64,000 bases of DNA from Paracoccaceae bacterium. Lineage in GTDB: Bacteria; Pseudomonadota; Alphaproteobacteria; Rhodobacterales; Rhodobacteraceae. The stretch covers positions 101,658-165,657 of the forward strand of contig WKFI01000002.1 in assembly GCA_014872875.1 (NCBI GenBank), in the 5' to 3' direction. The notes under the pieces were generated by a model. The model did not search any database and was not told the DNA's origin. It was given only the letters and a program-made list of their open reading frames with translations. The position numbers and the translations under genes are program-made. Below are positions 1-64,000 of the stretch, in pieces (the first letter of the stretch is position 1; each line of letters starts with the position of its first letter).

Positions 1-294
1 CGACTGTACGTAATGGTCACCATAGCCCCTGATATTGTCCTGCGACATCCAGCAGGTGCGTAAACCGCCCAGGGCATCCATCTTGCGGCCCCACCAGATT
101 GGTTCTCCTTCAAGCCCCAAAAGAACGCCTTGATGGACATAGAACGACCAACCATCATACCCGGTCAGCCAAGCCTGGTTCGACGGATCGGTCACAAACA
201 GAAGATCAAGCCCTGCCCGCTCCATTGCGGCGCGGGTGGCCGAGATTCGGCGCTTGTATTCGCCCATTGAAAAGGGCGCATTGTCATGCGGCAT
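1..294 (-). CDS. M24-family metallopeptidase, DoeA/ectoine-hydrolase-like (5' part; runs off the window)
   Basis: Only the first 98 codons lie in the window; the frame is open to base 1. The protein starts MPHDNAPFSMGEYKRR and carries the stretches DPSNQAWLTGYDGWSFY and GEPIWWGR, which I recognise as the N-terminal creatinase-like domain of Xaa-Pro-peptidase relatives, especially ectoine hydrolase DoeA (EutD). The catalytic M24 domain with its metal ligands would lie outside the window. In DoeA the reaction opens the ectoine ring to N-acetyl-diaminobutyrate. This family has several paralogues in Rhodobacteraceae, and the neighbour is an ArgE-like deacetylase rather than DoeB, so the substrate is not settled. 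It is probably co-transcribed with that gene, 66 bases upstream. Confidence 0.75.
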   Translation of the reverse strand, partial: MPHDNAPFSMGEYKRRISATRAAMERAGLDLLFVTDPSNQAWLTGYDGWSFYVHQGVLLGLEGEPIWWGRKMDALGGLRTCWMSQDNIRGYGDHYVQS

Positions 295-360
295 GACAAC
301 CTCTCTTTCTCAAGTCGTTTCGTTCGTATTGCGTGGACGGCGTTTCGATGTGCATCAGGA

Positions 361-1564
361 TCAGACCAGCTTGGTCGCCAGGCGCTGCAACATATCCAGA
401 CACTGCCGCATCTGGTCTATAGAAACGTATTCGTCCGGCTTGTGCGCTTGGTCGATGGAACCGGGTCCACAAACCACCACGTCCAAACCCAGTGATTGAA
501 AGATCCCGGCCTCGGTCCCAAAGGGAACGACGTCGGCCCCGTTTGCTCCGGTGAGCTCCATCACCAGATCGCGGGCTTCGTTGTCCCGCGTCGTTTCCAG
601 GCCGTCAACTTCACCAATGACCTGAGTTTCCACGCGAGATTCGGGGTAAACAGCCTGCATCTCGGGCAACAGGGTGTGCGTGCAGAAGTGATGCAGAGCG
701 TCCTTCACGTATAATGCATCCGATTTTCGCACAGGCCGCATTTCCCAATCCACCCGCGCCTTGCCGGGTATCACGTTGTGGGCAAATCCCCCCACCAGTG
801 CCCCGGTATTTATCGTCGTCCAAGGCGGCTCAAACCGACTGTTGAGCGCGCGCGCCTTTTAATTCATCTTTCAAAGTCAGAAGCTTGGAGACCAAACGTG
901 ATGCGTATTCAACCGCATTCACTCCAAGGTCCGGACCCGATCCATGACCTTCGAGACCCGTGAAATGGGTGGAGTACTCGTAACATCCTTTGTGCCCTTC
1001 GATCACGCGCATCATGGTCGGTTCCCCCACGATCGCCAAAGCAGGGCGAATGTTGCTGTGTTCGAGTGTTCGGGCCAGTGCCTGCGCGCCGAAACAGCCG
1101 ATTTCCTCGTCATAGGTAAATGCAAAATGTACCGGACGTTTCAGCTCCAGCTGGGCGTATTGCGAAGCCATTGCAACCGTGGCGGCAACAAACCCCTTCA
1201 TGTCGCAGGTACCACGCCCGAACCATCTCCCATCCCGTTCCAGCATGTCGAACGGATCCGAAGACCAATCCTGATCTGCGACGGGGACAACATCCGTGTG
1301 TCCCGACAGGACAATTCCGCCCTCCTTGTCCGGGCCGAGCGTCGCAAAAAGATTAGCCTTCAACCCGGTTTCATCAGTCCAGATCTCGGTTCGTGCCCCG
1401 AGACTGTCCAGCCGATCTGCCAGGAAACGGGTGATGTCCAGATTGCTTTCACTTGATACCGTCGGAAAGGCGATCAACGCCTGCAACAGGGTTCGGGTCT
1501 CTTCCAGCACATCCGGCAAACTCAATCCCTTTCGAAAAACGCGTGTCGTGGCCGTTAGTGTCAA
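361..1564 (-). pseudogene. argE: Acetylornithine deacetylase (ArgE/M20 family), apparently frameshifted
   Basis: Two open pieces in different frames (1564-830, 244 aa; then about 850-361, reading S-R-F-E-P-P-W and onward) together make one full M20 deacetylase of about 390 residues. The first piece has SGHTDVVP with the metal-binding His and Asp, GTCDMKGF, the catalytic DEE and GEPT. The second has GGFAHNVIPGKA, an MRP motif and FGTEAGIF, all in family order. The frame breaks near a GCGCGCGCGC run at about 845-856; one base too many, or two too few, explains it. The break truncates the protein before its second metal-binding and dimerisation parts. It may be a real mutation or a sequencing error in the dinucleotide run. 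The start is uncertain: TTG at 1564 has no good ribosome site. ArgE would hydrolyse N-acetylornithine or a related N-acyl amino acid. Confidence 0.7.
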
Positions 1565-1737
1565 AGGTTAGGAGAGACGCCTCGACCTTTTGTTCTTTAC
1601 AGGCACTTCACAATGCCAACCGCCGTGGCACCATCGAAAAAAGCAGCTTCTCGCCAAAATGATGTCGTTTCTGTTTGTTTCTGTTGAAGCCGAGCAGGAC
1701 GACGGACCACTTGCGATCCAGAGGGACCAAGCACCAC

Positions 1738-1764
1738 GGTCAGGTCGGCCTAACCGGTCTGACC
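1738..1764. promoter_or_regulatory. Imperfect inverted repeat, candidate operator upstream of SARP gene
   Basis: GGTCAGGTCGG, five bases (CCTAA), then CCGGTCTGACC: arms of 11 with 9 matches. It lies about 130 bases before the regulator start, in the divergent promoter region. It could bind the SARP protein itself or another regulator. The sequence is clear; the function is inferred. Confidence 0.35.
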
Positions 1765-1776
1765 CAACCGCGACAA

Positions 1777-1788
1777 GACAGACCTGTC
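1777..1788. promoter_or_regulatory. Short palindrome GACAG-AC-CTGTC, candidate operator half-site pair
   Basis: A perfect 5-base inverted repeat with a 2-base spacer, 12 bases to the right of the longer inverted repeat and about 100 bases before the SARP start. It is short enough to be chance; it is noted because of its position. Confidence 0.2.
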
Positions 1789-1890
1789 CAAACCCGTTCC
1801 TGGCCGCTATCACTATAGCCAGCCGGGAAAAAACGTTCCAAGTCCGACATGTCTCCTCACCCCTCCGGCGCCAAGGATGGCACATAAGTT

Positions 1891-3330
1891 TTGGCCGACA
1901 TGGCAGATGCGTTCAACATTTCCGTCATATACGACGACGAAGACCCGGGATTTCGGGACGCGGCCCTGAAAGAACTTGGGGCAAGGCACAGCCTTGTGTT
2001 GGCTGATGATGATCGGTTTCTGGATCATCTGACAAATCAGACACGTCTGGATTTCACCGCCGCTGGACTTGATGAAATCCCGATCCGTTTCGATAGGGTT
2101 CAACAGCGCGTCGCCCAAGCTGCAAAAGACTTGAAGACAGGAGACTGTGTCGTGGTCGACATGCGCTGGGGGTTGCGGACCGTATCTGCCTCGGCCAATT
2201 TCGAGCGATGGGGCAGCCAATGTGACCTTCTGGCGGCGGAACTCGGCATCTCTGTCGTCTCTGTTTATGGCCGCAGCCTGCTGATCGAAGATCAATTGAT
2301 CGCAGCTCTGCGTGGTCACAGCCATTTTCTTGCGCCGTCCGGTATTTATTCCAACCCATACTGGTTGCCTCAGGAGTATCTGAACGGCGCCACGGTGACA
2401 CAGCAGGTCGGGTATCTGCTGGGGCGCCTGGTGCCGGACTACAAAGGGCTGGCCAATGAACCCGAAGTGGCGCAAGGCGCGGCCTCCGGCGCAGATCCCC
2501 GCTGGATCACAACGCCGAAACGGGTACGCCCCCGCGCTGGGTCGGATGACATATGGAAGATCCGCTGTTTCGGTCGGCTCCGTATCTATCTTTCCGACGG
2601 TAGCCAGATCCGCTGGGGCATTCCTGGCAGTGCGCCCAAGAAATCCAAGGCCCTGTTCGCCTATCTGTTGCAGCGTGGAGAACGCGGCGCCCGGGCCGAT
2701 CAATTGGCGGAACTTCTGTGGGGCGATGAGCAGGACGAAACCGTCAAACGCACCCGACTGCATCACGCGATTGCCATGTTGCGCAAGACCTTGGGCGGCA
2801 AGGAATTCATTCTCCGCACCGGCGAGTATTACAGCCTGGTCCCGCCCTCTGGCACCTGGATCGACATTTCCAGTTTCGAACAGCTGTGCAACCGGGCCAA
2901 GGTTCTCGCAAAATCCGGTGTTGACGATGGCGCCATCACCCTGTTGGACGCGGCCGATCGCTTGTATACCGGTGATCTGTTCGAGGATCTGTTGCCGGAA
3001 TATGTGGAAAGCGATTTCGAAGACTGGGTTGTTCCGCGCCGCACGTGGTTCAAGGACATGGCTCTCAAGGTGCAACGCGACAAGGCTGAAATCCTGCGAC
3101 ATCAGGGGCGTCTGCGCGAGGCTCTGGATTGCTGTCAGAAGGCGCTTTCCATGGATCCCGCCTGCGAGATCGCTCACGCCGAGGCGATGCGGATTTTTCA
3201 TGCTCAAAACCGATTGGACACGATAAGCCGACAGTACCGGCAATACCGCGCCGCGCTCGACGCGATCGGCGCCGAACCGGATACAAATGAATTGGAAATC
3301 TTGCACAAAAAACTCACCAAAAATATTTAA
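1891..3330 (+). CDS. SARP/BTAD transcriptional regulator with N-terminal MEDS-like (DcmR-type) sensory domain
   Basis: 479 aa in three parts. Residues about 1-190 contain ERWGSQCDLLAAELGISVVSVYG and later APSGIYSNPYWLP (shown in two pieces), which resemble the MEDS/DcmR sensory domain, a predicted small-molecule sensor. Residues about 230-325 form an OmpR-type winged helix (LFAYLLQRGERGARADQLAE, then LHHAIAMLRKTLGG). Residues about 330-475 form the helical BTAD domain of SARP activators (DLLPEYVESDFEDWV, LREALDCCQKALSMDP). It sits directly upstream of the P450/phosphotransferase operon on the same strand, 91 bases apart, so it is its likely activator. The start is TTG at 1891, with an AAGGA about 13 bases upstream; ATG at 1900 is the alternative. 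A substrate-responsive role is inferred. Confidence 0.85.
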   Translation: MADMADAFNISVIYDDEDPGFRDAALKELGARHSLVLADDDRFLDHLTNQTRLDFTAAGLDEIPIRFDRVQQRVAQAAKDLKTGDCVVVDMRWGLRTVSASANFERWGSQCDLLAAELGISVVSVYGRSLLIEDQLIAALRGHSHFLAPSGIYSNPYWLPQEYLNGATVTQQVGYLLGRLVPDYKGLANEPEVAQGAASGADPRWITTPKRVRPRAGSDDIWKIRCFGRLRIYLSDGSQIRWGIPGSAPKKSKALFAYLLQRGERGARADQLAELLWGDEQDETVKRTRLHHAIAMLRKTLGGKEFILRTGEYYSLVPPSGTWIDISSFEQLCNRAKVLAKSGVDDGAITLLDAADRLYTGDLFEDLLPEYVESDFEDWVVPRRTWFKDMALKVQRDKAEILRHQGRLREALDCCQKALSMDPACEIAHAEAMRIFHAQNRLDTISRQYRQYRAALDAIGAEPDTNELEILHKKLTKNI

Positions 3331-3421
3331 AATCAAATAATTGCATACTCCCAAAGAAAAACCAAAGTTAGTGACTTAAGGTGATTCCCAACACACGCAC
3401 ATTTTTTCGGGAGGACATGAA

Positions 3422-4660
3422 ATGAGCGTCGCCGAGCAAGCGCAAGCCGTGAAAGGTTTCGATATTTTCGACCTGAGCGCGCCGCACGCCACCTGGCAAG
3501 CATTGCGCGAAGAACAGCCGGTCTACCACGACCCGGCATCCGGATATTGGATCGTGACGCGACATGCCGACATCAAGGCCGTGTTCGACGATTACAAGAC
3601 CTTTTCGGCAGAAAACGCTCAGGCCCCGATCCGCCCCCTGTGTGCCGATGCCAAGCGCATCATTTCCGAAGGCGGATTCACCTCGGGACTGTCGGCCCGG
3701 ATGCCCCCCGATCACACCCGCATCCGTAAGGTTGCACAGCGGGCATTCGGACCGCGCCGCTTCAAGTCGATTGAACCCAAGATCGAGGCGATCATCGACC
3801 GGACCCTGAACGAAGCCGCCGGCAAAGGCAGGTTCGATTTCTTCCGCGAGGTGGCTTATCCGGTGCCGGCTCTGGTGCTGTTCACCATGATGGGCATCCC
3901 GGACGAAGACGTCCCGAAGGTCAAGGAATGGGCGGTCAGCCGCGCATTGGTTACGTGGGGTGAGTTGAGCGATGAAGATCAGATCACACATGCCAAGGGC
4001 ATGGTGGATTATTGGGCCTATTGCCGCGATTTGGTTGCGGCGCGGCGCGAAAACCCACAGGACGATTTTCCCAGCGATCTTCTCAGGGCCAAGGCCGAAG
4101 GCGCCGACATCACCGAAGAAGAAATCGCAGGGGTGATGTACTCGACGCTGTTTGCCGGGCATGAAACCACTACGACGTTGATGGCAAACGCCGTGATAAC
4201 GTTGATGAACAACCGCGCAGCGTGGGATGAAATCCGACAAGACCCCAGCCTGATCTCCGGTGCGACCGAGGAAATCCTGCGCTACTCCCCCTCGATCGTC
4301 AGCTGGCGCCGGCTGGCCAAAGCGGACACAAATATCGGCGGGATCGATGTGCCTGCAGGTGCCAACATCCTGATGGTCATGGGGTCGGGAAATCGCGATG
4401 AAGCCGTTTTCCCGAACGGTGAAGCCTTCGATATTCATCGAGAAAACGCGCGAACCCATCTCACCTTTGGTTACGGCATCCATTTCTGCATCGGCTTCCA
4501 GCTTGCCAAGATGGAGTTCGGCATCATGCTGCGCGAGTTGACCCAGCGGTTCCCGAATATGACGCTGCAACCTGACCAGCAGATCAACTACCTGCACAAT
4601 ATCTCGTTTCGGGTGCCTATCCGCGTGGATGTGGATCTGGGGATCGGAGGTTCGTCATGA
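3422..4660 (+). CDS. Cytochrome P450 (bacterial class I, soluble; CreJ-like candidate)
   Basis: 412 aa, the usual length of soluble bacterial P450s. Visible landmarks are the I-helix AGHETTTT for oxygen activation, the K-helix EILR, and the heme loop FGYGIHFCIG with the thiolate Cys at residue 356. A GGGAGGA ribosome site lies 8 bases before the ATG. It opens the operon and overlaps the next gene by 4 bases (ATGA). No ferredoxin or ferredoxin reductase is encoded nearby, so electrons must come from partners elsewhere. From the neighbours (phosphotransferase, HD phosphatases, dehydrogenases) I infer that it oxidises the alkyl side chain of an aryl phosphate, as CreJ does in Corynebacterium. 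Sequence alone does not fix the substrate. Confidence 0.9.
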   Translation: MSVAEQAQAVKGFDIFDLSAPHATWQALREEQPVYHDPASGYWIVTRHADIKAVFDDYKTFSAENAQAPIRPLCADAKRIISEGGFTSGLSARMPPDHTRIRKVAQRAFGPRRFKSIEPKIEAIIDRTLNEAAGKGRFDFFREVAYPVPALVLFTMMGIPDEDVPKVKEWAVSRALVTWGELSDEDQITHAKGMVDYWAYCRDLVAARRENPQDDFPSDLLRAKAEGADITEEEIAGVMYSTLFAGHETTTTLMANAVITLMNNRAAWDEIRQDPSLISGATEEILRYSPSIVSWRRLAKADTNIGGIDVPAGANILMVMGSGNRDEAVFPNGEAFDIHRENARTHLTFGYGIHFCIGFQLAKMEFGIMLRELTQRFPNMTLQPDQQINYLHNISFRVPIRVDVDLGIGGSS

Positions 4661-5721
4661 CGGATTTTGCTCTTCGGTTCGAGGACGCAGCCTGTCTGGA
4701 TCATGCGCGGGTTGGCGGAAAATGCGCCAGTCTCAGTCAGATGACCCAGGCCGGTGTGGCCGTCCCGCCCGGATTTGCCGTAACGACCGAGGCCTATCTG
4801 GCGATGCTGGAGGGCACAGGGCTTCGCAATGAGATCGAGATGCAGCTGTCCCGAACGGATTTTGACGATGTCTCCTCGCTCGACCGGTCGGCTCAGGCGA
4901 TCCAGATCCGGTTTCGCTCACATCACATGCCAAGCGATGTCGAAAAGGCCATTCGCTCGCAATACGAAGCAATGGGCCGCGATATGCCCGTCGCCGTCCG
5001 ATCCTCGGCGACTGCCGAAGATCTGCCGGACGCGTCCTTTGCAGGCCAACAGGACACCTATCTTTGGGTCGTGGGCGCGGAGGATGTGGTTGAGCATGTC
5101 CGCGATTGCTGGGCCTCGCTGTTTACGGCGCGGGCCATGAAGTACCGCCACGACAACAATCTGGGCCAAATCGATGTGTTGATGAGTGTCGCGGTTCAGA
5201 AGATGGTCAATGCTCGCGCTGCCGGGGTCGCCATGACGCTGGATCCGCTGAACGGGGACCGCACGCGCATTGTCATCGACGCCTCTTATGGCCTGGGTGA
5301 ATTGGTGGTGTCCGGGATCGTGACGCCTGACAATTACTCGGTGGAAAAGGTGTTGATGGAGGTTGTGGACCGCAAGATTTCGGACAAGCAGGTCGAACTG
5401 ATCCCCGATGCGGCTGCTGCAACAACTCTGGAGCGCCCTGTAGATGACGACCGCCGTACCGCGCAATGCCTGACGGATGCAGAAATCCTTGCCGTGGCAG
5501 AGCTTGCCAAACGGCTCGAAAAACAGAACGGGTGCCCGCAGGATGTTGAGTGGGCCCTGGATGCCGATCTGCCCGATGGCGAAAACCTTCTGGCCCTGCA
5601 AAGCCGCCCGGAAACCGTCTGGTCCCAGAAAGCCAAGGAAAAGCCCAAATCCGCCTATTCCACTGGGCTGGCCGGGATCGTGGGCGCGCTGAACAACCCG
5701 ATCGGCGCAAAAACATCTTAA
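4657..5721 (+). CDS. PEP-synthase-like ATP-binding subunit of a split phosphotransferase (CreH/CreI or phenylphosphate synthase beta type)
   Basis: 354 aa corresponding only to the N-terminal PPDK/PEP-synthase ATP-grasp module. Seen in order: GGKCASLSQMTQAGVAVPPG, VAVRSSATAEDLPDASFAGQ, ARAAGVAMTLDP, DVEWALD and LLALQSRPETVW. There is no swivelling His domain and no PEP-binding barrel; the His domain is in the next gene. Split enzymes of this kind are known as phenylphosphate synthase (Thauera) and the Cre 4-cresol phosphate synthase. They use ATP to phosphorylate a phosphohistidine domain, which passes phosphate to a phenolic hydroxyl and releases AMP and Pi. The gene overlaps the P450 by 4 bases and precedes its partner by 34. 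Confidence 0.88.
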   Translation: MTDFALRFEDAACLDHARVGGKCASLSQMTQAGVAVPPGFAVTTEAYLAMLEGTGLRNEIEMQLSRTDFDDVSSLDRSAQAIQIRFRSHHMPSDVEKAIRSQYEAMGRDMPVAVRSSATAEDLPDASFAGQQDTYLWVVGAEDVVEHVRDCWASLFTARAMKYRHDNNLGQIDVLMSVAVQKMVNARAAGVAMTLDPLNGDRTRIVIDASYGLGELVVSGIVTPDNYSVEKVLMEVVDRKISDKQVELIPDAAAATTLERPVDDDRRTAQCLTDAEILAVAELAKRLEKQNGCPQDVEWALDADLPDGENLLALQSRPETVWSQKAKEKPKSAYSTGLAGIVGALNNPIGAKTS

Positions 5722-5755
5722 AAACAATACCGTAAAACAGGGAGGACTACTCCGA

Positions 5756-7567
5756 ATGGACGCGCAAACACCCCTATTCCCCAGCGCTTACGAGCTGAAC
5801 GCCCCGGCCGGTGCCGAAGGTTGGGAAGAGCTTTACCCTTACTACCTGACCTTCCAACCCGGTCTGCGAGACAAGGAAGATGGCAAGTTCTGGTTCTGCG
5901 ATAGCCAGCATTGGCCGAACCCGTTCAAACCCTTTGACGCGGTCACGGTTGAATTCGCGGTCAAATGTCTGGGCCAGTACAACACCCGCCACTATCTGGT
6001 GCCGCCGGCCAACGGTGTGGATTACCGGATCCACAACGGCTATTGCTACATGTCGCCCATTGCGGTGGCGCCGGAACTAATCGAGGACCGGATCCCGCAG
6101 TTCATGGAACGCGCCGGGCATTACTTCCAGAACTGGCCGAGCCTGTTGGAAAACTGGCATGAAAAAGTCAGGGCCAATATCAACGAAATGGAAGCGCTGG
6201 AATTCGAAAAGCTCCCCGAAGTCGTGCCGACCGAATGGATTACCGGTGGCATCGGTTTGGACAACACGACCCATCTGACCGAAGCCTATGACCGGGCTAT
6301 TCAGCTGCTGTACCGGACATGGCAGTATCATTTCGAGTTCCTGAACCTAGGTTACGCGGCCTATCTGGATCTGTTCGGTTTCATGAAGGAGCAGTTTCCG
6401 TCGATCCCGGATCAGGCGATTGCCAAGATGGTTCAGGGCCACGACAGTGATCTGTTCCGCCCTGACGACGAGCTGAAGAAATTGGCCCGGTTGGCGATCG
6501 AACTGGGCGTTGCCGATGCTCTGAAAGCGGGATTGGTGGACGAAGCACTGGCTGCAGTCGGCACCCTGCCCCATGGTGAAAAATGGCTGGGCGCATGGGA
6601 AGAGGCCAAGAACCCCTGGTTCAACTACACCACCGGTAACGGGTTCTATTCGACCGACAAGTACTGGATCGAACATCTGGACATTCCGATGGGCTACCTG
6701 CGCGACTATATCGCCCGCGCCGAGGCCGGGGAAACCATTGAACGCCCGACTGCCAGGCTGCACGCAGAACGTGACCGGATCACTGGTGAATACCAGGAGA
6801 TGATGGATCCGGAAGCGCAGGAAGTGTTCCAGGGCAAGCTGGGCCTTGCCCGCGTGGTTTATCCTTATGTCGAAGATCACAATTTCTATATCGAGCACTG
6901 GTCGATGGGCGTCTTCTGGAAAAAGATGCGGGCGCTGTCGAAACTGCTGCACGAGGAAGGCTTCTGGCCCACCGAAGACGGCATGTTCTATCTGACCCGC
7001 AACGAAGTACGCGATGTTCTGTTCGACTATGGCAATGCCTGGGCCACCGGAGGCGAATGGATCGGGCCGAGCTACTGGCCGGCTGAAATCGAACGCCGTC
7101 GCGGCATCATCGACGCCCTGTCGACCCAGCCGCCTCAACCGGCGCTCAACAACCCGCCTGAGATCATCACCGAACCGTTCACCATCATGCTTTGGGGCAT
7201 CACCTCGGATTCGATCAAGAACTGGACCGGTGGTGACAGTAGCAGTGGCGACCTGACCGGCATGGCCGCCAGCCCCGGCGTGGTCGAAGGGTTGGCCCGC
7301 GTGATCCGAAGCCCGGATCAGTTGGACGAAATTCAGGATGGTGAAATCCTCGTGGCTCCCGTGACGGCCCCCAGCTGGGCGCCCGTGTTCGGCAAGATCC
7401 AGGCAACGGTAACCGATATTGGTGGCATGATGAGCCACGCGGCCATCGTCTGCCGCGAATATGGGCTTCCTGCCGTCACCGGGACGGGCAACGGGTCTTC
7501 CCGGATCGAAACCGGGCAGAAACTCAGGGTCGATGGCAATACGGGGCAAGTCACGATCTTGGATTGA
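5756..7567 (+). CDS. PEP-utilising phosphotransferase subunit with substrate domain and phosphohistidine swivelling domain
   Basis: 603 aa. The last 100 or so residues are the PEP-utiliser mobile domain, with AVTAPSWAPVF-type sequence (here PVTAPSWAPVF) and GGMMSHAAIVCREYGLPAV; the phosphoryl-carrying His is residue 561. The first 480 residues lack the PEP-binding TIM barrel of true PEP synthase. They form a large alpha-rich region rich in Trp, Tyr and Phe, as in phenylphosphate synthase alpha and, by analogy, the substrate domain of rifampin phosphotransferase. With the preceding ATP-grasp subunit it should form a two-part dikinase acting on a small hydroxylated, probably phenolic, compound. 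A GGGAGGA site precedes the ATG. Confidence 0.87.
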   Translation: MDAQTPLFPSAYELNAPAGAEGWEELYPYYLTFQPGLRDKEDGKFWFCDSQHWPNPFKPFDAVTVEFAVKCLGQYNTRHYLVPPANGVDYRIHNGYCYMSPIAVAPELIEDRIPQFMERAGHYFQNWPSLLENWHEKVRANINEMEALEFEKLPEVVPTEWITGGIGLDNTTHLTEAYDRAIQLLYRTWQYHFEFLNLGYAAYLDLFGFMKEQFPSIPDQAIAKMVQGHDSDLFRPDDELKKLARLAIELGVADALKAGLVDEALAAVGTLPHGEKWLGAWEEAKNPWFNYTTGNGFYSTDKYWIEHLDIPMGYLRDYIARAEAGETIERPTARLHAERDRITGEYQEMMDPEAQEVFQGKLGLARVVYPYVEDHNFYIEHWSMGVFWKKMRALSKLLHEEGFWPTEDGMFYLTRNEVRDVLFDYGNAWATGGEWIGPSYWPAEIERRRGIIDALSTQPPQPALNNPPEIITEPFTIMLWGITSDSIKNWTGGDSSSGDLTGMAASPGVVEGLARVIRSPDQLDEIQDGEILVAPVTAPSWAPVFGKIQATVTDIGGMMSHAAIVCREYGLPAVTGTGNGSSRIETGQKLRVDGNTGQVTILD

Positions 7568-7648
7568 GATACTCCCCCCTGCCGGAGGCGCGTTGTTCCG
7601 GGCGTCTCCGGCTCTTTTCCTGAAACAGAACTCATCCGGGAGACTGGG

Positions 7649-8254
7649 ATGTTGGACAAGTCCACCGATCTCACACGCTATGATCCTGTCTGGCAGCAAG
7701 CCGAACCTTACATGCGCGCCCGCAAGAATGACGTGCACATCCCGCTGTCCTTTGCCTGGGCACAAAGATTGCTGGACGAATACCCCGAGGCGGACCGCGA
7801 TGTCTGTTCGCTGGCCATCCTGCTGCATGACATCGGTTGGTATTCCATCGACATGGAAGACATTCTTGAAAAAGGCTTTCGCGGGCCGAATATGCTTCAG
7901 TCGGATGTGCGCTATCTGCACGAAGAAGAAAGCGTGCGCCTGGGGACCGAAGTGCTGAAGACCACGGGCTGGGACCAAGGCATTGTCGCCCAGGTGTGCG
8001 AAATCATCGATGGCCACGACACCCGCCCCGAACCGCGCCATCTGAATGACCGGATCGTGCGGGATGCGGACAAACTCTGGCGGTTCGACGTGACCGGAAT
8101 CGCCGTGGCGAGCGATTGGTTCAAGACCACGCCGCACGGCTATGCCGACCGGCTGGAGCTGCAGAAGGACACGCTGGAAACCGAGGCTGGACGCCGGATG
8201 GCAAATGAAACTCTGGCACAGTCGCGCCGTGCCTTGATGCTGCATGTGATCTGA
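7649..8254 (+). CDS. HD-domain phosphohydrolase, first of two in the cluster (CreD-like candidate)
   Basis: 201 aa metal-dependent HD protein. Metal ligands visible are the early His (NDVHIP), the HD pair in LLHDIGW, a His in YLHEEE, GHD in IIDGHDTRP and the final Asp in RDADKLW. A GGGAG site lies before the ATG. It sits between the phosphotransferase and the aldehyde dehydrogenase. The inferred job is removal of the phosphate after the side chain has been oxidised, as assigned to CreD in the corynebacterial pathway. It shares layout and motifs (PYMRARKNDVH versus PFLDVRNNDEH) with the second HD gene at 9701, so the two are paralogues. Confidence 0.82.
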   Translation: MLDKSTDLTRYDPVWQQAEPYMRARKNDVHIPLSFAWAQRLLDEYPEADRDVCSLAILLHDIGWYSIDMEDILEKGFRGPNMLQSDVRYLHEEESVRLGTEVLKTTGWDQGIVAQVCEIIDGHDTRPEPRHLNDRIVRDADKLWRFDVTGIAVASDWFKTTPHGYADRLELQKDTLETEAGRRMANETLAQSRRALMLHVI

Positions 8255-8264
8255 GGGCAAGTTC

Positions 8265-9704
8265 ATGGAAATGTTCATTGATGGCGCCTGGCGCCCAGCC
8301 GTCTCCGGGGCACGTCAGACCGTGACCGCACCCGCCACCGGTGAGGTTGTCGATACGGTTCCGACCGGCGATGCACGGGACGCCGATATCGCCATCGCCG
8401 CGGCCGCCCACGCTTTCGAATGCTGGAAAACTGTTCCCATGGCGGAACGTGTGCGCCTTCAGAAGGTTTGCGCTCAGGCGATGCGCGACAAGGCTGACCA
8501 GGTTGGGGCCGTACTGAACCGCGAATTGGGTCGTCCGATCGGGGCCTGCGTGGCCGAAATAACCCGAAGCGCCGATCTGCTTGACGTCTATGCCGAAGAA
8601 GGTCTGCGCCTGTCCGCCACGATGTCACTGGCATCGGGTCCGGGGGAAAAGACCATCGTGACGCGCGACCCCCTTGGCGTCGTGGTGGCGATCACCCCGT
8701 TCAACTATCCGATCACGCTCCTGATGTTCAAACTTGGGGCCGCCATCATTGCCGGGTGCACGGTTGTGGCAAAACCGGCCGAAGACACGCCCCTGTCCAC
8801 TTTGATGTTGGCCGAGATCTTCCATCAGGCCGGTTTGCCTGAAGGGGTGTTCAACGTTGTCACGGGCCGCGGCCGTGGCATCGGAGCCGCGATGATCGAA
8901 CATCCGGTTCCGCGCAAAATCGCTTTCACCGGGGGCACGGCAGCCGGCAAAGCCATTGCCGCCGCAGCAACCGGCACGATGAAGCGGGTCACGCTTGAAT
9001 TGGGTGGGCAAAGCGCGGCCATCGTCTGTGCGGACGCTGATCTGGAGAAAGCGACAACCGCAATCGCTCGTCACGGTTTCGCCAATTCCGGTCAGTTCTG
9101 TTACCGCGTTAATCGCGTCTATGTTGAGCGACCCGTTTACGACGCCTTCCTTGAGCGCCTGACCGTAAAGGCTGCCAGGCTGACGTTGGCCCCGGCAGGC
9201 GGAGATGGTGATCTGGGGCCATTGGTCAACGAAAAAATCTATACCAACAGCGAAGTCCAGGTATCCGACGCCCGCAAGAAAGGGGCTCGCATCTTGCTGG
9301 GCGGTGAACGGCAGACCGGCCCGGGCTTTGACGATGGGTTCTTCTTTCCCCCGACGCTCATCGCCGATGCCAATCATGACATGCTGGTGCTGACGGAAGA
9401 GACCTTTGGCCCGGTTCTGGGGATCTGCCCTGTTGACGATGCCAAGGATGCGTTGGCCTTTGCCAATGACAACCGCTACGGGCTGGCTGGGTTTGTCTTT
9501 GCGGGCGATCTGGCCAAGGGGATGACGCTTTGCGAGCGACTGGAAGCCGGTTCAGTCTGGTTGAACGACATTCACCGATCCTCACACTACGTGCCCTTTG
9601 GCGGCATGAAGGAAAGCGGTTTGGGCCGGGAGAAGGGCCGCTATGGGGTTGAAAGTTATATGGAATACAAGACCATGTATCTCAGCTACGAGATCCCGGC
9701 ATGA
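8265..9704 (+). CDS. NAD(P)-dependent aldehyde dehydrogenase (aromatic/benzaldehyde type likely)
   Basis: 479 aa, a normal ALDH length. Visible: ITPFNYP, the Rossmann loop FTGGTAAGKAI, the general-base Glu in LELGGQSA, the catalytic Cys at residue 279 (NSGQFC), EETFGPV for cofactor binding and the C-terminal PFGGMKESGLGREKG. It would oxidise an aldehyde, free or phosphorylated, to the acid. It follows the first HD gene by 10 bases and overlaps the second by 4 (ATGA), so translation is coupled. ATG at 8265 has AGGGCAAG just upstream; ATG at 8271 is a minor alternative. The aromatic substrate is inferred from the cluster only. Confidence 0.9.
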   Translation: MEMFIDGAWRPAVSGARQTVTAPATGEVVDTVPTGDARDADIAIAAAAHAFECWKTVPMAERVRLQKVCAQAMRDKADQVGAVLNRELGRPIGACVAEITRSADLLDVYAEEGLRLSATMSLASGPGEKTIVTRDPLGVVVAITPFNYPITLLMFKLGAAIIAGCTVVAKPAEDTPLSTLMLAEIFHQAGLPEGVFNVVTGRGRGIGAAMIEHPVPRKIAFTGGTAAGKAIAAAATGTMKRVTLELGGQSAAIVCADADLEKATTAIARHGFANSGQFCYRVNRVYVERPVYDAFLERLTVKAARLTLAPAGGDGDLGPLVNEKIYTNSEVQVSDARKKGARILLGGERQTGPGFDDGFFFPPTLIADANHDMLVLTEETFGPVLGICPVDDAKDALAFANDNRYGLAGFVFAGDLAKGMTLCERLEAGSVWLNDIHRSSHYVPFGGMKESGLGREKGRYGVESYMEYKTMYLSYEIPA

Positions 9705-10324
9705 ACGACGAAAACGTCCTCCTGCACCGCGACCTACCACTGTGGGAAGACGCACGCCCGTTTCTGGACGTGCGCAACAATGACGAACATACCATCGTGG
9801 CTTACGGTTTGGCCCGGATGTTGTTGGCGGAAATCCCCGAGGCTGATGAGAGCGTGGTGCTGCCGGCCATCCTTCTGCATGACGTGGGTTGGAAGCGGAT
9901 CGATCCGGATCTGTTGCTTCTTGCGGTTGGCCGCAACCCCACCCGCAAGGACTTGGTGCGGGACCATGAACTGTTCGGTGTCGAAATCGCACAGGAGATT
10001 CTGGAACGTCAGCGACCGAGCGGTGTCGATACCGAGGCCGTGTTGGCCATCATTGATGGCCATGACACCACGAAAGAAGCGCGCTCGATCAACGACGCAG
10101 TGGTCAAGGATGCAGACAAGGCTTGGCGGGCCACGCCGCATGGCATGAAAACGATCTGCGCCTGGTATGACACCGATATTCTGGACACCGTCGAAACCTT
10201 GGAACGGGTCTCAAACCCTTTCCTGCTGACCCCGGCTGGACGGGCTTTGGCAACTGGCATGTGTGCGGCCGTGAAGGCCGAAGCACAAATAGAACACTAT
10301 TTGGGAAGGGCTTCAGATGCGTGA
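9701..10324 (+). CDS. HD-domain phosphohydrolase, second of two in the cluster
   Basis: 207 aa. HD motifs: NDEHTIV, LLHDVGW, a DHELFG helix His, IIDGHD and KDADKAW. It starts inside the ALDH stop codon and overlaps the SDR start by 8 bases. It is a diverged paralogue of the protein at 7649; the YLHEEE region is replaced by RDHELFG. Two paralogous phosphatases may act on different phosphorylated intermediates, or form a hetero-oligomer. I cannot tell which from sequence. Confidence 0.8.
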   Translation: MNDENVLLHRDLPLWEDARPFLDVRNNDEHTIVAYGLARMLLAEIPEADESVVLPAILLHDVGWKRIDPDLLLLAVGRNPTRKDLVRDHELFGVEIAQEILERQRPSGVDTEAVLAIIDGHDTTKEARSINDAVVKDADKAWRATPHGMKTICAWYDTDILDTVETLERVSNPFLLTPAGRALATGMCAAVKAEAQIEHYLGRASDA

Positions 10325-11078
10325 CCTTGGATTGACCGGTAAACGCGTTCTTGTGACCGGAGCAGCTGGCGGTCTGGGCCGGGCGTTTGCAGAAGGCTTT
10401 GCCAATGCAGGCGCTTGTGTAATCGCCAGCGATCTCAACGCACATGGTGCTCAGGAAACGGCGGCTATTATTGCCGAAGCCGGTCAGGAGGCACACAGCG
10501 CAAAGGTTGATGTGACATGCGCCGAAAGCTGCTCAGCCTTGGCCACGACGGTTCAGGACAGGCTCGGTGGTGTGGATATCCTGATCAACAATGCTGCGGT
10601 CTATGCCGGGCTTGAGCGCCAAGCGTTTGAGGAGATTGACGAATCCGTCTGGGACAAGGTCATGGCTGTGAATGTCAAAGGTGTCTGGCAGATGAGCCGC
10701 GCGCTGACCCCGTTGATGCGTCAAGCCGGCTCTGGCGCGATCATCAATGTGGCGTCGGCTACGGTGTTTTCCGGCTCACCGCAATGGATGCACTATGTTG
10801 CTTCAAAGGGCGCTGTGATTGCAATGACCCGGTCCATGGCGCGTGAGTTGGGCGATGTGCCGATCCGTACAAATGTGCTGGCTCCCGGCTTCACCCTGAC
10901 CGAGGCCAGTTTGAACCTGATCGAGGATGCAGAAAATTATGGCGTGACCCGCGGTGCCTTGAAACGCGCAGCCACGGCCGAGGACATGGTTGGTGGGGCG
11001 CTCTATTTGGCTTCGGACTTGGCGGGGTTCGTGACGGGACAAACTTTGGTCGTTGACGGAGGTCGGCAGTTCATCTGA
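10317..11078 (+). CDS. Short-chain dehydrogenase/reductase
   Basis: 253 aa classical SDR: cofactor loop TGAAGGLG near residue 15, NNAA at the end of strand 4, the catalytic Ser in INVASAT, YVASK for the Tyr/Lys pair, APGF, and the C-terminal TGQTLVVDGG signature. It is the last gene of the P450 operon. The likely role is oxidation of the benzylic-type alcohol produced by the P450, before the ALDH step; the assignment comes from context. No clear factor-independent terminator follows. Confidence 0.88.
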   Translation: MRDLGLTGKRVLVTGAAGGLGRAFAEGFANAGACVIASDLNAHGAQETAAIIAEAGQEAHSAKVDVTCAESCSALATTVQDRLGGVDILINNAAVYAGLERQAFEEIDESVWDKVMAVNVKGVWQMSRALTPLMRQAGSGAIINVASATVFSGSPQWMHYVASKGAVIAMTRSMARELGDVPIRTNVLAPGFTLTEASLNLIEDAENYGVTRGALKRAATAEDMVGGALYLASDLAGFVTGQTLVVDGGRQFI

Positions 11079-12281
11079 CCACCTTGCCGACCAGCATTCC
11101 ATTTGGTTTGGAACCGGCTTCAACTCGCGTATCTGGTGCCTTGAGGTTTCTGACCCGTCTGCCGCAGAGACAAACCATGAACGGAAGAGCCGAAGATTTG
11201 CCCAGCCGCCCGTGCGTGTCTGGGCAGAACGCACCTAGCCCGCGACGGTAGAACAACAAAAAAATGCGAGCTGACGGTGACTATCCGAATACTGAAGGCG
11301 AGAACCTTCATCGAAATGGACGCTGTCTTGCTTCACTAGATGATCCCAAACACAGTCCAGCGGATCCAAAGGCGTGCTCTCATTTATCACCAAATGAGAC
11401 CAAGGACAGCATGTCCAAGAGCCACTAATCGAACGAACCCAATCGTTCTTAGAAGAAAAATATACACTAATTATCAGAGTCTTGCGAGAAAGCTCGCGCA
11501 TTGAGGCGCCGTTATGCCAAAGGGTTCACCAGCGCAGCGAATATTCTCCTCAATGACGCCCCTGAATGTCCGAATTGCCGTCTGTAGCTTGGAAGAGATG
11601 GCTCAAGAAAAAACCGATCGCAAAGCTCAAAGTCTCGACTAGCAAGGGCTGGCGGCTACCATTGGTCTTGAGAAGCCGTTCAGACCATCTCGCATAACTC
11701 CGATCAAATCGTGCTCTTCATTATTGTGTTCATTCGCTGACGATGTCCCTGCAAAAAAATTTTGTCGCCCTGCTCTGCCCAAAAGCCAATGACCAACAAT
11801 TCAGTCACGAGAGGCTCGTGCCCGTCATTTTTGTCCGACACAGGACGTTTTCAGATCCCGAAACTGTGTGAGGAGCAATTTGATCGATCACGCCGCATTA
11901 TGTGGCTGCAAGAACCAGACAGGACGCCAAAATTTGCCACTTGCTGCTCGGTCAACGCACAGAAGTTCGTGTGTGATTCCACGGTCATACTCTAAGAAAA
12001 ACACTCATAAGTTGCCAAATATGTGAAACAAATTCACCTTAAGAAGAGCGCCTTCTTGCGGCCGACGTAAGGTCATCTTGGTCACGTTCAATATTAAAAT
12101 CGCCCAATTTCAGGCATTTTGCCCATTTCTTGAACAGGTTTTTTGACACAACCCTTGACCCAGCAGCCTCAGAATGGATTTTGTTGTCATCCGGATTGTT
12201 CAAATCAAGGTCCGGCACACAATAGATGAACCGCAGGCAACCAGGCCCGCAGAGTTCACAACAATAAACTGGGAGAACTAG
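11079..12281. other. 1.2 kb gene-poor region, no supported gene
   Basis: All six frames are short. The two longest readings (minus 11501-11235 and plus 11762-11995) match no family I know and lack convincing start signals. A stretch near 11540-11740 reads as a possibly degraded gene with in-frame stops. No transposase motif or terminal inverted repeats were found. The right end must carry the bztA promoter. An AAGAAG/CTTCTT mini-hairpin sits at about 12041-12057. Confidence 0.5.
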
Positions 12282-13298
12282 ATGAAGAGATCGATTTTCG
12301 CTTGTGCTGCAGTAGCGCTCACCATGACCGGTGGTGCCCTTGCCGCTCAAACACTTGACGCTGTAAAAGAGCGCGGCGAACTGAATTGCGGGATCACCGA
12401 AGGTACTTTGGGGTTCTCGGCGCGCGACGCAAACGGTGTGCACCAGGGTTTTGATGTTGAATTCTGTCGCGCCCTTGCGGTTGCGATCTTCAACGATGCC
12501 GACGCTGTAAACTATGTCGAACTTTCCTCTGCGAACCGCTTCACCGCTCTGACAGCCGGTAACGCAGATGTCCTGTACCGGACAACGACATGGACGCTCA
12601 CACGCGACGTGGACCTCAAGACCAATTTCGTTGGCGTAAACTACTATGACGGTCAGGCGTTTATGGTTCCAGCCGAACTTGGTGTGTCTTCGGCCCTCGA
12701 GCTTGATGGAGCAACTGTCTGCATCGAAGTCGGTACAACAACCGAACTGAACCTTGCCGACTACTTCCGCGCCAATGGCATGGAATATCAGCCTCTGCCC
12801 GTTGGCGGCACGACCGAAGCCAAGGCGCTCTTCGAAGAAGGCGCATGTGACGTTTACACGACTGACGGTTCGGCATTGGCCGGCGTGAAAGCATCCTTCC
12901 CGGATCCGAGCGCCTATGTCATCCTTCCGGAAGTCGCGTCCAAAGAGCCGCTTGGGCCTGCAGTTCGCCATGGCGATGAGCAATGGGCCGATGTTGTGCG
13001 CTGGGTGCAAAATGCACTGATCGAAGCTGAAGAGTACGACATCACCTCCGAGAATGCTGCTCAACTTGCCGAGAGCGGTAGTATTCCCGCGGTCAACCGT
13101 ATTCTTGGTGTCGAAGGTGGCCTTGGCGAGATGCTGGGTCTGGAAAACGATTTCGCCCTGAACATGATCACGAAAGTGGGCAACTACGGTGAGATCTTTG
13201 CCCGTACCATCGGTGAATCTACGCCAATCGGTCTGCCGCGCGGCCTGAATGCGCTCTACACCGAAGGTGGCATCCAATACGCACCGCCGTTCCGGTAA
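12282..13298 (+). CDS. bztA: Periplasmic binding protein of acidic amino-acid ABC transporter (AapJ/BztA)
   Basis: 338 aa. It begins MKRSIFACAAVALTMTGGAL, a Sec signal peptide cut near LAAQT. The family 3 solute-binding core follows: VKERGELNCGI, GFDVEFCRALA, TWTLTRD and the ligand loop. Length and sequence match AapJ/BztA, which binds Glu, Gln, Asp and Asn. It opens a four-gene operon, with a strong hairpin after it that fits the usual higher level of binding protein over membrane parts. An upstream GGGAGAA lies at the right distance from the ATG. Confidence 0.93.
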   Translation: MKRSIFACAAVALTMTGGALAAQTLDAVKERGELNCGITEGTLGFSARDANGVHQGFDVEFCRALAVAIFNDADAVNYVELSSANRFTALTAGNADVLYRTTTWTLTRDVDLKTNFVGVNYYDGQAFMVPAELGVSSALELDGATVCIEVGTTTELNLADYFRANGMEYQPLPVGGTTEAKALFEEGACDVYTTDGSALAGVKASFPDPSAYVILPEVASKEPLGPAVRHGDEQWADVVRWVQNALIEAEEYDITSENAAQLAESGSIPAVNRILGVEGGLGEMLGLENDFALNMITKVGNYGEIFARTIGESTPIGLPRGLNALYTEGGIQYAPPFR

Positions 13299-13306
13299 GA
13301 TAGACA

Positions 13307-13334
13307 AAGGGGCGCGCCACACGGTGCGCCCCTT
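13307..13334 (+). promoter_or_regulatory. Intercistronic hairpin after bztA
   Basis: AAGGGGCGC, a 10-base loop, then GCGCCCCTT: a perfect 9-bp stem with no T run after it. It lies between bztA and bztB, so it more likely protects the bztA message or lowers read-through than ends the transcript. Confidence 0.6.
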
Positions 13335-13404
13335 CTCGAATATCGGGTAAGGTACCCGCAACAAATAAGCGGGGCCAATAACAACGGACAGGGAACGGGA
13401 ACGC

Positions 13405-14637
13405 ATGGCAGACGCGGCCGCACCACCGAGCGAGGCCTTCCGCCTCTCGATGCTCATCTACGACAGCCGGTATCGGTCGACGACCATACAGATTGTTGTT
13501 CTTATACTTTTTCTTCTGGGGTTTTTCTGGCTGGCAAACAATGCCGTTCAGAACCTTGCCGCACTCGGCAAACCGATCAACTTCGGGTTCCTCAGTCAAA
13601 CCTCGGGCTACGACATCAATCAAACCCTCATCGAGTATGACTCGACCTACAGTCACGGTCGGGCAACGATGGTCGGCCTTCTCAACACACTGCTCGTAGC
13701 ATTCATGGGCTGCGTGACTGCAACGCTTATCGGCCTAGTGGGAGGCGTTCTGCGTCTGTCGAACAACTGGCTCGTGAGCCGCCTTGTCACGCTGTATGTC
13801 GAGATATTCCGCAACGTTCCGGTCCTTCTGTGGATCATCGTCTGCATGCTTTCGATCACCTCGACCCTGCCCGGTCCTCGGGCCTTTAGGGGCGATGATC
13901 CCGAAGCCTCCATGATCCTCTTCGGCAATGTCGCGGCAACGAACCGTGGCATCTACGTTCCACAGCCCTTCTTTGAAAGCGGGCTGGGGAGCGCTGGAAT
14001 GAACTTCCTTGTCATGGCCGCCGTGATCATTGCAGGCATTTTCTTTGTGCGCTGGAACAACAAGCGCGCCGGGGAAATACAGGTACAAACCGGCGATCGC
14101 CCCAACACGTTTTGGGTCAACTTCGCGGCGATGACCGTTCCTTTCATCGTGCTGATGTTCGTCATGGGCCTCTCCTTCGAGCGCCCTGAACTGCGCGGGT
14201 TCAACTTCAAGGGCGGGATGCAGATCCAGGCCCCCCTGATCGGCGTCTGGCTGGGGCTATCGTTGTACACCGGCACCTATATCGTCGAGATCGTCCGTTC
14301 CGGCATCTTGTCCGTTTCGAAAGGTCAGTCAGAGGCCGCCGCGGCCTTGGGTATCCGCCCCGGTCTGACCATGTCACTGGTCATTCTTCCGCAGGCGCTG
14401 CGGGTGATCATTCCCCAGCTGATTTCGCAGTACTTGAACCTTACAAAGAACTCTTCTCTGGGGGTTGCAGTTGGTTATGCGGACCTTGTCGCAACGCTTG
14501 GCACGACAACACTGAACCAGTCGGGCCGCGAGATGGAGACGATCCTTCTTCTCATGGCGATCTATCTGACTATTTCGCTGACGATTTCCGGTGTCATGAA
14601 CTGGTATAATCGCAGCGTGCAATTGGTGGGGCGCTAA
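13405..14637 (+). CDS. bztB: Amino-acid ABC transporter permease AapQ/BztB
   Basis: 410 aa inner-membrane permease, long for a His/Glu/Gln-type permease, as AapQ/BztB are. Hydrophobic helices run from about residue 30 to 400. The EAA loop EAAAALGIRPGLTMSLVILP, which contacts the ATPase, is near residue 312. A periplasmic insert follows the first helix. It starts 106 bases after bztA and ends one base before the next permease. It pairs with BztC to form the channel. Confidence 0.93.
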   Translation: MADAAAPPSEAFRLSMLIYDSRYRSTTIQIVVLILFLLGFFWLANNAVQNLAALGKPINFGFLSQTSGYDINQTLIEYDSTYSHGRATMVGLLNTLLVAFMGCVTATLIGLVGGVLRLSNNWLVSRLVTLYVEIFRNVPVLLWIIVCMLSITSTLPGPRAFRGDDPEASMILFGNVAATNRGIYVPQPFFESGLGSAGMNFLVMAAVIIAGIFFVRWNNKRAGEIQVQTGDRPNTFWVNFAAMTVPFIVLMFVMGLSFERPELRGFNFKGGMQIQAPLIGVWLGLSLYTGTYIVEIVRSGILSVSKGQSEAAAALGIRPGLTMSLVILPQALRVIIPQLISQYLNLTKNSSLGVAVGYADLVATLGTTTLNQSGREMETILLLMAIYLTISLTISGVMNWYNRSVQLVGR

Positions 14638-14638
14638 C

Positions 14639-15952
14639 ATGAGCTTGTCTTTCGTCCGAACCGAAATGGAAGAGCCGCAGCCGGCACCATCTTCGACGGT
14701 TGGTATCGTAGCTTGGGCACGTACAAACCTGTTTTCGTCCATTCCCAACACGATCCTTACGATCATCGCACTTTACCTGCTTGTGAGGCTCGCCGTCGGC
14801 ATCTTCCCATGGATATTCCTGGGTGTATGGGATGCCGGCAGTCTCTCGGAATGTCGCGAGATTTTTGCCGAACTCTACCCGGATGGGCGTGAATATGCCT
14901 GCTGGGCGGTGATCGCCGATCGATGGGATCAGATCATCTTCGGCTACTACTCGGCGGATCAGTATTGGAGGCCGATCCTTGGCTGGATTCTGATCGGTGT
15001 CTCGGCCGTCCCCGTCCTCTACCCGAATACGCCGCGCTCGCTGCTCTATGTCACGGTCGCAACGGCCTTCGTCTACCCGTTCCTCGTCTGGGGCGGCACG
15101 ATCTGGCCCTACCTGATGGCTGCGGTCGGCTTTGGCGTAGGCTATGGCGTTTACCGCATTCTGGCCGCCGTAACTGCGGGCAACGCGTTCTCGTCGGTCA
15201 TCGCCGTCTCAGGCAGTGTCATCGCCGCTGCCGTCTGGTGGATCGGGCTAAGCGGTCCGATCTCCGGGGCACTGGCGGAAGCCATGCCGTGGGGGATCGA
15301 AGCCTTCCGGTCACGCGATCTGGCAGGTTTTGCCCTGGCGATCACGATCGGGGTCGTGGCGATCGCGGCGTCTTTGCCTTTGGCCATTGCCTTGGCATTG
15401 GGTCGGCAGTCGAACATGCTGATCGTGAACAAGCTCTCGACCGGGTTTATCGAGATGATCCGGGGTGTGCCACTGATCACCTTGATCTTCGTGGCCGTGG
15501 TTCTGTTGCAGTACTTCCTGCCCTCCGGCACGGATGTGGACCCGATCCTTGCAATCATGATCCTCGTCACACTCTTCACCGCGGCCTATATCGCCGAGGT
15601 GATCCGGGCCGGTCTCGCCGCTGTTCCCAAGGGGCAGTACGAGGCCGCTGACAGCCTGGGCCTGAACTATGGATTGGCACAGCGTTTGATCATCCTGCCG
15701 CAGGCGCTGAAGATCGCAATCCCGGGTATCGTGTCTAACTTCATCTCGGTCTTCAAAGATACGGTTCTTGTCTCGATCGTGTTCCCGAACGACCCCCTTG
15801 GTATCGCGGACACAATCAGGGCAGACTCGAACTGGAACGGCATCGTTTGGGAACTGTACGGCTTCATTGCGCTTGTCTTTTTCCTCTTCTGCTTTGCCAT
15901 GTCCCGCTATTCGCTGTCTCTGGAGAAGCGTCTCCAGACCGGCCACCGTTAA
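14639..15952 (+). CDS. bztC: Amino-acid ABC transporter permease AapM/BztC
   Basis: 437 aa permease. The N-terminal part has extra hydrophobic segments ([32 protein letters not shown]). The C-terminal half carries the conserved permease core with the EAA loop [20 protein letters not shown]. It partners BztB. The start follows the bztB stop by one base, with bztD 11 bases downstream. Confidence 0.93.
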
Positions 15953-15963
15953 GGAGAAATCCC

Positions 15964-16755
15964 ATGTCAGAACCGCACATGGATACCGCAGTTGACCGCA
16001 GCCACATGGCGGTCTCCGACGAGGTCGCCATTGAAATTCAGGCTATGAATAAGTGGTACGGCGAATTTCACGTCCTCAAGAACATCGATCTGACCGTCTA
16101 TCAAGGCGAACGGATCGTCATCTGTGGACCGTCGGGATCAGGTAAATCCACGCTCATCCGCTGCATCAACGCGCTTGAAGAGCACCAGAAGGGCTCGATC
16201 GTCGTAGACGGCACATTGCTGTCATCGGATCTCAAGAACATTGACAAGATCCGTTCCGAGGTCGGCATGTGCTTCCAGCACTTCAACCTTTTCCCGCATC
16301 TGACGATCCTCGAGAATTGCACGCTCGCTCCGATCTGGGTCCGCAAGACGCCCAAGAAAGAAGCTGAAGAAACGGCGATGCACTTCCTTGAAAAGGTGAA
16401 GATCCCAGATCAGGCCAACAAGTATCCCGGCCAGCTTTCCGGTGGTCAGCAGCAGCGCGTCGCCATTGCCCGCTCCCTTTGCATGAAACCGCGGATCATG
16501 CTCTTTGACGAACCGACTTCTGCTCTCGACCCTGAGATGATCAAGGAAGTTCTCGACACGATGATCGGCCTCGCGGAAGAGGGCATGACCATGCTCTGCG
16601 TGACCCACGAGATGGGTTTTGCCCAAGCCGTGGCGAACAGGGTCATCTTTATGGATGCAGGCCAGATCGTGGAGCAAAACGAGCCGCACGCCTTCTTCAA
16701 CAACCCGCAAAACGATCGGACCAAACTGTTCCTGAGCCAAATTCTGGGTCATTGA
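15964..16755 (+). CDS. bztD: Amino-acid ABC transporter ATPase AapP/BztD
   Basis: 263 aa from the ATG at 15964, which has AAGGAG 6 bases upstream; the frame is open further back, into bztC, but that extension only shadows the permease. Walker A is GPSGSGKST, the signature is [15 protein letters not shown], Walker B is [13 protein letters not shown], and the switch His is in VTHEMGFA. It powers uptake through BztBC. It is last in the operon and followed by a clear terminator. Confidence 0.94.
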
Positions 16756-16777
16756 TTTGGTCAAAGGAAGAATCTTG

Positions 16778-16809
16778 AGGGCCGCCTTGGGGCGGTCCTT
16801 TTCTTTTGT
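16778..16809 (+). terminator. Rho-independent terminator of bztABCD
   Basis: AGGGCCGCC, loop TTGG, GGCGGTCCT (9 bp with one G-T pair), followed by TTTTCTTTT. It lies 22 bases after the bztD stop. Confidence 0.85.
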
Positions 16810-17032
16810 TGGTCGGGTGTGCCTTGATCGAAACTGTGCCCGCGGTCGTGATGTCTGGGGAAAGCACTCTATCGCCCCGATTGCTTGGAAGAGAGTAATT
16901 CATCGTCCCAATAAGCGCTGGCAACATCGGCGTCGGCAGACTTACGTGTGAATGGCTTAATTCACAAAATAGCAGGCAACCGTCCAACCGGGGCTAGTTT
17001 TGTAATACAAAACAAAAATTTAATGAGGATGA

Positions 17033-17109
<77 letters not shown>

Positions 17110-17129
17110 CTGCTGCCGGGTATAGACAG

Positions 17130-17378
17130 ATGACAAATGACCCGCAACACGAAAAATTCCGATCGAGGGTCCAAGCCGGGAAGTTTTTCTTGGAGAATGA
17201 AACCCTAGATGCTGACGCTAGCGTGTCCCATCCGCAGGATCGAGAAATCCGCCTTGGCGTCGCCATTTCCCAAGATGAGGTTGTTGCTTCCGTAATCGAT
17301 CTAAACAGCAGGCGGAAAGCGCCAGAACCTGATGATGTATCAGGCACTTCCACAAGCACAGTTGAGCAGAATGCTTGA
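17130..17378 (+). CDS. Small hypothetical protein
   Basis: 82 aa if started at ATG 17130; the frame is open further upstream but would then overlap the tRNA. It is polar and charged, with no signal peptide, membrane helix or motif I recognise. It reads MTNDPQHEKFRSRVQAGKFF and ends in a Ser/Thr-rich tail. Upstream signals are weak and it stands alone between a tRNA and the suf terminator. It may not be real. Confidence 0.3.
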   Translation: MTNDPQHEKFRSRVQAGKFFLENETLDADASVSHPQDREIRLGVAISQDEVVASVIDLNSRRKAPEPDDVSGTSTSTVEQNA

Positions 17379-17484
17379 ATCGTCCAGCGTCGGTTTTCCT
17401 GGGGTTCCATAGTCAGCAACAAGATCGCATGCGGTGTCCGCGGACATCTTTAACTCCGCCTAAATTCTATTCGCAACGTGTGAA

Positions 17485-17518
17485 AACGAAAAATGGTCTG
17501 CCCAGATAAGCAGACCAT
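17485..17518 (-). terminator. Rho-independent terminator of the suf operon
   Basis: A perfect 9-bp stem (ATGGTCTGC / GCAGACCAT) with an 8-base loop. On the minus strand it is followed by TTTTTCGTTTTC. It lies about 50 bases past the sufS stop. Confidence 0.8.
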
Positions 17519-17569
17519 CACACTTAGTTTTTCGAGTTTCTGGAAATCAAGAAGTACTCATTTTTGCAT

Positions 17570-18790
17570 CTACCCAAAAAGGTCGTGCGCCAGGTCCAAT
17601 GCCTCGATCAGCGTATCGACCTCATCCGTGGTGTTATACAGACCAAAGGACGCCCGACAGGTGGCCGAGACACCTAGATGGTCCATCAACGGACCAGCGC
17701 AGTGGTGACCCGCACGGACGGCCACACCTTTCTTGTCCAGAATGGTCGAAATGTCATGCGCATGGGCCGCCCCCTCCATGGTGAAGGAGAAAATCGCTGC
17801 CTTGGTGCGAGTGGTTCCCTGAACGCTCAACCAGTTGATCCCGGTCAGACGCTCCAGCGCATAGTCACGCAGGCTGGCCTCGTGGGCGGCGATGTTTTCC
17901 ATCCCCAAGTCCATCATGTATTCAAGCGCCACACCCAAACCGATTGTTTGAACAATGCCTGGGGTTCCTGCTTCGAACTTCATGGGTGGATCATTGTAGA
18001 TCACCGCGTCCTTGGAGACTTCCTTGATCATGTCTCCGCCCCCGATAAAGGGACGCATTTCTGCCATTCGCTCGGGACGGATATAGATCGCGCCGGACCC
18101 CGAGGGCCCATACAGCTTGTGTCCGGTGATCGCAAAGAAGTCACAACCGATGTCCTGAACGTCCACCGGCATATGCACCGCGCTTTGCGAGCCATCGACC
18201 AGCACAGGCACGCCTTGGGCATGGGCGCCCTTGGTTATGGCTTTGACATCAACCACCGTCCCCAGAACATTGGAGCACTGGGTGATGGCAACCAGCTTGG
18301 TTTTGGGTCCGATCGCGTCCAGCACGGCCTGCGGGTCCAGGCTGCCATCCGCAGCCACGTCGACCCATTTCAGGACGACCCCCTGTCGTTCGCGCAAAAA
18401 ATGCCAAGGCACGATATTTGCGTGGTGCTCCATCACCGACAGAACAATCTCATCCCCGGCTTCCATGCGCGGCATTGCCCAGCCATAAGCCACCAGATTG
18501 ATGCCTTCGGTTGTGCCCGAATTTAGAACGATGTGATCTTCGTGACCGGCGTTCAGGAACGTTGCTATGGTACCGCGAACACTTTCGTATTTTTCGGTCG
18601 CAAGATTAGAAAGGTAATGCAAGCCCCTGTGAACATTTGAATATTCTTCGGCATAGGCTTTGGTAACCGCATCGATTACCGCCTGCGGTTTCTGTGCCGA
18701 TGCCCCGTTGTCCAGATAGGTCAGAGGCTTTCCGTTCACCTGTCGCGACAGAATAGGAAAGTCGGATCGGATTTTTGCGATGTCATACAT
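17570..18790 (-). CDS. sufS: Cysteine desulfurase SufS
   Basis: 406 aa group II cysteine desulfurase. PLP lysine is in ITGHKLYGPSG and the persulfide Cys in RAGHHCAGPLM; TYLDNGASAQKP near the start is typical. It takes sulfur from cysteine for Fe-S cluster assembly on SufBCD. It is the last gene of the long suf operon and overlaps the upstream YIP1-like gene by 8 bases. No SufE, SufA or SufT homologue follows; the tRNA-Arg comes next. Confidence 0.95.
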   Translation of the reverse strand: MYDIAKIRSDFPILSRQVNGKPLTYLDNGASAQKPQAVIDAVTKAYAEEYSNVHRGLHYLSNLATEKYESVRGTIATFLNAGHEDHIVLNSGTTEGINLVAYGWAMPRMEAGDEIVLSVMEHHANIVPWHFLRERQGVVLKWVDVAADGSLDPQAVLDAIGPKTKLVAITQCSNVLGTVVDVKAITKGAHAQGVPVLVDGSQSAVHMPVDVQDIGCDFFAITGHKLYGPSGSGAIYIRPERMAEMRPFIGGGDMIKEVSKDAVIYNDPPMKFEAGTPGIVQTIGLGVALEYMMDLGMENIAAHEASLRDYALERLTGINWLSVQGTTRTKAAIFSFTMEGAAHAHDISTILDKKGVAVRAGHHCAGPLMDHLGVSATCRASFGLYNTTDEVDTLIEALDLAHDLFG

Positions 18791-19370
18791 TGGTTAGTCC
18801 TACGACAGAGCCCCCGACAAGGGCGATCAGCAAAGATAGAGCAAACGCGATAGCGAACAAGGCCACGACCAACACGCCTGCAGCGCGACCCAGCGAGTTC
18901 AATTGATGAGCCTGCGAAATGAAGTGCAAAAGGACATAAACCCCATAGGCCATCGCCGCGAGAGAGGCCAAGCTTGCCAAAGGTGGAGCTACCATGACCA
19001 AGAAGACCAGAACGATCTGGATACCCACCTGAAGCAACTGCCACCAAACCAGAACAACCATGATGTCATTCAAACTGCCGTGGCCCTTCATCCAACCACC
19101 GGCCAGATAAATGCCATAGATGAACAGTAACTCGCCGATACCGACGACACCCAGATACATCCACGTCTCTGTGAAGACAGCCGGCGTACTGGGGTGCGGC
19201 GGATAGATGAGGTTTTGAAACGTCATCATGGCCGTGCTGAGAATTACAGCGAGAAACAACGCTATCCAAAGAACGTCTCGCCCCAAACTCATGGCCATGA
19301 GCTGGCGTGCCGCAACATCCGGTTGCCGCAGGGTCGTTAAAGTCAATGCCTTTAGGTCGCCAGCCGTCAT
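18783..19370 (-). CDS. YIP1-family membrane protein
   Basis: 195 aa from the ATG at 19370 (MTAGDLKALTLTTL); the frame extends 22 codons further but the inner start fits better. Five hydrophobic segments are visible, including VLWIALFLAVILSTAMMTF, LGVVGIGELLFIYGIYLA and GVLVVALFAIAFALSLLIAL. YIP1-like proteins are common in alphaproteobacterial suf operons; their function is unknown. It lies between the other YIP1-like gene and sufS. Confidence 0.75.
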   Translation of the reverse strand: MTAGDLKALTLTTLRQPDVAARQLMAMSLGRDVLWIALFLAVILSTAMMTFQNLIYPPHPSTPAVFTETWMYLGVVGIGELLFIYGIYLAGGWMKGHGSLNDIMVVLVWWQLLQVGIQIVLVFLVMVAPPLASLASLAAMAYGVYVLLHFISQAHQLNSLGRAAGVLVVALFAIAFALSLLIALVGGSVVGLTNV

Positions 19371-19855
19371 AGCGATCCCGCCTTGTATCCTTGAACCAGG
19401 CAACTGATCCAAAACCACGCAAAGAGCAAGAACCAAATCAACCCCACAACCTGCTGTGCGGCGCCTGGTCCGATGAAACCAGCAACAAGACCATGAAGCA
19501 GAGCCAGCGGGCTTGCTGCCAACAGGGCCCAGAACAATGCCAGCCGGGCCGTGTAGCTATCCCCTCGCCCGCCGACTGCCCGGGCAATGAGATGCGTTAC
19601 CCAGGCCAAAACATACAGAACCAGTGGCAGGATGAAGATAAGCGCCAAAAGCGCGCCCCCCATCAACATGTTCAGATCGCTGCTTTCCAAATGCGCTTGA
19701 CGTGCCAAAGACGGCAAGCGGGCAAAAAACATGAGAATGCAGCCTCCCATCAGGAAAGCCAGCGCCCGGTCTTCGCGTTGCCCCATCGAGACAAGCCGCG
19801 CCATTACTCGGCGCGGCCCTCGATAGGTTGCTGTGATATCGGTCGTAACGGGCAT
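19367..19855 (-). CDS. YIP1-family membrane protein
   Basis: 162 aa with about four hydrophobic segments (ALAFLMGGCILMFFARL, ALLALIFILPLVLYVLAWV, LALFWALLAASPLALLHGLV, VVGLIWFLLFAWFWISCLV). It overlaps the next gene by 4 bases and its start overlaps the sufD stop by one base, so the three are translationally coupled. The function is unknown. Confidence 0.75.
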   Translation of the reverse strand: MPVTTDITATYRGPRRVMARLVSMGQREDRALAFLMGGCILMFFARLPSLARQAHLESSDLNMLMGGALLALIFILPLVLYVLAWVTHLIARAVGGRGDSYTARLALFWALLAASPLALLHGLVAGFIGPGAAQQVVGLIWFLLFAWFWISCLVQGYKAGSL

Positions 19856-21135
19856 CAGCGGCGGCGGGCCAACCAGCCTTCGAGACGAGACACGATACCT
19901 TCAGCCAAACCGTCATCCTCAATTTCTTCCACAGCTTCAGCCAGGAAAGCCAGGGTCAAAAGAGCCGTGGCCTCGTCCACGGGAACACCGCGGGACCGAA
20001 GGTAATACAATGCGGTTTCGTCAATCGCACCCGAAGTCGACCCATGCGAGCAGGCAACGTCATCCGCATAGATTTCCAGCTCCGGCTTGGCCAGAAACTG
20101 ACTGTCATCATCAAGCAGAAGAGATTGGCTGATCTGGTATCCGTCGGTTTTCTGTGCGCCTTCCTTTACAAGGATCTTGCCCTGAAAAACGCCAGTCGCG
20201 CCGTTACGCAACACCTTCTTGAACACCTGACGGCTTTCGCAATTGACCGCATCATGAGTGATGAAAACCGTGTCGTCATGATGGAAGTCACCATCGCCGA
20301 CACACGCACCGGCGACGTGCGCCACGGCATCATCGCCGGTCAGCTCAACCACCTGTTCGTTGCGCGTCAGGACACCATTCACTGTCAACGTAAACGATTT
20401 GTAGACAGACTCTTTGCCCAAGCGCGCAAACATGTATGTCGCTGCGCGGCGTTCGTGATCGCGGCCCTGCGCACGCACGTGATGCAGAACACCACCGTCG
20501 GCGATGTCCATTTCCATACATTTGTTGAACCTGGACGCGGCGGGGCCATTCTCCAGAATGGTTGCCTCGGCCCCGGTTTCCACACGCACCACATTATGCA
20601 GCATCGCATCGGAGTTTTCGTCCGAGTGCTGATAGATCAGGCTGATCGGTTTGGAGGGCTTGCCAAAAACATGAATGGCAACACCGTCTTCTGCAAACGC
20701 CGTGTTCAGCGCCGCAAGCGGGCGCTCCACCGGGGTCTGACCACGGGCTTCAAGCACGCCATAGACGTCCTTGGCCCAGTGAATGTCCTTGCAGCAAATA
20801 TCCTCCAACCGGTCGATCCGTACACCTTCCATCTCAAGGTCATCAGATTGCTCGGGATCGAAGACACCGTCCACGAATACGATTTTCAGTCGAGATACAC
20901 CGCTGAACATCATTGATTCATCGGTTTTGAACAATGATGCCTTTGGGGCTCCGGGCTGCACCAAGGTGTCCGGACGCGTGTATTTCCAATACTCATCGCG
21001 CCGCGTCGGCAACCCCATGGTTTGTACACGGGACAGTGCCGCCGCTCGGGCCGCCTTGAGGCAACCGCCTTCAGGCAGCGTCATGCTGTCCAGACGCGCC
21101 TCGGTCGCGTTCTGTTTCACCTGCGCCAGTGCCAT
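19855..21135 (-). CDS. sufD: Fe-S cluster assembly protein SufD
   Basis: 426 aa. The C-terminal half has the SufB/SufD beta-helix signature: FQGKILVKEGAQKTDGYQ, LEIYADDVACSHGSTSGAID and YYLRSRGVP. The His in CSHG is the conserved residue at the SufB-SufD interface. It forms the SufBC2D scaffold with SufB and SufC. It begins one base after sufC ends. Confidence 0.94.
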   Translation of the reverse strand: MALAQVKQNATEARLDSMTLPEGGCLKAARAAALSRVQTMGLPTRRDEYWKYTRPDTLVQPGAPKASLFKTDESMMFSGVSRLKIVFVDGVFDPEQSDDLEMEGVRIDRLEDICCKDIHWAKDVYGVLEARGQTPVERPLAALNTAFAEDGVAIHVFGKPSKPISLIYQHSDENSDAMLHNVVRVETGAEATILENGPAASRFNKCMEMDIADGGVLHHVRAQGRDHERRAATYMFARLGKESVYKSFTLTVNGVLTRNEQVVELTGDDAVAHVAGACVGDGDFHHDDTVFITHDAVNCESRQVFKKVLRNGATGVFQGKILVKEGAQKTDGYQISQSLLLDDDSQFLAKPELEIYADDVACSHGSTSGAIDETALYYLRSRGVPVDEATALLTLAFLAEAVEEIEDDGLAEGIVSRLEGWLARRR

Positions 21136-21891
21136 TTACGCCACCTCGGCCAGAATATCAGCATAGCCGTTGTGTTCGACTTCCAACGCCAGTTCCGGTC
21201 CACCCGACTTCACGATGCGACCATCCGCCATGATATGCACAACATCCGGTTTGATATGGTCCAGAAGACGCTGGTAGTGCGTGATCACCAGGAAGCCCCG
21301 ACCCGCGTCACGCAATGCGTTTACACCTTCCGAAACCAGTTTCATCGCGTCTACATCAAGACCCGAGTCGGTTTCGTCCAGGATGCACATCTTGGGTTCC
21401 AGCATTGCCATCTGCAGGATCTCGTTGCGCTTCTTTTCACCGCCCGAAAAGCCAACGTTGACCGGACGTTTGAGCATTTCGGCGTCGATTTTCAGCGTCT
21501 TTGCCTTGGCGCGGACCACCTTGAGGAATTCGGCCGCCGACAGTTCCTCTTCTCCTCGGGCCTTTCGCTGCGCGTTTACAGCTGTGCGCAGGAAGGTCAT
21601 GTTACCAACGCCCGGAATCTCGACCGGGTACTGGAAGGCCAGAAACATACCCAGGGCGGCGCGCTCTTCCGGCTCCAGCTCCAGCAGCTCCTCGCCTTCC
21701 AAGGTGGCGGAGCCTTCGGTCACTTCATAGCCGTCACGCCCGGACAGAACATAGGACAGGGTTGATTTCCCCGACCCGTTCGGCCCCATGATCGCGTGGA
21801 CCTTTCCAGCCTCGATCGTCAGGTCGACCCCTTTCAGGATTTCTTTGTCTTCTTCTTCAAGTTTGACGTGCAGGTTCTTGATTTCCAGCAT
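21136..21891 (-). CDS. sufC: Fe-S assembly ATPase SufC
   Basis: 251 aa ABC-type ATPase: Walker A GPNGSGKST, Q-loop FLAFQYPVEIPG typical of SufC, signature SGGEKKRNEI, Walker B MCILDETDSGLDVD and VITHYQR. It drives conformational change of the SufBCD scaffold. It lies 32 bases after the pyruvyl transferase and is coupled to sufD. Confidence 0.95.
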   Translation of the reverse strand: MLEIKNLHVKLEEEDKEILKGVDLTIEAGKVHAIMGPNGSGKSTLSYVLSGRDGYEVTEGSATLEGEELLELEPEERAALGMFLAFQYPVEIPGVGNMTFLRTAVNAQRKARGEEELSAAEFLKVVRAKAKTLKIDAEMLKRPVNVGFSGGEKKRNEILQMAMLEPKMCILDETDSGLDVDAMKLVSEGVNALRDAGRGFLVITHYQRLLDHIKPDVVHIMADGRIVKSGGPELALEVEHNGYADILAEVA

Positions 21892-21923
21892 GTTATCCTC
21901 GTCTTTGATCGCAGGCGACGTGC

Positions 21924-22742
21924 TTAGTTAACGCCGCTAACCGTGGTGGCGCGCAAGGGCGCCGGAAAACTGTCACGCAGGGCTTCCTGAGCCAGGGCAA
22001 TACCGTCGGCATGGGGAAGCGGTTGCGTGTTAGTCAGTGTCTTGAATTGGCTGGGAATGTCCTTCCACGCCAAAGGAGTGATCATCGCGCGTCCGATAGA
22101 GGCCGCGTAGTCATGATACTTGAAATGCGATTGCTCGCCGGGATCCATCCAGGTGGATGGCACGCCGTAAGCGTCCGCAGTCACAAGGCCGTGCAGAGAC
22201 GACGCACAGACATGCGCGCAGGCACCAATAGCCCGGCAGACGGTTTCGGCATCATCCCGAACGTCGATCAGCTGCAACCGCGGATCGGCGTCTACAAGCG
22301 CACGGATCTGCGGATCGTCCAACTGGGTATGATGCGGCACCAACCCGATAACGTCACCCCTTTCGGGACGATCGCCCAAAGCATTCGCAATCAACAGTCC
22401 CGGATCTCCGAACGCTTTCGGTTTCAATCCCAAGAGAGAGGCCGTGACCGGACCGCGCAGCAATGCAATGTCCACGTGTTTCAAGAAATCCCGCGGAACA
22501 TGATGCAGCAGTCCCGAGCCCCAAATCCACGGTCGATGCTTGCCGCCCTCGGCAAACTTGCGGCGAACGATCTGCAGAATCGAACCAACAGCACAGATCT
22601 GAGCGCCACCGACCCCACTATGCTCGACCGTCCTGCCCGATACATGTTCGACAACAATCCGGCTGAGGGCGTCCCCGAAATTGGGAACACCTTTCCACCA
22701 GAACAGTCGCAAAGGTGTCTGATATGTGACCTGCTGATCCAT
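21924..22742 (-). CDS. Polysaccharide pyruvyl transferase family protein
   Basis: 272 aa. It has the family's N-terminal NFGDALSRIV, IWGSGLLH, ALLRGPVTASLLG and the later ASSLHGLVTADAYGVPS, where the nucleotide-sugar-binding His and Ser sit. Relatives transfer pyruvate to sugars of exopolysaccharides, but some act elsewhere. It starts directly after the YbjQ-like gene, inside the suf operon between sufB and sufC, which is odd for a surface-sugar enzyme. Confidence 0.8.
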   Translation of the reverse strand: MDQQVTYQTPLRLFWWKGVPNFGDALSRIVVEHVSGRTVEHSGVGGAQICAVGSILQIVRRKFAEGGKHRPWIWGSGLLHHVPRDFLKHVDIALLRGPVTASLLGLKPKAFGDPGLLIANALGDRPERGDVIGLVPHHTQLDDPQIRALVDADPRLQLIDVRDDAETVCRAIGACAHVCASSLHGLVTADAYGVPSTWMDPGEQSHFKYHDYAASIGRAMITPLAWKDIPSQFKTLTNTQPLPHADGIALAQEALRDSFPAPLRATTVSGVN

Positions 22743-23057
22743 TCAGCCCAGAACCACCGCAGTTCCACTGGCTGAAACCATCAGCATCGAATCCGCGACC
22801 ACTTCGTAATCCAGATCCACGCCGACCACAGCATTGGCCCCCAAGGCATCCGCACGCTGCTCCAGCTCGGCCAACGCCGTTTCGCGTGCATCCTGCAGCT
22901 TGGATTCATAAGCGCCGGACCGACCGCCGACGATGTCGGTTATCGAAGCAAAGATATCCCGCACCACATTCGCACCCATGATGGCTTCCCCCACCACGAT
23001 GCCTTTGTATTCAGCGATCTGATAGCCTTCGACATTTGGCGTCGTCGTTACGATCAT
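22743..23057 (-). CDS. YbjQ/UPF0145-family protein
   Basis: 104 aa, one domain. Typical sequence: [30 protein letters not shown], and [15 protein letters not shown] near the C-terminus. The family is a pentameric fold sometimes called heavy-metal-binding; the role is unknown. It overlaps the FkbM gene by 4 bases and abuts the pyruvyl transferase gene, so the three form a coupled insert in the suf operon. Confidence 0.88.
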
Positions 23058-23971
23058 CCTTCGGCTCCCAGCATCCAGGGTGGCAATTGATCCAGAAACT
23101 TTTCAGGAACCGAAGGCTCCAGTTCTCCACGATCCACTAGGGCGTCAAGGCAGAACACCGTCAGATCAAAGCTGTCAAAAACGGTCCCGGAGACCATCGC
23201 CAGTTGTTTGATCTGTTCACTGCTCCAGTCATGGATGGTTTCGGGGTCACGAATGTAAATCGCGTCACCATCCATCAGCTGGTTTCGAAAGACTTTGGCC
23301 TTCATCCGAGAGCGCTGCGTATTTCCGATCACTGTTGCCTTAGCAAACACCAGCTTGTGCAGAACAAACCCCTGATCATGCAACTCCACATCCAGCGGAC
23401 CCCACAAAGGTTCGCCTTCATACATCCGATAAAACCGGACTTCGGGTACCACGCACACCGCCTGGGAGAGCTTGTCCCGACCGGTACTGATCACGTCCAG
23501 CTCGCCGCCCTGAATGTCGATCTTCAGGACATCAGGCTTCGGCATTTCGTCGTTGCTTATGTCGTCCAAAGCAACAAGGTCGATTTCAACGCCTTCCAGA
23601 TGCGGTTTGTGCCAACCCGGCTTGCCCAGAAATGCGACCGACTCCTTGCGGATCGGATAGGTCGATCCCAACCCCGACTGCGGGTGCGCGTGGAACATTC
23701 CCTTGCCTGTACGGCCAATCGCCTTTTGCAAGTAATGGGTTCCGGGCCGTTGATCCTGAATAAGCGCCTCATAGGCGCTTTCTTCGGGTTCGAAGCCCCA
23801 AACTTCACACCCGCCAAGCGTAAGCAGGCCGTCATAGTCGGGTACGTTGATCGGGTTGGCGCCGACGTCGGCAATCCTCAAAGGTCGTTCCGGCACGAGG
23901 GCGTCGCGCAGGAACGTAACCCGCCGCGCCAGCATCTTGTGCTTTCGCGTCTCCGGCAACTGCTCGTTCAT
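23054..23971 (-). CDS. FkbM-family methyltransferase
   Basis: 305 aa. [17 protein letters not shown] resembles the AdoMet-binding loop, followed by WGFEPEES. The central [19 protein letters not shown] is the FkbM signature, in which the Asp/Glu side chains help bind AdoMet. The acceptor is unknown; FkbM proteins often methylate sugars or lipids. It lies 44 bases after sufB and is coupled to the YbjQ-like gene. Together with the pyruvyl transferase it hints at a glycan-modifying pair transcribed with suf. Confidence 0.82.
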
Positions 23972-24015
23972 GATGTGCGCCCTTTGTTGTTTACTGGTTC
24001 ACCCCAGAGGACTGG

Positions 24016-25542
24016 TCAGCCCACTGATCCTTCCAGCGAGATCGCAACGAGTTGCTGAGCTTCCATGGCAAACTCCATTGGAAGCGCCTGAAGCACGTCC
24101 TTGCAGAACCCGTTGACGACCAAAGCAACGGCTTCTTCCTCGTCCATGCCCCGCTGGCGACAATAAAACAGCTGATCGTCATCCACCTTGGAGGTGGTCG
24201 CTTCATGCTCCACCCGGGCCGAGTTATTCTTCACTTCGATATAGGGCACGGTGTGAGCCCCGCATTTATCGCCGATCAGCAGGCTGTCACACTGAGTATA
24301 GTTGCGCCCGTTCTTGGCCTTGGGGTGCATCGACACCAGACCGCGATAGGTGTTCTGTGCCTTGCCGGCGCTGATCCCCTTGGACACAATGCGCGACTTG
24401 GTGTTCTTGCCCAGATGCACCATCTTGGTACCGGTATCGGCCTGTTGATAGTTGTTGGCAATCGCGATCGAATAAAACTCGCCCTGGCTGTCATCGCCCC
24501 GCAGGATGCAGGACGGATATTTCCACGTTACCGCCGAACCTGTTTCGACCTGTGTCCACATCACCTTGGCCCGGTCACCGCGGCAATCGGCGCGTTTGGT
24601 CACGAAGTTATAAATGCCACCTTTGCCATTCTCGTCCCCGGGGAACCAGTTCTGAACAGTCGAATATTTCACCTCGGCATCTTCTTCGATGATGATTTCC
24701 ACCACTGCCGCATGCAATTGCGCGGTGTCGCGCTGTGGCGCGGTGCAGCCTTCGAGATAGGACACATAGCTGCCCTTGTCTGCAATGATCAGTGTGCGTT
24801 CAAACTGACCGGTATTCTCGGCGTTGATGCGAAAATAGGTGCTCAGCTCCATCGGGCAGCGCACGCCCGGCGGCACGTAGACAAACGAGCCGTCCGAAAA
24901 AACTGCCGAGTTCAGAGTGGCATAAAAATTGTCCGAAGCAGGGACAACCGTGCCCAGATACTTTTTGACCAGTTCGGGATGTTCCTTGATCGCCTCCGAG
25001 ATCGAGCAAAAGATCACACCGTGCTTTTTCAGCTCGTCCTGGAACGTGGTGCCCACCGAAACGGAATCGAACACCGCGTCGACGGCCACTTTACGACCTT
25101 CGGCAGGAGCGTTTTCAGCGCCTTCGATACCGGCCAGAATCATCTGTTCCTTGAGCGGAATACCCAGCTTTTCATATGTGGCAAGCAGCTTGGGGTCGAC
25201 CTCATCGAGCGACTTGGGCTTTTCTTCCATCGATTTCGGACGGGCATAGTAGTACTGATCCTGAAAATCGATCTCGGGATAGTTGACCATGGCCCATTTA
25301 GGCTCGTCCATCTGGGTCCAGCGTTCAAACGCGGCCAGCCGCCACTCGGTCATCCATTCCGGTTCGTCATTCTTTCCGGAGATCAGGCGCACGATATCGG
25401 GGTTCACGCCTTTGGGCGCGTATTCCATCTCGATCTCGGTTTCCCAGCCATACTTGTAAGTGCCCATTTCGCGGACGGCATCAACCGTTTCCTGATCAAC
25501 CCCATCTTTGACTTGCACTTGCTCTATAGCGCCCATGTCCAT
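24016..25542 (-). CDS. sufB: Fe-S cluster assembly protein SufB
   Basis: 508 aa, with the strongly conserved SufB sequence: [40 protein letters not shown] and [20 protein letters not shown], followed by the [16 protein letters not shown] beta-helix end. It is the cluster-building scaffold of SufBC2D. It is 9 bases after the nifS-like gene, and a 2.1 kb three-gene insert separates it from sufC. Confidence 0.96.
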
Positions 25543-25551
25543 CTCCTGAAC

Positions 25552-26595
25552 TCACGCCACGCGGGCGCGATGTTTCTTTTCTTTCGACAGCCACGCATCC
25601 GAAAAGCGTAACACGTCGTCTTCTGTCGTTTCAGGCCCCAAGGACACACGTATCGCGCATCCAGCGTCGGCCTGGTCTATTCCCATCGCGGTCAGAACTG
25701 TGCTGGCGCGGACTTTTCCGCTTGAGCACGCAGATCCTGCACTAATCGCAAACCCTGACAGGTCCATCTGCATTACCTGTGTTTCACCCTTCCACCCGGG
25801 CGTTATGAAACAGCTGGTATTCGGCAGTCGAACTTCATCTTTCCCGACAAAAATAGTCCGGTCTGCGCCAGCCGCAAGAGCAGTTTCTAGAATATTTCTA
25901 ATTTTCTCAACCCGCTCCCAAACCCCATTGGCCAGGTCCAGTGCAGCCGCTTCAGCTGCGGCCCCGAAGCCCGCAATTCCAATGACATTTTCCGTTCCGG
26001 AGCGACGTCCCATCTCTTGCCCGCCACCCTTGATCCGAGCGGCCAGATCTGTACCTCTTTTCAGGACGAGCGCACCAATGCCCTTGGGCCCACCCAGCTT
26101 GTGCGCAGAAACAAGAGCAATGTCTGCCCCCATCCAATTGAATGCGACCGGCAGCTTGCCAAAAGCCTGTGTCGCATCGGTCACGGCAATCCCGTCAGGC
26201 AAGGTCTGAACGATGCCTGTTTCGGAATTTGCCAATTGCAACACAGAAGAAGGCGGGTCAGCTATGATGACCTGACCCGTAGGTGAAACGGACAAATCTT
26301 CGGCAATCCAAGCACGTACAGCATCATGTTCAACTGCCGATCCATGCAAACCACGCCCTTCCAGGGCAAGGCTTGCGCCTTCGGTTGAACCTGAAACGAA
26401 CACGACGTCCGCCCCATCCGCACCAAAAGCTGCAGCCACTTGCGCCCGAGCGCGTTCCACCAGCGCCTTGGCCTTGCGACCTTCGGCATGCACCGACGAT
26501 GGGTTGCCGCTGATATCCATAGCCGCAATCATCGCCTGCCGAGCCTCGTTCCTCAGCGGCGCTGTAGCATTATGATCCAAATAAACACGTTTCAT
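25552..26595 (-). CDS. Cysteine desulfurase, NifS/IscS class (group I)
   Basis: 347 aa, somewhat short for IscS. YLDHNATAP at the N-terminus, PLP-binding Lys in SAHKLGGPKGIG, EMGRRSGTEN, and the catalytic Cys in SAGSACSSGKVRAS. It gives the suf operon two desulfurases, this one and SufS, as is usual in Rhodobacteraceae. The C-terminal IscU/SufB-interacting tail is short. It lies 59 bases after the iscR-like gene. Confidence 0.9.
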   Translation of the reverse strand: MKRVYLDHNATAPLRNEARQAMIAAMDISGNPSSVHAEGRKAKALVERARAQVAAAFGADGADVVFVSGSTEGASLALEGRGLHGSAVEHDAVRAWIAEDLSVSPTGQVIIADPPSSVLQLANSETGIVQTLPDGIAVTDATQAFGKLPVAFNWMGADIALVSAHKLGGPKGIGALVLKRGTDLAARIKGGGQEMGRRSGTENVIGIAGFGAAAEAAALDLANGVWERVEKIRNILETALAAGADRTIFVGKDEVRLPNTSCFITPGWKGETQVMQMDLSGFAISAGSACSSGKVRASTVLTAMGIDQADAGCAIRVSLGPETTEDDVLRFSDAWLSKEKKHRARVA

Positions 26596-26654
26596 GGATG
26601 CATCTTTTTCAGCAGGCTTCTACCCATGCCTTGACCAAAGTCACGACACGCTAC

Positions 26655-27113
26655 TTATTCATCTACGACGGCAAAAAGGCTTGGTACTGCCGGACAAGGC
26701 GCCAAATCGTTCTTCACCACATCCGACAACCGTGTTTGGTGGAGGAACACGTAAACATGAGCGCTCAATCCTTCCCACAAACGATTTGTCAGGGACTGCG
26801 CACGGCTTCCCGACAAGGCACCGGACGCCCCGGCCCCTTTGTGCATGGCATCAACAGTCTCATCCACCGCCGCCAGAATTTCCGCTACGCGAATCTCCGA
26901 AGCGGATCGCGACAAACGATACCCGCCGCCAGGACCACGAACTGATTCAACCAGCTCAGCACGGCGCAGTTTGACGAACAGCTGCTCCAGATAAGGTAGG
27001 GAAATGTCCTGACGCTTGGAGATCTCTCCCAACGTCACGAGACTGTCAGTGGGCTGCAAAGCAATGTCTGCCAAAGCCACCATGGCATAGCGCCCTTTTG
27101 TCGACAGTTTCAT
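26655..27113 (-). CDS. iscR: Rrf2/IscR-family regulator without the three cluster-binding cysteines
   Basis: 152 aa. The N-terminal winged helix is classic Rrf2: MKLSTKGRYAMVALADIALQ, ISLPYLEQLFVKLRRAELV, SVRGPGGGYRL. In E. coli IscR three Cys follow at about residues 92-104; here that stretch reads HKGAGASGALSGSRAQSLTN, with no Cys. The only Cys is near residue 142 (LAPCPAVP). Rhodobacteraceae IscR is known to bind its cluster atypically, so this may still sense Fe-S status. It is first in the suf operon, behind a promoter overlapped by an Irr box. Confidence 0.9.
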   Translation of the reverse strand: MKLSTKGRYAMVALADIALQPTDSLVTLGEISKRQDISLPYLEQLFVKLRRAELVESVRGPGGGYRLSRSASEIRVAEILAAVDETVDAMHKGAGASGALSGSRAQSLTNRLWEGLSAHVYVFLHQTRLSDVVKNDLAPCPAVPSLFAVVDE

Positions 27114-27212
27114 GCCAGCTTCCCCAATTGCCGTTTTATGCGCGAAATCATTGACGTTCGCGCGGCCAGTGCGTATCTCACCCTGACGGGGTGAACAACG
27201 CGATCACTACCG

Positions 27213-27229
27213 TTTAGAAACGTTCTAAA
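27213..27229. promoter_or_regulatory. Irr-type iron box (ICE motif) in suf promoter
   Basis: TTTAGAAACGTTCTAAA: perfect 7-base inverted arms around a 3-base centre. This equals the Irr-box consensus TTTAGAAnnnTTCTAAA of alphaproteobacteria as I remember it. It overlaps the -10 element of the suf promoter, so binding by Irr under low iron would be expected to repress. It sits 100 bases before the iscR start. Confidence 0.8.
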
Positions 27230-27250
27230 GTGCCCCAGAGTTTTAGTCAA
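27222..27250 (-). promoter_or_regulatory. Sigma-70-type promoter for iscR-suf operon
   Basis: On the minus strand TTGACT (27250-27245), a 17-base spacer, then TAGAAC (27227-27222). The -10 lies within the Irr box. Transcription would begin near 27215, leaving a leader of about 100 bases before iscR. Confidence 0.6.
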
Positions 27251-27299
27251 GAAACTCTGTCGCGCTGCCCGCAAAACCAGACAGGGGACGCATCGCCAT

Positions 27300-27953
27300 A
27301 TGCCCGAGGTCATTTTTCCCGGACCCGAAGGCCGCCTTGAAGGCCGCTACCACCCTCAAAAAGAAAAAGACGCTCCGATTGCCATTGTGCTTCATCCGCA
27401 CCCCCAGTTCGGCGGGACGATGAACAACAAGGTCGTCTACAACCTGCATTACGCCTTTTACAACATGGGTTTTACCGTGCTGCGGTTCAATTTCCGTGGT
27501 GTGGGGCGGTCGCAGGGCGAATATGATCAAGGCATTGGCGAGCTTTCTGACGCTGCCTCGGCGCTCGACTACCTTCAGTCGATGAACAGCAACTCCAAAC
27601 ATTGCTGGGTTGCTGGCTTTTCGTTTGGAGCCTGGATCGGTATGCAATTGCTGATGCGCCGCCCGGAAATCACCGGCTTCATCAGTGTGTCACCCCCAGC
27701 GAACATGTACGATTTCTCGTTCCTGGCCCCCTGCCCCAGCTCGGGACTGATCATCAACGGTACGGCTGACCGCGTTGCCCCGCCTGCTGACACAACGTCG
27801 CTTGTGAACAAGCTGCACGAACAAAAGGGTATTACCATCACCCATGAAGAGGTCGAAGGCGCCGACCACTTCTTCCAGGATCCACACATGGACACGTTGA
27901 TGGACAGTGTCACCGGCTATGTGAAACGCCGTCTGACTGAAAACACCCGCTGA
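27300..27953 (+). CDS. Alpha/beta hydrolase
   Basis: 217 aa. LHPHPQFGGTMNNKVVY, the strand-turn FNFRGVGRSQG, the nucleophile elbow GFSFGA with Ser, the acid Asp in NGTADRVAPP and the His in EGADHFF. This matches the short dienelactone-hydrolase-like family often written as YtfE-distal or COG2945 proteins. The substrate is unknown. It is divergent from iscR and starts a three-gene set, with the next gene 2 bases away. Confidence 0.82.
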   Translation: MPEVIFPGPEGRLEGRYHPQKEKDAPIAIVLHPHPQFGGTMNNKVVYNLHYAFYNMGFTVLRFNFRGVGRSQGEYDQGIGELSDAASALDYLQSMNSNSKHCWVAGFSFGAWIGMQLLMRRPEITGFISVSPPANMYDFSFLAPCPSSGLIINGTADRVAPPADTTSLVNKLHEQKGITITHEEVEGADHFFQDPHMDTLMDSVTGYVKRRLTENTR

Positions 27954-27955
27954 TC

Positions 27956-28198
27956 ATGGGCACAATCGACACGCTGGCCGCCAAGCTGGCCGAAGATACG
28001 CTCAAGGTCCAGGACGCCACCGGTCAGGATCGCCTGTATGTGGAGGTCGGCAACGTGCTGGCCGCCGCATCGCAGTCGCTCGAAGAAGCGTTCCTGACCG
28101 AGATCCGCGTACGACTGGCCGAACGCACTGCACGTCAGTTTCTCAACGTCAAGATCGCAGAAGCCAAGGCCGCCGCCGAAGCCCAGGCCAAGGCATGA
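27956..28198 (+). CDS. Small conserved-looking hypothetical protein
   Basis: 80 aa, rich in Ala and Glu and predicted mostly helical, with an Ala/Lys-rich tail (KIAEAKAAAEAQAKA). No motif or signal peptide. It is coupled to both neighbours: 2 bases after the hydrolase and a 4-base overlap (ATGA) with the HD gene. The tight packing and amphipathic pattern support a real gene. The function is unknown. Confidence 0.7.
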   Translation: MGTIDTLAAKLAEDTLKVQDATGQDRLYVEVGNVLAAASQSLEEAFLTEIRVRLAERTARQFLNVKIAEAKAAAEAQAKA

Positions 28199-29346
28199 CA
28201 AACCGGCTGGACGCCCAGGTTTCTTTCTTGAAAGAGGCCGATCGCCTGAAGTCGGTCAACCGGGCGAACCTGCTTCTGGATGGCAGCCGACCGGAGAACT
28301 CGGCAGAACACAGTTGGCATCTTGCGCTTTATGCGTGGACTCTCGCCCCACTGGCTGGACCGGATGTCAACATGTTCCGCGTCCTGCACATGCTGTTGTT
28401 GCATGATCTGGTCGAAGTCGATGCCGGAGACCATCCGATCCACGAAACCCATGATTGGGCTGAAGTGGAACGGCGTGAACTACTTGCAGCTCAGCGCATT
28501 TTCGGCCTCCTGCCCGACGATCAAGGTCAAAGGCTGCACGACCTTTGGTTGGAATTCGAAGCCGACACCAGCCCCGATGCGCGCTTTGCCAAACAGCTGG
28601 ACCGATGCCAGCCGATTTTTCAGACGCTCTGCGCCGCGGCCCCGGTTCCCGAGCACGTTGAAATCGTGCGTGACAACATGAAGGGTGGCCGCGCCGCTTA
28701 TCTCGAGCACGCCTTCCCGCCGGCCTATGCCAAGGCCCATGTTCTGCTGGGGTTTGATACCGAAACAGACACCGCGCCGATTTCGACGCGCCTGCCCTTT
28801 TTGACCGAAACAGACAAGTTGAAATCGGTCCTGCGCGCGTCGCGCCTGGCCGACAATTCCCGTCGGGAAAACTCGGCCGAACACAGCTGGCATGTCATGC
28901 TGCATGCTTTGATTTTGGCCGAACATGCTGCACCCGAAATTGATTTGGATCGGGTGCTCGAAATGCTGCTGCTACACGACATCGTCGAAATCGATGCGGG
29001 GGACAACCCGATCCACGGCCAGGTCAACCAGGTCGAGATGGAGGCCAAGGAACAGGCCGCCTCAAAACGGCTCTTTGGCCTGCTCCCACCGCCGCAGCAG
29101 CAGCGCGGTATGGCAATCTGGACCGAATTCGAAGCCGCTGCAACGCCAGAGGCACAATTCGCCAAGGCGATCGACCGGTTGCAGGTCCCGATACTGAACC
29201 TTGCCAACGGCGGAGGCACCTGGAGGGAATACGAGGTAACGCTGCCTCAACTCGAGCAAAGAGTTGGTGTCCCGATACGCAAAGGCGCTCCTGCCCTGTG
29301 GGACTGGCTTTTTCCGCACTTGGAAACGGCCTTCGCCCGGCACTGA
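28195..29346 (+). CDS. Tandem HD-domain protein (two YfbR/HDDC2-like domains)
   Basis: 383 aa made of two copies of the same domain. Copy 1 (about 8-190) has FLKEADRLKSVNRA, ENSAEHSWHLAL and MLLLHDLVEVDAGDHPIH. Copy 2 (about 200-380) repeats FLTETDKLKSVLRA, ENSAEHSWHVML and MLLLHDIVEIDAGDNPIHG. Each keeps the His, the HD pair and the later Asp (QLDRCQPI / AIDRLQVPI). Single-domain relatives are nucleoside 5'-monophosphate phosphatases. The fusion probably builds a pseudodimer within one chain. No clear terminator follows it on the plus strand. Confidence 0.85.
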   Translation: MTNRLDAQVSFLKEADRLKSVNRANLLLDGSRPENSAEHSWHLALYAWTLAPLAGPDVNMFRVLHMLLLHDLVEVDAGDHPIHETHDWAEVERRELLAAQRIFGLLPDDQGQRLHDLWLEFEADTSPDARFAKQLDRCQPIFQTLCAAAPVPEHVEIVRDNMKGGRAAYLEHAFPPAYAKAHVLLGFDTETDTAPISTRLPFLTETDKLKSVLRASRLADNSRRENSAEHSWHVMLHALILAEHAAPEIDLDRVLEMLLLHDIVEIDAGDNPIHGQVNQVEMEAKEQAASKRLFGLLPPPQQQRGMAIWTEFEAAATPEAQFAKAIDRLQVPILNLANGGGTWREYEVTLPQLEQRVGVPIRKGAPALWDWLFPHLETAFARH

Positions 29347-29493
29347 CTGCGGCTTTCTTTCTGGTTTCAAATACCTCGGGGTGGATGCGCCCTTGGGAGC
29401 AGAGGGGCAGCGCCCCTTTGCCGCGCGCATGGCGCTGCTGTGACCGTCACTGTAAGGGTACAAAGCGCCTGCGACAGTGGCGGGCGTGCATGC

Positions 29494-29523
29494 AAAAAAA
29501 GGCCGGGCGCGAAGCCCGGCCTT
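29494..29523 (-). terminator. Rho-independent terminator of the pterin-methyltransferase operon
   Basis: AAGGCCGGGC, loop of 5, GCCCGGCCTT: a 10-bp stem. On the minus strand a run of seven T residues follows. It is 20 bases past the stop of the gene at 29543. Confidence 0.85.
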
Positions 29524-29542
29524 CAATTTTCCTCCGAAATAA

Positions 29543-30610
29543 TCAGGCGCGGCGACGGCGGCGTCCGCCACGTCCACCAGCGGCGGCTTCGTCCGGCGAC
29601 TTGTTGAACGAAATCCAGGCGGCACCGCCATCGTCGTTGTTGGTCAGGAAGTTGGCGGCGCGAATGGCTTCCATCTCTTTTCCCGGGCGCGGCTTGGTCG
29701 AGCCCATGCCGAACAGTTTGACAAAGGCTTCGTCATCCATGCCTTCGGGCAGAACCACACCAGCGGCTTCGACTTCGGCCTTTTTCTCGGCGATCTTCTT
29801 GGGCCCGATCGGCAGAGCAACCGGGTTCATGATGGCCGACGTCATCCCGGTGGCCATGGCCATCGGCAGGAAGGCGTTGTTGATGCCATGGCGGTTCGGC
29901 AGACCGAACGAGATGTTCGAGGCACCGCAGGTGGTGTTTACACCCAGTTCGTTGCGCAGGCGATGGTTCAGTTCGAACACCTGCAGACCGGCAGTGCCCA
30001 TCGCTCCGATTGGCATGACCAGCGGATCAACAACGATGTCATGCGCCGGAATGCCAAAATCGGCCGCGCGTTCCACGATCTTCTTGGCAACGGCAAAACG
30101 CACCTCAGGATCTTCCGAAATACCGGTGTCGTCGTTGGAGATTGCCACTACCGGTACGTTGTACTTCTTGACCAGCGGCAGAACGATTTCCAGGCGCTCT
30201 TCTTCACCTGTGACCGAGTTCAGCAGAGGGCGGCCTTCTGCAGCTTCCAGGCCAGCCTCAAGCGCACCCGGAACCGACGAGTCGATACACAGCGGCGTGT
30301 CAGTCACGGCCTGCACAGTCTTCACCAACTGGCGCATCAGGTCCGGTTCAACAAAGTTGTTGTCGGCATAGCGCGGGTCTTCGGCCATTTTGTTCGAGAA
30401 GACGGCACCGGAGTTGATGTCCAGAACCGTGGCACCTGCCGCCACCTGGGCCAGTGCATCGGATTCGACGCGGCTGAAGTCACCGGCTTCCAGCTCGGCA
30501 TTCAGGATCTTGCGACCCGTGGGGTTGATGCGCTCTCCGATGACGGTGAATGGCTGATCAAACCCCATGATGGTGGTTTTTGTTTTTGATTCAATGATAG
30601 TACGGGTCAT
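29543..30610 (-). CDS. Pterin-binding methyltetrahydrofolate:corrinoid methyltransferase-like protein
   Basis: 355 aa. The DHPS-like barrel of MetH and of methyl-THF methyltransferases: FTVIGERINPTGRK, VLDINSGAV, PLCIDSSVPGALEAGL, PLLNSVTGEEER, VDPLVMPIGA, TTCGASNISFGLPNR. Family members move the methyl group between methyl-tetrahydrofolate and a corrinoid protein. The C-terminal tail is very basic and Gly-rich (GRGGRRRRRA), which is unusual. It follows a MetF-like gene and a small protein, so a one-carbon role is likely. No corrinoid-binding protein is in the window. Confidence 0.85.
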   Translation of the reverse strand: MTRTIIESKTKTTIMGFDQPFTVIGERINPTGRKILNAELEAGDFSRVESDALAQVAAGATVLDINSGAVFSNKMAEDPRYADNNFVEPDLMRQLVKTVQAVTDTPLCIDSSVPGALEAGLEAAEGRPLLNSVTGEEERLEIVLPLVKKYNVPVVAISNDDTGISEDPEVRFAVAKKIVERAADFGIPAHDIVVDPLVMPIGAMGTAGLQVFELNHRLRNELGVNTTCGASNISFGLPNRHGINNAFLPMAMATGMTSAIMNPVALPIGPKKIAEKKAEVEAAGVVLPEGMDDEAFVKLFGMGSTKPRPGKEMEAIRAANFLTNNDDGGAAWISFNKSPDEAAAGGRGGRRRRRA

Positions 30611-30638
30611 TGTTTATCCTTTTCCGGCGTGAGCCAGT

Positions 30639-31565
30639 TCAAGCGTTGACCGGCTTGGCCGAGGCGCCGCCGTTGTTGATCGCCCAGGTGGCGTTGGTCT
30701 TGATGCCGCCCAGCGGGAAGAAGTGGACTTTCTCAATCTGGAAGTCCGGGTTCGCTGCCTTGTGTGCAGCCAGATCAGTGATGATCTCGTTCGGCTCGTG
30801 CGGCAGCAGCAACTTGGAGACGTCCTTGGCGCGTTTCTGCAGGACTTTCAGCGACGGGCCAACCCCACAGGCAATCGCGAATTTGATCATGGTCTGCAGT
30901 TTGGCCGGACCGGCGATCCCAATATGAACGGGAAGGTTCATGCCGCGCTCGGAAAGTTCGTTGACCCATTCAATGACCGGCTGCGCCTCAAAACAGAACT
31001 GGGTGGCCAGCGCCATCTGCGCGTCGGTCCGCTTGGAGAATTCCAGCTTCCAGTCCAAGGCCGCATAAGTGTTTGCCCGCCCACCTTTCGGATCAATGTC
31101 CAGATTCGGCTCGGGGTGTCCCGCAACGTGCAGGTTGGTGAAACCCGCTTGATCAAACAGGCCGGTTTCCAACAGCTGCATGGAGTCGCTGAAATCGCCA
31201 TGCGGCTCGGCAACACCACCGGCCAGGATCAGGCCCTGCTTGACGTCCGCCTCACCCTGGTAGCGCGAGATCCAGTCTGCCAGCGTCGCCTTGTCCTTGA
31301 TGATGCGCGCCGGAAAATGCGGCATCGCGTCGAACCCTTCGTCCTTCAGGCGTTTGGCGGTGGCCACCATGTCTTCGATCGGGGTGCCTTCGATATGGGC
31401 GATATAGACCCGGGTTCCTTCGGGCAGCAGATCGCGGAAATCATCAACCTTGCCCGCGGTGCGCGGCATGACCTCGATGGAATACCCCTGCAGGAAGGCC
31501 TCGACCTCAGGGTTTACGGTCTGTGCACCGCCTGCATCACGTTTTTTGAAGTTCAACAAAGCCAT
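30639..31565 (-). CDS. MetF-like methylenetetrahydrofolate reductase
   Basis: 308 aa from the ATG at 31565 (MALLNFKKRDAGG); 12 more codons are open upstream but add nothing family-like. Barrel landmarks: SIEVMPRTAGKVDDF, MPHFPARII, LILAGG, VAGHPEPN with the folate/FAD-site HPE, and TQFCFEAQPVIEW. It would make methyl-THF from methylene-THF. The gene order small protein, MetF-like, pterin methyltransferase suggests that it feeds the next enzyme. Confidence 0.82.
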   Translation of the reverse strand: MALLNFKKRDAGGAQTVNPEVEAFLQGYSIEVMPRTAGKVDDFRDLLPEGTRVYIAHIEGTPIEDMVATAKRLKDEGFDAMPHFPARIIKDKATLADWISRYQGEADVKQGLILAGGVAEPHGDFSDSMQLLETGLFDQAGFTNLHVAGHPEPNLDIDPKGGRANTYAALDWKLEFSKRTDAQMALATQFCFEAQPVIEWVNELSERGMNLPVHIGIAGPAKLQTMIKFAIACGVGPSLKVLQKRAKDVSKLLLPHEPNEIITDLAAHKAANPDFQIEKVHFFPLGGIKTNATWAINNGGASAKPVNA

Positions 31566-31591
31566 TGTGGCCTCCCAAAAAGATCTCAGGC

Positions 31592-31888
31592 TCACGCCCA
31601 ACCGTCGTTGTTGATCAGGGTCTTCAGTCGTTCCTGATCGTATTCAGTTTCCAGGCGTGTGGCTTCGGCTTCGGCCAACTCGGCGGGATCTCCGTCCATG
31701 GAGAACGGCTCTGCCTTGCGCCATTCGGCCAGATAAGCATCCGAATCCTTGGCGTTCACCTTCATGGCTGCGCGATCGATTGCCTGCTCGAACCGTTCTT
31801 CAAGCTGGCGTTTCGCGCCGCGACGGCCCTTGCCCACGATGACTTGGGCCGGGATATCGCGCCAGTAGACGATGGTGACGTCGGGCAT
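31592..31888 (-). CDS. Conserved small 'virulence factor' domain protein
   Basis: 98 aa: VTIVYWRDIPAQVIVGKG, RRGAKRQLEERFEQAIDRAA and a final NNDGWA. This matches a small family found in alphaproteobacteria under the unhelpful name virulence factor. It is charged and soluble. It begins the one-carbon operon, 26 bases before the MetF-like gene, with a GGAGGAGAA ribosome site. The function is unknown; constant linkage to these folate genes would suggest an accessory role. Confidence 0.75.
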   Translation of the reverse strand: MPDVTIVYWRDIPAQVIVGKGRRGAKRQLEERFEQAIDRAAMKVNAKDSDAYLAEWRKAEPFSMDGDPAELAEAEATRLETEYDQERLKTLINNDGWA

Positions 31889-32045
31889 AGGGTGTTCTCC
31901 TCCAAACCTGTTGGTCCGGTTCTAAAGCGGCTCGATTTTGATTAATGGTCGAATTTCGACGCCGCGAAGTTGTTTGGCGACCTTTTGGGATGTGTTGGTT
32001 TCTAAGCTACCCTCTCGTCTCTGGCCAGTGACGCTCAGGCTCATA

Positions 32046-32074
32046 ATTCTCAAGGTCTTTATGAAACCTGTCAA
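32046..32074 (-). promoter_or_regulatory. Candidate promoter of the folate/methyltransferase operon
   Basis: Minus strand TTGACA (32074-32069), 17-base spacer, GAGAAT (32051-32046). A leader of about 150 bases would follow. The -35 is perfect, the -10 fair. I found no SAM or cobalamin riboswitch in this leader by eye. Confidence 0.4.
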
Positions 32075-32105
32075 AGTAAGCTCAATTTGCCGGTTGGGCA
32101 CGAAA

Positions 32106-32137
32106 AAGGGCCCTGACCCACCCGAGTCAGAGCCCTT
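32106..32137 (-). terminator. Rho-independent terminator of phoX
   Basis: AAGGGC-CCTGAC...GTCAG-A-GCCCTT: an interrupted 11-bp stem with an 8-base loop. On the minus strand TTTTT follows. It starts 20 bases beyond the phoX stop. Confidence 0.75.
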
Positions 32138-32157
32138 AGATCCGAAAGAGCCAGTCG

Positions 32158-34044
32158 TTAACCGACCAGACCTCCATCCTCGCGGGTTACTGCGATGATG
32201 GCGGAGCGCGGTACTGCGTTACCACCTTCGGGCCAGTGGCTGTTGCCGTCTTCGCCCGGGTGCTGAATGCCTACGAACATCGTACGACGATCCGGCGACC
32301 AGCTGAGGCCGGTGACTTCGCATTCGTTCGGCCCAACCAGAAAACGGCGGATCTCACCGGTGACCGGATCGCCTGCCAACATCTGGTTGTTACCCTGACC
32401 GGCGAAGTCGCCTTCGTTCGAATACTTGCCATCGGTCTGGATCCACAGCAGGCCGTTGCTGTCGAACTTGATACCATCGGGCGAATTGAACATGTTGTCC
32501 TTGGTGAGGTTTTCGGACCCGGCATTGGCATCGTCATGCACCGTCGGATTACCAGCCAGAACATACAGGTCCCAGGTAAATCCGGCCGCCGCATGATCTT
32601 CCCCATTTGGCCACCACCGAACGATTTGACCATATTTGTTGGCCTCACGCGGGTTCGGACCGCCAACGGGTGTTTCGTCACCGCCCTTGTTGGGCTTCAA
32701 GCCACGGTTCTTGTTGTTGGTCAAAGCACAATAGACTTCGGCCTTGTTCGGGTTGGCAGTGATCCATTCCGGGCGATCCATGGTGGTGGCACCGACCGCA
32801 GAACCTGCCTGACGGGTGTGGATACAGATCTCAGCCTGCGAAGACATGCCCGTTGTGTCCGGAGTCAGCTCGAGCCATTCACCGGTGCCGTCTTCGTGGA
32901 ACTTCGCCACTGAGAGCGTGCCGTCTTCCAGCAGTGCGTTGGTATCTGCGCCCGGTGCGTAAACACCGGCAGAGACGAAGCGATACATGAACTCGCCCCG
33001 TTCATCATCACCCATGTAAACCACGATGCGCCCATCATTGTTCACAACGGCTTCGGCGTTTTCATGTTTGAACCGCCCCAGAGCAGTCAGCTTGCGCGGC
33101 GTCGACGTCGGGTCGGTTGGGTCGATTTCGACAATATACCCGGCCCGGTTGGGTTCATTGGGGTTCTTTGCAACATCGAAACGGTCATCGATCTTGGCCC
33201 AGCCATAGCCCCAATCACGTGATGAGATGCCATAGCGCTGCAGCTCGGACGAGACTTCATGCGCTTCATCTTCAGCCGAGAAATACCCGTTGAAGTTCTC
33301 TTCACAGGCAAGATACGTGCCCCAAGGCGTCATGCCGTTCCCACAGTTGTTCCACGTGCCCTTGCTTGTGGTTCCGGTCGGGTCAGCCTGGGTTTTCATC
33401 AGGTCATGTCCGGCAGCCGGTCCGGTTAGGGACATTTCGGTCTGCGGCGTGATCCGACGGTTGAACGGGCTGTCTTTGACCATCGCCCATGCACCGCCGT
33501 CGTTCGAAATCTCGATGACAGATACACCGTGCGCCATCATGCCTTTGGCGATGTCGTCGTCCGAGGCAGGTTTGGCATCCGGGTTGTTGCCCCAAAGAAT
33601 GTCACGGTTTGTGTATTCGTTATTGACCACCAGAAGCGTGTGACCTTCGTGCTGGAAAATGTCCTGCCCATCGGTGTTGTCACCAAAAGCCCGTTCCTGG
33701 CTCGCAGCGCTTCCACGTGTGGCATGATCAAACTCCGGTGCGTCGGACCACATCGGATCGCCCCACCGCACCATGACCTCAGCCTTGTAGCCGGCAGGTA
33801 CAGTGACCGCATCGGCGGTCGAGGTCGGAATGGCCTGAAACGCAAACCGATCGCTCACCGCGCGGGCTGCCGTCGGGATCAGTGATCCGCCCAAGGTGGC
33901 AAAGCTGCCCATGGCCAGAACGCCGCCCAGAAACCCGCGGCGTGACAGGGCGGCGTCGACCACACGGTCAAAATCGCAGGTTTCAGGGCGCGGGTTCACC
34001 GCTTCGTCAAAATCATCGAATGAGAGAGTTTGATCGTCTTTCAT
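32158..34044 (-). CDS. phoX: PhoX-type alkaline phosphatase, Tat-exported
   Basis: 628 aa. A twin-arginine signal at residues 34-41 (SRRGFLGG), then a hydrophobic stretch ending near AARA. The body is the PhoX family (formerly DUF839): GTYLACEENFNGYF, IDPTDPTSTP, YMGDDERGEF and RPEWITANPNKAEVYCALTN. PhoX is a calcium- and iron-dependent phosphomonoesterase of the periplasm or cell surface, common in marine bacteria under phosphate stress. It stands alone between terminators, with a Pho-box-like site 75 bases upstream, and is divergent from ppx. Confidence 0.92.
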   Translation of the reverse strand: MKDDQTLSFDDFDEAVNPRPETCDFDRVVDAALSRRGFLGGVLAMGSFATLGGSLIPTAARAVSDRFAFQAIPTSTADAVTVPAGYKAEVMVRWGDPMWSDAPEFDHATRGSAASQERAFGDNTDGQDIFQHEGHTLLVVNNEYTNRDILWGNNPDAKPASDDDIAKGMMAHGVSVIEISNDGGAWAMVKDSPFNRRITPQTEMSLTGPAAGHDLMKTQADPTGTTSKGTWNNCGNGMTPWGTYLACEENFNGYFSAEDEAHEVSSELQRYGISSRDWGYGWAKIDDRFDVAKNPNEPNRAGYIVEIDPTDPTSTPRKLTALGRFKHENAEAVVNNDGRIVVYMGDDERGEFMYRFVSAGVYAPGADTNALLEDGTLSVAKFHEDGTGEWLELTPDTTGMSSQAEICIHTRQAGSAVGATTMDRPEWITANPNKAEVYCALTNNKNRGLKPNKGGDETPVGGPNPREANKYGQIVRWWPNGEDHAAAGFTWDLYVLAGNPTVHDDANAGSENLTKDNMFNSPDGIKFDSNGLLWIQTDGKYSNEGDFAGQGNNQMLAGDPVTGEIRRFLVGPNECEVTGLSWSPDRRTMFVGIQHPGEDGNSHWPEGGNAVPRSAIIAVTREDGGLVG

Positions 34045-34118
34045 CGCTGGCTCCAGGTACTGGCTTTTTGAATAGATAGTCTTTCCAAGTGGAAACGCCG
34101 AGGTATTCGCATGCCATC

Positions 34119-34136
34119 GTGAAAGGTTTATGACTG
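34119..34136 (-). promoter_or_regulatory. Candidate Pho box upstream of phoX
   Basis: On the minus strand CAGTCATAAACCTTTCAC matches the E. coli PHO-box consensus CTGTCATAWATCTGTCAC at 15 of 18 positions. The spacing of 75 bases to the phoX start suits PhoB activation. It was found by eye; a genome-wide score is needed to judge it. Confidence 0.55.
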
Positions 34137-34234
34137 TTAACCATTAATCGAAGGTCCGGCGGCTGCAATTCTCTTGCACGTTTTTTGGACCGCGCTTACC
34201 TTGAACTTAACACGATAATCGGAGGGCGTGAATC

Positions 34235-35347
34235 ATGGCGCCCAAGCGTCCCAAAGGTGCGGGCGCTTTCCCTAAAGCGGTCGAGAGCCCCGCGCCGACA
34301 ACGCCCGATCCGGATGCGCTTTATGCTGCGCTGGATCTGGGCACAAATAGCTGCCGAATGCTGATTGCCCAGCCTAAGGGCAGCGGCTTTCATGTGGTGG
34401 ACAGTTTCTCCAAATCGGTGCAATTGGGCGCCGGGCTGGAGCGGACCGGGCGGCTGTCCCGGTCTTCGATGGCGCGCACCATACAAGCATTGCGAATCTG
34501 TCAGCAAAAACTGAAACGCAACCGGGTCAAACGGATGCGGTTGGTTGCGACGGAAGCATGCCGACGCGCCCGCAACGCACGCGACTTCATCCGCCAGGTC
34601 AAACGCGAGACCGGTCTGACATTGGAAATCATCCAGCCCGAAGAAGAAGCCCGGTTGGCCGTGATCTCCTGCGCGCCGTTGGTGTCGACACGCACGCGTC
34701 AGTTGCTGGTTGTTGATATCGGCGGCGGCTCCACCGAGCTGGTGTGGATCGATCTGTCTTCGGTGCCACGCAGAGACCGTCCAGCCGCGATCATGCGGCT
34801 GCACCACGGGTTTCATCCGCCGGAAAGCCCGTTCCCAGCGGCCAAGGTGGTGGACTGGATCAGCGTACCCTTGGGCGTGGCCACTTTGCGTGATCAGTTC
34901 AACGATGTCGAAGATGATGCTGCCCGTTTTGCACTGATGAGCTGGTTCTTCGAAGAAAACCTGGCCGAATTTGCGCCCTACAAGGACGAACAGGCCCGTG
35001 AAGGGTTTCAGATTGTCGGGACGTCGGGCACGGTCACGACCGTGGCGGCCTCTCATCTGGGGTTGAAGCGATATGATCGCACCAAGGTCGACGGGCTGCG
35101 CATGACCTCGGATCAGATCGACAAGGTCATCAGGCGGTATCTTGAACTTGGTCCACAGGGCCGCCGCCGGGACCCCCGGATCGGCGAAGACCGGCAGGCA
35201 TTGATCATGTCTGGCTCTGCAATTTTGCAGGCCCTGCTGCGCTGTTGGCCAACCGATCGCCTTTCCGTTGCAGATCGTGGGCTGCGCGAGGGTCTCCTGT
35301 ATGCCCAGATGAGCGCGGATGGTGTATTGGAAGACGGACCGTTCTGA
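34235..35347 (+). CDS. ppx: Ppx/GppA family phosphatase
   Basis: 370 aa. An actin-like fold: ALDLGTNSCRMLIA for the phosphate loop, EEARLAVISC, VVDIGGGSTELVW and IVGTSGTVTTVAA. Members degrade polyphosphate or convert pppGpp to ppGpp. This length lacks the C-terminal domains of the full E. coli Ppx, as in many alphaproteobacteria. The N-terminal 30 residues are low-complexity and Pro-rich. It is divergent from phoX and heads a three-gene plus-strand set. Confidence 0.88.
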   Translation: MAPKRPKGAGAFPKAVESPAPTTPDPDALYAALDLGTNSCRMLIAQPKGSGFHVVDSFSKSVQLGAGLERTGRLSRSSMARTIQALRICQQKLKRNRVKRMRLVATEACRRARNARDFIRQVKRETGLTLEIIQPEEEARLAVISCAPLVSTRTRQLLVVDIGGGSTELVWIDLSSVPRRDRPAAIMRLHHGFHPPESPFPAAKVVDWISVPLGVATLRDQFNDVEDDAARFALMSWFFEENLAEFAPYKDEQAREGFQIVGTSGTVTTVAASHLGLKRYDRTKVDGLRMTSDQIDKVIRRYLELGPQGRRRDPRIGEDRQALIMSGSAILQALLRCWPTDRLSVADRGLREGLLYAQMSADGVLEDGPF

Positions 35348-35422
35348 GCAGCCCCAATCTTTGCCGATTAGTCATCCGTCCCTGCGTTGGAAACGTATCA
35401 ATGGGAAATCACGAGGTTTCTC

Positions 35423-35947
35423 ATGCGTTTCCTGGCACTGTCCGTATTCCTGTTTCTGGCCGCCTGTTCCGGCCGTCCATCCCTTGATCAGGACAAACTG
35501 TCTGATCGCGAGTTCAATCTTGAGGAGTTCTTTGAGGGCAAAACCGTTGCCCACGGGCAGTTCAAGGACATACTGGGGCGTGTTCAACGACGGTTCACCG
35601 TCGATATCGACGGAACCTGGGACGGCAATACTCTGACTTTGATCGAAGACTTCACCTATGCCGACAACACGACCGAGCAACGCATCTGGACGTTAACCAA
35701 AACCGGTGACGAAACGTGGTCTGGGACTGCCCCGGGGGTCATCGGCACCGCCACCGGCACCGAGTCCGGGGACACGTTCAACTGGGCCTATAAAATTGAC
35801 CTTCCAGTGAAAGATGGCACGTTGCGCGTCTCCTTTGATGACTGGATGTGGCTTCTGACCGAAAACCGCGTTCTCAACATCGCCTACATGAAGCGCTTTG
35901 GCATTACCGTGGGAGAGGTCATCATTACATTCGAAAAGCTGGATTGA
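35423..35947 (+). CDS. DUF3833-family lipoprotein
   Basis: 174 aa from ATG 35423. The first residues MRFLALSVFLFLAACSG are a lipoprotein signal with the lipobox LAAC. Twelve upstream codons are also open but would spoil the signal peptide. The mature part is a small beta-rich domain: FEGKTVAHGQFKD, FTVDIDGTWDGNTLTLIEDF and VNFIGP-free C-terminus ending ITFEKLD. This matches DUF3833 lipoproteins; the function is unknown. It lies between ppx and rlmE. Confidence 0.78.
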   Translation: MRFLALSVFLFLAACSGRPSLDQDKLSDREFNLEEFFEGKTVAHGQFKDILGRVQRRFTVDIDGTWDGNTLTLIEDFTYADNTTEQRIWTLTKTGDETWSGTAPGVIGTATGTESGDTFNWAYKIDLPVKDGTLRVSFDDWMWLLTENRVLNIAYMKRFGITVGEVIITFEKLD

Positions 35948-36063
35948 GCGCACCCTCGGTTTGCAGATAGTGTAAAGACAGTCACATGGGGCCCTCGACG
36001 GCGCCCCGCTTGAAGACAGGCTCTGAACCGGCTATCTGCGAACCCCTGAATGGAGGCGCCCTA

Positions 36064-36765
36064 ATGGCAAAAAAGACATCAGGCCGCGGGCAGCGGGATC
36101 TGGCCGTCAAGGTCAAGTCAGCACGCGGGCGCAAGCTCAGCTCGACTCGATGGTTGCAACGACAGCTGAACGACCCCTATGTAAAAAGGGCCCAGGCCGA
36201 AGGCTATCGCGGACGCGCCGCGTTCAAGATCTTGGAACTGGATGACAAGTTCCGGTTCCTTGTCCCCGGCGCCCGTGTGGTCGATCTGGGATGTGCGCCC
36301 GGTGGCTGGTGCCAAGTGGCTGTAAAACGCGTGAATGCCCTTGGCGAAAAGCAGGGCAAGCGGATTGGCACCGTTCTGGGCATTGACCTGCAGGAGGTCG
36401 AACCGATTGCAGGCGCTGACCTGCACCAGCTGGACTTCATGGAAGATGATGCCGACGAGAAGGTCAAAACCTGGCTGGGCGGCAAGGCCGATGTGGTCAT
36501 GTCCGACATGGCCGCCGCCAGTTCCGGGCACAAGCAGACCGATCACCTTCGCATCATTGCTCTATGTGAAACAGCTGCCTATTTCGCCTTCGACGTGCTC
36601 GAAGAAGGCGGAACATTCGTGGCCAAAGTGCTTGCAGGCGGCGCCGAGGGTGAGTTGCAGAAACTGCTGAAGCAGAAATTCAGCAAGGTCATGAATGTTA
36701 AGCCGCCGTCGTCGCGGTCCGACAGTTCCGAAAAATTCGTCGTTGCCACAGGATTCCGCAGCTGA
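36064..36765 (+). CDS. rlmE: 23S rRNA (uridine-2'-O-)-methyltransferase RlmE
   Basis: 233 aa from ATG 36064, which has GGAGG 6 bases upstream; the frame is open for 26 more codons without conserved sequence. AdoMet loop [26 protein letters not shown], and [19 protein letters not shown] with the catalytic Asp; the catalytic Lys lies in FVAKVLAGG and the Glu near SSEKFVV. It methylates U2552 of 23S rRNA. The N-terminal 30 residues are basic. It is the third gene after ppx. Confidence 0.93.
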
Positions 36766-36817
36766 CGGAGTGTTTGCCTGAAGCAAACGACCTCCGCGCA
36801 GCAGGATCACGCATAAT

Positions 36818-37021
36818 TCAAGACTGGGCTTGCAGCCCCCCTGACACGGGCGGTGTCCAGGACTCTTGGGCTCGTGCCAGAAAGCTTGGATCTGGACGAG
36901 GCTCTCCTTGTATTGCGCGCGAGGCTTTGGCCTTTAAAACCGCCTGATCAGCAAGGTTCTTTTGGCGCAACAGTTCGAATAGCCGCGCATGGCGGCTGGC
37001 AGACACAGTTTTTTCAATCAT
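36818..37021 (-). CDS. Small hypothetical protein
   Basis: 67 aa from ATG 37021 (MIEKTVSASRHARLFELL), preceded by a GGAAAG about 9 bases upstream. An amphipathic helical stretch (FELLRQKNLADQAVLKAKAS) gives it a protein-like look, but there is no motif. It follows the YihY gene on the same strand. It may be an accident of an otherwise empty 350-base gap. Confidence 0.35.
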   Translation of the reverse strand: MIEKTVSASRHARLFELLRQKNLADQAVLKAKASRAIQGEPRPDPSFLARAQESWTPPVSGGLQAQS

Positions 37022-37112
37022 TACAGACTTTCCATTTGCAAGCAGATTGCCCTGCATTGGTAAAGAAAGACTGTGCGCTCAGTAGGGCCGGATCATGTCG
37101 AAACTGGGCAAT

Positions 37113-37970
37113 TCAAGTTAAAGGATCGTCAATCAATGTCCCATTGAACTCGGCTCCCAGGATCAGGATTGCAGCATTCAGATACAAAAAGATCAACGCG
37201 GCCATTGCCCCGGCCAGACCTGCATAAGTGGCTGAATAGCTGGCGAATTTGCCGATGTAATAAGCGAACCCCCAACCTGCCAGCGTCATCATCAGCACCG
37301 TCAACAGAACCCCCGGCAGGATTTGGCGCAGAGAATGACGGTGGCCGGGCAGCCATATATGGCAGGCCAGAACCGCGCCGATTGGTGTCAGTGCAATAAA
37401 GATGCGGCTCAGCCGGTCGCCGCTGAACACTTCCTGCACTTGTTCAGGGAACGCCAATTGCAGGAAACTTGCATACAGCGGCAGGGCCAGTTCCAGAATT
37501 GCAATGGCCAAAAGCCCCGCACCACCGGCCAAGACAAAAAGCAGACACAAGAGACGCGCCTTCCAAAATGGCCGCGGGTCGGCATCACGGTAAGCTTGGG
37601 TCATGGCCACCCGGACAGCATCTACACCGTTCGACGCAAAATAAAGCGTCAGAATGCCACCCAGCGTCATCAAGCGTGAGTTCGACGCTGCCAGCACCGA
37701 ATTCAATTCGGCCACAATGGGCTCAGCCACTTGATCCGGCCAAGAGCCAAAAACCAGATCCACCATGTCCTGCAATTCCACATCGGTGGATACCATCTCG
37801 GCAAGCGCACCTGACAAGGCCACAGTGAAAAGCACGAACGGAAACAAGGCCAACATCAAGGACATGGCGACATGACTGCTCATCACCCAGCCATTTTTGC
37901 CGTTGAACCTTTTGAAGGCGCGCGCCAGCGCTTGGCCATAGCGTTTCGCCGGATGTCGAACAGGTTCCAT
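37113..37970 (-). CDS. YihY/UPF0761-family inner-membrane protein
   Basis: 285 aa with about six membrane helices. It starts with a basic amphipathic part (KRYGQALARAFKRFNGKNGW), then MSLMLALFPFVLFTVALSGAL, and ends with AALIFLYLNAAILILGAEFN, both hallmarks of the YihY (BrkB) family. The transport or assembly role is not known. It is one base downstream of the K+ channel gene, so they are co-transcribed. Confidence 0.88.
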   Translation of the reverse strand: MEPVRHPAKRYGQALARAFKRFNGKNGWVMSSHVAMSLMLALFPFVLFTVALSGALAEMVSTDVELQDMVDLVFGSWPDQVAEPIVAELNSVLAASNSRLMTLGGILTLYFASNGVDAVRVAMTQAYRDADPRPFWKARLLCLLFVLAGGAGLLAIAILELALPLYASFLQLAFPEQVQEVFSGDRLSRIFIALTPIGAVLACHIWLPGHRHSLRQILPGVLLTVLMMTLAGWGFAYYIGKFASYSATYAGLAGAMAALIFLYLNAAILILGAEFNGTLIDDPLT

Positions 37971-37971
37971 T

Positions 37972-38427
37972 TCAGTCTTCCCTGTTTTTTCCTTGGAAGT
38001 TCGCAGAGGTGCTTAGGATACGGTTCATGATCGCGACCAGAAGGCCGGTGCTGATCCCGAAACCAAGCAAACCAGTGATGGCAGCAAACCCACCAAAAAT
38101 CCGTAGCCCCGGACCAAGCACTACATCGCCGTAGCCAAGCGAAGTGTAACTGACCAGTGAGAAATAGATGGCGGTGTTCCAGTCAGGCAAGGCAGTGGTC
38201 ACGACAAAGGCAAGAGCCCAGATCCAGACCTGGACCGTATGCGCCACAAGAATGAAAGCCAAGGTCGTCAAAAGCACCGCACTGCGCAGCAGCCTGCTTT
38301 TTGAATGTTCCAGATTACGTGAGACACGGCCGACATAGGACATGCCCCAGATCAGGATCGCGGTTTCGATCAGCAAACAGGCAAACAGGTACAAGGACCC
38401 CCACATCAGCTGCTGCACCAAGGTCAT
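37972..38427 (-). CDS. Two-helix potassium channel (Ion_trans_2)
   Basis: 151 aa from ATG 38427 (MTLVQQLMWGSLYLF). The pore loop reads SYTSLGYGDVVLG, a K+ selectivity filter of the TxGYGD type, between two of three or four hydrophobic helices. Codons upstream of this start are open but would overlap the divergent ABC gene region. No RCK or other regulatory domain is present. Function: small K+-selective channel, inferred from the filter. Confidence 0.82.
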   Translation of the reverse strand: MTLVQQLMWGSLYLFACLLIETAILIWGMSYVGRVSRNLEHSKSRLLRSAVLLTTLAFILVAHTVQVWIWALAFVVTTALPDWNTAIYFSLVSYTSLGYGDVVLGPGLRIFGGFAAITGLLGFGISTGLLVAIMNRILSTSANFQGKNRED

Positions 38428-38571
38428 TTGTCTATTGTCTCCACGCAGTCTGCCCGTTTTTGGTCCGAACACATTTGCGTCAGAATGGCCGGTGTCCGCT
38501 TACTGGACAGAAAGGCATTTGAACCTATTGATGTAAAGCGTCAAATTCAGCGGCGAAGGGAGCCTCCTACC

Positions 38572-39240
38572 GTGTTGCTCACTGTGCAAAACATCGGAAA
38601 AGCCTATCCCGGAGAATCCGGCAGCCAGCACGGGTCCCGCGCGGTTCTAAGAGACGTGTCACTGGTACTGGAAGCGGGGGAAACCGTCGCTCTGACCGGC
38701 GAAAGCGGTTCAGGAAAAAGTACACTCCTGCATCTGATCGCCGCGCTGGACCAGTTCGATAGCGGAGAGATCACGCTGGATGGCAAAGCCTATTCCTCGC
38801 TTGGCGACGCTGGGCGGGCTGACCTGCGGCGTACTGCGCTGGCACTGGTGTTTCAGCAATTCAATCTTGTGCCGTCCCTGACCGTCGCCCAGAATCTGGC
38901 CTTCCATGCGCACCTTTCCGGGCGGGAAGATCCCCGCTGGACCCGCGAGCTTGCAGAGAGACTGGGTTTGGCCGAACTGCTGAACCGTTATCCCGAACAG
39001 CTGTCCGGCGGGCAGCAGCAACGTGTTGCCATCGGGCGCGCATTGGCCCCGCGCCCGAAACTGTTACTCGCGGATGAGCCGACCGGCAATCTGGACGAAA
39101 AAGCCAGCACAGCCGTTCTGGATCTCATGCTGGAGTTGGTGCGTGAAACCGGCGCAGCCCTGTTTTTGGTTACCCATTCGGATTTGATCGCAGGACAGCT
39201 GGGCCGACGTCTGCACTTGTCGGGCGGGCAGCTTTCATGA
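38572..39240 (+). CDS. ABC transporter ATPase (LolD/MacB-like; AttE-type)
   Basis: 222 aa from GTG 38572, which has AAGGGAG about 9 bases upstream; the open frame to 38428 adds non-homologous residues. Walker A GESGSGKST, Q-loop VFQQFNLVP, signature [15 protein letters not shown], Walker B LLLADEPTGNLDE and switch VTHSDL. This is the MacB/LolD class that works with FtsX-type permeases without substrate transport across the membrane lipid. The permease gene overlaps by 4 bases. Confidence 0.9.
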   Translation: MLLTVQNIGKAYPGESGSQHGSRAVLRDVSLVLEAGETVALTGESGSGKSTLLHLIAALDQFDSGEITLDGKAYSSLGDAGRADLRRTALALVFQQFNLVPSLTVAQNLAFHAHLSGREDPRWTRELAERLGLAELLNRYPEQLSGGQQQRVAIGRALAPRPKLLLADEPTGNLDEKASTAVLDLMLELVRETGAALFLVTHSDLIAGQLGRRLHLSGGQLS

Positions 39241-41651
39241 TCCGCGCAGGGCTTGCAGCCTGGTTGTCCCATTGGAAGCGCCAGCCCGGACAATTGTTGA
39301 TGCTGGTCGTTGGTATCGCGCTTGCGACCGGTCTTTGGTCCGCGGTCCAAGCCATCAACGGAGAGGCCCGCGCCAATTATGCCCGCGCGCTGGAACAGAC
39401 TGGTCGTGCAGACTTGCCTATTTTGGTGCCACAGACCGGCACCCTGCCCCTCTCCCGATATGTCGAACTCCGACGGGCTGGCTGGAAGCTGGCTCCGGTT
39501 CTCGAAGGTCGATGGCGTTTGAAGACCGACAGTATCAGGTTGATGGGCGTCGATTTGTTGAACCATCCTGCGCTGGCCGCCGTGGCCGAAGCGTCGGAGG
39601 TCGAAGACTTTGAACCTCTGGAGAGCTTATTGGCTCCGGGGCGCCTCTTTGCGCCGCCCGAGCTCGAAGACGAGCTTGCAGGCATCTCCGGGTTGCCGCC
39701 GATTTCTTACTCCGCCCGAATACCGGCGGAAACAATTCTGACCGACATATCGGTTGCAGAACAGTTGCTGGACCGCACCGGACGCGTGTCACACCTGCTG
39801 ATCCTGCCAGATCAACCGATGGGCCTGACGCCGCTTTCGCAACTGGCGCCGGATCTGACACGCCTTGAACCCGGCCGGGCGGCTGAAACCGCCCGACTGA
39901 CCGACAGTTTTCATCTGAACCTGACCGCCTTCGGTCTCCTGTCCTTTGCGGTTGGCTTGTTCATCGTAAACGCCACGATCGGGCTGGCTTTTGAACAACG
40001 GCGTGGGTTGGTCCGCACATTGCGGGCGCTGGGCGTGCCGTTGCGACAGATGGTTGGCTTTGCCCTGACCGAGTTGCTGGTCTTTGCCCTGATCGCCGGG
40101 AGTGTGGGGCTGGTTCTGGGATATCTGGTCGCGGCTGCGCTGTTGCCGGACGTGGCGGCCACACTCAGGGGCCTCTACGGCGCTCCGGTGGAGGGCGGTC
40201 TGTCCTTGCGGCGCGAATGGGTGCTCTCAGGACTGGGCATGACGCTGGGCGGCACAGTTTTGGCCAGCGCTCAGGCCTTGTGGAAGATGGCCAAGATGCC
40301 ATTGCTGTCTGCGCCCGGACAGCAAGCCTGGTCGGTTCAGGCCGGGCGCAGTCAGCGTCGGCAGGCCATACTGGGAGTGGGTCTGGTGTTGGCCGGGATT
40401 GCTGCCGTTCTGATCTGGGACGGTTTGCTTGCGGGCTTTGCGCTGATGGCCGGTGTCATGCTTGGTGCGGCCCTGATCCTGCCTGTTGCCTTGGCTGCAA
40501 TGCTAAACCTGGGACGCAGGACCGCCCACACTGCCGTGACCGAATGGATCTGGGCCGATACAAGGGCACAACTGCCGGGATTGTCATTGGCCTTGATGGC
40601 CTTGTTGCTGGCATTGGCCACCAATGTCGGTGTGGGGTCAATGGTGGCAAGTTTTCGTCTGACATTCACCGGCTGGATGGAGCAACGCCTGATTTCCGAA
40701 CTCTATGTGACAGCCAAGGATGACGCTCAGGGACACGCCTTGCACAAATGGCTGGAGGCACGAAATGTCACCGTACTACCAATCCGCTGGACCGAAACAG
40801 CCGTCGCTGGAGGGTTGGTGCGCGTCTATGGCGTTGCTGATCACAGCACTTATCGTGATCATTGGCCAATCCTGCAATCGGTGCCTGGTGTCTGGGACAA
40901 AATCAACACAGGAACCGGCGTACTGGTCAATGAACAGCTGGCGCGCCGCCATGGGTATTGGAGCGGAACCCGGCTGGAACTGGCCCCTGACTGGACGCTG
41001 CCGGTGGTGGGCGTCTATTCCGACTACGGCAACCCCCATGGACAGGCAATCGTTGCGTTGCCCCAATTGCTGGACCGCCAACCGGATATTCCGAACCGTC
41101 AATTCGGCCTGCGCCTGCCCGAGGCCCAGGTCTCCGCGCTGATGCGCGAGATCCGGGAGGCCTTTGACCTGCCAGCGGGCAGCTTGATCGATCAGGCCAG
41201 CCTGCGGCGCGGGTCGCTGGCCGTGTTCGACAAAACCTTTGTCGTGACCGCTGCGCTGAACATTCTGACCCTTGGGGTGGCAGCCTTTGCCATGTTGACC
41301 AGCCTCCTGACGATTTGGCGTTTGCGGCAGCCGCAGCTGGCGCCGGTCTGGGCGCTGGGCATTACCCGCAACCAACTGGCAAGGTTCGAACTGCTACGCA
41401 GTCTGCTACTGGCCGCGCTGACAGCAGTGCTGGCCTTGCCGTTGGGGCTGCTGATGGCCTGGATCCTGCTGTCGGTCATCAATGTCGAGGCGTTTGGTTG
41501 GAAATTGCAGCTCTACCTGTTCCCATTGGACTGGTTGCGACTATTCCTGCTGACCCTGCTGGCCGCTCTGCTTGCGGCGGCCCTGCCCGCCCGCGCATTG
41601 ATGAAAATGCAACCCGGCGACCTGCTAAGGAGTTTTACCAATGAACGCTAA
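39237..41651 (+). CDS. FtsX-like ABC permease (AttF/AttG-type, duplicated)
   Basis: 804 aa with two FtsX permease units. A helix at about 15-35, a large periplasmic part, a three-helix block at about 225-345, a further block near 375-480, and a last three-helix block at about 665-795 (ALNILTLGVAAFAMLTSLLT, LLAALTAVLALPLGLLMAW, LFLLTLLAALLAAALPA). The order ATPase, duplicated permease, AttH-like protein matches AttEFGH-type operons. These probably handle a lipid-like or extracted molecule; the substrate is unknown. Confidence 0.88.
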   Translation: MIRAGLAAWLSHWKRQPGQLLMLVVGIALATGLWSAVQAINGEARANYARALEQTGRADLPILVPQTGTLPLSRYVELRRAGWKLAPVLEGRWRLKTDSIRLMGVDLLNHPALAAVAEASEVEDFEPLESLLAPGRLFAPPELEDELAGISGLPPISYSARIPAETILTDISVAEQLLDRTGRVSHLLILPDQPMGLTPLSQLAPDLTRLEPGRAAETARLTDSFHLNLTAFGLLSFAVGLFIVNATIGLAFEQRRGLVRTLRALGVPLRQMVGFALTELLVFALIAGSVGLVLGYLVAAALLPDVAATLRGLYGAPVEGGLSLRREWVLSGLGMTLGGTVLASAQALWKMAKMPLLSAPGQQAWSVQAGRSQRRQAILGVGLVLAGIAAVLIWDGLLAGFALMAGVMLGAALILPVALAAMLNLGRRTAHTAVTEWIWADTRAQLPGLSLALMALLLALATNVGVGSMVASFRLTFTGWMEQRLISELYVTAKDDAQGHALHKWLEARNVTVLPIRWTETAVAGGLVRVYGVADHSTYRDHWPILQSVPGVWDKINTGTGVLVNEQLARRHGYWSGTRLELAPDWTLPVVGVYSDYGNPHGQAIVALPQLLDRQPDIPNRQFGLRLPEAQVSALMREIREAFDLPAGSLIDQASLRRGSLAVFDKTFVVTAALNILTLGVAAFAMLTSLLTIWRLRQPQLAPVWALGITRNQLARFELLRSLLLAALTAVLALPLGLLMAWILLSVINVEAFGWKLQLYLFPLDWLRLFLLTLLAALLAAALPARALMKMQPGDLLRSFTNER

Positions 41652-42687
41652 GGTTCTGGCGCTCATGCTCTGGCTGCTTCCCGTACCAGTGTTGGCCCAG
41701 GGATTTGCAAATCTGGGCACCGCCGCCGAAGGCTATGCGATCCCGCAACGCGGAACGGAATTCGAGTTTCCCACCGACCATGGACCGCATCCGGAATTCC
41801 GTATCGAGTGGTGGTATCTGACCGCGACCCTGACCGGTGACGATGGGCGCGACTATGGTGTCCAATGGACCCTGTTCAGATCCGCACTGAAACCCGAGGA
41901 AACCCACGGCTGGGACAGCCCCCAGCTTTGGATGGGGCATGCCGGCCTGACGACACCGAACCAGCACTATGTGGCCGAACGCCTGTCACGCGGCGGGATT
42001 GGTCAGGCCGGGGTTCGGGCGACCCCATTTGACGCGTGGATTGACAATTGGCAGATGAAAGCGCGATCCCCGGATGGCATCGGATCATTGATGGTGACGG
42101 CCGGAGATCACAACTTTTCCTATGAACTGGCATTGGAAGCGCAAGGACCACTCATTCGACATGGTGACAACGGGTATTCCGTCAAATCGCCAAAAGGACA
42201 GGCCAGCTACTATTACTCTCAACCGTTCTACAGGGTCACGGGCACACTCCAATTCCCTGACAGAACCATCAACGTCACCGGCCGAGGCTGGTTGGACAGG
42301 GAATGGTCCAGCCAACCCTTGGCCGAAAACCAGACCGGATGGGATTGGTTCTCGCTCTCCTTCGACACCGGCGACAAGTTGATGGGGTTTCGGTTGCGCG
42401 ATGACTCAGATGGTTTCACTTCGGGTACTTGGATTTCGGCAGATGGCAGAGCGACACCGCTTGCCCCGAACCAACTGAAACCTCGCACCCTCCGAACCGA
42501 ACAGGTTCAAGGACGCGCAGTTCCCGTTGAATGGCAATTGGAATTGCCTGCGCACGATCTGTCCGTCACGGTACAAGCCATGAACCCGCAAAGCTGGATG
42601 GAGACGTCCTTTCCCTATTGGGAAGGTCCCGTGGTGGTGAGCGGAACGCATTCCGGCCGAGGATATCTGGAAATGACCGGGTACTGA
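41641..42687 (+). CDS. AttH/CrtC-like secreted lipocalin-type protein
   Basis: 348 aa with a Sec signal (MNAKVLALMLWLLPVPVLAQ). The AttH/carotenoid-hydratase signature is seen in DHGPHPEFRIEWWYLTATL, LFRSAL and GRGWLDREWSSQPL. The fold is two lipocalin-like halves. Despite kinship with carotenoid 1,2-hydratase, its export signal and the ABC neighbours favour the AttH role as a partner of the ABC transporter. It overlaps the permease by 11 bases. Confidence 0.85.
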   Translation: MNAKVLALMLWLLPVPVLAQGFANLGTAAEGYAIPQRGTEFEFPTDHGPHPEFRIEWWYLTATLTGDDGRDYGVQWTLFRSALKPEETHGWDSPQLWMGHAGLTTPNQHYVAERLSRGGIGQAGVRATPFDAWIDNWQMKARSPDGIGSLMVTAGDHNFSYELALEAQGPLIRHGDNGYSVKSPKGQASYYYSQPFYRVTGTLQFPDRTINVTGRGWLDREWSSQPLAENQTGWDWFSLSFDTGDKLMGFRLRDDSDGFTSGTWISADGRATPLAPNQLKPRTLRTEQVQGRAVPVEWQLELPAHDLSVTVQAMNPQSWMETSFPYWEGPVVVSGTHSGRGYLEMTGY

Positions 42688-43076
42688 AAGAAACTTTGGT
42701 ATTGGCATTAAGACAGTCTGCAAGATCATTAACGTCCACGCCGAAAATTTAGGCATTCGGCCCCTTTCAATGCTGACTAAACGTCAATACAACTCAGAAC
42801 AGATGCCTTGTTGAAAAATTTCCCCTTAAATAACCTGAATTTGCGCCCAATTCAGCGACATTCCGTCGCAGGGCAGGAATCCCCCCCTTCTCAGATCACA
42901 TGATTTCCGAAAAGATCAAAAACAGGTGATGTTGGATAATCAATCGACCTCATTGGTATCAATCCGCATCGTCTGAAACTGTGTGAGCCGAAAGGCAGTT
43001 CGCGTACCGTCAGGTACCAGGTTGAATAAATCGGAGCACGACGTCCGTCGTCGAGTGCTTCGATGAGGGTAGTGTA
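42688..43076. other. Intergenic region before HEXXH protein gene
   Basis: 389 bases with no supported gene. An inverted repeat GTACC-GTCA-GGTAC lies at 43004-43017, about 60 bases before the next gene, and could be an operator. GAGGGT at 43065-43070 looks like its ribosome site. No clear terminator for the AttH-like gene was seen. Confidence 0.4.
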
Positions 43077-43901
43077 TTGTTGGTTCTTGTTCGCAAGCCC
43101 GCAGGAGCATTGTTACGAAGCATCGCAACGGCAATTTTCGCCGTGGGTCTGCTTTCTACGTCTCCTCTTCCCACCGCTGCAAGTGTTGTGACCCCTCATG
43201 ATATGGCGTCGGATATCGCGTTCGACATCATCCTGACCGGGGATCCTTCCACCTATCGGTGCCTCTCAGATGAAGGGCACACGATACAGCAGATGTGGGA
43301 CAAACATGTGGGTCCGGAACTCGACTTGAACATATTCCAGTTCAAGGCCCATTTTTCAGACGGGCCTACCACATATGTATTTCTGAACCCTGAATTTGAA
43401 ACAGAAGACGCCGCTGGGGAAAAAGCCCTGCGTTACACTCGCGCATTGGGACAACTGCTTCCGGATTTCCGTCAGGGACTCCGGCAGGTCAGTGTTCATA
43501 AGGGCAAACCCACCTCCTCTGCCGGATCCGGAAAGATCTTTGTCTATTCCGACCGGACGACAATCCGCATCAAAGAAAACCACCTAAGGGAATCCCGCTT
43601 GCATGAATCCGTTCATGCGTCGTTGGACCGGCAATATCGCTTGTCCGGCGAATGGATTACTGCTCAGGGGGGAAACGATGCCCTTGTCACCAGACACGCT
43701 GCGTCCCGCCCCGAACGCAAGGATCAAGCGGAAACAGCGCTTTTTGCCCTTGCGATCATGTACCAACCGGACCGGATTCCCCCGGTTGATACACGGATGG
43801 CAAAGAAAATGATGCCGACACGGCTGACCGTGTCGGATCGCATTTTTAGCAACCCGGTTACCCTACCAATACACTCCGAACCTCCGGATAGGAGGCACTG
43901 A
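43077..43901 (+). CDS. Secreted putative zinc metallopeptidase (HEXXH)
   Basis: 274 aa, start TTG 43077 with GAGGGT upstream. The N-terminus has a signal-like hydrophobic stretch (SIATAIFAVGLLSTSPLP). At residues 176-180 the sequence is HESVH, inside RLHESVHASLDRQY, a zincin-like HEXXH. No clear third ligand was identified; the region after it (QGGNDALVTRH) may provide one. No named family recognised. It stands upstream of the 2OG-oxygenase-like gene and near the repeat-protein cluster, but any link to that is a guess. Confidence 0.6.
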   Translation: MLVLVRKPAGALLRSIATAIFAVGLLSTSPLPTAASVVTPHDMASDIAFDIILTGDPSTYRCLSDEGHTIQQMWDKHVGPELDLNIFQFKAHFSDGPTTYVFLNPEFETEDAAGEKALRYTRALGQLLPDFRQGLRQVSVHKGKPTSSAGSGKIFVYSDRTTIRIKENHLRESRLHESVHASLDRQYRLSGEWITAQGGNDALVTRHAASRPERKDQAETALFALAIMYQPDRIPPVDTRMAKKMMPTRLTVSDRIFSNPVTLPIHSEPPDRRH

Positions 43902-43979
43902 CACAACCCTTTAATTCTGTCCGGCGTCATCGCGCCAGGCAGTCAACACATTGAAAGTTAAATAGCCAAGGAGACTGAA

Positions 43980-44660
43980 ATGACCAGAACCGTAGCCCAA
44001 ATCCCGTCTGAAGGGGGAACGGATGAACTGCGTCGCGACGACTACTTCCCGACGCTGGTCTTTTCGACAAAACTTCACGACGCAGAGGCGATGAACAACG
44101 AAATCCTCGCCGCCATCAATTCCGAGCGCGACCGCGATTCCAAAGGAATCGAAAGGTCGAATTTCCGGTCCCTGGGGGGGTGGCACAGCCACAACAACCT
44201 GCACAAGGACCCGGCCTTCGATAAGTTGACCAACCGAATCCATTCAATGCTGACCGGGGTGTCTGACAATCTTGGATATCACAAAGGTCGCCATCTGGAG
44301 GTGACCACCATGTGGTCGATTTCGAACCCTCCGGGCAGTTCAAACCGGGCGCACATCCATCCCGGCGCGCTGTGGTCAGGTGTGTACTACGTTCAGGCAC
44401 CCGAGGGCGCTGGTCAGATCGAGTTCATAGATCCCCGCACTGTCAATCTGATGAACTATGCCACCTATGTTCCAAACACGAAGCGTAAAACAGAATGCTG
44501 GACCAAAGTTAAGGTCAAGCCAGTGGCCGGCAAGATGCTGTTCTTCCCTAGCTGGCTCTATCATTCGGTGGAACCGAACCTGTCCACGGCCAAGGGCAAG
44601 GACGGTGAACGTGTGATCATCAGCTTCAACATCAACCAGCGGGTGAAGCCGAAGAAGTAA
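43980..44660 (+). CDS. Putative 2-oxoglutarate/Fe(II)-type oxygenase (TIGR02466 family)
   Basis: 226 aa. Family features: FPTLVFSTKL near the start, NFRSLGGWHSHNNLH, the iron-ligand region NRAHIHPGALWSGVYYVQ, GQIEFIDPR and the distal His in FPSWLYHSVEPN. Members are predicted double-stranded beta-helix dioxygenases with unknown substrates, common in marine bacteria and phages. A GGAGACTGAA lies before the ATG. It is convergent with the repeat-protein export operon and shares a terminator with it. Confidence 0.82.
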   Translation: MTRTVAQIPSEGGTDELRRDDYFPTLVFSTKLHDAEAMNNEILAAINSERDRDSKGIERSNFRSLGGWHSHNNLHKDPAFDKLTNRIHSMLTGVSDNLGYHKGRHLEVTTMWSISNPPGSSNRAHIHPGALWSGVYYVQAPEGAGQIEFIDPRTVNLMNYATYVPNTKRKTECWTKVKVKPVAGKMLFFPSWLYHSVEPNLSTAKGKDGERVIISFNINQRVKPKK

Positions 44661-44682
44661 GCAGGCTCAATATCCCACTACC

Positions 44683-44708
44683 AAGGGCCGCCGTCGGGCG
44701 GCCCTTTT
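44683..44708. terminator. Bidirectional Rho-independent terminator
   Basis: AAGGGCCGCC, loop GTCG, GGCGGCCCTT: a perfect 10-bp stem with TTTT to the right; the plus-strand side has the better T run. It lies between the convergent oxygenase gene and the last gene of the export operon. Confidence 0.85.
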
Positions 44709-44725
44709 GCTGTTCACAACACCGT

Positions 44726-45964
44726 TTATTTGGCTGTAAGCGCCATAAGGCGCCGGTTCAGGATCTGTGCCAACGCGACCGAGGATTTCGATATGGATAG
44801 CAACACGATGACCGGTGCCACCGAAAACAGTGAGGTCGCCACCAGTGAATCCGACATCGAAATCGACAGCTTCTGGAACCCCGCCGCAATAGGAAATGCA
44901 TAAGACGAAAAGATAATAACAAAGGCCACGGCCATGGAGATATCCTGGCTCAGCCTGAACTTGCCCTGTTTTTCGCGCACAGTGCCCAGCATCGCTACGT
45001 ACCGGCGCAATCGGTCTTTCAACACTTCCTTCTTGGCCTCACGCAGCGCCGGAGGTGACATGTCGTCATTCCCGGCGCGATAAGACAGGAAAGACTGCTC
45101 CAACCGGCTTTCCGACCGGTCAAATGCGGCGTTCAACACCCGCAGCGCCATAAGATCGCCAGTCATCAAGGTCACGATGATCACCGACACGATCACTCCA
45201 ATCACCACCAAAGGCGATATGAAATAGACAAAGCACAACAGCAGCAGGAACCCGAACAGCACCGCCTCTTCCTCGCGTTTGCGATCATGGTCCTGCAAAA
45301 TTGTCGTCATGGTCTTTAGCGTCAGCGGTTTATGTTCTGAAGCCCGGTATTCAAACTGGAACTGTTCGCGCATCCGGGTCAGCCCAACATCAGACAGGGT
45401 CTTGACCCGCGCTCGCAGACCGACCGCGATCATGCCCACGCAGACCGCCAGTGAAAACACCAGAGCAAAAGGTTCGACCGCATTGGATTCAACACCGGAC
45501 CGGACTGCATAGAAGAGGATGATGATCGACATGACCGCCAGAACCTTGGCCGTCAGACGGTACACCTTCATCTCGGACATCTCGGATTGCAGCAGGTTTC
45601 GCAGGCGTACCCCAAGGGCCTCTGGCGTTTCCACGTTGCTCAGCAGGATACCTCGCAATTCAATGATGGAGCAGGCCCGTCGCTGATCCGGCACAGGAAA
45701 GCGGGACACAGGCATCCACACGCCACGGATCGGATCCCAACGCGCCAACTCCCCTTGCCCCTTGTCCTGCCACAAACGCAGGGCATAGCTGGCCCGTGGG
45801 GCATTGGCAGGGTCTTGATCCACGGACCATTGGGCCGCCGTAATCGAACTGCCTTTGGGGTCGGTAAAGAACACATCTACCGGAAGCGATGCCAGTTCCG
45901 GCGGGGCCGCCGCCTCGCGATAGGGCCAGATATCGCCCAGAATGGGATAGATCTTCTGGCTCAT
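44726..45964 (-). CDS. ABC-exporter-like membrane protein without ATPase domain
   Basis: 412 aa. About 150 cytoplasmic residues come first, then about six hydrophobic segments (VLAVMSIIILFYAV, FALVFSLAVCVGMIAVGL, LFGFLLLLCFVYFISPLVVIG, VSVIIVTLMTG, ISMAVAFVIIFSSYAFPIAA, SLFSVAPVIVLLSI). Long charged helices between them resemble the arms of an ABC exporter. The chain ends right after the last helix: no Walker A, signature or Walker B. It overlaps the C39 gene by 4 bases (ATGA), so the two probably form a heterodimer that exports the repeat protein. How export is powered is unclear. Confidence 0.7.
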   Translation of the reverse strand: MSQKIYPILGDIWPYREAAAPPELASLPVDVFFTDPKGSSITAAQWSVDQDPANAPRASYALRLWQDKGQGELARWDPIRGVWMPVSRFPVPDQRRACSIIELRGILLSNVETPEALGVRLRNLLQSEMSEMKVYRLTAKVLAVMSIIILFYAVRSGVESNAVEPFALVFSLAVCVGMIAVGLRARVKTLSDVGLTRMREQFQFEYRASEHKPLTLKTMTTILQDHDRKREEEAVLFGFLLLLCFVYFISPLVVIGVIVSVIIVTLMTGDLMALRVLNAAFDRSESRLEQSFLSYRAGNDDMSPPALREAKKEVLKDRLRRYVAMLGTVREKQGKFRLSQDISMAVAFVIIFSSYAFPIAAGFQKLSISMSDSLVATSLFSVAPVIVLLSISKSSVALAQILNRRLMALTAK

Positions 45965-47772
45965 GCCGGTTCCCTCTCGACAACGGTCAGACGATTCATC
46001 GTCAGATGGCCCACCCGTGGCAGATGCGATCGATCCAAACGCTTGGCCAGACCCGGCACATCCATCTTGTTGCGCACATCCCAGAACACCGGAAAATCAC
46101 CGGGATCACAACTGAGCATGTCGCGCAATACCGGATCGTTAAGCGCCACGTCCATCAATTCGCGGTTCTTTTGCGGCACCGGCAGTGACATGTCCTCGGC
46201 CCGGGCTTCGCGCGCAATGATCAAATGTTCGAAATCCGCCTGGCTGGCCTGTTGGCCCGGACCAAAAATCCGCACGGGCCCGATTTCGGGTCGCTTGTCT
46301 TCTGGCAGGGTTTCAACTGTTTTTGACACCACTTCGGCCAGGATCATGCGCTGCTCTCGGACCGTCAGATCGGGCTGTTGCAGTGACATTGTCAGCGGTT
46401 TGATCCCTTCGACCCGGATCAGACGATCTGCCTGTGCGATTTTGAGATCCGGCTCGCCCAAGATGCGCTGGCGGCGCAACGGAACTTCGGATCCCGTCAG
46501 GCTGGGGACAGATTCACCAGTATTGAGCGCCGGTGCCAGCTGCATCGTCCGTTTGAAATCCAGTGGTACGATCTGCATGCCCGCCAGAATCCAGAACATC
46601 AGCGCCACCGCAGGAAGTGAGCCGTACAGCACGCTGAACCCGGCAAATCCAATAACGCTCCACTTCGCGACCTCACCGATCAATTCGGGGGCGGCAACGC
46701 CGTTGATCATGTCATGGCCATGGGTGAGCTTCGAGTAGCGCCCCGATGTGCCCAAAACGGATCGACGGCACACCTTGATCAAGTCCAGCTGGGTGATCAG
46801 AAGGGACAGACCGATCAGACCCACATGCAGAACCCCCAACAGCGGATGCAACAGGCACAGCGCCAGCGGCATGATGCAGATTGTGCCGAGCATCGCAGGA
46901 AGCTGCGCCTTTTGCGGAACGTTGTACGTCAGCCCACGCCGGACCGAGCCGGAGACGTCCCGTTCCATCCGCCCGCGGAAGCCATGCAGATCGCTTTCCT
47001 TGGCCGTGCTGCGCAATATACCACGCCACAGACGCGCTTGCTTGCGCCTGACCCAGTTGTCTTCGCCTTCAAACCGGATCTGCCGGGCCAGCAGCATCAG
47101 CCCGCCGCATGCAACGATCACAGTGGCCGCAACCAACATCGACGGAAAGCTGGCCTGGTTCAGGATCAGATACAAAACGGCCACCAGACACAATAACAAC
47201 GCACATTCCAAAAGGCGCGATGCCACACCCGTCAGGAAAAGACCGACTGGCTCCCATTTGAAACCGATCTTGGAATTGACGCGCGGTGGGGGTTGAACAA
47301 TGGCAGGAAGTTGCCCTTCGACAGCCTTTCCAGACACCTCAAGCGCCACCCCGGAGTACAATGCCTTGAAGTCGGCCATCGGGTAATACACCGCCCCTTC
47401 AGCCGGATCGTGCACCAGTATTCCGTTGCGCCCCAGTTTCAGCATTACAACGTAGTGCTTTTGGCTCATGTGCAGGATCACATGACCGTTGAGCTGTTTC
47501 AGATTGGCGGCCGGGGCCTTGAGCGCCCGCGCCCCGATCCCGTGGCGTTCGACAAAATACCGCCGCATCGCGTCCAGATTGCTGCCCTGACGATCGGGGT
47601 CCAGAACCTCCATCGCGTGAACGGGATCCGGTTTGCGGTTCAGCATGTTCAGGACCGTCAGAACCGATGCCACGCCACAGTCGCTGCGCGTTGTCTGCAT
47701 AACAACCTGCCCGCGGCGGCGGATCAGCGCCCGTATGGCAGCGGGCCAGAAGATCAGGTCAGATATCGGCAT
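45961..47772 (-). CDS. C39-peptidase membrane exporter subunit lacking an ATPase domain
   Basis: 603 aa. Residues 1-140 are a C39 double-glycine peptidase: Gln26, catalytic Cys32 (TTRSDCGVASVL), His106 (SQKHYVVMLKL) and Asp122 (VHDPAEG), all present in order. Then come about six hydrophobic helices (about 175-245 and 300-415). The last 180 residues should hold the ATP-binding domain of a PCAT transporter but have no Walker A, signature or Walker B; GPGQQ is the nearest thing. It should cut the double-glycine leader of the 919-residue repeat protein two genes upstream. It overlaps the HlyD-like gene by 14 bases. Confidence 0.82.
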   Translation of the reverse strand: MPISDLIFWPAAIRALIRRRGQVVMQTTRSDCGVASVLTVLNMLNRKPDPVHAMEVLDPDRQGSNLDAMRRYFVERHGIGARALKAPAANLKQLNGHVILHMSQKHYVVMLKLGRNGILVHDPAEGAVYYPMADFKALYSGVALEVSGKAVEGQLPAIVQPPPRVNSKIGFKWEPVGLFLTGVASRLLECALLLCLVAVLYLILNQASFPSMLVAATVIVACGGLMLLARQIRFEGEDNWVRRKQARLWRGILRSTAKESDLHGFRGRMERDVSGSVRRGLTYNVPQKAQLPAMLGTICIMPLALCLLHPLLGVLHVGLIGLSLLITQLDLIKVCRRSVLGTSGRYSKLTHGHDMINGVAAPELIGEVAKWSVIGFAGFSVLYGSLPAVALMFWILAGMQIVPLDFKRTMQLAPALNTGESVPSLTGSEVPLRRQRILGEPDLKIAQADRLIRVEGIKPLTMSLQQPDLTVREQRMILAEVVSKTVETLPEDKRPEIGPVRIFGPGQQASQADFEHLIIAREARAEDMSLPVPQKNRELMDVALNDPVLRDMLSCDPGDFPVFWDVRNKMDVPGLAKRLDRSHLPRVGHLTMNRLTVVEREPA

Positions 47773-49375
47773 CTTTGGCCAATAGGAAACTAAACAGGGA
47801 CTGACGCGCCAAGGGGAAACTCAGGTGAATGACGGCCCCAGGCAAGTGTTCGATCTTTTGGGCCGAGCTTTCGTCAACCCCGACGACAACCTGGCTCAGT
47901 ACGCCGCGTTTGATGATCTTCTGCGCGAGCGATTCATTTCCCAGCCGGATCCCCAATTCCTTGGTATCCACCGTGGCATAATCTCGGTCCAGCAACCGCG
48001 CGTCAAAAACGATTTCCGACCCGGACCGGGTATCACTGATCGAGCCTCGCACGTTCTGACCGGGGTTCAGAACAACTGCGTGACGGTTTTCAAGGAAACC
48101 GATGATTTCATTGCTGCTGCCGTCATGCCGGTCCCGGGCGATGGCGGCATGTGTCGTGATTGATGTCCGCACCATCACCGGCACGTTGCGGGCATCCTTG
48201 GCCAGCGCCTGGATGACCACCAACCGTCCTTCCGGGTCTTCTTCCAGTTCTGCAAAAACGGACAGGACCTGCATTTCCCCGACAGTTGCCCGGTCCGAAT
48301 ACAAATTTTGAACCTTCAACCCGCCCTGCTGCAACGCCTCAAGCATCTCGGTTTCGCTGCCGGTCAATCGGATCAGGGTCTCGGTGCCACCGACCGAAAG
48401 CACGACTTCGGCCCATTCTGCATCGCCAAAAACGGTCATTGAAATCCCGGCTGCGGGATCGCGTGTTGCCAACAGCCGCAGGGCGTCTCCCCGAGCTACA
48501 TCAGCGCGGTTTGCTTGCAACGTCCGCATGTCAACGGAATTGCCATCGGCCACAGCCAATTGCGGAAGTTTCGCTTTGGCGAGATATTTGGCTTCTGCTT
48601 CGGCCAAGGCGTTGATACGCAGGTTTTCCAGCTCCCGGTTGTGCTGTTCTAGGTTGGCGACCCGATCCTGCAGGATCTCGATTTCCGCACGATCGATATT
48701 GTTGGAATATGTCAGGTCATTCAGCTGCTTGACCATGTCCAACACCATTTTGTCGGTCGAATACCTGTTCCCCCGTGAAGTAATCACCGACAAGCGGTCG
48801 GTCTGGATGTCGTCCAGCATGCTCGCCAGCTTCTGAGCAGGCAGCGCGGACACCTCGCCCGAGCGCTTAACCAGTTCTTCCAGTTGCTGCAGCTGCTCCA
48901 TCCGCAAGGCGTTCAGCTCATCAATGTCGCTCACGCTTTCTGCGGTGAAGGCCTGAAGGGATGCCACGACTTCGGCGGTGTCGGCGGTCAATACCTCACG
49001 CGCGGCAAGACGGTCGGCCGTGGCTCTCTGCTTGGCCCTTTCTCGCTCCAGCTCAAGGTCGTTTTTCGATTTCTTTTCAATATGTTCCGCCTCAATCTTT
49101 GCCATTTCCTTGCGCATGACGCCTTCCTGCAAAGCGTTTTGCGCGACAGCATTTCCAAAGATCACGGCAGTCACGATTTCGCCTGGATGAAACCGGCCTG
49201 CCTCGGACGGGAAATGTAAGACCGTTCCAGCTTCGGAAGCCCTTATGGTCCGCACACCACCAGGGTTCACGACCAGCCCGAACCCATCAACTGCAAAGGA
49301 AATCGGAACAAAGAAAATGCCCAGTGTTGCCAGCAGCAACCCTATGGACACAGAGAAAAGTCTCATCAACAACAC
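47759..49375 (-). CDS. HlyD-like periplasmic adaptor (membrane fusion) protein
   Basis: 538 aa. One N-terminal membrane anchor (LFSVSIGLLLATLGIFFVP), then a lipoyl-like piece (IRASEAGTVLHFPSEAGRFHPGE), a long coiled coil of about 200 residues rich in Glu, Lys and Leu (about 85-290), and beta-rich C-terminal domains. The layout is that of adaptors joining inner-membrane exporters to an outer-membrane channel. No TolC-type protein is encoded here. It lies 196 bases downstream of the repeat protein, separated by a hairpin, and is coupled to the C39 gene. Confidence 0.8.
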   Translation of the reverse strand: MLLMRLFSVSIGLLLATLGIFFVPISFAVDGFGLVVNPGGVRTIRASEAGTVLHFPSEAGRFHPGEIVTAVIFGNAVAQNALQEGVMRKEMAKIEAEHIEKKSKNDLELERERAKQRATADRLAAREVLTADTAEVVASLQAFTAESVSDIDELNALRMEQLQQLEELVKRSGEVSALPAQKLASMLDDIQTDRLSVITSRGNRYSTDKMVLDMVKQLNDLTYSNNIDRAEIEILQDRVANLEQHNRELENLRINALAEAEAKYLAKAKLPQLAVADGNSVDMRTLQANRADVARGDALRLLATRDPAAGISMTVFGDAEWAEVVLSVGGTETLIRLTGSETEMLEALQQGGLKVQNLYSDRATVGEMQVLSVFAELEEDPEGRLVVIQALAKDARNVPVMVRTSITTHAAIARDRHDGSSNEIIGFLENRHAVVLNPGQNVRGSISDTRSGSEIVFDARLLDRDYATVDTKELGIRLGNESLAQKIIKRGVLSQVVVGVDESSAQKIEHLPGAVIHLSFPLARQSLFSFLLAKDADI

Positions 49376-49470
49376 CCCGATTTTCCAACAACTTTAACCT
49401 ATTGGAGTTCACAGTACCAATCAACTCCGGCAAACCTGACCCTTGAGCCGAGCCGTTGGGCTGCAAGGCG

Positions 49471-49500
49471 AAACCGGCACCTGTTTCCGGGCGCCGGTTT
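49471..49500 (-). promoter_or_regulatory. Hairpin between repeat-protein gene and export genes
   Basis: AAACCGGC and GCCGGTTT form a perfect 8-bp stem around 14 bases. On the minus strand only a TTTC follows, so it is a weak terminator or attenuator. It would allow the precursor to be made in excess over its exporter. Confidence 0.5.
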
Positions 49501-49571
49501 GCTTTGTTTCGAGGGAGGGCGATCACAAACCGCCCTGCCCGTTCAGGTCAACTTGACGTCACCATGTGGTC

Positions 49572-52331
49572 TCAGACACCGGAGTCCAGATCCAGGCCGG
49601 CGGCAAGATCCGCGCCGAACCCGTCGTCGCCCCCATCGCTGCCGGTTGCGCCGCCTGCATCGACTGCACAGGCATCCGCGCCACACGCGTCATCATCCGA
49701 GCCACCATCTGCGCCGCAGGCATATCCGCCACAGGAGCCATCGTCTCCGCGCGACACAGCTTCGTTGCCCTCGTTGCCCTCATTCCCTTCGTTGCCTTCA
49801 TTGCCTTCATCGCCCTCGTCATTCGGGGTGAACTCGTTTCCTTCGTTGCCTTCATCGACACCGAATTCATCGCCTTCGTTGCCTTCATTGCCTTCGTTGC
49901 CTTCGTTGCCTTCGTCGGCACCAGGCTCATCGCCTTCGTTGCCTTCATTGCCTTCGTTGCCTTCATTGCCCTCATCAAAGCCAGGCTCATCACCTTCGTT
50001 GCCTTCATTTCCTTCATTGCCTTCGTTGCCTTCATCAAGGCCGAACTCGTCGCCTTCGTTGCCTTCGTTGCCTTCGTTGCCTTCGTTGCCTTCGTCGTTC
50101 AGACCATTGCCAACTTCATTACCTTCATTGCCTTCATCGAAGCCGATTTCATTCCCTTCATTTCCTTCGTTGCCTTCATTGCCTTCATTCCCTTCATCAA
50201 GGCCGATTTCGTTGCCTTCATTCCCTTCGTTGCCTTCATCGCCTTCGTTGCCTTCGTCGGCACCGATTTCATTGCCTTCGTTCCCTTCATTGCCTTCGTT
50301 GCCTTCGTTGCCTTCGTCGGCACCGATTTCATTACCTTCATCACCCTCATTGCCTTCGTTGTCTTCATTACCCTCGTCATTAGGGGTAATTTCGTTGCCT
50401 TCGTTACCTTCGTCATTCGGGCTGTCGTCTACAGGGCCCTCGTCGCCTTCATTGCCTTCATCACCTTCGTTGCCCTCGTTACCTTCGTCGCCTTCGTTAC
50501 CTTCATCACCTTCGTTGAAGCCTACGAGGTCAGGATCCAAAGGTTCGTTACCTTCGTTGCCTTCATCTCCTTCGTTGAACTCGTCGCCTTCATTGCCTTC
50601 GTTGCCTTCGTCGCCTTCATCACCTTCATTCAGTTCATTGCCTTCATTGCCTTCGTCACCTTCGTTGAATTCGTCTCCTTCATCGCCTTCGTTGCCGTCC
50701 CCTACAGGTTCGTCGCCTTCATTGCCTTCGTTGCCTTCATTGCCTTCATTGCCTTCGTCACCTTCGTTGAACTCGTCCCCTTCATCCCCTTCGTTGCCCT
50801 GGCCTTCGTCGCCTTCGTCGTTTTCGTTCCCTTCGTTGCCTTCATTGCCTTCGTTGTCTTCGTCGCCTTCGTCTCCTTCGTCGTTTTCGTTGCCTTCGTT
50901 ATCTTCCTGGCCTTCATTGCCTTCGTCGTTTTCGTCGCCTTCGTTGGCTTCGTCGCCTTCGTCGCCTTCGTCGCCTTCGTTGGCCTCGTTATCTTCGTTG
51001 CCTTCGTTCCCTATGCTCTCATTGCCCTCGTTTCCTTCATTTCCTTCATTTCCTTCGTTCCCTTCATCCCCTTCGTCACCTTCGTTGAATTCATTGCCTT
51101 CATCGCCTTCATTGAATTCATCGCCTTCATCGCCTTCATTGGCTTCGTCGTTTTCATCGCCTTCGTCGCCTTCGTTGGCCTCGTTATCTTCGTTGCCTTC
51201 GTTCCCTATGCTCTCATTGCCCTCGTCTCCTTCATCGCCTTCGTTGTCTTCGTTGCCTTCGTTGAATTCATCGAAGATGAGGAATGGGAAAGTGTTATCC
51301 TCATTGCCTTCATTGTCTTCATCGCCTTCGTTGAATTCATTGCCTTCGTCGCCTTCGTTGCCTTCGTTTCCTTCATTGTCTTCGTCGCCTTCGTCGCCCT
51401 CATTGCCTTCCTGATTAAAGATGTCGGTTTCATCGCCTTCGTTGCCTTCGTTGGCCTCATCGCCTTCGTTGCCTTCATCGCCTTCGTCGCCTTCGTTGCC
51501 TTCGTCGTTTTCGTTGCCTTCGTCGCCTTCAAATCCTTCGTTGTTTTCGTCACCTTCGTCGCCTTCGTTGCCTTCATTGCCTTCGTTGTCTTCGTCGCCT
51601 TCGTCGCCCTCATTGCCTTCCTGATTAAAGATGTCGGTTTCGTCGCCCTCATTGCCTTCATTGGCTTCGTCGCCTTCATTGCCTTCGTTGCCTTCATTGC
51701 CTTCGTTGCCTTCGTCGCCTTCGTCGAATTCATTGCCTTCGTTGTTTTCGTTGCCTTCGTCACCTTCGTTGAATTCGTCGCCTTCATCGCCTTCGTTGCC
51801 CTGGCCTTCGTTGCCTTCGTCACCTTCGTTGCCTTCGTTGCCTTCGTTGCCTTCGTTGTCCTCGTCGCCTTCGTCGCCTTCGTCGTTTTCGTTACCTTCG
51901 TTGTCTTCGTCGCCTTCGTCACCTTCATCACCTTCAAAGAACTCGTCGCCTTCGTTGCCTTCGTTACCTTCGTTGCCTTCGTTATCTTCGTCGCCTTCGT
52001 TGCCTTCGTCGTTTTCGTTGTTTTCGTTGTCTTCGTCGAATTCGTTGCCTTCGTTACCTTCATTGCCTTCGTCGTCTTCGTCGCCTTCGTTGCCTTCGTT
52101 GCCTTCATTGCCTTCGTTGGCTTCGTTGCCTTCGTTGCCTTCGTCGTCTTCGTTGCCTTCGTTGCCTTCGTCACCTTCATTGCCCGAGTTTTCGTTCTGA
52201 GCCGGGTCGGGCACCGGCATACCTCCAAGAATGGCCAGAGCATCGTCCGTGCTCAGGTCGGCCAAGTCTTCGATTTCAGGTGTGCTGTTCAGATCAAAAA
52301 TTCTTGCGCGCAGCGTTTCAAAAATAGTCAT
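49572..52331 (-). CDS. Giant Gly-Asn/Asp-Glu repeat protein with double-glycine leader (RiPP-like precursor)
   Basis: 919 aa in three parts. The leader (1-37) starts MTIFETLRARIFDL and ends LSTDDALAILGG, which fits the double-glycine leader consensus LSxxELxxIxGG; cleavage is expected after Gly37. Residues about 50-857 are a tripeptide array, G-N-E or G-D-E, with occasional A, F, D, P or I in the Gly place and a few short breaks (DETDIFNQEG, TFPFLIFDEF, EPLDPDLVG). Residues 858-919 form a Gly/Asp/Ala tail with four Cys at 867, 872, 883 and 888 (two CX4C pairs). After the leader there is no Lys or His and one Arg, so the mature chain carries several hundred negative charges. Ribosome site GGAG lies 11 bases upstream. 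Neighbouring rSAM, C39 and HlyD genes point to modification, cutting and export. Function unknown. Confidence 0.85.
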   Translation of the reverse strand: MTIFETLRARIFDLNSTPEIEDLADLSTDDALAILGGMPVPDPAQNENSGNEGDEGNEGNEDDEGNEGNEANEGNEGNEGNEGDEDDEGNEGNEGNEFDEDNENNENDEGNEGDEDNEGNEGNEGNEGDEFFEGDEGDEGDEDNEGNENDEGDEGDEDNEGNEGNEGNEGDEGNEGQGNEGDEGDEFNEGDEGNENNEGNEFDEGDEGNEGNEGNEGNEGDEANEGNEGDETDIFNQEGNEGDEGDEDNEGNEGNEGDEGDENNEGFEGDEGNENDEGNEGDEGDEGNEGDEANEGNEGDETDIFNQEGNEGDEGDEDNEGNEGNEGDEGNEFNEGDEDNEGNEDNTFPFLIFDEFNEGNEDNEGDEGDEGNESIGNEGNEDNEANEGDEGDENDEANEGDEGDEFNEGDEGNEFNEGDEGDEGNEGNEGNEGNEGNESIGNEGNEDNEANEGDEGDEGDEANEGDENDEGNEGQEDNEGNENDEGDEGDEDNEGNEGNEGNENDEGDEGQGNEGDEGDEFNEGDEGNEGNEGNEGNEGDEPVGDGNEGDEGDEFNEGDEGNEGNELNEGDEGDEGNEGNEGDEFNEGDEGNEGNEPLDPDLVGFNEGDEGNEGDEGNEGNEGDEGNEGDEGPVDDSPNDEGNEGNEITPNDEGNEDNEGNEGDEGNEIGADEGNEGNEGNEGNEGNEIGADEGNEGDEGNEGNEGNEIGLDEGNEGNEGNEGNEGNEIGFDEGNEGNEVGNGLNDEGNEGNEGNEGNEGDEFGLDEGNEGNEGNEGNEGDEPGFDEGNEGNEGNEGNEGDEPGADEGNEGNEGNEGNEGDEFGVDEGNEGNEFTPNDEGDEGNEGNEGNEGNEGNEAVSRGDDGSCGGYACGADGGSDDDACGADACAVDAGGATGSDGGDDGFGADLAAGLDLDSGV
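49761..52184 (-). repeat. Nonanucleotide coding repeat (GNE/GDE array) with higher-order units
   Basis: On the plus strand the unit is TTCGTTGCC and close variants (ATTGCC, GTCGCC), 9 bases per Gly-Asn/Asp-Glu triplet, for about 2.4 kb. At 49861-50340 a strict 60-bp (20-residue) period appears: punctuating sequences at 49861, 49921, 49981, 50041 and at 50143, 50203, 50263, 50323. Two longer duplications are visible: CTGATTAAAGATGTCGG at 51411 and 51621 (210 bp apart) and CCCTATGCTCTCATTGCC near 51011 and 51206 (195 bp apart). All spacings are multiples of three, as expected for an expanding coding array. Confidence 0.95.
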
Positions 52332-52826
52332 CGTGTCTGTCTCCAGTCAGGTCCGAAGATCGGGCTTCGGATTGTTTTACTCGGGCGATCAGAACGCCCA
52401 AGGTTTGGGTTCAACGATCAATCAAACCGTTGCAGATGCAGGCCATCGGAGTTTTTTGGAGAAACCTTGGAACCAACATCTGAAGTCTGGCAAGAAAGTA
52501 GCGGAACCGAAGTACCGCCTTTTCCACGGATGAAATCGGGAAAATGCCCTGCTCGAAAAAACATCGTGGTAACTGGGATCGGGACGGGCAAATCAAATCG
52601 TCCCTTAACGTCCGTAACTGCGCAAAGCCGCAAAGCTTTGAACAGCACGTTTTCGATCCTTTGGACCGATGTTGCGAATGCGGTCTTCATACCTTTCGGC
52701 ACGCCTTCGCTCCCTGTCTTACCAATACCCATTTCACATTCACTTCCAATAGTGTCCGGACCGCGTTTGGCGCGGCCATTCCAGCGGGGCAATTACCCCT
52801 TGTCGGGAAGTGTCGGGCGGATGACC
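52332..52826. other. Region between rSAM gene and repeat-protein gene (long leader/promoter)
   Basis: 495 bases, long for a gap within an operon. A minus-strand frame (52792-52418, 124 codons) is open but unlike any protein I know. The right half likely holds a separate promoter for the abundant precursor. Two hairpins close to the precursor start are listed separately. Confidence 0.45.
52352..52399 (-). promoter_or_regulatory. Tandem hairpins in the 5' leader of the repeat-protein gene
   Basis: TCCGAAG/CTTCGGA (7-bp stem, 52352-52371) and GGGCG/CGCCC (5-bp stem, 52383-52399), 11 bases apart and 20-70 bases before the ATG at 52331. They would lie in the mRNA leader, where they could stabilise the message or control translation. 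No T run follows, so they are not terminators. Confidence 0.45.
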
Positions 52827-54320
52827 TTAGGACGGCATGTCCTGCAGTGCATCGTGGACCGCTCCTACGGAAGCAAGCGTGTGCCTGTTTCCTGTGAGCA
52901 TTCCATCACCCTTGACCGTGGGGCTGTTTTTCTGATCCCAGTCGTCATCGCTGACGAACCCACGTGTTTTCGCACGCAGAAACAGCTGCTCGGCCATATT
53001 AAACTTGAGGCTCGGGCACGGCAGTTTGCCGGTTTCGCCCGAAGCGTAATCATTGTGTACAAATTTGAAGGCACAGGCCCCTGCACAAGCTGGAACCAGC
53101 TGACAGTTGCTGCACACTTCGTTCTCGAAAGGAGACCAGGCATTCCACATCGCCTCGGTCCGGCCATCAGACTTGCGCGTGCCGCCGAAAACCGATCCGA
53201 CACGCAATTTGGGATCCATCACTGTGTCCCAGCATTTGTGCAGATCACCATTCGGCACCACGACATAAGAATTAGGTTTGACCGCCGTGCACAACCCCAG
53301 ATGACGTGGGACCTTGGGCATACCTATCAGGCCTTTCTCGAAGGCCAACAGGTGAAGGCGGTTTTCTAGATCGGCATAATCCGTTTTTGGAAGACAGCTG
53401 GTGCATCCGTCGGCGGCTTCGGCCACACTTTCGACGGGTGCAAAATACACCGATACACCGTTGCGTATTCCCAACTTGTTGCGTTCCAGAATATCCAGCA
53501 ACGCACGGGCCTGATCTTCGTTCTGACCATCTATGTTGACCCGGATCGAAACCTTCAAAAGCCCGCGTTCAGTCACGGCCTTGATATTGTCCAAAATTCT
53601 CTGGAACGTGCCACGCCCGCTGGTCAGATGACGGCGGCTGTCATGCATCTCTTCGTCGCCATCGATGGTGATCTGCACCTTGCCGACGCGTGCCTTCTTG
53701 AGTTTTTCCGCTACGGGCACCGACATCTTGTACCCGTTGGAAATCATCATGGACGTGTATTTGATACCGTTGTCGTCGCAATACTTGATTGCAGCAGCGG
53801 AGATGTCCCAAATCGCTTCCTGGTCCATCAGAGGTTCCCCACCATACCAGGTCAGGTGGAAGCTGCGGCGCCCGCGCAGGTGTTGTAACAGGTAGTCCTT
53901 GGTTGCCTCGCGCACTTTCGGCGTCATCTTGGTCAAGGGCTTGTCCAGCCCCTGGAAGCAATAGTGGCACCCGAAGTTGCAGGAAAGCGTCGGCGCGATG
54001 GTCATCATCATGTGCCCATCATTGTGGCGGGCCCGATCATAGTTCCGGCGTACTGTACGGAATTCGTCTTCGGCCGCGTTTACGACGAACCCTCCTTGAA
54101 CAAAGGTTCGGTACGCGGCTCCAAATGGCAGATCTCCAGCCTTGTCCAGATCGTCCCACAACTGTCCGTCGGCCTTGTCCCAAACGGCAAAGGCTTGCGA
54201 GACTGTATTGTAGGCCAGCTTTCGGTCGTTCTTCAGCGGCACCAAGATCGTGTAGTTGGACGGCTTGATCCGTGTCCGGGCGTCCTGCCCGCTTTCAGAC
54301 TGGAACTGACCATCAGGCAT
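52827..54320 (-). CDS. Radical SAM/SPASM peptide maturase
   Basis: 497 aa from ATG 54320 (MPDGQFQSESGQD), with GGGAG upstream; 28 more codons are open but lie in the CPBP-like gene. Residues about 18-100 form the N-terminal domain usual in RiPP maturases (SNYTILVPLKNDRKLAYNTV, FVQGGFVV). The AdoMet [4Fe-4S] motif is CNFGCHYC (Cys114, 118, 121), followed by WYGGEPL. The C-terminal SPASM region has LGLC, DLHKC, VCSNCQLVPACAGAC and LPC, enough Cys for two auxiliary clusters. It should modify the repeat protein encoded next, perhaps at its Cys tail or on Asn/Asp side chains. The reaction cannot be told from sequence. Confidence 0.9.
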   Translation of the reverse strand: MPDGQFQSESGQDARTRIKPSNYTILVPLKNDRKLAYNTVSQAFAVWDKADGQLWDDLDKAGDLPFGAAYRTFVQGGFVVNAAEDEFRTVRRNYDRARHNDGHMMMTIAPTLSCNFGCHYCFQGLDKPLTKMTPKVREATKDYLLQHLRGRRSFHLTWYGGEPLMDQEAIWDISAAAIKYCDDNGIKYTSMMISNGYKMSVPVAEKLKKARVGKVQITIDGDEEMHDSRRHLTSGRGTFQRILDNIKAVTERGLLKVSIRVNIDGQNEDQARALLDILERNKLGIRNGVSVYFAPVESVAEAADGCTSCLPKTDYADLENRLHLLAFEKGLIGMPKVPRHLGLCTAVKPNSYVVVPNGDLHKCWDTVMDPKLRVGSVFGGTRKSDGRTEAMWNAWSPFENEVCSNCQLVPACAGACAFKFVHNDYASGETGKLPCPSLKFNMAEQLFLRAKTRGFVSDDDWDQKNSPTVKGDGMLTGNRHTLASVGAVHDALQDMPS

Positions 54321-55041
54321 AGACAAACTCCCGTTCTCGCTGGCCGAACAGATAGTAGAGCACCAACGAAACCAAACCCGCATAACCCAGGAAATAGGCT
54401 GCATAGGTCATCTGGGTCTCTCCGGTCACTCCAATCGTCATCAGCTGGCTCCAAAACAGTGTATTGGCAGCACTGACCAGCGCAACCAACAGGATGTTCA
54501 TTCCAATCAAGCGAAGGGACATGAAAAACAGTCCGCATCCTACGGCGATCATCGCTTCGGCAAAGCCGTGCGGAAGGAACATTGTGAAATAAGCCAGGGA
54601 AGATGCCAGCACCCCGACCGAAACGGCTCCACCAAAGGCCTTCAAAGCCGTCTCCCGAAAGAAAAGCTCATAGGCAAAGGCCATATACAGTGCCTGAACC
54701 ACCGTGCTTTGAGTAAGAAAAGCGGTTCCGAAATCTCGGAAATTGATCTGAATCAAGGAAACGCCATAGAGAATTGGCCCGACCAACAGCAGCGGAGCCA
54801 AGAACAGGCCAAGAACAGACCGCCCCCAGCTCCACTTCAGAGTTGGTTCTCCGTACAGGCTTTCCTTGGGTTGTCGCAACAGGGAAACGACATCACCGCG
54901 CAGCAGCAACACGGACGCGCCCATTAAAACAGCAGTGGTCATTCCGCTTATTTCAGAAGGGTTTAGCCCAAAAACGCCATGCCTTAGGGTTTCTGCCAGC
55001 GCGACAAACAGGAAGAAAGTCACGGCAAACATAATATGCAT
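54313..55041 (-). CDS. CPBP-like (CAAX protease-related) membrane protein
   Basis: 242 aa, about seven hydrophobic helices. The centre has AFAYELFFRE (Glu125, Arg129), like the EExxxR of CPBP intramembrane proteases but with Tyr for the first Glu, then LPHGFAE with a His (158) that fits the second motif only loosely. The enzyme may therefore be degenerate or act as a chaperone. It opens the rSAM operon and overlaps the rSAM gene by 8 bases. CPBP proteins are frequent in peptide-maturation loci. Start: ATG 55041 is 3 bases after GGGAGGAG; ATG 55032 (MFAVTFF) has better spacing. Confidence 0.65.
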   Translation of the reverse strand: MHIMFAVTFFLFVALAETLRHGVFGLNPSEISGMTTAVLMGASVLLLRGDVVSLLRQPKESLYGEPTLKWSWGRSVLGLFLAPLLLVGPILYGVSLIQINFRDFGTAFLTQSTVVQALYMAFAYELFFRETALKAFGGAVSVGVLASSLAYFTMFLPHGFAEAMIAVGCGLFFMSLRLIGMNILLVALVSAANTLFWSQLMTIGVTGETQMTYAAYFLGYAGLVSLVLYYLFGQREREFVYA

Positions 55042-55495
55042 AAACTCCTCCCTCGTTAACTCAAAATTAGCACTATAACCGGTCCAGCATGACGTAGAGG
55101 CAAGTGATTCGCAAAGGTAATTATCTAAAACAGATATATTTAATAATCAAATTTTGACGTTTAGAAACGGCACCTTAACTCCAACTGTTCGGGTACATCC
55201 GACATACCTTGCGACGCCGACGGATCGTGGAAACAAGCCGCGCCACAGCACAAAATACATTTATCAATAACCACTCGTATCTTCGGGCCTCCCACCAGAA
55301 GGTCGAGGGGAATTTTTTCGATCTGACACCAGACGAACAAATCCTGCCAGTCAGGTATGCCTTACCTAGGGACGCAAAATTCCAGCCGCAAACGAACAAG
55401 TCATGTCGCGTTCGGATGGACGCCATGTACATGTTGGCCTAGTCTCCACGGGCAAAATGAAATGCAAATCCGTTACCGCCAGCTGAGGTTCTTAC
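55042..55495. other. Divergent intergenic region between CPBP-like and molybdenum-hydroxylase operons
   Basis: 454 bases, AT-rich at 55115-55165. It should contain promoters for both directions. A TATAGT hexamer on the minus strand about 30 bases before the CPBP-like start could be a -10, without a good -35. Overlapping short frames at 55175-55442 look non-coding. Confidence 0.45.
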
Positions 55496-56362
55496 ATGGA
55501 CTACCATACGCCCGCGAGTTTTGAGGACGCAGTCGCACTGGCCCAAGAAGCAACGGGGATCACCCGTTTTCTGGCCGGTGGGACTGATGTTCTGGTTCAA
55601 CTCCGCGCAGACATCGTCACGCCTGATACGTTGATCGACATCAAGAAAATTCCCGGAGCATCTGAAATCAAAAGGGAAAGTGATGGCGGTTGGACAATTG
55701 GCATCGCCGTTCCCGGCGCCGAGATGAAGGAACATGCCGAGCTGAGCTCGGACTGGCCCGGCGTGGTTGAGGCAATGGATCTGATCGGTTCGACACAAGT
55801 TCAGGGTCGCGCCACTTTGGTAGGGAACCTGTGCAATGCGTCTCCGGCTGCGGATTCTGTTCCGGCTATGGTCGCTGCTGGCATCACGCTCTCAGTAACT
55901 GGTCCGAATGGAACCCGCTCGGTTGCGGCCGAAGATGTCCCGGTTGCCCCTGGACGGACATCGTTGGACAAGGGCGAATTGATTTCCGCCGTTCACATCC
56001 CTGCACGTGGCGAGAATGCGGGTGATGCCTACTTGCGCTTTATCCCACGTACGGAAATGGACATCGCGGTAGTGGGCTGCGGCGTCAGCCTCCGTCTGAA
56101 TGGCGACACCATCATCGAAGCCCGCGTTTCGCTGGGCGCCGTTGCACCAACCGTCCTGCTGGTCGAGGACTGCGCGAACGCCATTATTGGCACCGCTTTG
56201 GATGATGCAGCATTGGAGAAACTGGCCGAAGCAGCCTCGGCTGCATGCAACCCGATCACTGACAAGCGCGGCACTGTCAAATTCCGAACGCACGTGGCGG
56301 GTGTTCTGGCCAAGCGCACTGCCAAGATCGCCTATGAACGCGCCAAAGGAGCGACGAAATGA
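55496..56362 (+). CDS. Molybdenum hydroxylase FAD-binding (medium) subunit, CoxM-like
   Basis: 288 aa. FAD loops are visible: FLAGGTDVLVQLRAD near residue 25 and QGRATLVGNLCNASPAADS near residue 103. The C-terminal CO-dehydrogenase flavoprotein domain follows (ISAVHIPARGEN, RTEMDIAVVGCGVSLRL). It passes electrons from the Fe-S subunit to an acceptor. Order is M-S-L, with 4-base overlap to the next gene, as in xanthine-dehydrogenase-like operons. Confidence 0.9.
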   Translation: MDYHTPASFEDAVALAQEATGITRFLAGGTDVLVQLRADIVTPDTLIDIKKIPGASEIKRESDGGWTIGIAVPGAEMKEHAELSSDWPGVVEAMDLIGSTQVQGRATLVGNLCNASPAADSVPAMVAAGITLSVTGPNGTRSVAAEDVPVAPGRTSLDKGELISAVHIPARGENAGDAYLRFIPRTEMDIAVVGCGVSLRLNGDTIIEARVSLGAVAPTVLLVEDCANAIIGTALDDAALEKLAEAASAACNPITDKRGTVKFRTHVAGVLAKRTAKIAYERAKGATK

Positions 56363-56838
56363 GCAAGATCCATGTTGCGACCAAAATCAACGGCGATACG
56401 GTCGAATACCTTTGCGATCCTCGCGAAACCCTGCTGGACGTGCTGCGGGATCGATTGAATTTGACCGGTGCCAAGGAAGGCTGCGGCACCGGTGATTGCG
56501 GTGCCTGTTCCGTTACACTGGACGGCCGCCTTGTCTGTTCATGCCTGGTTCTGGGAGCCGAAGCGGACGGGAAGGAAGTTGCTACCGTCGAAGGCATCGC
56601 GGACGGGGACGAGCTGCATCCGCTGCAGAAGAAATTCATTGAATACGCAGCCCTGCAATGCGGCGTCTGCACTCCGGGCATTCTGGTTGCTGCCAAATCG
56701 CTTCTGGAGAAGAACCCCGAGCCGACCGAAGAAGAAACCCGGTACTGGCTCGCAGGCAACCTGTGCCGCTGCACCGGATACGACAAGATCATTCGCGCCG
56801 TGCTGGATACGGCAGCTGAAATGCGGGAGGCCTCGTAA
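56359..56838 (+). CDS. Molybdenum hydroxylase [2Fe-2S] (small) subunit, CoxS-like
   Basis: 159 aa. Plant-type ferredoxin cluster: GCGTGDCGACSV plus LVCSC. Second, helical cluster domain: LQCGVCTPGILV and LCRCTGYDKI. It carries electrons from the molybdenum site to FAD. It overlaps both neighbours (4 bases, 1 base). Confidence 0.95.
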   Translation: MSKIHVATKINGDTVEYLCDPRETLLDVLRDRLNLTGAKEGCGTGDCGACSVTLDGRLVCSCLVLGAEADGKEVATVEGIADGDELHPLQKKFIEYAALQCGVCTPGILVAAKSLLEKNPEPTEEETRYWLAGNLCRCTGYDKIIRAVLDTAAEMREAS

Positions 56839-59099
56839 TGGCTTTGGACGATCAGAAATCCACTTTGAAATTCGTGGGAACCCGGCCTGAACGCCCCGAC
56901 GGGCTGGACAAGGTCACTGGCCGCGCCCGGTTTGGCGCTGATACCACGGCCCCCGGCATGTTGTTTGGCGCAATCGTCAGGTCTCCGCACGCCCATGCGC
57001 GGATCGTCAAAATCGACGTGTCCAAGGCCGAGGCCATGGAAGAGGTCAAGGCGGTCGTAACCCGTGCCGATTTCGTCAACGACCTGGAATACACACCCGG
57101 TGGCGCGGATGAGTTCTGGAATGTGATGGAAAACGTCATGGCCGGCGACACCGCGCTGTATGACGGCCACGCCATTGCGGCGGTGGCCGCGACCTCTGCG
57201 CTGGCGGCGCGTGACGCGGTCAAGGCGATCGAAGTCGAATACGAAGTGCTGCCGCATGTGACGGATGTCGACAAGGCGATGGCCTCCGACGCGCCGGTGA
57301 TCCGTGAAGGTGCGGCTGACCATTCGGTCCCGGACGGGCTTCACCCCAACGTGGTTCGCTATCACGAAAGTGGTCATGGAGATGTCGAGGCGGGTTTTGC
57401 CGAGGCCGATCTAGTCATCGAGGACCATTTCACCACAGAGGCTACACACCAGGGCTATATCGAACCCCATGCGTGTCTTGCCAGCCTTGGCATGGACGGC
57501 AAGGGCGAGCTGTGGTGCTGCACCCAAGGCCATTGGTACGTGCAGAAATACTGTGCGGCCCTTCTGGGCATCGATACCTCGCAACTGCGGGTTACCGCTT
57601 CCGAGATTGGTGGCGGCTTTGGTGGAAAAACCACGGTGTTCATCGAGCCGGTCGCCCTTGCGCTGAGCCGAAAGGCCAACCGCCCGGTCAAGCTGGTGAT
57701 GAACCGGTCCGAAGTGTTCCGCGCAACGGGGCCTACGGCCTCGGCTTCGATGGACATCAAGATCGGCATGAAGAAGGATGGAACCATCACGGCCGCCGAA
57801 GGCACCTTCCGCCTTCAGGGTGGCGCTTTCCCCGGTGCACCCTGTGAATTCACCGCAATGTGCGCATTCGCCCCTTATGCGCTGACCAATGTGCGTCAGG
57901 TCGGGTATGACGTGATCACCAATCGTCCGAAACAGGCGGCCTACCGGGCTCCGGGATCGCCAATGGCAGCGTTTGCGGTTGAATCGGTGATTGATGAGCT
58001 GTGCAACCAGCTGGGTCTTGACCCTGTTGACGTACGCCTGAAGAACGCGTCGCGCGAAGGAACCAAGGCTTCTTATGGTCCGCGCTTTGACCGGATCGGA
58101 CTGGTAGAAACGCTGGAGGCCGCCAAGGCTCATCCGCATTACTCCGCTCCGCTGGAAAAGGGTCAAGGCCGCGGAATTTCCTGCGGGTTCTGGTTCAACC
58201 ATGGTGGGGAAACCTCGGTCTCGCTGGCCCTGTCCGAAGACGGCACCGCCCAAATTTCGGTTGGCACTCCGGATATCGGCGGGTCGCGCTCTTCGATGGC
58301 ACTGATGGCTGCCGAGGTGTTGGGTATCGCCTATGAAAACATCCGGGTGACCATCGCAGATACCGCGACACTTGGGTACAATGATGTCAGCCATGGCAGC
58401 CGGGTGACTTATGCCTCGGGTCTGGCAACGATCAAGGCGGCCGAGGATGCAGTGCAGAAGCTTTGCAAGCGTGCAGCTCAGAAATGGGGTATCCCCGAAG
58501 ATGCTGTAAAATGGGAAGACGGTCATGCGGTTCCGTCAGGACCCAATGCAGGCGATTTCGATCCCCTGCCGCTGCGCGAAATCACGGCAACAATGGGTTC
58601 GACTGGCGGTCCGATTTCGGGCCATTTCGAGGCCACGCCCGAAGGCGCTGGCGTGTCCTTTGCAACCCATATCGTGGATTCCGAAGTTGACCCGGAAACC
58701 GGCAAGACTGCTGTGACCCGTTACACGGTGATCCAGGATGCCGGCAAGGCGGTACACCCGACATATGTCGAAGGCCAGTTCCAGGGCGGTGCGGCGCAAG
58801 GCATTGGCTGGGCGCTGAACGAGGAATACATCTATGGGGACGATGGCCGGTTGCAGAATGCGGTCTTCCTGGATTATCGCATTCCGGTGGCGTCTGATCT
58901 GCCGATGATCGACACGGTGATCGTCGAGGTTCCGAACCCTGGCCACCCGTTTGGCGTGCGGGGCGTCGGCGAAACCTCGATCTGTCCGCCTCTCGCCGCA
59001 ATCGCAAACGCTGTATCCGCCGCAGCTGGTGTGCGGATGAGATCGCTACCGATGTCTCCGCCCAAGATTCTGGACGCGCTCGATCAGGCCGATGGCTAA
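56838..59099 (+). CDS. Molybdenum hydroxylase molybdopterin-binding (large) subunit
   Basis: 753 aa. Family blocks: RARFGADTTAPGMLFGAIVR, GGGFGGKTTVF, the active-site loop AYRAPGSPMAAFAVES near residue 370, and RGVGETSICPP with the catalytic Glu near the C-terminus. The loop is neither AYxCSFR of true CO dehydrogenase nor AYRGAGR of form II CoxL, so this is not a CO dehydrogenase. It hydroxylates an unknown, probably aromatic, heterocyclic or aldehyde, substrate. It overlaps the MoaD-like gene by 8 bases. Confidence 0.9.
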   Translation: MALDDQKSTLKFVGTRPERPDGLDKVTGRARFGADTTAPGMLFGAIVRSPHAHARIVKIDVSKAEAMEEVKAVVTRADFVNDLEYTPGGADEFWNVMENVMAGDTALYDGHAIAAVAATSALAARDAVKAIEVEYEVLPHVTDVDKAMASDAPVIREGAADHSVPDGLHPNVVRYHESGHGDVEAGFAEADLVIEDHFTTEATHQGYIEPHACLASLGMDGKGELWCCTQGHWYVQKYCAALLGIDTSQLRVTASEIGGGFGGKTTVFIEPVALALSRKANRPVKLVMNRSEVFRATGPTASASMDIKIGMKKDGTITAAEGTFRLQGGAFPGAPCEFTAMCAFAPYALTNVRQVGYDVITNRPKQAAYRAPGSPMAAFAVESVIDELCNQLGLDPVDVRLKNASREGTKASYGPRFDRIGLVETLEAAKAHPHYSAPLEKGQGRGISCGFWFNHGGETSVSLALSEDGTAQISVGTPDIGGSRSSMALMAAEVLGIAYENIRVTIADTATLGYNDVSHGSRVTYASGLATIKAAEDAVQKLCKRAAQKWGIPEDAVKWEDGHAVPSGPNAGDFDPLPLREITATMGSTGGPISGHFEATPEGAGVSFATHIVDSEVDPETGKTAVTRYTVIQDAGKAVHPTYVEGQFQGGAAQGIGWALNEEYIYGDDGRLQNAVFLDYRIPVASDLPMIDTVIVEVPNPGHPFGVRGVGETSICPPLAAIANAVSAAAGVRMRSLPMSPPKILDALDQADG

Positions 59100-59343
59100 G
59101 GTCCAAGTGCATCTGTGGTCGGCTTTGCGTCGATACACGGACGGACAAGAAATGGTGGAGGTCGAGGCCTCCACCACTGGCGATATCCTAAAGGCATTGC
59201 AGGCAAACTATCCCGGCCTGCAAGCTCCCATCTCTGCTGGTGTCTCCATCGCCATTGACGGTCGCGTCTATGCCACCAGCCTGACTGAGCCGGTATCGCC
59301 CGATCAGGAGATCTACCTGATGCAGCGGCTGAAAGGCGGCTGA
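59092..59343 (+). CDS. MoaD/ThiS-like ubiquitin-fold sulfur carrier
   Basis: 83 aa beta-grasp protein: VQVHLWSALRRYTDG at the start and IYLMQRLKGG at the end. The terminal Gly-Gly is the site adenylated and thiocarboxylated in MoaD. It is the last gene of the molybdenum-hydroxylase operon, with its start inside the large-subunit gene. It may serve molybdopterin synthesis, or supply sulfur for activation of this enzyme's cofactor; the latter is my inference. No MoaE follows. Confidence 0.8.
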   Translation: MAKVQVHLWSALRRYTDGQEMVEVEASTTGDILKALQANYPGLQAPISAGVSIAIDGRVYATSLTEPVSPDQEIYLMQRLKGG

Positions 59344-59360
59344 CTCTTGGAACATCGAAA

Positions 59361-59390
59361 AAGAAAGTGCGCCTGGCGGCGCCCTTTCTT
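59361..59390. terminator. Bidirectional terminator between MoaD-like and RND genes
   Basis: AAGAAAGTGCGCC, loop TGGC, GGCGCCCTTTCTT: a 13-bp stem with one mismatch, flanked by A- and T-rich ends. It sits between two convergent operons. Confidence 0.8.
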
Positions 59391-59415
59391 GTTTGTTCCG
59401 AAGTGAACGTGACCC

Positions 59416-62400
59416 TTATTCAGACGCAGAAACCGGCTGTGCCGTTCCTTTGATCTTCTCTCGCAGCCATTGCATCAATGTGTAAAGTACAGGCACCACG
59501 ACAACGCCCAGAACCGTGGCCCAGAGCATCCCGCCAAACACTGCAAAACCAATTGCCTTTTGGCTCGCGGCCCCTGCCCCACTTGCGGTCAGCAGGGGAA
59601 CAACCCCTAGCAGGAAGGACAGCGCTGTCATCATCACCGCCCGGAAGCGCTGATGGGCAGCCTCGATCGCAGCTTCGCGGATAGTCTTGCCAGCAGCGCG
59701 CTGTTCCATCGCGAATTCAACGATCAGAATGGCGTTCTTCGAGGCAAGCCCGATCAACATGATCATCCCGATCTGCGTATAGAGGTTGATGTCGCTGCCG
59801 ATGGAGGCGACCATCGCCACCGCGCCGAACAGGGCCACGATCACCGACAGCAGAATGGCCACAGGCATTGTCCAACTTTCATATTGTGCCACCAGGAACA
59901 GGTAACCGAACAATACTGCAAGAAGCAGGATGACCTGAACCAACCCGGCCGAATCCTGTTGCTGTTGTGCTGTACCGGTCCATTCGAACGCATAGCCAGG
60001 TGGCAATGCTTCGGCGGCGACCTCCTCCATCACGCGGATGGCATCACCTGTCGACAAACCCTCTGCCGGGTTGGCCGTGACAGTGGCCGAACGGAACATG
60101 TTGTGGCGGTTCAGCAGAACTGGCCCCAGCACGTTCTCGACATCAATCAGCGTGCTCAGCGGAACCATGTCCCCGTTGACGGAGCGCACATAGAGATTAC
60201 CGATGTCCTCGACCTTGTCACGATAACTGCCATCGGCCTGAATCATCACCCGATAGACCCGCCCGAACAGGTTGAAGTCATTGACATAATATGACCCCAA
60301 CTGCGCTTGCATTGTTTGGAACACTTCGGAGATTGCAACTTGGAGCGTCTTTGCTTTCTCACGGTCCAGATCCACGAAAACCTGAGGGACATTTGCCCGG
60401 AACGTCGTGAAGGCGCTTGAGATTTCAGCGCGCTGATTGGCGCTGTAAACCAGCGATCCCAAGGCGGCCGACAAATCCTGAGGCGTGCCGCCCCCGGTTT
60501 GCTGCACCTGCATCTCTACGCCGGCGCTCATTCCCAAGCCGCTGATCGGCGGAGGGTTGAAGGCGATGACGCTGGCCGCCGCTTCGGCGTTTGCGATCTG
60601 GAAGATCTGGGCAAGGATGGCATCTGCGCTCAGTTCGGGCTCCTGCCGGTCATCCCAAGGGGTCAGCGTGACAATCGCCATGCCACCATTTGGCAAGGCG
60701 CCGGTAAGCATGCTGAACCCGTTCACAATGACAATGCCATCAACACCCGGGATCTGCTCCAACTGGCCTCGCAGCCGTTCGGTCACCACCTCGGTCCGAC
60801 CCAGGGAGGCCGCGTCGGGCAGCTGGATATCCACGAACAGGTATCCGTTGTCCTCCAGCGGCAAGAAACCCTGCGGAGTTTTGGCGAACAGCCCGCCCAG
60901 CCCCATACCCAGGGCCACGACGATGGCAAGGCCTATGATCGGCAAACGCACCATGCGGCGGACGACACCGACATAGCCTGAACGCATCGTGCCAATGAAC
61001 CCTTCGAACATCGCCAACAGACCTGTGGGCGGACCACTGCGCGGTTTGAGCACCAGCGCACACAAGGCAGGCGACAAAGTCAGTGCGTTGATCGACGAGA
61101 TGACCACAGCGGTCGAAATCGTAACCGCAAACTGTGAATACAGTCGTCCGGTGATGCCTGGCATGAAGGTGACAGGGACGAAAACGGCCAACAGAACCAG
61201 GGTGGTCGCAATGACCGGCCCTGTGATCTGCCCCATCGCCTTGCGGGTCGCATCTGCCGGGCTCAATCCGTCTTCGGCGATGATGCGCTCGACGTTTTCC
61301 ACCACCACGATTGCATCGTCCACCACAATCCCGATGGCCAAAACCAAAGCAAACAGTGAGATCGTATTCAGGCTCATCCCGAAGACCAGCAGGAACGCGA
61401 ATGTCCCGATCAGTGAAACCGGAATGGCAACCGCGGGAATAACCGTCGCGCGCACGCTCCCCAAAAAGATGAACACCACCGACACCACCAGGACAAAGGT
61501 CATGATCAGGGTCGAAATCACATCATTCAGCGACTGTTCCACAAAGCGTGTTGAATCGAACGGGATGGCGTACTCCATGTCGTCCGGGAATGCGCGTGCC
61601 AGGCGTTCCATTTCCGCTTCGACCCGTTCTGCAACAGCAAGCGCGTTTGCGCCCGGCGCCTGATAGACTGCCAAAATCGCCGCAGGTGCACCATTGAAGA
61701 TCCCCGACGCGGTGTAGAACCGCGCACCCAGTTCCACGGTCGCAACATCGCGAATGCGAACGATGCTTCCGGCCTCACCGGTTCGGATCACAATGTTCTC
61801 GAACTCTTGTGCCGTGATTAGCCGGCCTTGCGATTTGATAGTGTACTGAAAGGTCTGGTCCCCCGGCACCGGAGGTGAGCCGATCTGGCCGGCGGACACT
61901 TCGATATTCTGTTCGCGGACAGCATTGATGATGTCGGACGGCGCGATGCCCAAACCCGCCATACGGTCCGGATCCATCCAGACCCGCATCGCATATTCTA
62001 AGTCGGTCAGAACATCAGCCTTGCCTACCCCTTGGATACGCGCCAATGCGTCCTTGAGGTTGATCGAGGCATAGTTGGCCAGGAACACATCGTCATAAGT
62101 CTGGTTGGGAGAGGTCAACGCCGTCACCAACAGCATGTTGGACGCCGCTTTCTGTGTCACAACGCCGGAATTTGTCACCTCGGCCGGTAGTCCGGACATG
62201 GCCTGAGCGACACGGTTCTGAACGTTAACCGACGCAATATCCGGATCCGTGCCCACCTCGAACGTTACAGACAGCGAATATCCACCACTGTCCGAAGATG
62301 TGGACGTCATGTAGATCATGTCGTCCACACCGTTCACTTGTGCCTCGATCTGGGCGGCAACACTGGTTTCAACAGTTTCTGCATTAGCGCCAGTGTAGTT

Positions 62401-62544
62401 GGCGTTCACGTTCACCACCGGCGGCGTAATGTCAGGGAACTGTTCAACCGGCAGAACGGTGTAACCGATGAACCCAAGCACACTCAGTACCATGGAGATG
62501 ACCAGCGCAAACTTGGGCCGGGAAATAAAGGTTGCGGAAAACAT
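59416..62544 (-). CDS. RND efflux pump inner-membrane transporter (HAE1/AcrB family)
   Basis: 1042 aa, the normal length. It begins [20 protein letters not shown], a first helix typical of AcrB relatives, then [13 protein letters not shown]4 carries the proton-relay aspartates in [16 protein letters not shown]. Two large periplasmic loops follow TM1 and TM7, and [15 protein letters not shown] is the second-half counterpart. It pumps hydrophobic compounds out with proton motive force. It is 3 bases after the adaptor gene. No outer-membrane TolC gene is attached. Confidence 0.94.
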
Positions 62545-62547
62545 GGA

Positions 62548-63702
62548 TTATTCTCCGCCCTGCGAGTCCAGAACCGTTTCGACCGGCGCGCCGGGACGAA
62601 CACGTTGCAGCCCTTCGACGATTACCAGTTCACCTTCCTGAAGCCCTTCCTCGACAACAATTGCCGTGCCATAAGAGTCGCCCGTGGTGACATAACGTTG
62701 CTCAACCGTGCTCTGCTGTCCTACGACCAGAACGAAATCTCCGCGCTGATCCCGCTGCAAAGCCGACTGGGGCACCAGTATTCGCGCAACCGGTTCAGCC
62801 GCCTGAACGCCTACATTCATGAACGCCCCATCGACAAGCAGACCGCGTTCGTTTTCGAACTTGGCGCGCAAGGTCAACGTGCCGGTCGCCGGATCGATAC
62901 GATTGTCTGCAAAGGCGATAACACCTTCTTCTTCAAGCCGGTTTCCATTTGGCAGGTCGACAAAGACAACGGGTGACTGTTCTGCCTCGGACAGCTGAGC
63001 GGCATCCGTGTTCAATCGTTCCAGAACATTGATGAATTGCTTTTCATTGACTGCAAACGATACATAGATCGGAGCTTCGCGCACCAGTGTAACCAGCACA
63101 CCGCTGTTGGGCGACACGACATCCCCGACAGACGCCTGGATTCGACCGACCCGACCGGAAAACGGAGCGCGAACTTCTGTATAGCTCAGGTCCAGTTCGG
63201 CCTGTTTCACTGCGGCCTTAGCCGTGCGCAAGTCGGCTTCGGCTGCTTTTTCATTCGCGGTTGCCGTGTCCACTTCGGTTTCGGGCACCGTGCCACGTTG
63301 AAGCAATTCCTGCTTACGTGCCAGTTCGATGGACGCCAGATCCAACGCTGCTTCGGCTTTGGCCACGGCGGCCTTTTTCGATTCCAGGGTTGCCTCGTAT
63401 GTATCGCTTTCGATCCGGAACATGACCGTGTCGCCGTTCACGAAAGACCCATCTTGGACATTAATTTCTTCCAGAAATCCATTGACCCGGGCGATGACAC
63501 CCACCTTGTCGATGGCTTCACCGCGCCCAATGAATGTAGCCTCGTCAGTTATCATCTCGGTATAGGCTGCCGCGACGGTCACCTTGGGCGCTTGTTGCTC
63601 CTGCGCCATCGCAAGAGTTCCTGCTACTGCCGAAAACAGCGTTCCCAGAAACGTGTTACGCACAAGACGTCGTGTAGAAAAATTGCCGGTAACTGCGCTC
63701 AT
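62548..63702 (-). CDS. RND efflux periplasmic adaptor (MFP, AcrA/MexA type)
   Basis: 384 aa. A signal-like N-terminus (LFSAVAGTLAMAQEQ), lipoyl halves (GEAIDKVGVIARVNGFLEE and EVRAPFSGRVGRIQASVGDV), a helical hairpin of about 70 residues rich in Ala, Glu and Lys, and a beta-barrel (IYVSFAVNEKQF). It joins the RND pump to an outer-membrane channel. It has no lipobox; the signal appears to be Sec type. It is first in its operon. Confidence 0.92.
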   Translation of the reverse strand: MSAVTGNFSTRRLVRNTFLGTLFSAVAGTLAMAQEQQAPKVTVAAAYTEMITDEATFIGRGEAIDKVGVIARVNGFLEEINVQDGSFVNGDTVMFRIESDTYEATLESKKAAVAKAEAALDLASIELARKQELLQRGTVPETEVDTATANEKAAEADLRTAKAAVKQAELDLSYTEVRAPFSGRVGRIQASVGDVVSPNSGVLVTLVREAPIYVSFAVNEKQFINVLERLNTDAAQLSEAEQSPVVFVDLPNGNRLEEEGVIAFADNRIDPATGTLTLRAKFENERGLLVDGAFMNVGVQAAEPVARILVPQSALQRDQRGDFVLVVGQQSTVEQRYVTTGDSYGTAIVVEEGLQEGELVIVEGLQRVRPGAPVETVLDSQGGE

Positions 63703-63945
63703 GTCCTAGCCTTTTGTTATAACCCGTCTGCTTCCAAGACGCCGCACTCGGCCGCGAAGACAGATCAGGATGACTCGATGCAAAGAATTGCTGCAATCGT
63801 GGCCCAGGAAACCAATTGTTTCAACTGCCTGTCTCAAATCTTGGGTCAGCAATTCATTGCATCGTCAGGAGCCAAGAAAAAACTCGCATCCCCTGCAAAA
63901 CCCTCTGGACCCTCTCCGAATCCTTGGCTATAGACGCTGCACCGT

Positions 63946-64000
63946 TCCGGCGTAGCTCAGCGGTAGAGCAGTTGACTGTTAATCAATTGGTCGTAGGTTC
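63946..64000 (+). tRNA. tRNA-Asn (anticodon GTT), partial at window edge
   Basis: It begins TCCGGCGTAGCTCAGCGGT with a normal D arm; the anticodon loop CTGTTAA sits between TTGA-like and TCAA-like stem halves and gives GTT. The sequence ends in the T arm (GTAGGTTC) at the window edge; the 3' acceptor strand is missing. Confidence 0.92.

Follow-up and report, generated by a model that had tools for sequence, protein, structure and literature searches.

The window, a 64,000-nt stretch of DNA to whose positions all coordinates refer, contains an operon of six genes, all on the minus strand. In order, they encode a CPBP-like membrane protein, a radical SAM/SPASM enzyme, a 919-residue repeat protein, an adaptor-like protein, a C39-peptidase membrane protein, and a membrane protein with a predicted ABC fold. 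The original prediction had described these six genes within 44726..55041, and the open reading frame list places all of them there as claimed, in that order and on one strand. An oxygenase gene (43980-44660) lies just outside that span. PHROGs searches with five operon proteins as queries yielded nothing beyond generic matches (radical SAM, ABC transporter) and weak, unnamed ones, and such a system was not found described in open-licence PMC literature as judged by title and abstract start.

A giant acidic precursor and its relatives

The repeat protein (49572..52331, minus strand) was delineated by its reading frame, triplet count, and relatives. Residues 1 to 37 (52221..52331, minus strand; LSTDDALAILGG) form a leader ending in a double glycine at residues 36 and 37, so that the reported length and leader type both hold. 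Triplet counting and alignments place the array at residues 50 to 857 (49761..52184, minus strand), 89% of which consists of 241 [x][N/D]E triplets. The giant array is thus real, but the count falls short of the approximately 270 Gly-Asn/Asp-Glu triplets first proposed, and sequence comparison shows [N/D]E to be strict and the first triplet position loose. Short hydrophobic islands (TDIFNQE, FPFLIFDE, and FTPNDE) lie inside the array and are common to other genera. The predicted leaderless product would have 882 residues, a mass of 91 kDa, and 376 Asp plus Glu against a single Lys or Arg, in line with the extreme polyanion that had been proposed. Although the leader and array had been recognized, a conserved C-terminal Cys tag had been missed. 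Alignment defines it as CGGYACGADGG...DACGADACAVDAGG (49650..49733, minus strand), with three CxxD motifs that are the predicted target of the radical SAM enzyme, and also defines a conserved C-terminal end, GADLxxGLDxDxGV (49575..49616, minus strand).

The genome to which the window belongs encodes at least four giant [x][N/D]E proteins, each with a double-glycine leader and one shared C-terminal tag. The precursor at this locus does adjoin the C39 and SPASM genes, as predicted, but three of the four are on other contigs. A requirement that the precursor adjoin the operon was rejected, as one operon (L032 in genome G264) has none there and two elsewhere. At E ≤ 1e-10 the tag occurs in 6 of 394 genomes, only operon-bearing ones, and all six also carry the radical SAM and C39 genes, which upholds the proposed RiPP-like logic in which leader, maturase, C39 peptidase, and membrane proteins resembling exporters surround a giant polyanion. 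Weak tag matches (E 5e-5 to 0.01) in 287 other genomes were dropped; the one inspected was dehydrogenase-like. Sixteen tag matches were obtained, and leaving out the cis copy of G118 gave 15 precursors. All 15 tags have three CxxD motifs, and all 14 precursors with an intact 5' end have a double-glycine leader with hydrophobic positions; cleavage after the double glycine would yield products of 58 to 257 kDa across 14 precursors. One cis precursor copy is reduced to 7 triplets and is frame-broken. The N-terminal domain of three precursors, queried against Pfam and NCBIfam as two of the three plus a free-standing copy, gave nothing above family cut-offs. A protein search with the tag as query found nothing, whereas genome searches gave many matches, so the protein search apparently misses such low-complexity sequences.

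Arrays are also present next to type I exporters without nearby radical SAM or C39 genes, suggesting that the array forms a module of its own, and some arrays have no tag at all. The original prediction had held that homologues regularly lacking radical SAM and C39 neighbours would speak against it; this is in part the case, for some arrays.

Candidate modifying enzymes

The gene at 43980..44660 (plus strand) encodes a 2OG-Fe(II) oxygenase that matches TIGR02466 at 192.1 bits (cut-off, 62.5). Residues H125, H127, H195, and R211, which we take to be the active-site His/Arg with ligand roles, are invariant in 15 sequences. The gene is present in all eight operon genomes examined (in G264, about 117 kb from the operon) and also lies next to [x][N/D]E arrays that have a type I exporter but no nearby radical SAM or C39 gene. 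These two associations lead us to predict that the enzyme hydroxylates the Asn/Asp residues of the array. Radical SAM and C39 neighbours had been named as the array's partners, and they are present at the operon, but its usual partner is this overlooked oxygenase. Six of 18 oxygenase genomes have no array near the gene: in G129 and G229 the sequence ends at or near a contig edge, G224 has a decayed operon, and G077, G321, and G326 show no array within about 9 kb. The oxygenase frame contains a stop in G229 and G321, and the nearby array has only 7 triplets in G181 and 17 in G112. TIGR02466 proteins are far more widely spread, including 26 plasmid records, 17 of which are from Streptomyces, and we know of no substrate for the family. 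Its only match in open-licence PMC literature concerns a cyanophage. Around a 45% identical oxygenase on a Pseudooceanicola plasmid, neither an array-like gene nor one for a type I exporter is annotated within 10 kb in an incomplete gene table.

The radical SAM/SPASM enzyme (52827..54404, minus strand; likely start near 54320, at a conserved MPDG) has TIGR04463 as its best NCBIfam match, at 475.8 bits over the whole model, below the curated cut-off of 525. By this measure it is a close relative of the family that falls below formal membership. The CxxxCxxC and SPASM cysteines are invariant in eight aligned sequences. Two of three distant relatives adjoin Cys-rich, array-free proteins, and it is the tag rather than the array that resembles these neighbours; the enzyme therefore most likely acts on the Cys tail. 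No Cys-rich neighbour was recognized for the third relative (G751); this count covers the three relatives, and three control genomes also gave a match. Leader-domain similarity in G831 is weak (11.4 bits), and TIGR04463 had no match in open-licence PMC literature.

Candidate processing and export proteins

The C39 protein (45961..47772, minus strand) combines a C39 peptidase (Pfam, 74.8 bits; cut-off, 22), a predicted ABC-exporter membrane fold, and a C-terminal region that lacks Walker A. The peptidase had been described as having intact Cys/His/Asp, and indeed Gln26, Cys32, His106, and Asp122 do not vary across 37 aligned orthologues. Outside Rhodobacterales, an orthologue occurs in Microbulbifer sp. 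S227A (57%). The partner membrane protein (44726..45964, minus strand) has a predicted ABC-exporter membrane fold at residues 112 to 411, stops where the nucleotide-binding domain would begin, and has no match among plasmid records. Walker A is lacking in 78 of 80 C39 proteins, the other two having pattern matches at residue 538, a non-equivalent site, and in the motif scan of 89 partner proteins it was found in none; all 21 control C39-ABC transporters have it. The pair is thus predicted to have ABC-exporter membrane folds, as proposed, but no ATP-binding motif, although second looks with VIA-align are compatible with other folds too. Without Walker A, the pair leaves export unexplained.

The protein encoded at 47759..49375 (minus strand) is HlyD-like by position only. 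It is 59 to 67% identical in six relatives, has no Pfam family at E ≤ 1, and gave an unconvincing hhalign probability of 2.3 against type I HlyD proteins. The CPBP-like gene (54313..55041, minus strand) is where it was predicted, but its match is below the Pfam gathering cut-off (16.1 versus 22.4 bits), and the Glu pair and second-motif His of EExxxR and FxxxH, presumably the motifs of CPBP (Rce1-like) intramembrane peptidases, are not conserved in five aligned sequences. On the plus strand, 43077..43901 encodes a protein with an HExxH motif and, judged by eye, an N-terminal signal sequence. It may be a metallopeptidase that trims the product extracellularly. It is less tightly associated (6 of 61 genomes at E ≤ 1e-10), and the stretches read around distant homologues in G000 (C25), G007 (C9), G042, and G043 contain no array.

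Interpretation and comparison with known systems

A 9-bp low-complexity repeat invites the suspicion of neutral slippage or misassembly, and adjacent identical triplets in the cis arrays of G007 and G116 do share codons more than shuffled ones. Codon choice between such triplets is nevertheless near random in 11 of 15 arrays and more diverse than random in 2 others. Between genera, Glu is unchanged at 409 of 411 and 215 of 222 aligned sites and variation is greatest at third codon positions, in low-complexity alignments that lean towards matching. With arrays on four contigs of one genome and in independent genomes, neither chance nor the assembly artefact that had been named as a possible refutation accounts for them; this reading is already contradicted and vanishingly improbable. 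Very improbable, too, is a collagen-like adhesin forming a triple helix, as suggested by matches to Pfam Collagen (99.5 bits; cut-off, 27.2) and, below cut-off, to NCBIfam collagen-like adhesins. A triple helix requires Gly at every third residue. Here, Gly stands two before Glu in only 41 to 89% of cases by array and is replaced by N, D, A, S, F, or Y, so we rejected this candidate. The polymer is covered by no curated family searched here; the array breaks the Gly rule of Collagen, its sole Pfam match.

Action of the radical SAM enzyme on the array itself, at hundreds of sites, with the oxygenase only a chromosomal neighbour, would fit a gene directly upstream of the precursor and an array that is the bulk of the substrate. 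We consider it unlikely given the array-free Cys-rich proteins beside two related radical SAM genes, the arrays that have the oxygenase but no nearby radical SAM gene, and the co-occurrence of tag and operon. Equally doubtful is a conventional small RiPP core in the tag, acting as a signal or bacteriocin, with the array as a dispensable carrier or spacer: the strong conservation of the tag, its resemblance to array-free proteins, and the shrunken cis copy favour this, but that copy is frame-broken, tagless arrays exist, and arrays of 122 to 712 triplets keep the [N/D]E pattern between genera. A product that stays cytosolic, with the pair serving as a membrane processing or sensing device, has somewhat more in its favour given the missing Walker A, yet is still improbable: a double-glycine leader with a C39 peptidase usually signals export, and three array-only relatives adjoin type I ABC and HlyD genes, the ABC protein having Walker A.

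We therefore prefer a dispersed system, to which we assign a probability of about 0.57. The [x][N/D]E proteins would be made as leader-bearing precursors, the neighbouring oxygenase would hydroxylate the repeated Asn/Asp, and the radical SAM enzyme would cross-link the Cys-x-x-Asp motifs of the tag. The C39 protease would cut after the double glycine, and the ATPase-less pair of ABC-fold proteins, aided by the HlyD-like protein, would export the product, with a borrowed ATPase or none as energy source. One operon would serve several unlinked precursors. Each reaction, their order, and export are what we infer; least certain is a thioether-knotted tail acting as anchor or stopper. Most likely, the product is a polyanion, secreted or held at the surface, with a role in matrix building or in binding calcium or other metals. 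More tentatively, and with the odds against it, these proteins may form an "acid collagen" class: secreted [x][N/D]E polymers of hundreds of units whose Asn/Asp are hydroxylated by a dedicated 2OG oxygenase and which at least two export machines can carry interchangeably. In one lineage a Cys-Asp thioether knot made by the radical SAM enzyme would cap the chain, and the polymer would form a calcium- or metal-binding bacterial extracellular matrix.

If true, bacteria would encode and enzymatically finish a novel type of protein polymer, secreted and strongly negative, in a manner loosely akin to collagen production in animals. RiPP-style maturation would then reach beyond short peptides to proteins of 58 to 257 kDa, the widespread TIGR02466 family would gain a substrate, a designable calcium- or metal-binding material would become available, and an ABC-type pair without ATP sites exporting a chain of hundreds of negative charges would pose a puzzle. 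The oxygenase-array link makes all of this directly testable on short peptides.

Like the TIGR04463 ("rSAM_vs_C_rich") and ranthipeptide (PapB, CteB) systems, this one has a SPASM maturase, a leader, and a Cys-bearing C-x-x-D substrate. Unlike them, it has a maturase scoring below the 525 cut-off, only three or four Cys that end an acidic repeat frame of 670 to 2,465 codons, and one operon that would serve several unlinked precursors; the CxxD motifs are the only ranthipeptide feature seen from sequence. The peptidase-containing ABC transporters PCAT1, ComA, and CvaB, and type I secretion, differ from the pair described here, which has no Walker A and a half-transporter-like partner ending after its membrane domain. 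FapD is likewise a C39 protease without an ABC ATPase, required to secrete a repetitive protein in Fap amyloid secretion (PMC5557850). It is periplasmic with a Sec signal, whereas the C39 domain in this operon forms one protein with an ABC-type membrane domain. Membership in the FapD family was rejected (35.6 bits; cut-off, 330).

Collagen is a tripeptide repeat hydroxylated by prolyl 4-hydroxylase, a 2OG-Fe(II) oxygenase, and the array shares with it a tripeptide repeat and a predicted dedicated oxygenase of this kind. In contrast to collagen, the strict part is [N/D]E rather than Gly, proline is scarce, and the chain is strongly acidic. Nacrein and N66 of pearl oyster shell are eukaryotic and fused to carbonic anhydrase, and there is no sign of common descent with the bacterial arrays, but they too have an acidic Gly tripeptide repeat; they bind calcium, and longer Gly-Xaa-Asn repeats have been linked to stronger Ca2+ interaction (PMC6599672).

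The operon and its family of giant precursors

The six-gene order of the original prediction was borne out by the open reading frames of the window: a CPBP-like membrane protein, a radical SAM/SPASM enzyme (rSAM), a 919-aa repeat protein (the precursor, 49572-52331), a putative adaptor protein, a C39 membrane protein, and a second (partner) membrane protein are encoded on the minus strand at 44726-55041. The double-glycine leader proposed for the repeat protein is indeed present, with GG at residues 36 and 37, and is followed by an array of [x][N/D]E triplets (x, any residue) at residues 50 to 857 and a Cys-rich end. The leaderless protein would comprise 882 aa (91 kDa) with 376 acidic versus 1 basic residues, in line with the predicted polyanion. 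Directly past the operon, on the opposite strand, genes at 55496-59099 resemble by eye those for three molybdenum hydroxylase subunits (CO/xanthine dehydrogenase type).

A relative of the C39 protein over most of its length is present in 7 of the 394 genomes sampled from the same family, its own genome counted; the relative in genome G229 is split across two frames, and G224 holds C39 pieces only. With the best 7992 candidates from a large protein set scored, about 80 of 102 proteins are orthologues, those named being mostly from Rhodobacterales (e.g., Sedimentitalea, Tateyamaria, Arenibacterium, Seohaeicola, and Pukyongiella). One orthologue (P0031, 57%) carries the name Microbulbifer sp. S227A, outside Rhodobacterales, reflecting either transfer or a mislabelled record. 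Relatives of the partner membrane protein number 89, each at least 41% identical; in the class-wide sample, this protein matched 1 of 385 genomes, namely, its own.

A profile (A1) of the conserved Cys-rich C-terminal tag of the precursors gave at least 16 matches at E <= 1e-10 (best 15 or fewer candidates per genome scored), confined to 6 of 394 genomes, all of which also have the operon. Ten of the 16 sit on other contigs or distant from the operon. The window's genome and G007 each encode at least four tag-bearing precursors, and the longest G007 frame spans 2465 codons stop to stop. The system is genuine and conserved, and the giant repeat protein is a member of a family, not a lone gene. 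G138 has a tandem pair of giant precursors within the operon (stretch L033, 11523-18105).

Constraint on the repeat array

Precursor analysis covered 15 of the 16 tag matches, including one G118 precursor (C37) whose 5' end is missing at a contig edge and leaving out the frame-broken G118 copy beside the operon (7 triplets). The triplet count per precursor ranges from 122 to 712, and the complete stop-to-stop frames have net charges between -194 and -1301; predicted masses, if cleaved after GG, are 58 to 257 kDa (14 precursors). With the residue census anchored on Glu instead of the motif and three further arrays added, Asn or Asp directly precedes Glu in 93-99% of cases across the 18 arrays, and Gly occupies the position two before Glu in only 41-89%. 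Comparison of orthologous arrays from two genera shows Glu conserved at 409/411 and 215/222 aligned sites and the Asn/Asp class at 406/411 and 216/222. Asn and Asp exchange at 20-29% of sites, versus 49-50% expected if independent, Gly is lost at 12-20%, and the third codon position is the most variable. Adjacent identical triplets use synonymous codons almost at random in 11 of 15 arrays; relative to shuffled triplets, their codons are more similar in the G007 and G116 copies beside the operon and more different in both G264 arrays. Together, the residue conservation and codon patterns point to [N/D]E at every third residue as the constraint, and we therefore read the Pfam Collagen match to the window array (99.5 bits) as probably reflecting composition. 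Given this match, such proteins are likely to be named collagen-like by automatic annotation.

Three precursors carry, before their GG leader, a fused domain of roughly 150 aa that also occurs as a separate protein in G116 (L066, 12295-12840; L069, 13685-14224; L075; L031, 7517-8035); no Pfam family matches this domain above cut-off. In G118, the precursor beside the operon is shrunken and frame-broken and the oxygenase gene described below is duplicated (L030, 7480-8200 and 12949-14387).

An oxygenase paired with the array

A TIGR02466 2OG-Fe(II) oxygenase (NCBIfam match) is encoded at 43980-44660 on the plus strand, beside the gene for an HExxH protein, P9 (43077-43901, plus strand). Each of the eight genomes whose operon is intact or decayed also has the oxygenase; the oxygenase frame holds a stop in G229, and in G264 the gene lies about 117 kb from the operon, adjoining the P9 gene. 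Among 59 other sampled genomes, only two have it at E <= 1e-60, and in both it adjoins the gene for another giant [x][N/D]E protein, of 1041 aa in one and 1065 aa in the other. These two loci carry an ABC and HlyD pair (Walker A present) and a P9 homologue, and no rSAM, C39, or Cys tag was found in the 17 kb read.

A wider sample of 365 genomes yielded the oxygenase in 18 at E <= 1e-45, and 12 of these have an array (G000, G007, G116, G118, G138, G264, G035, G048, G292, G335, G112, and G181); the G335 array lies about 7.5 kb from the oxygenase, and those of G112 and G181 have 17 and 7 triplets. No array was seen in the other six: two are at or near contig edges, one has a decayed operon, and three show none within about 9 kb. 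The array query found none in 10 oxygenase-negative genomes, a small hand-picked control, and recovered the positive control. We infer that the oxygenase would hydroxylate the repeated Asn/Asp of the array. This apparent pairing across two export machines is the most interesting new point, and it opens the chemistry to direct testing.

In G048, which has the type I exporter version, another protein bearing a motif of the HExxH type (HEFGH, by eye) is encoded next to the array gene (L100, 7259-7978). In G335, a small Gly/Ser-rich GNE protein stands beside a large one also bearing DLDGDG-type acidic segments (L124, 3123-3314 and 4207-6795); ABC and HlyD-like genes follow downstream, and the arrangement represents a third array architecture.

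The Cys tail, the radical SAM enzyme, and relation to known families

Three Cys with Asp at +3 are present in 15/15 tags and account for 45 of the 55 tail Cys. In a phylum-wide search for the rSAM enzyme beyond the operon group, TIGR04463 matched at E <= 1e-60 in 4 of 299 genomes, the window's own included; three control genomes also gave matches. Two rSAM relatives (G831 and G947, 35-39% identical) adjoin genes for Cys-rich proteins, neither containing an array. The G831 neighbor (344 aa) has a leader-like LSDDQLEAVAGG plus ACGADACAGAACGV, and its N-terminal domain weakly resembles the domain fused to three precursors (11.4 bits). The G947 neighbor is a LysM protein; its 44 Cys and 24 CxxD motifs make it a striking candidate multi-thioether protein. 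No Cys-rich neighbor was recognized in the stretch read for a third relative (G751). The most parsimonious interpretation would make the tail the rSAM target. The PapB family profile also matches the window rSAM enzyme (104.5 bits); PapB is described in PMC9413430 as forming Cys-Asp thioethers and tolerating Cys-Xn-Asp with n = 0 to 6.

Cys spacings in the LysM protein (L083, 10879-12477) alternate, mostly 7 and 9-10. In G831, genes for an outer membrane efflux protein and the Cys-rich GG-leader precursor adjoin the rSAM gene (L082, 566-3839), and this locus is possibly an array-free ancestor of the system.

For the array product, we favor, with low confidence, a polymer of the surface or matrix that would bind calcium or metals. 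No curated family searched describes the system as a whole; its parts are related to known families, several of them falling outside on a membership test.
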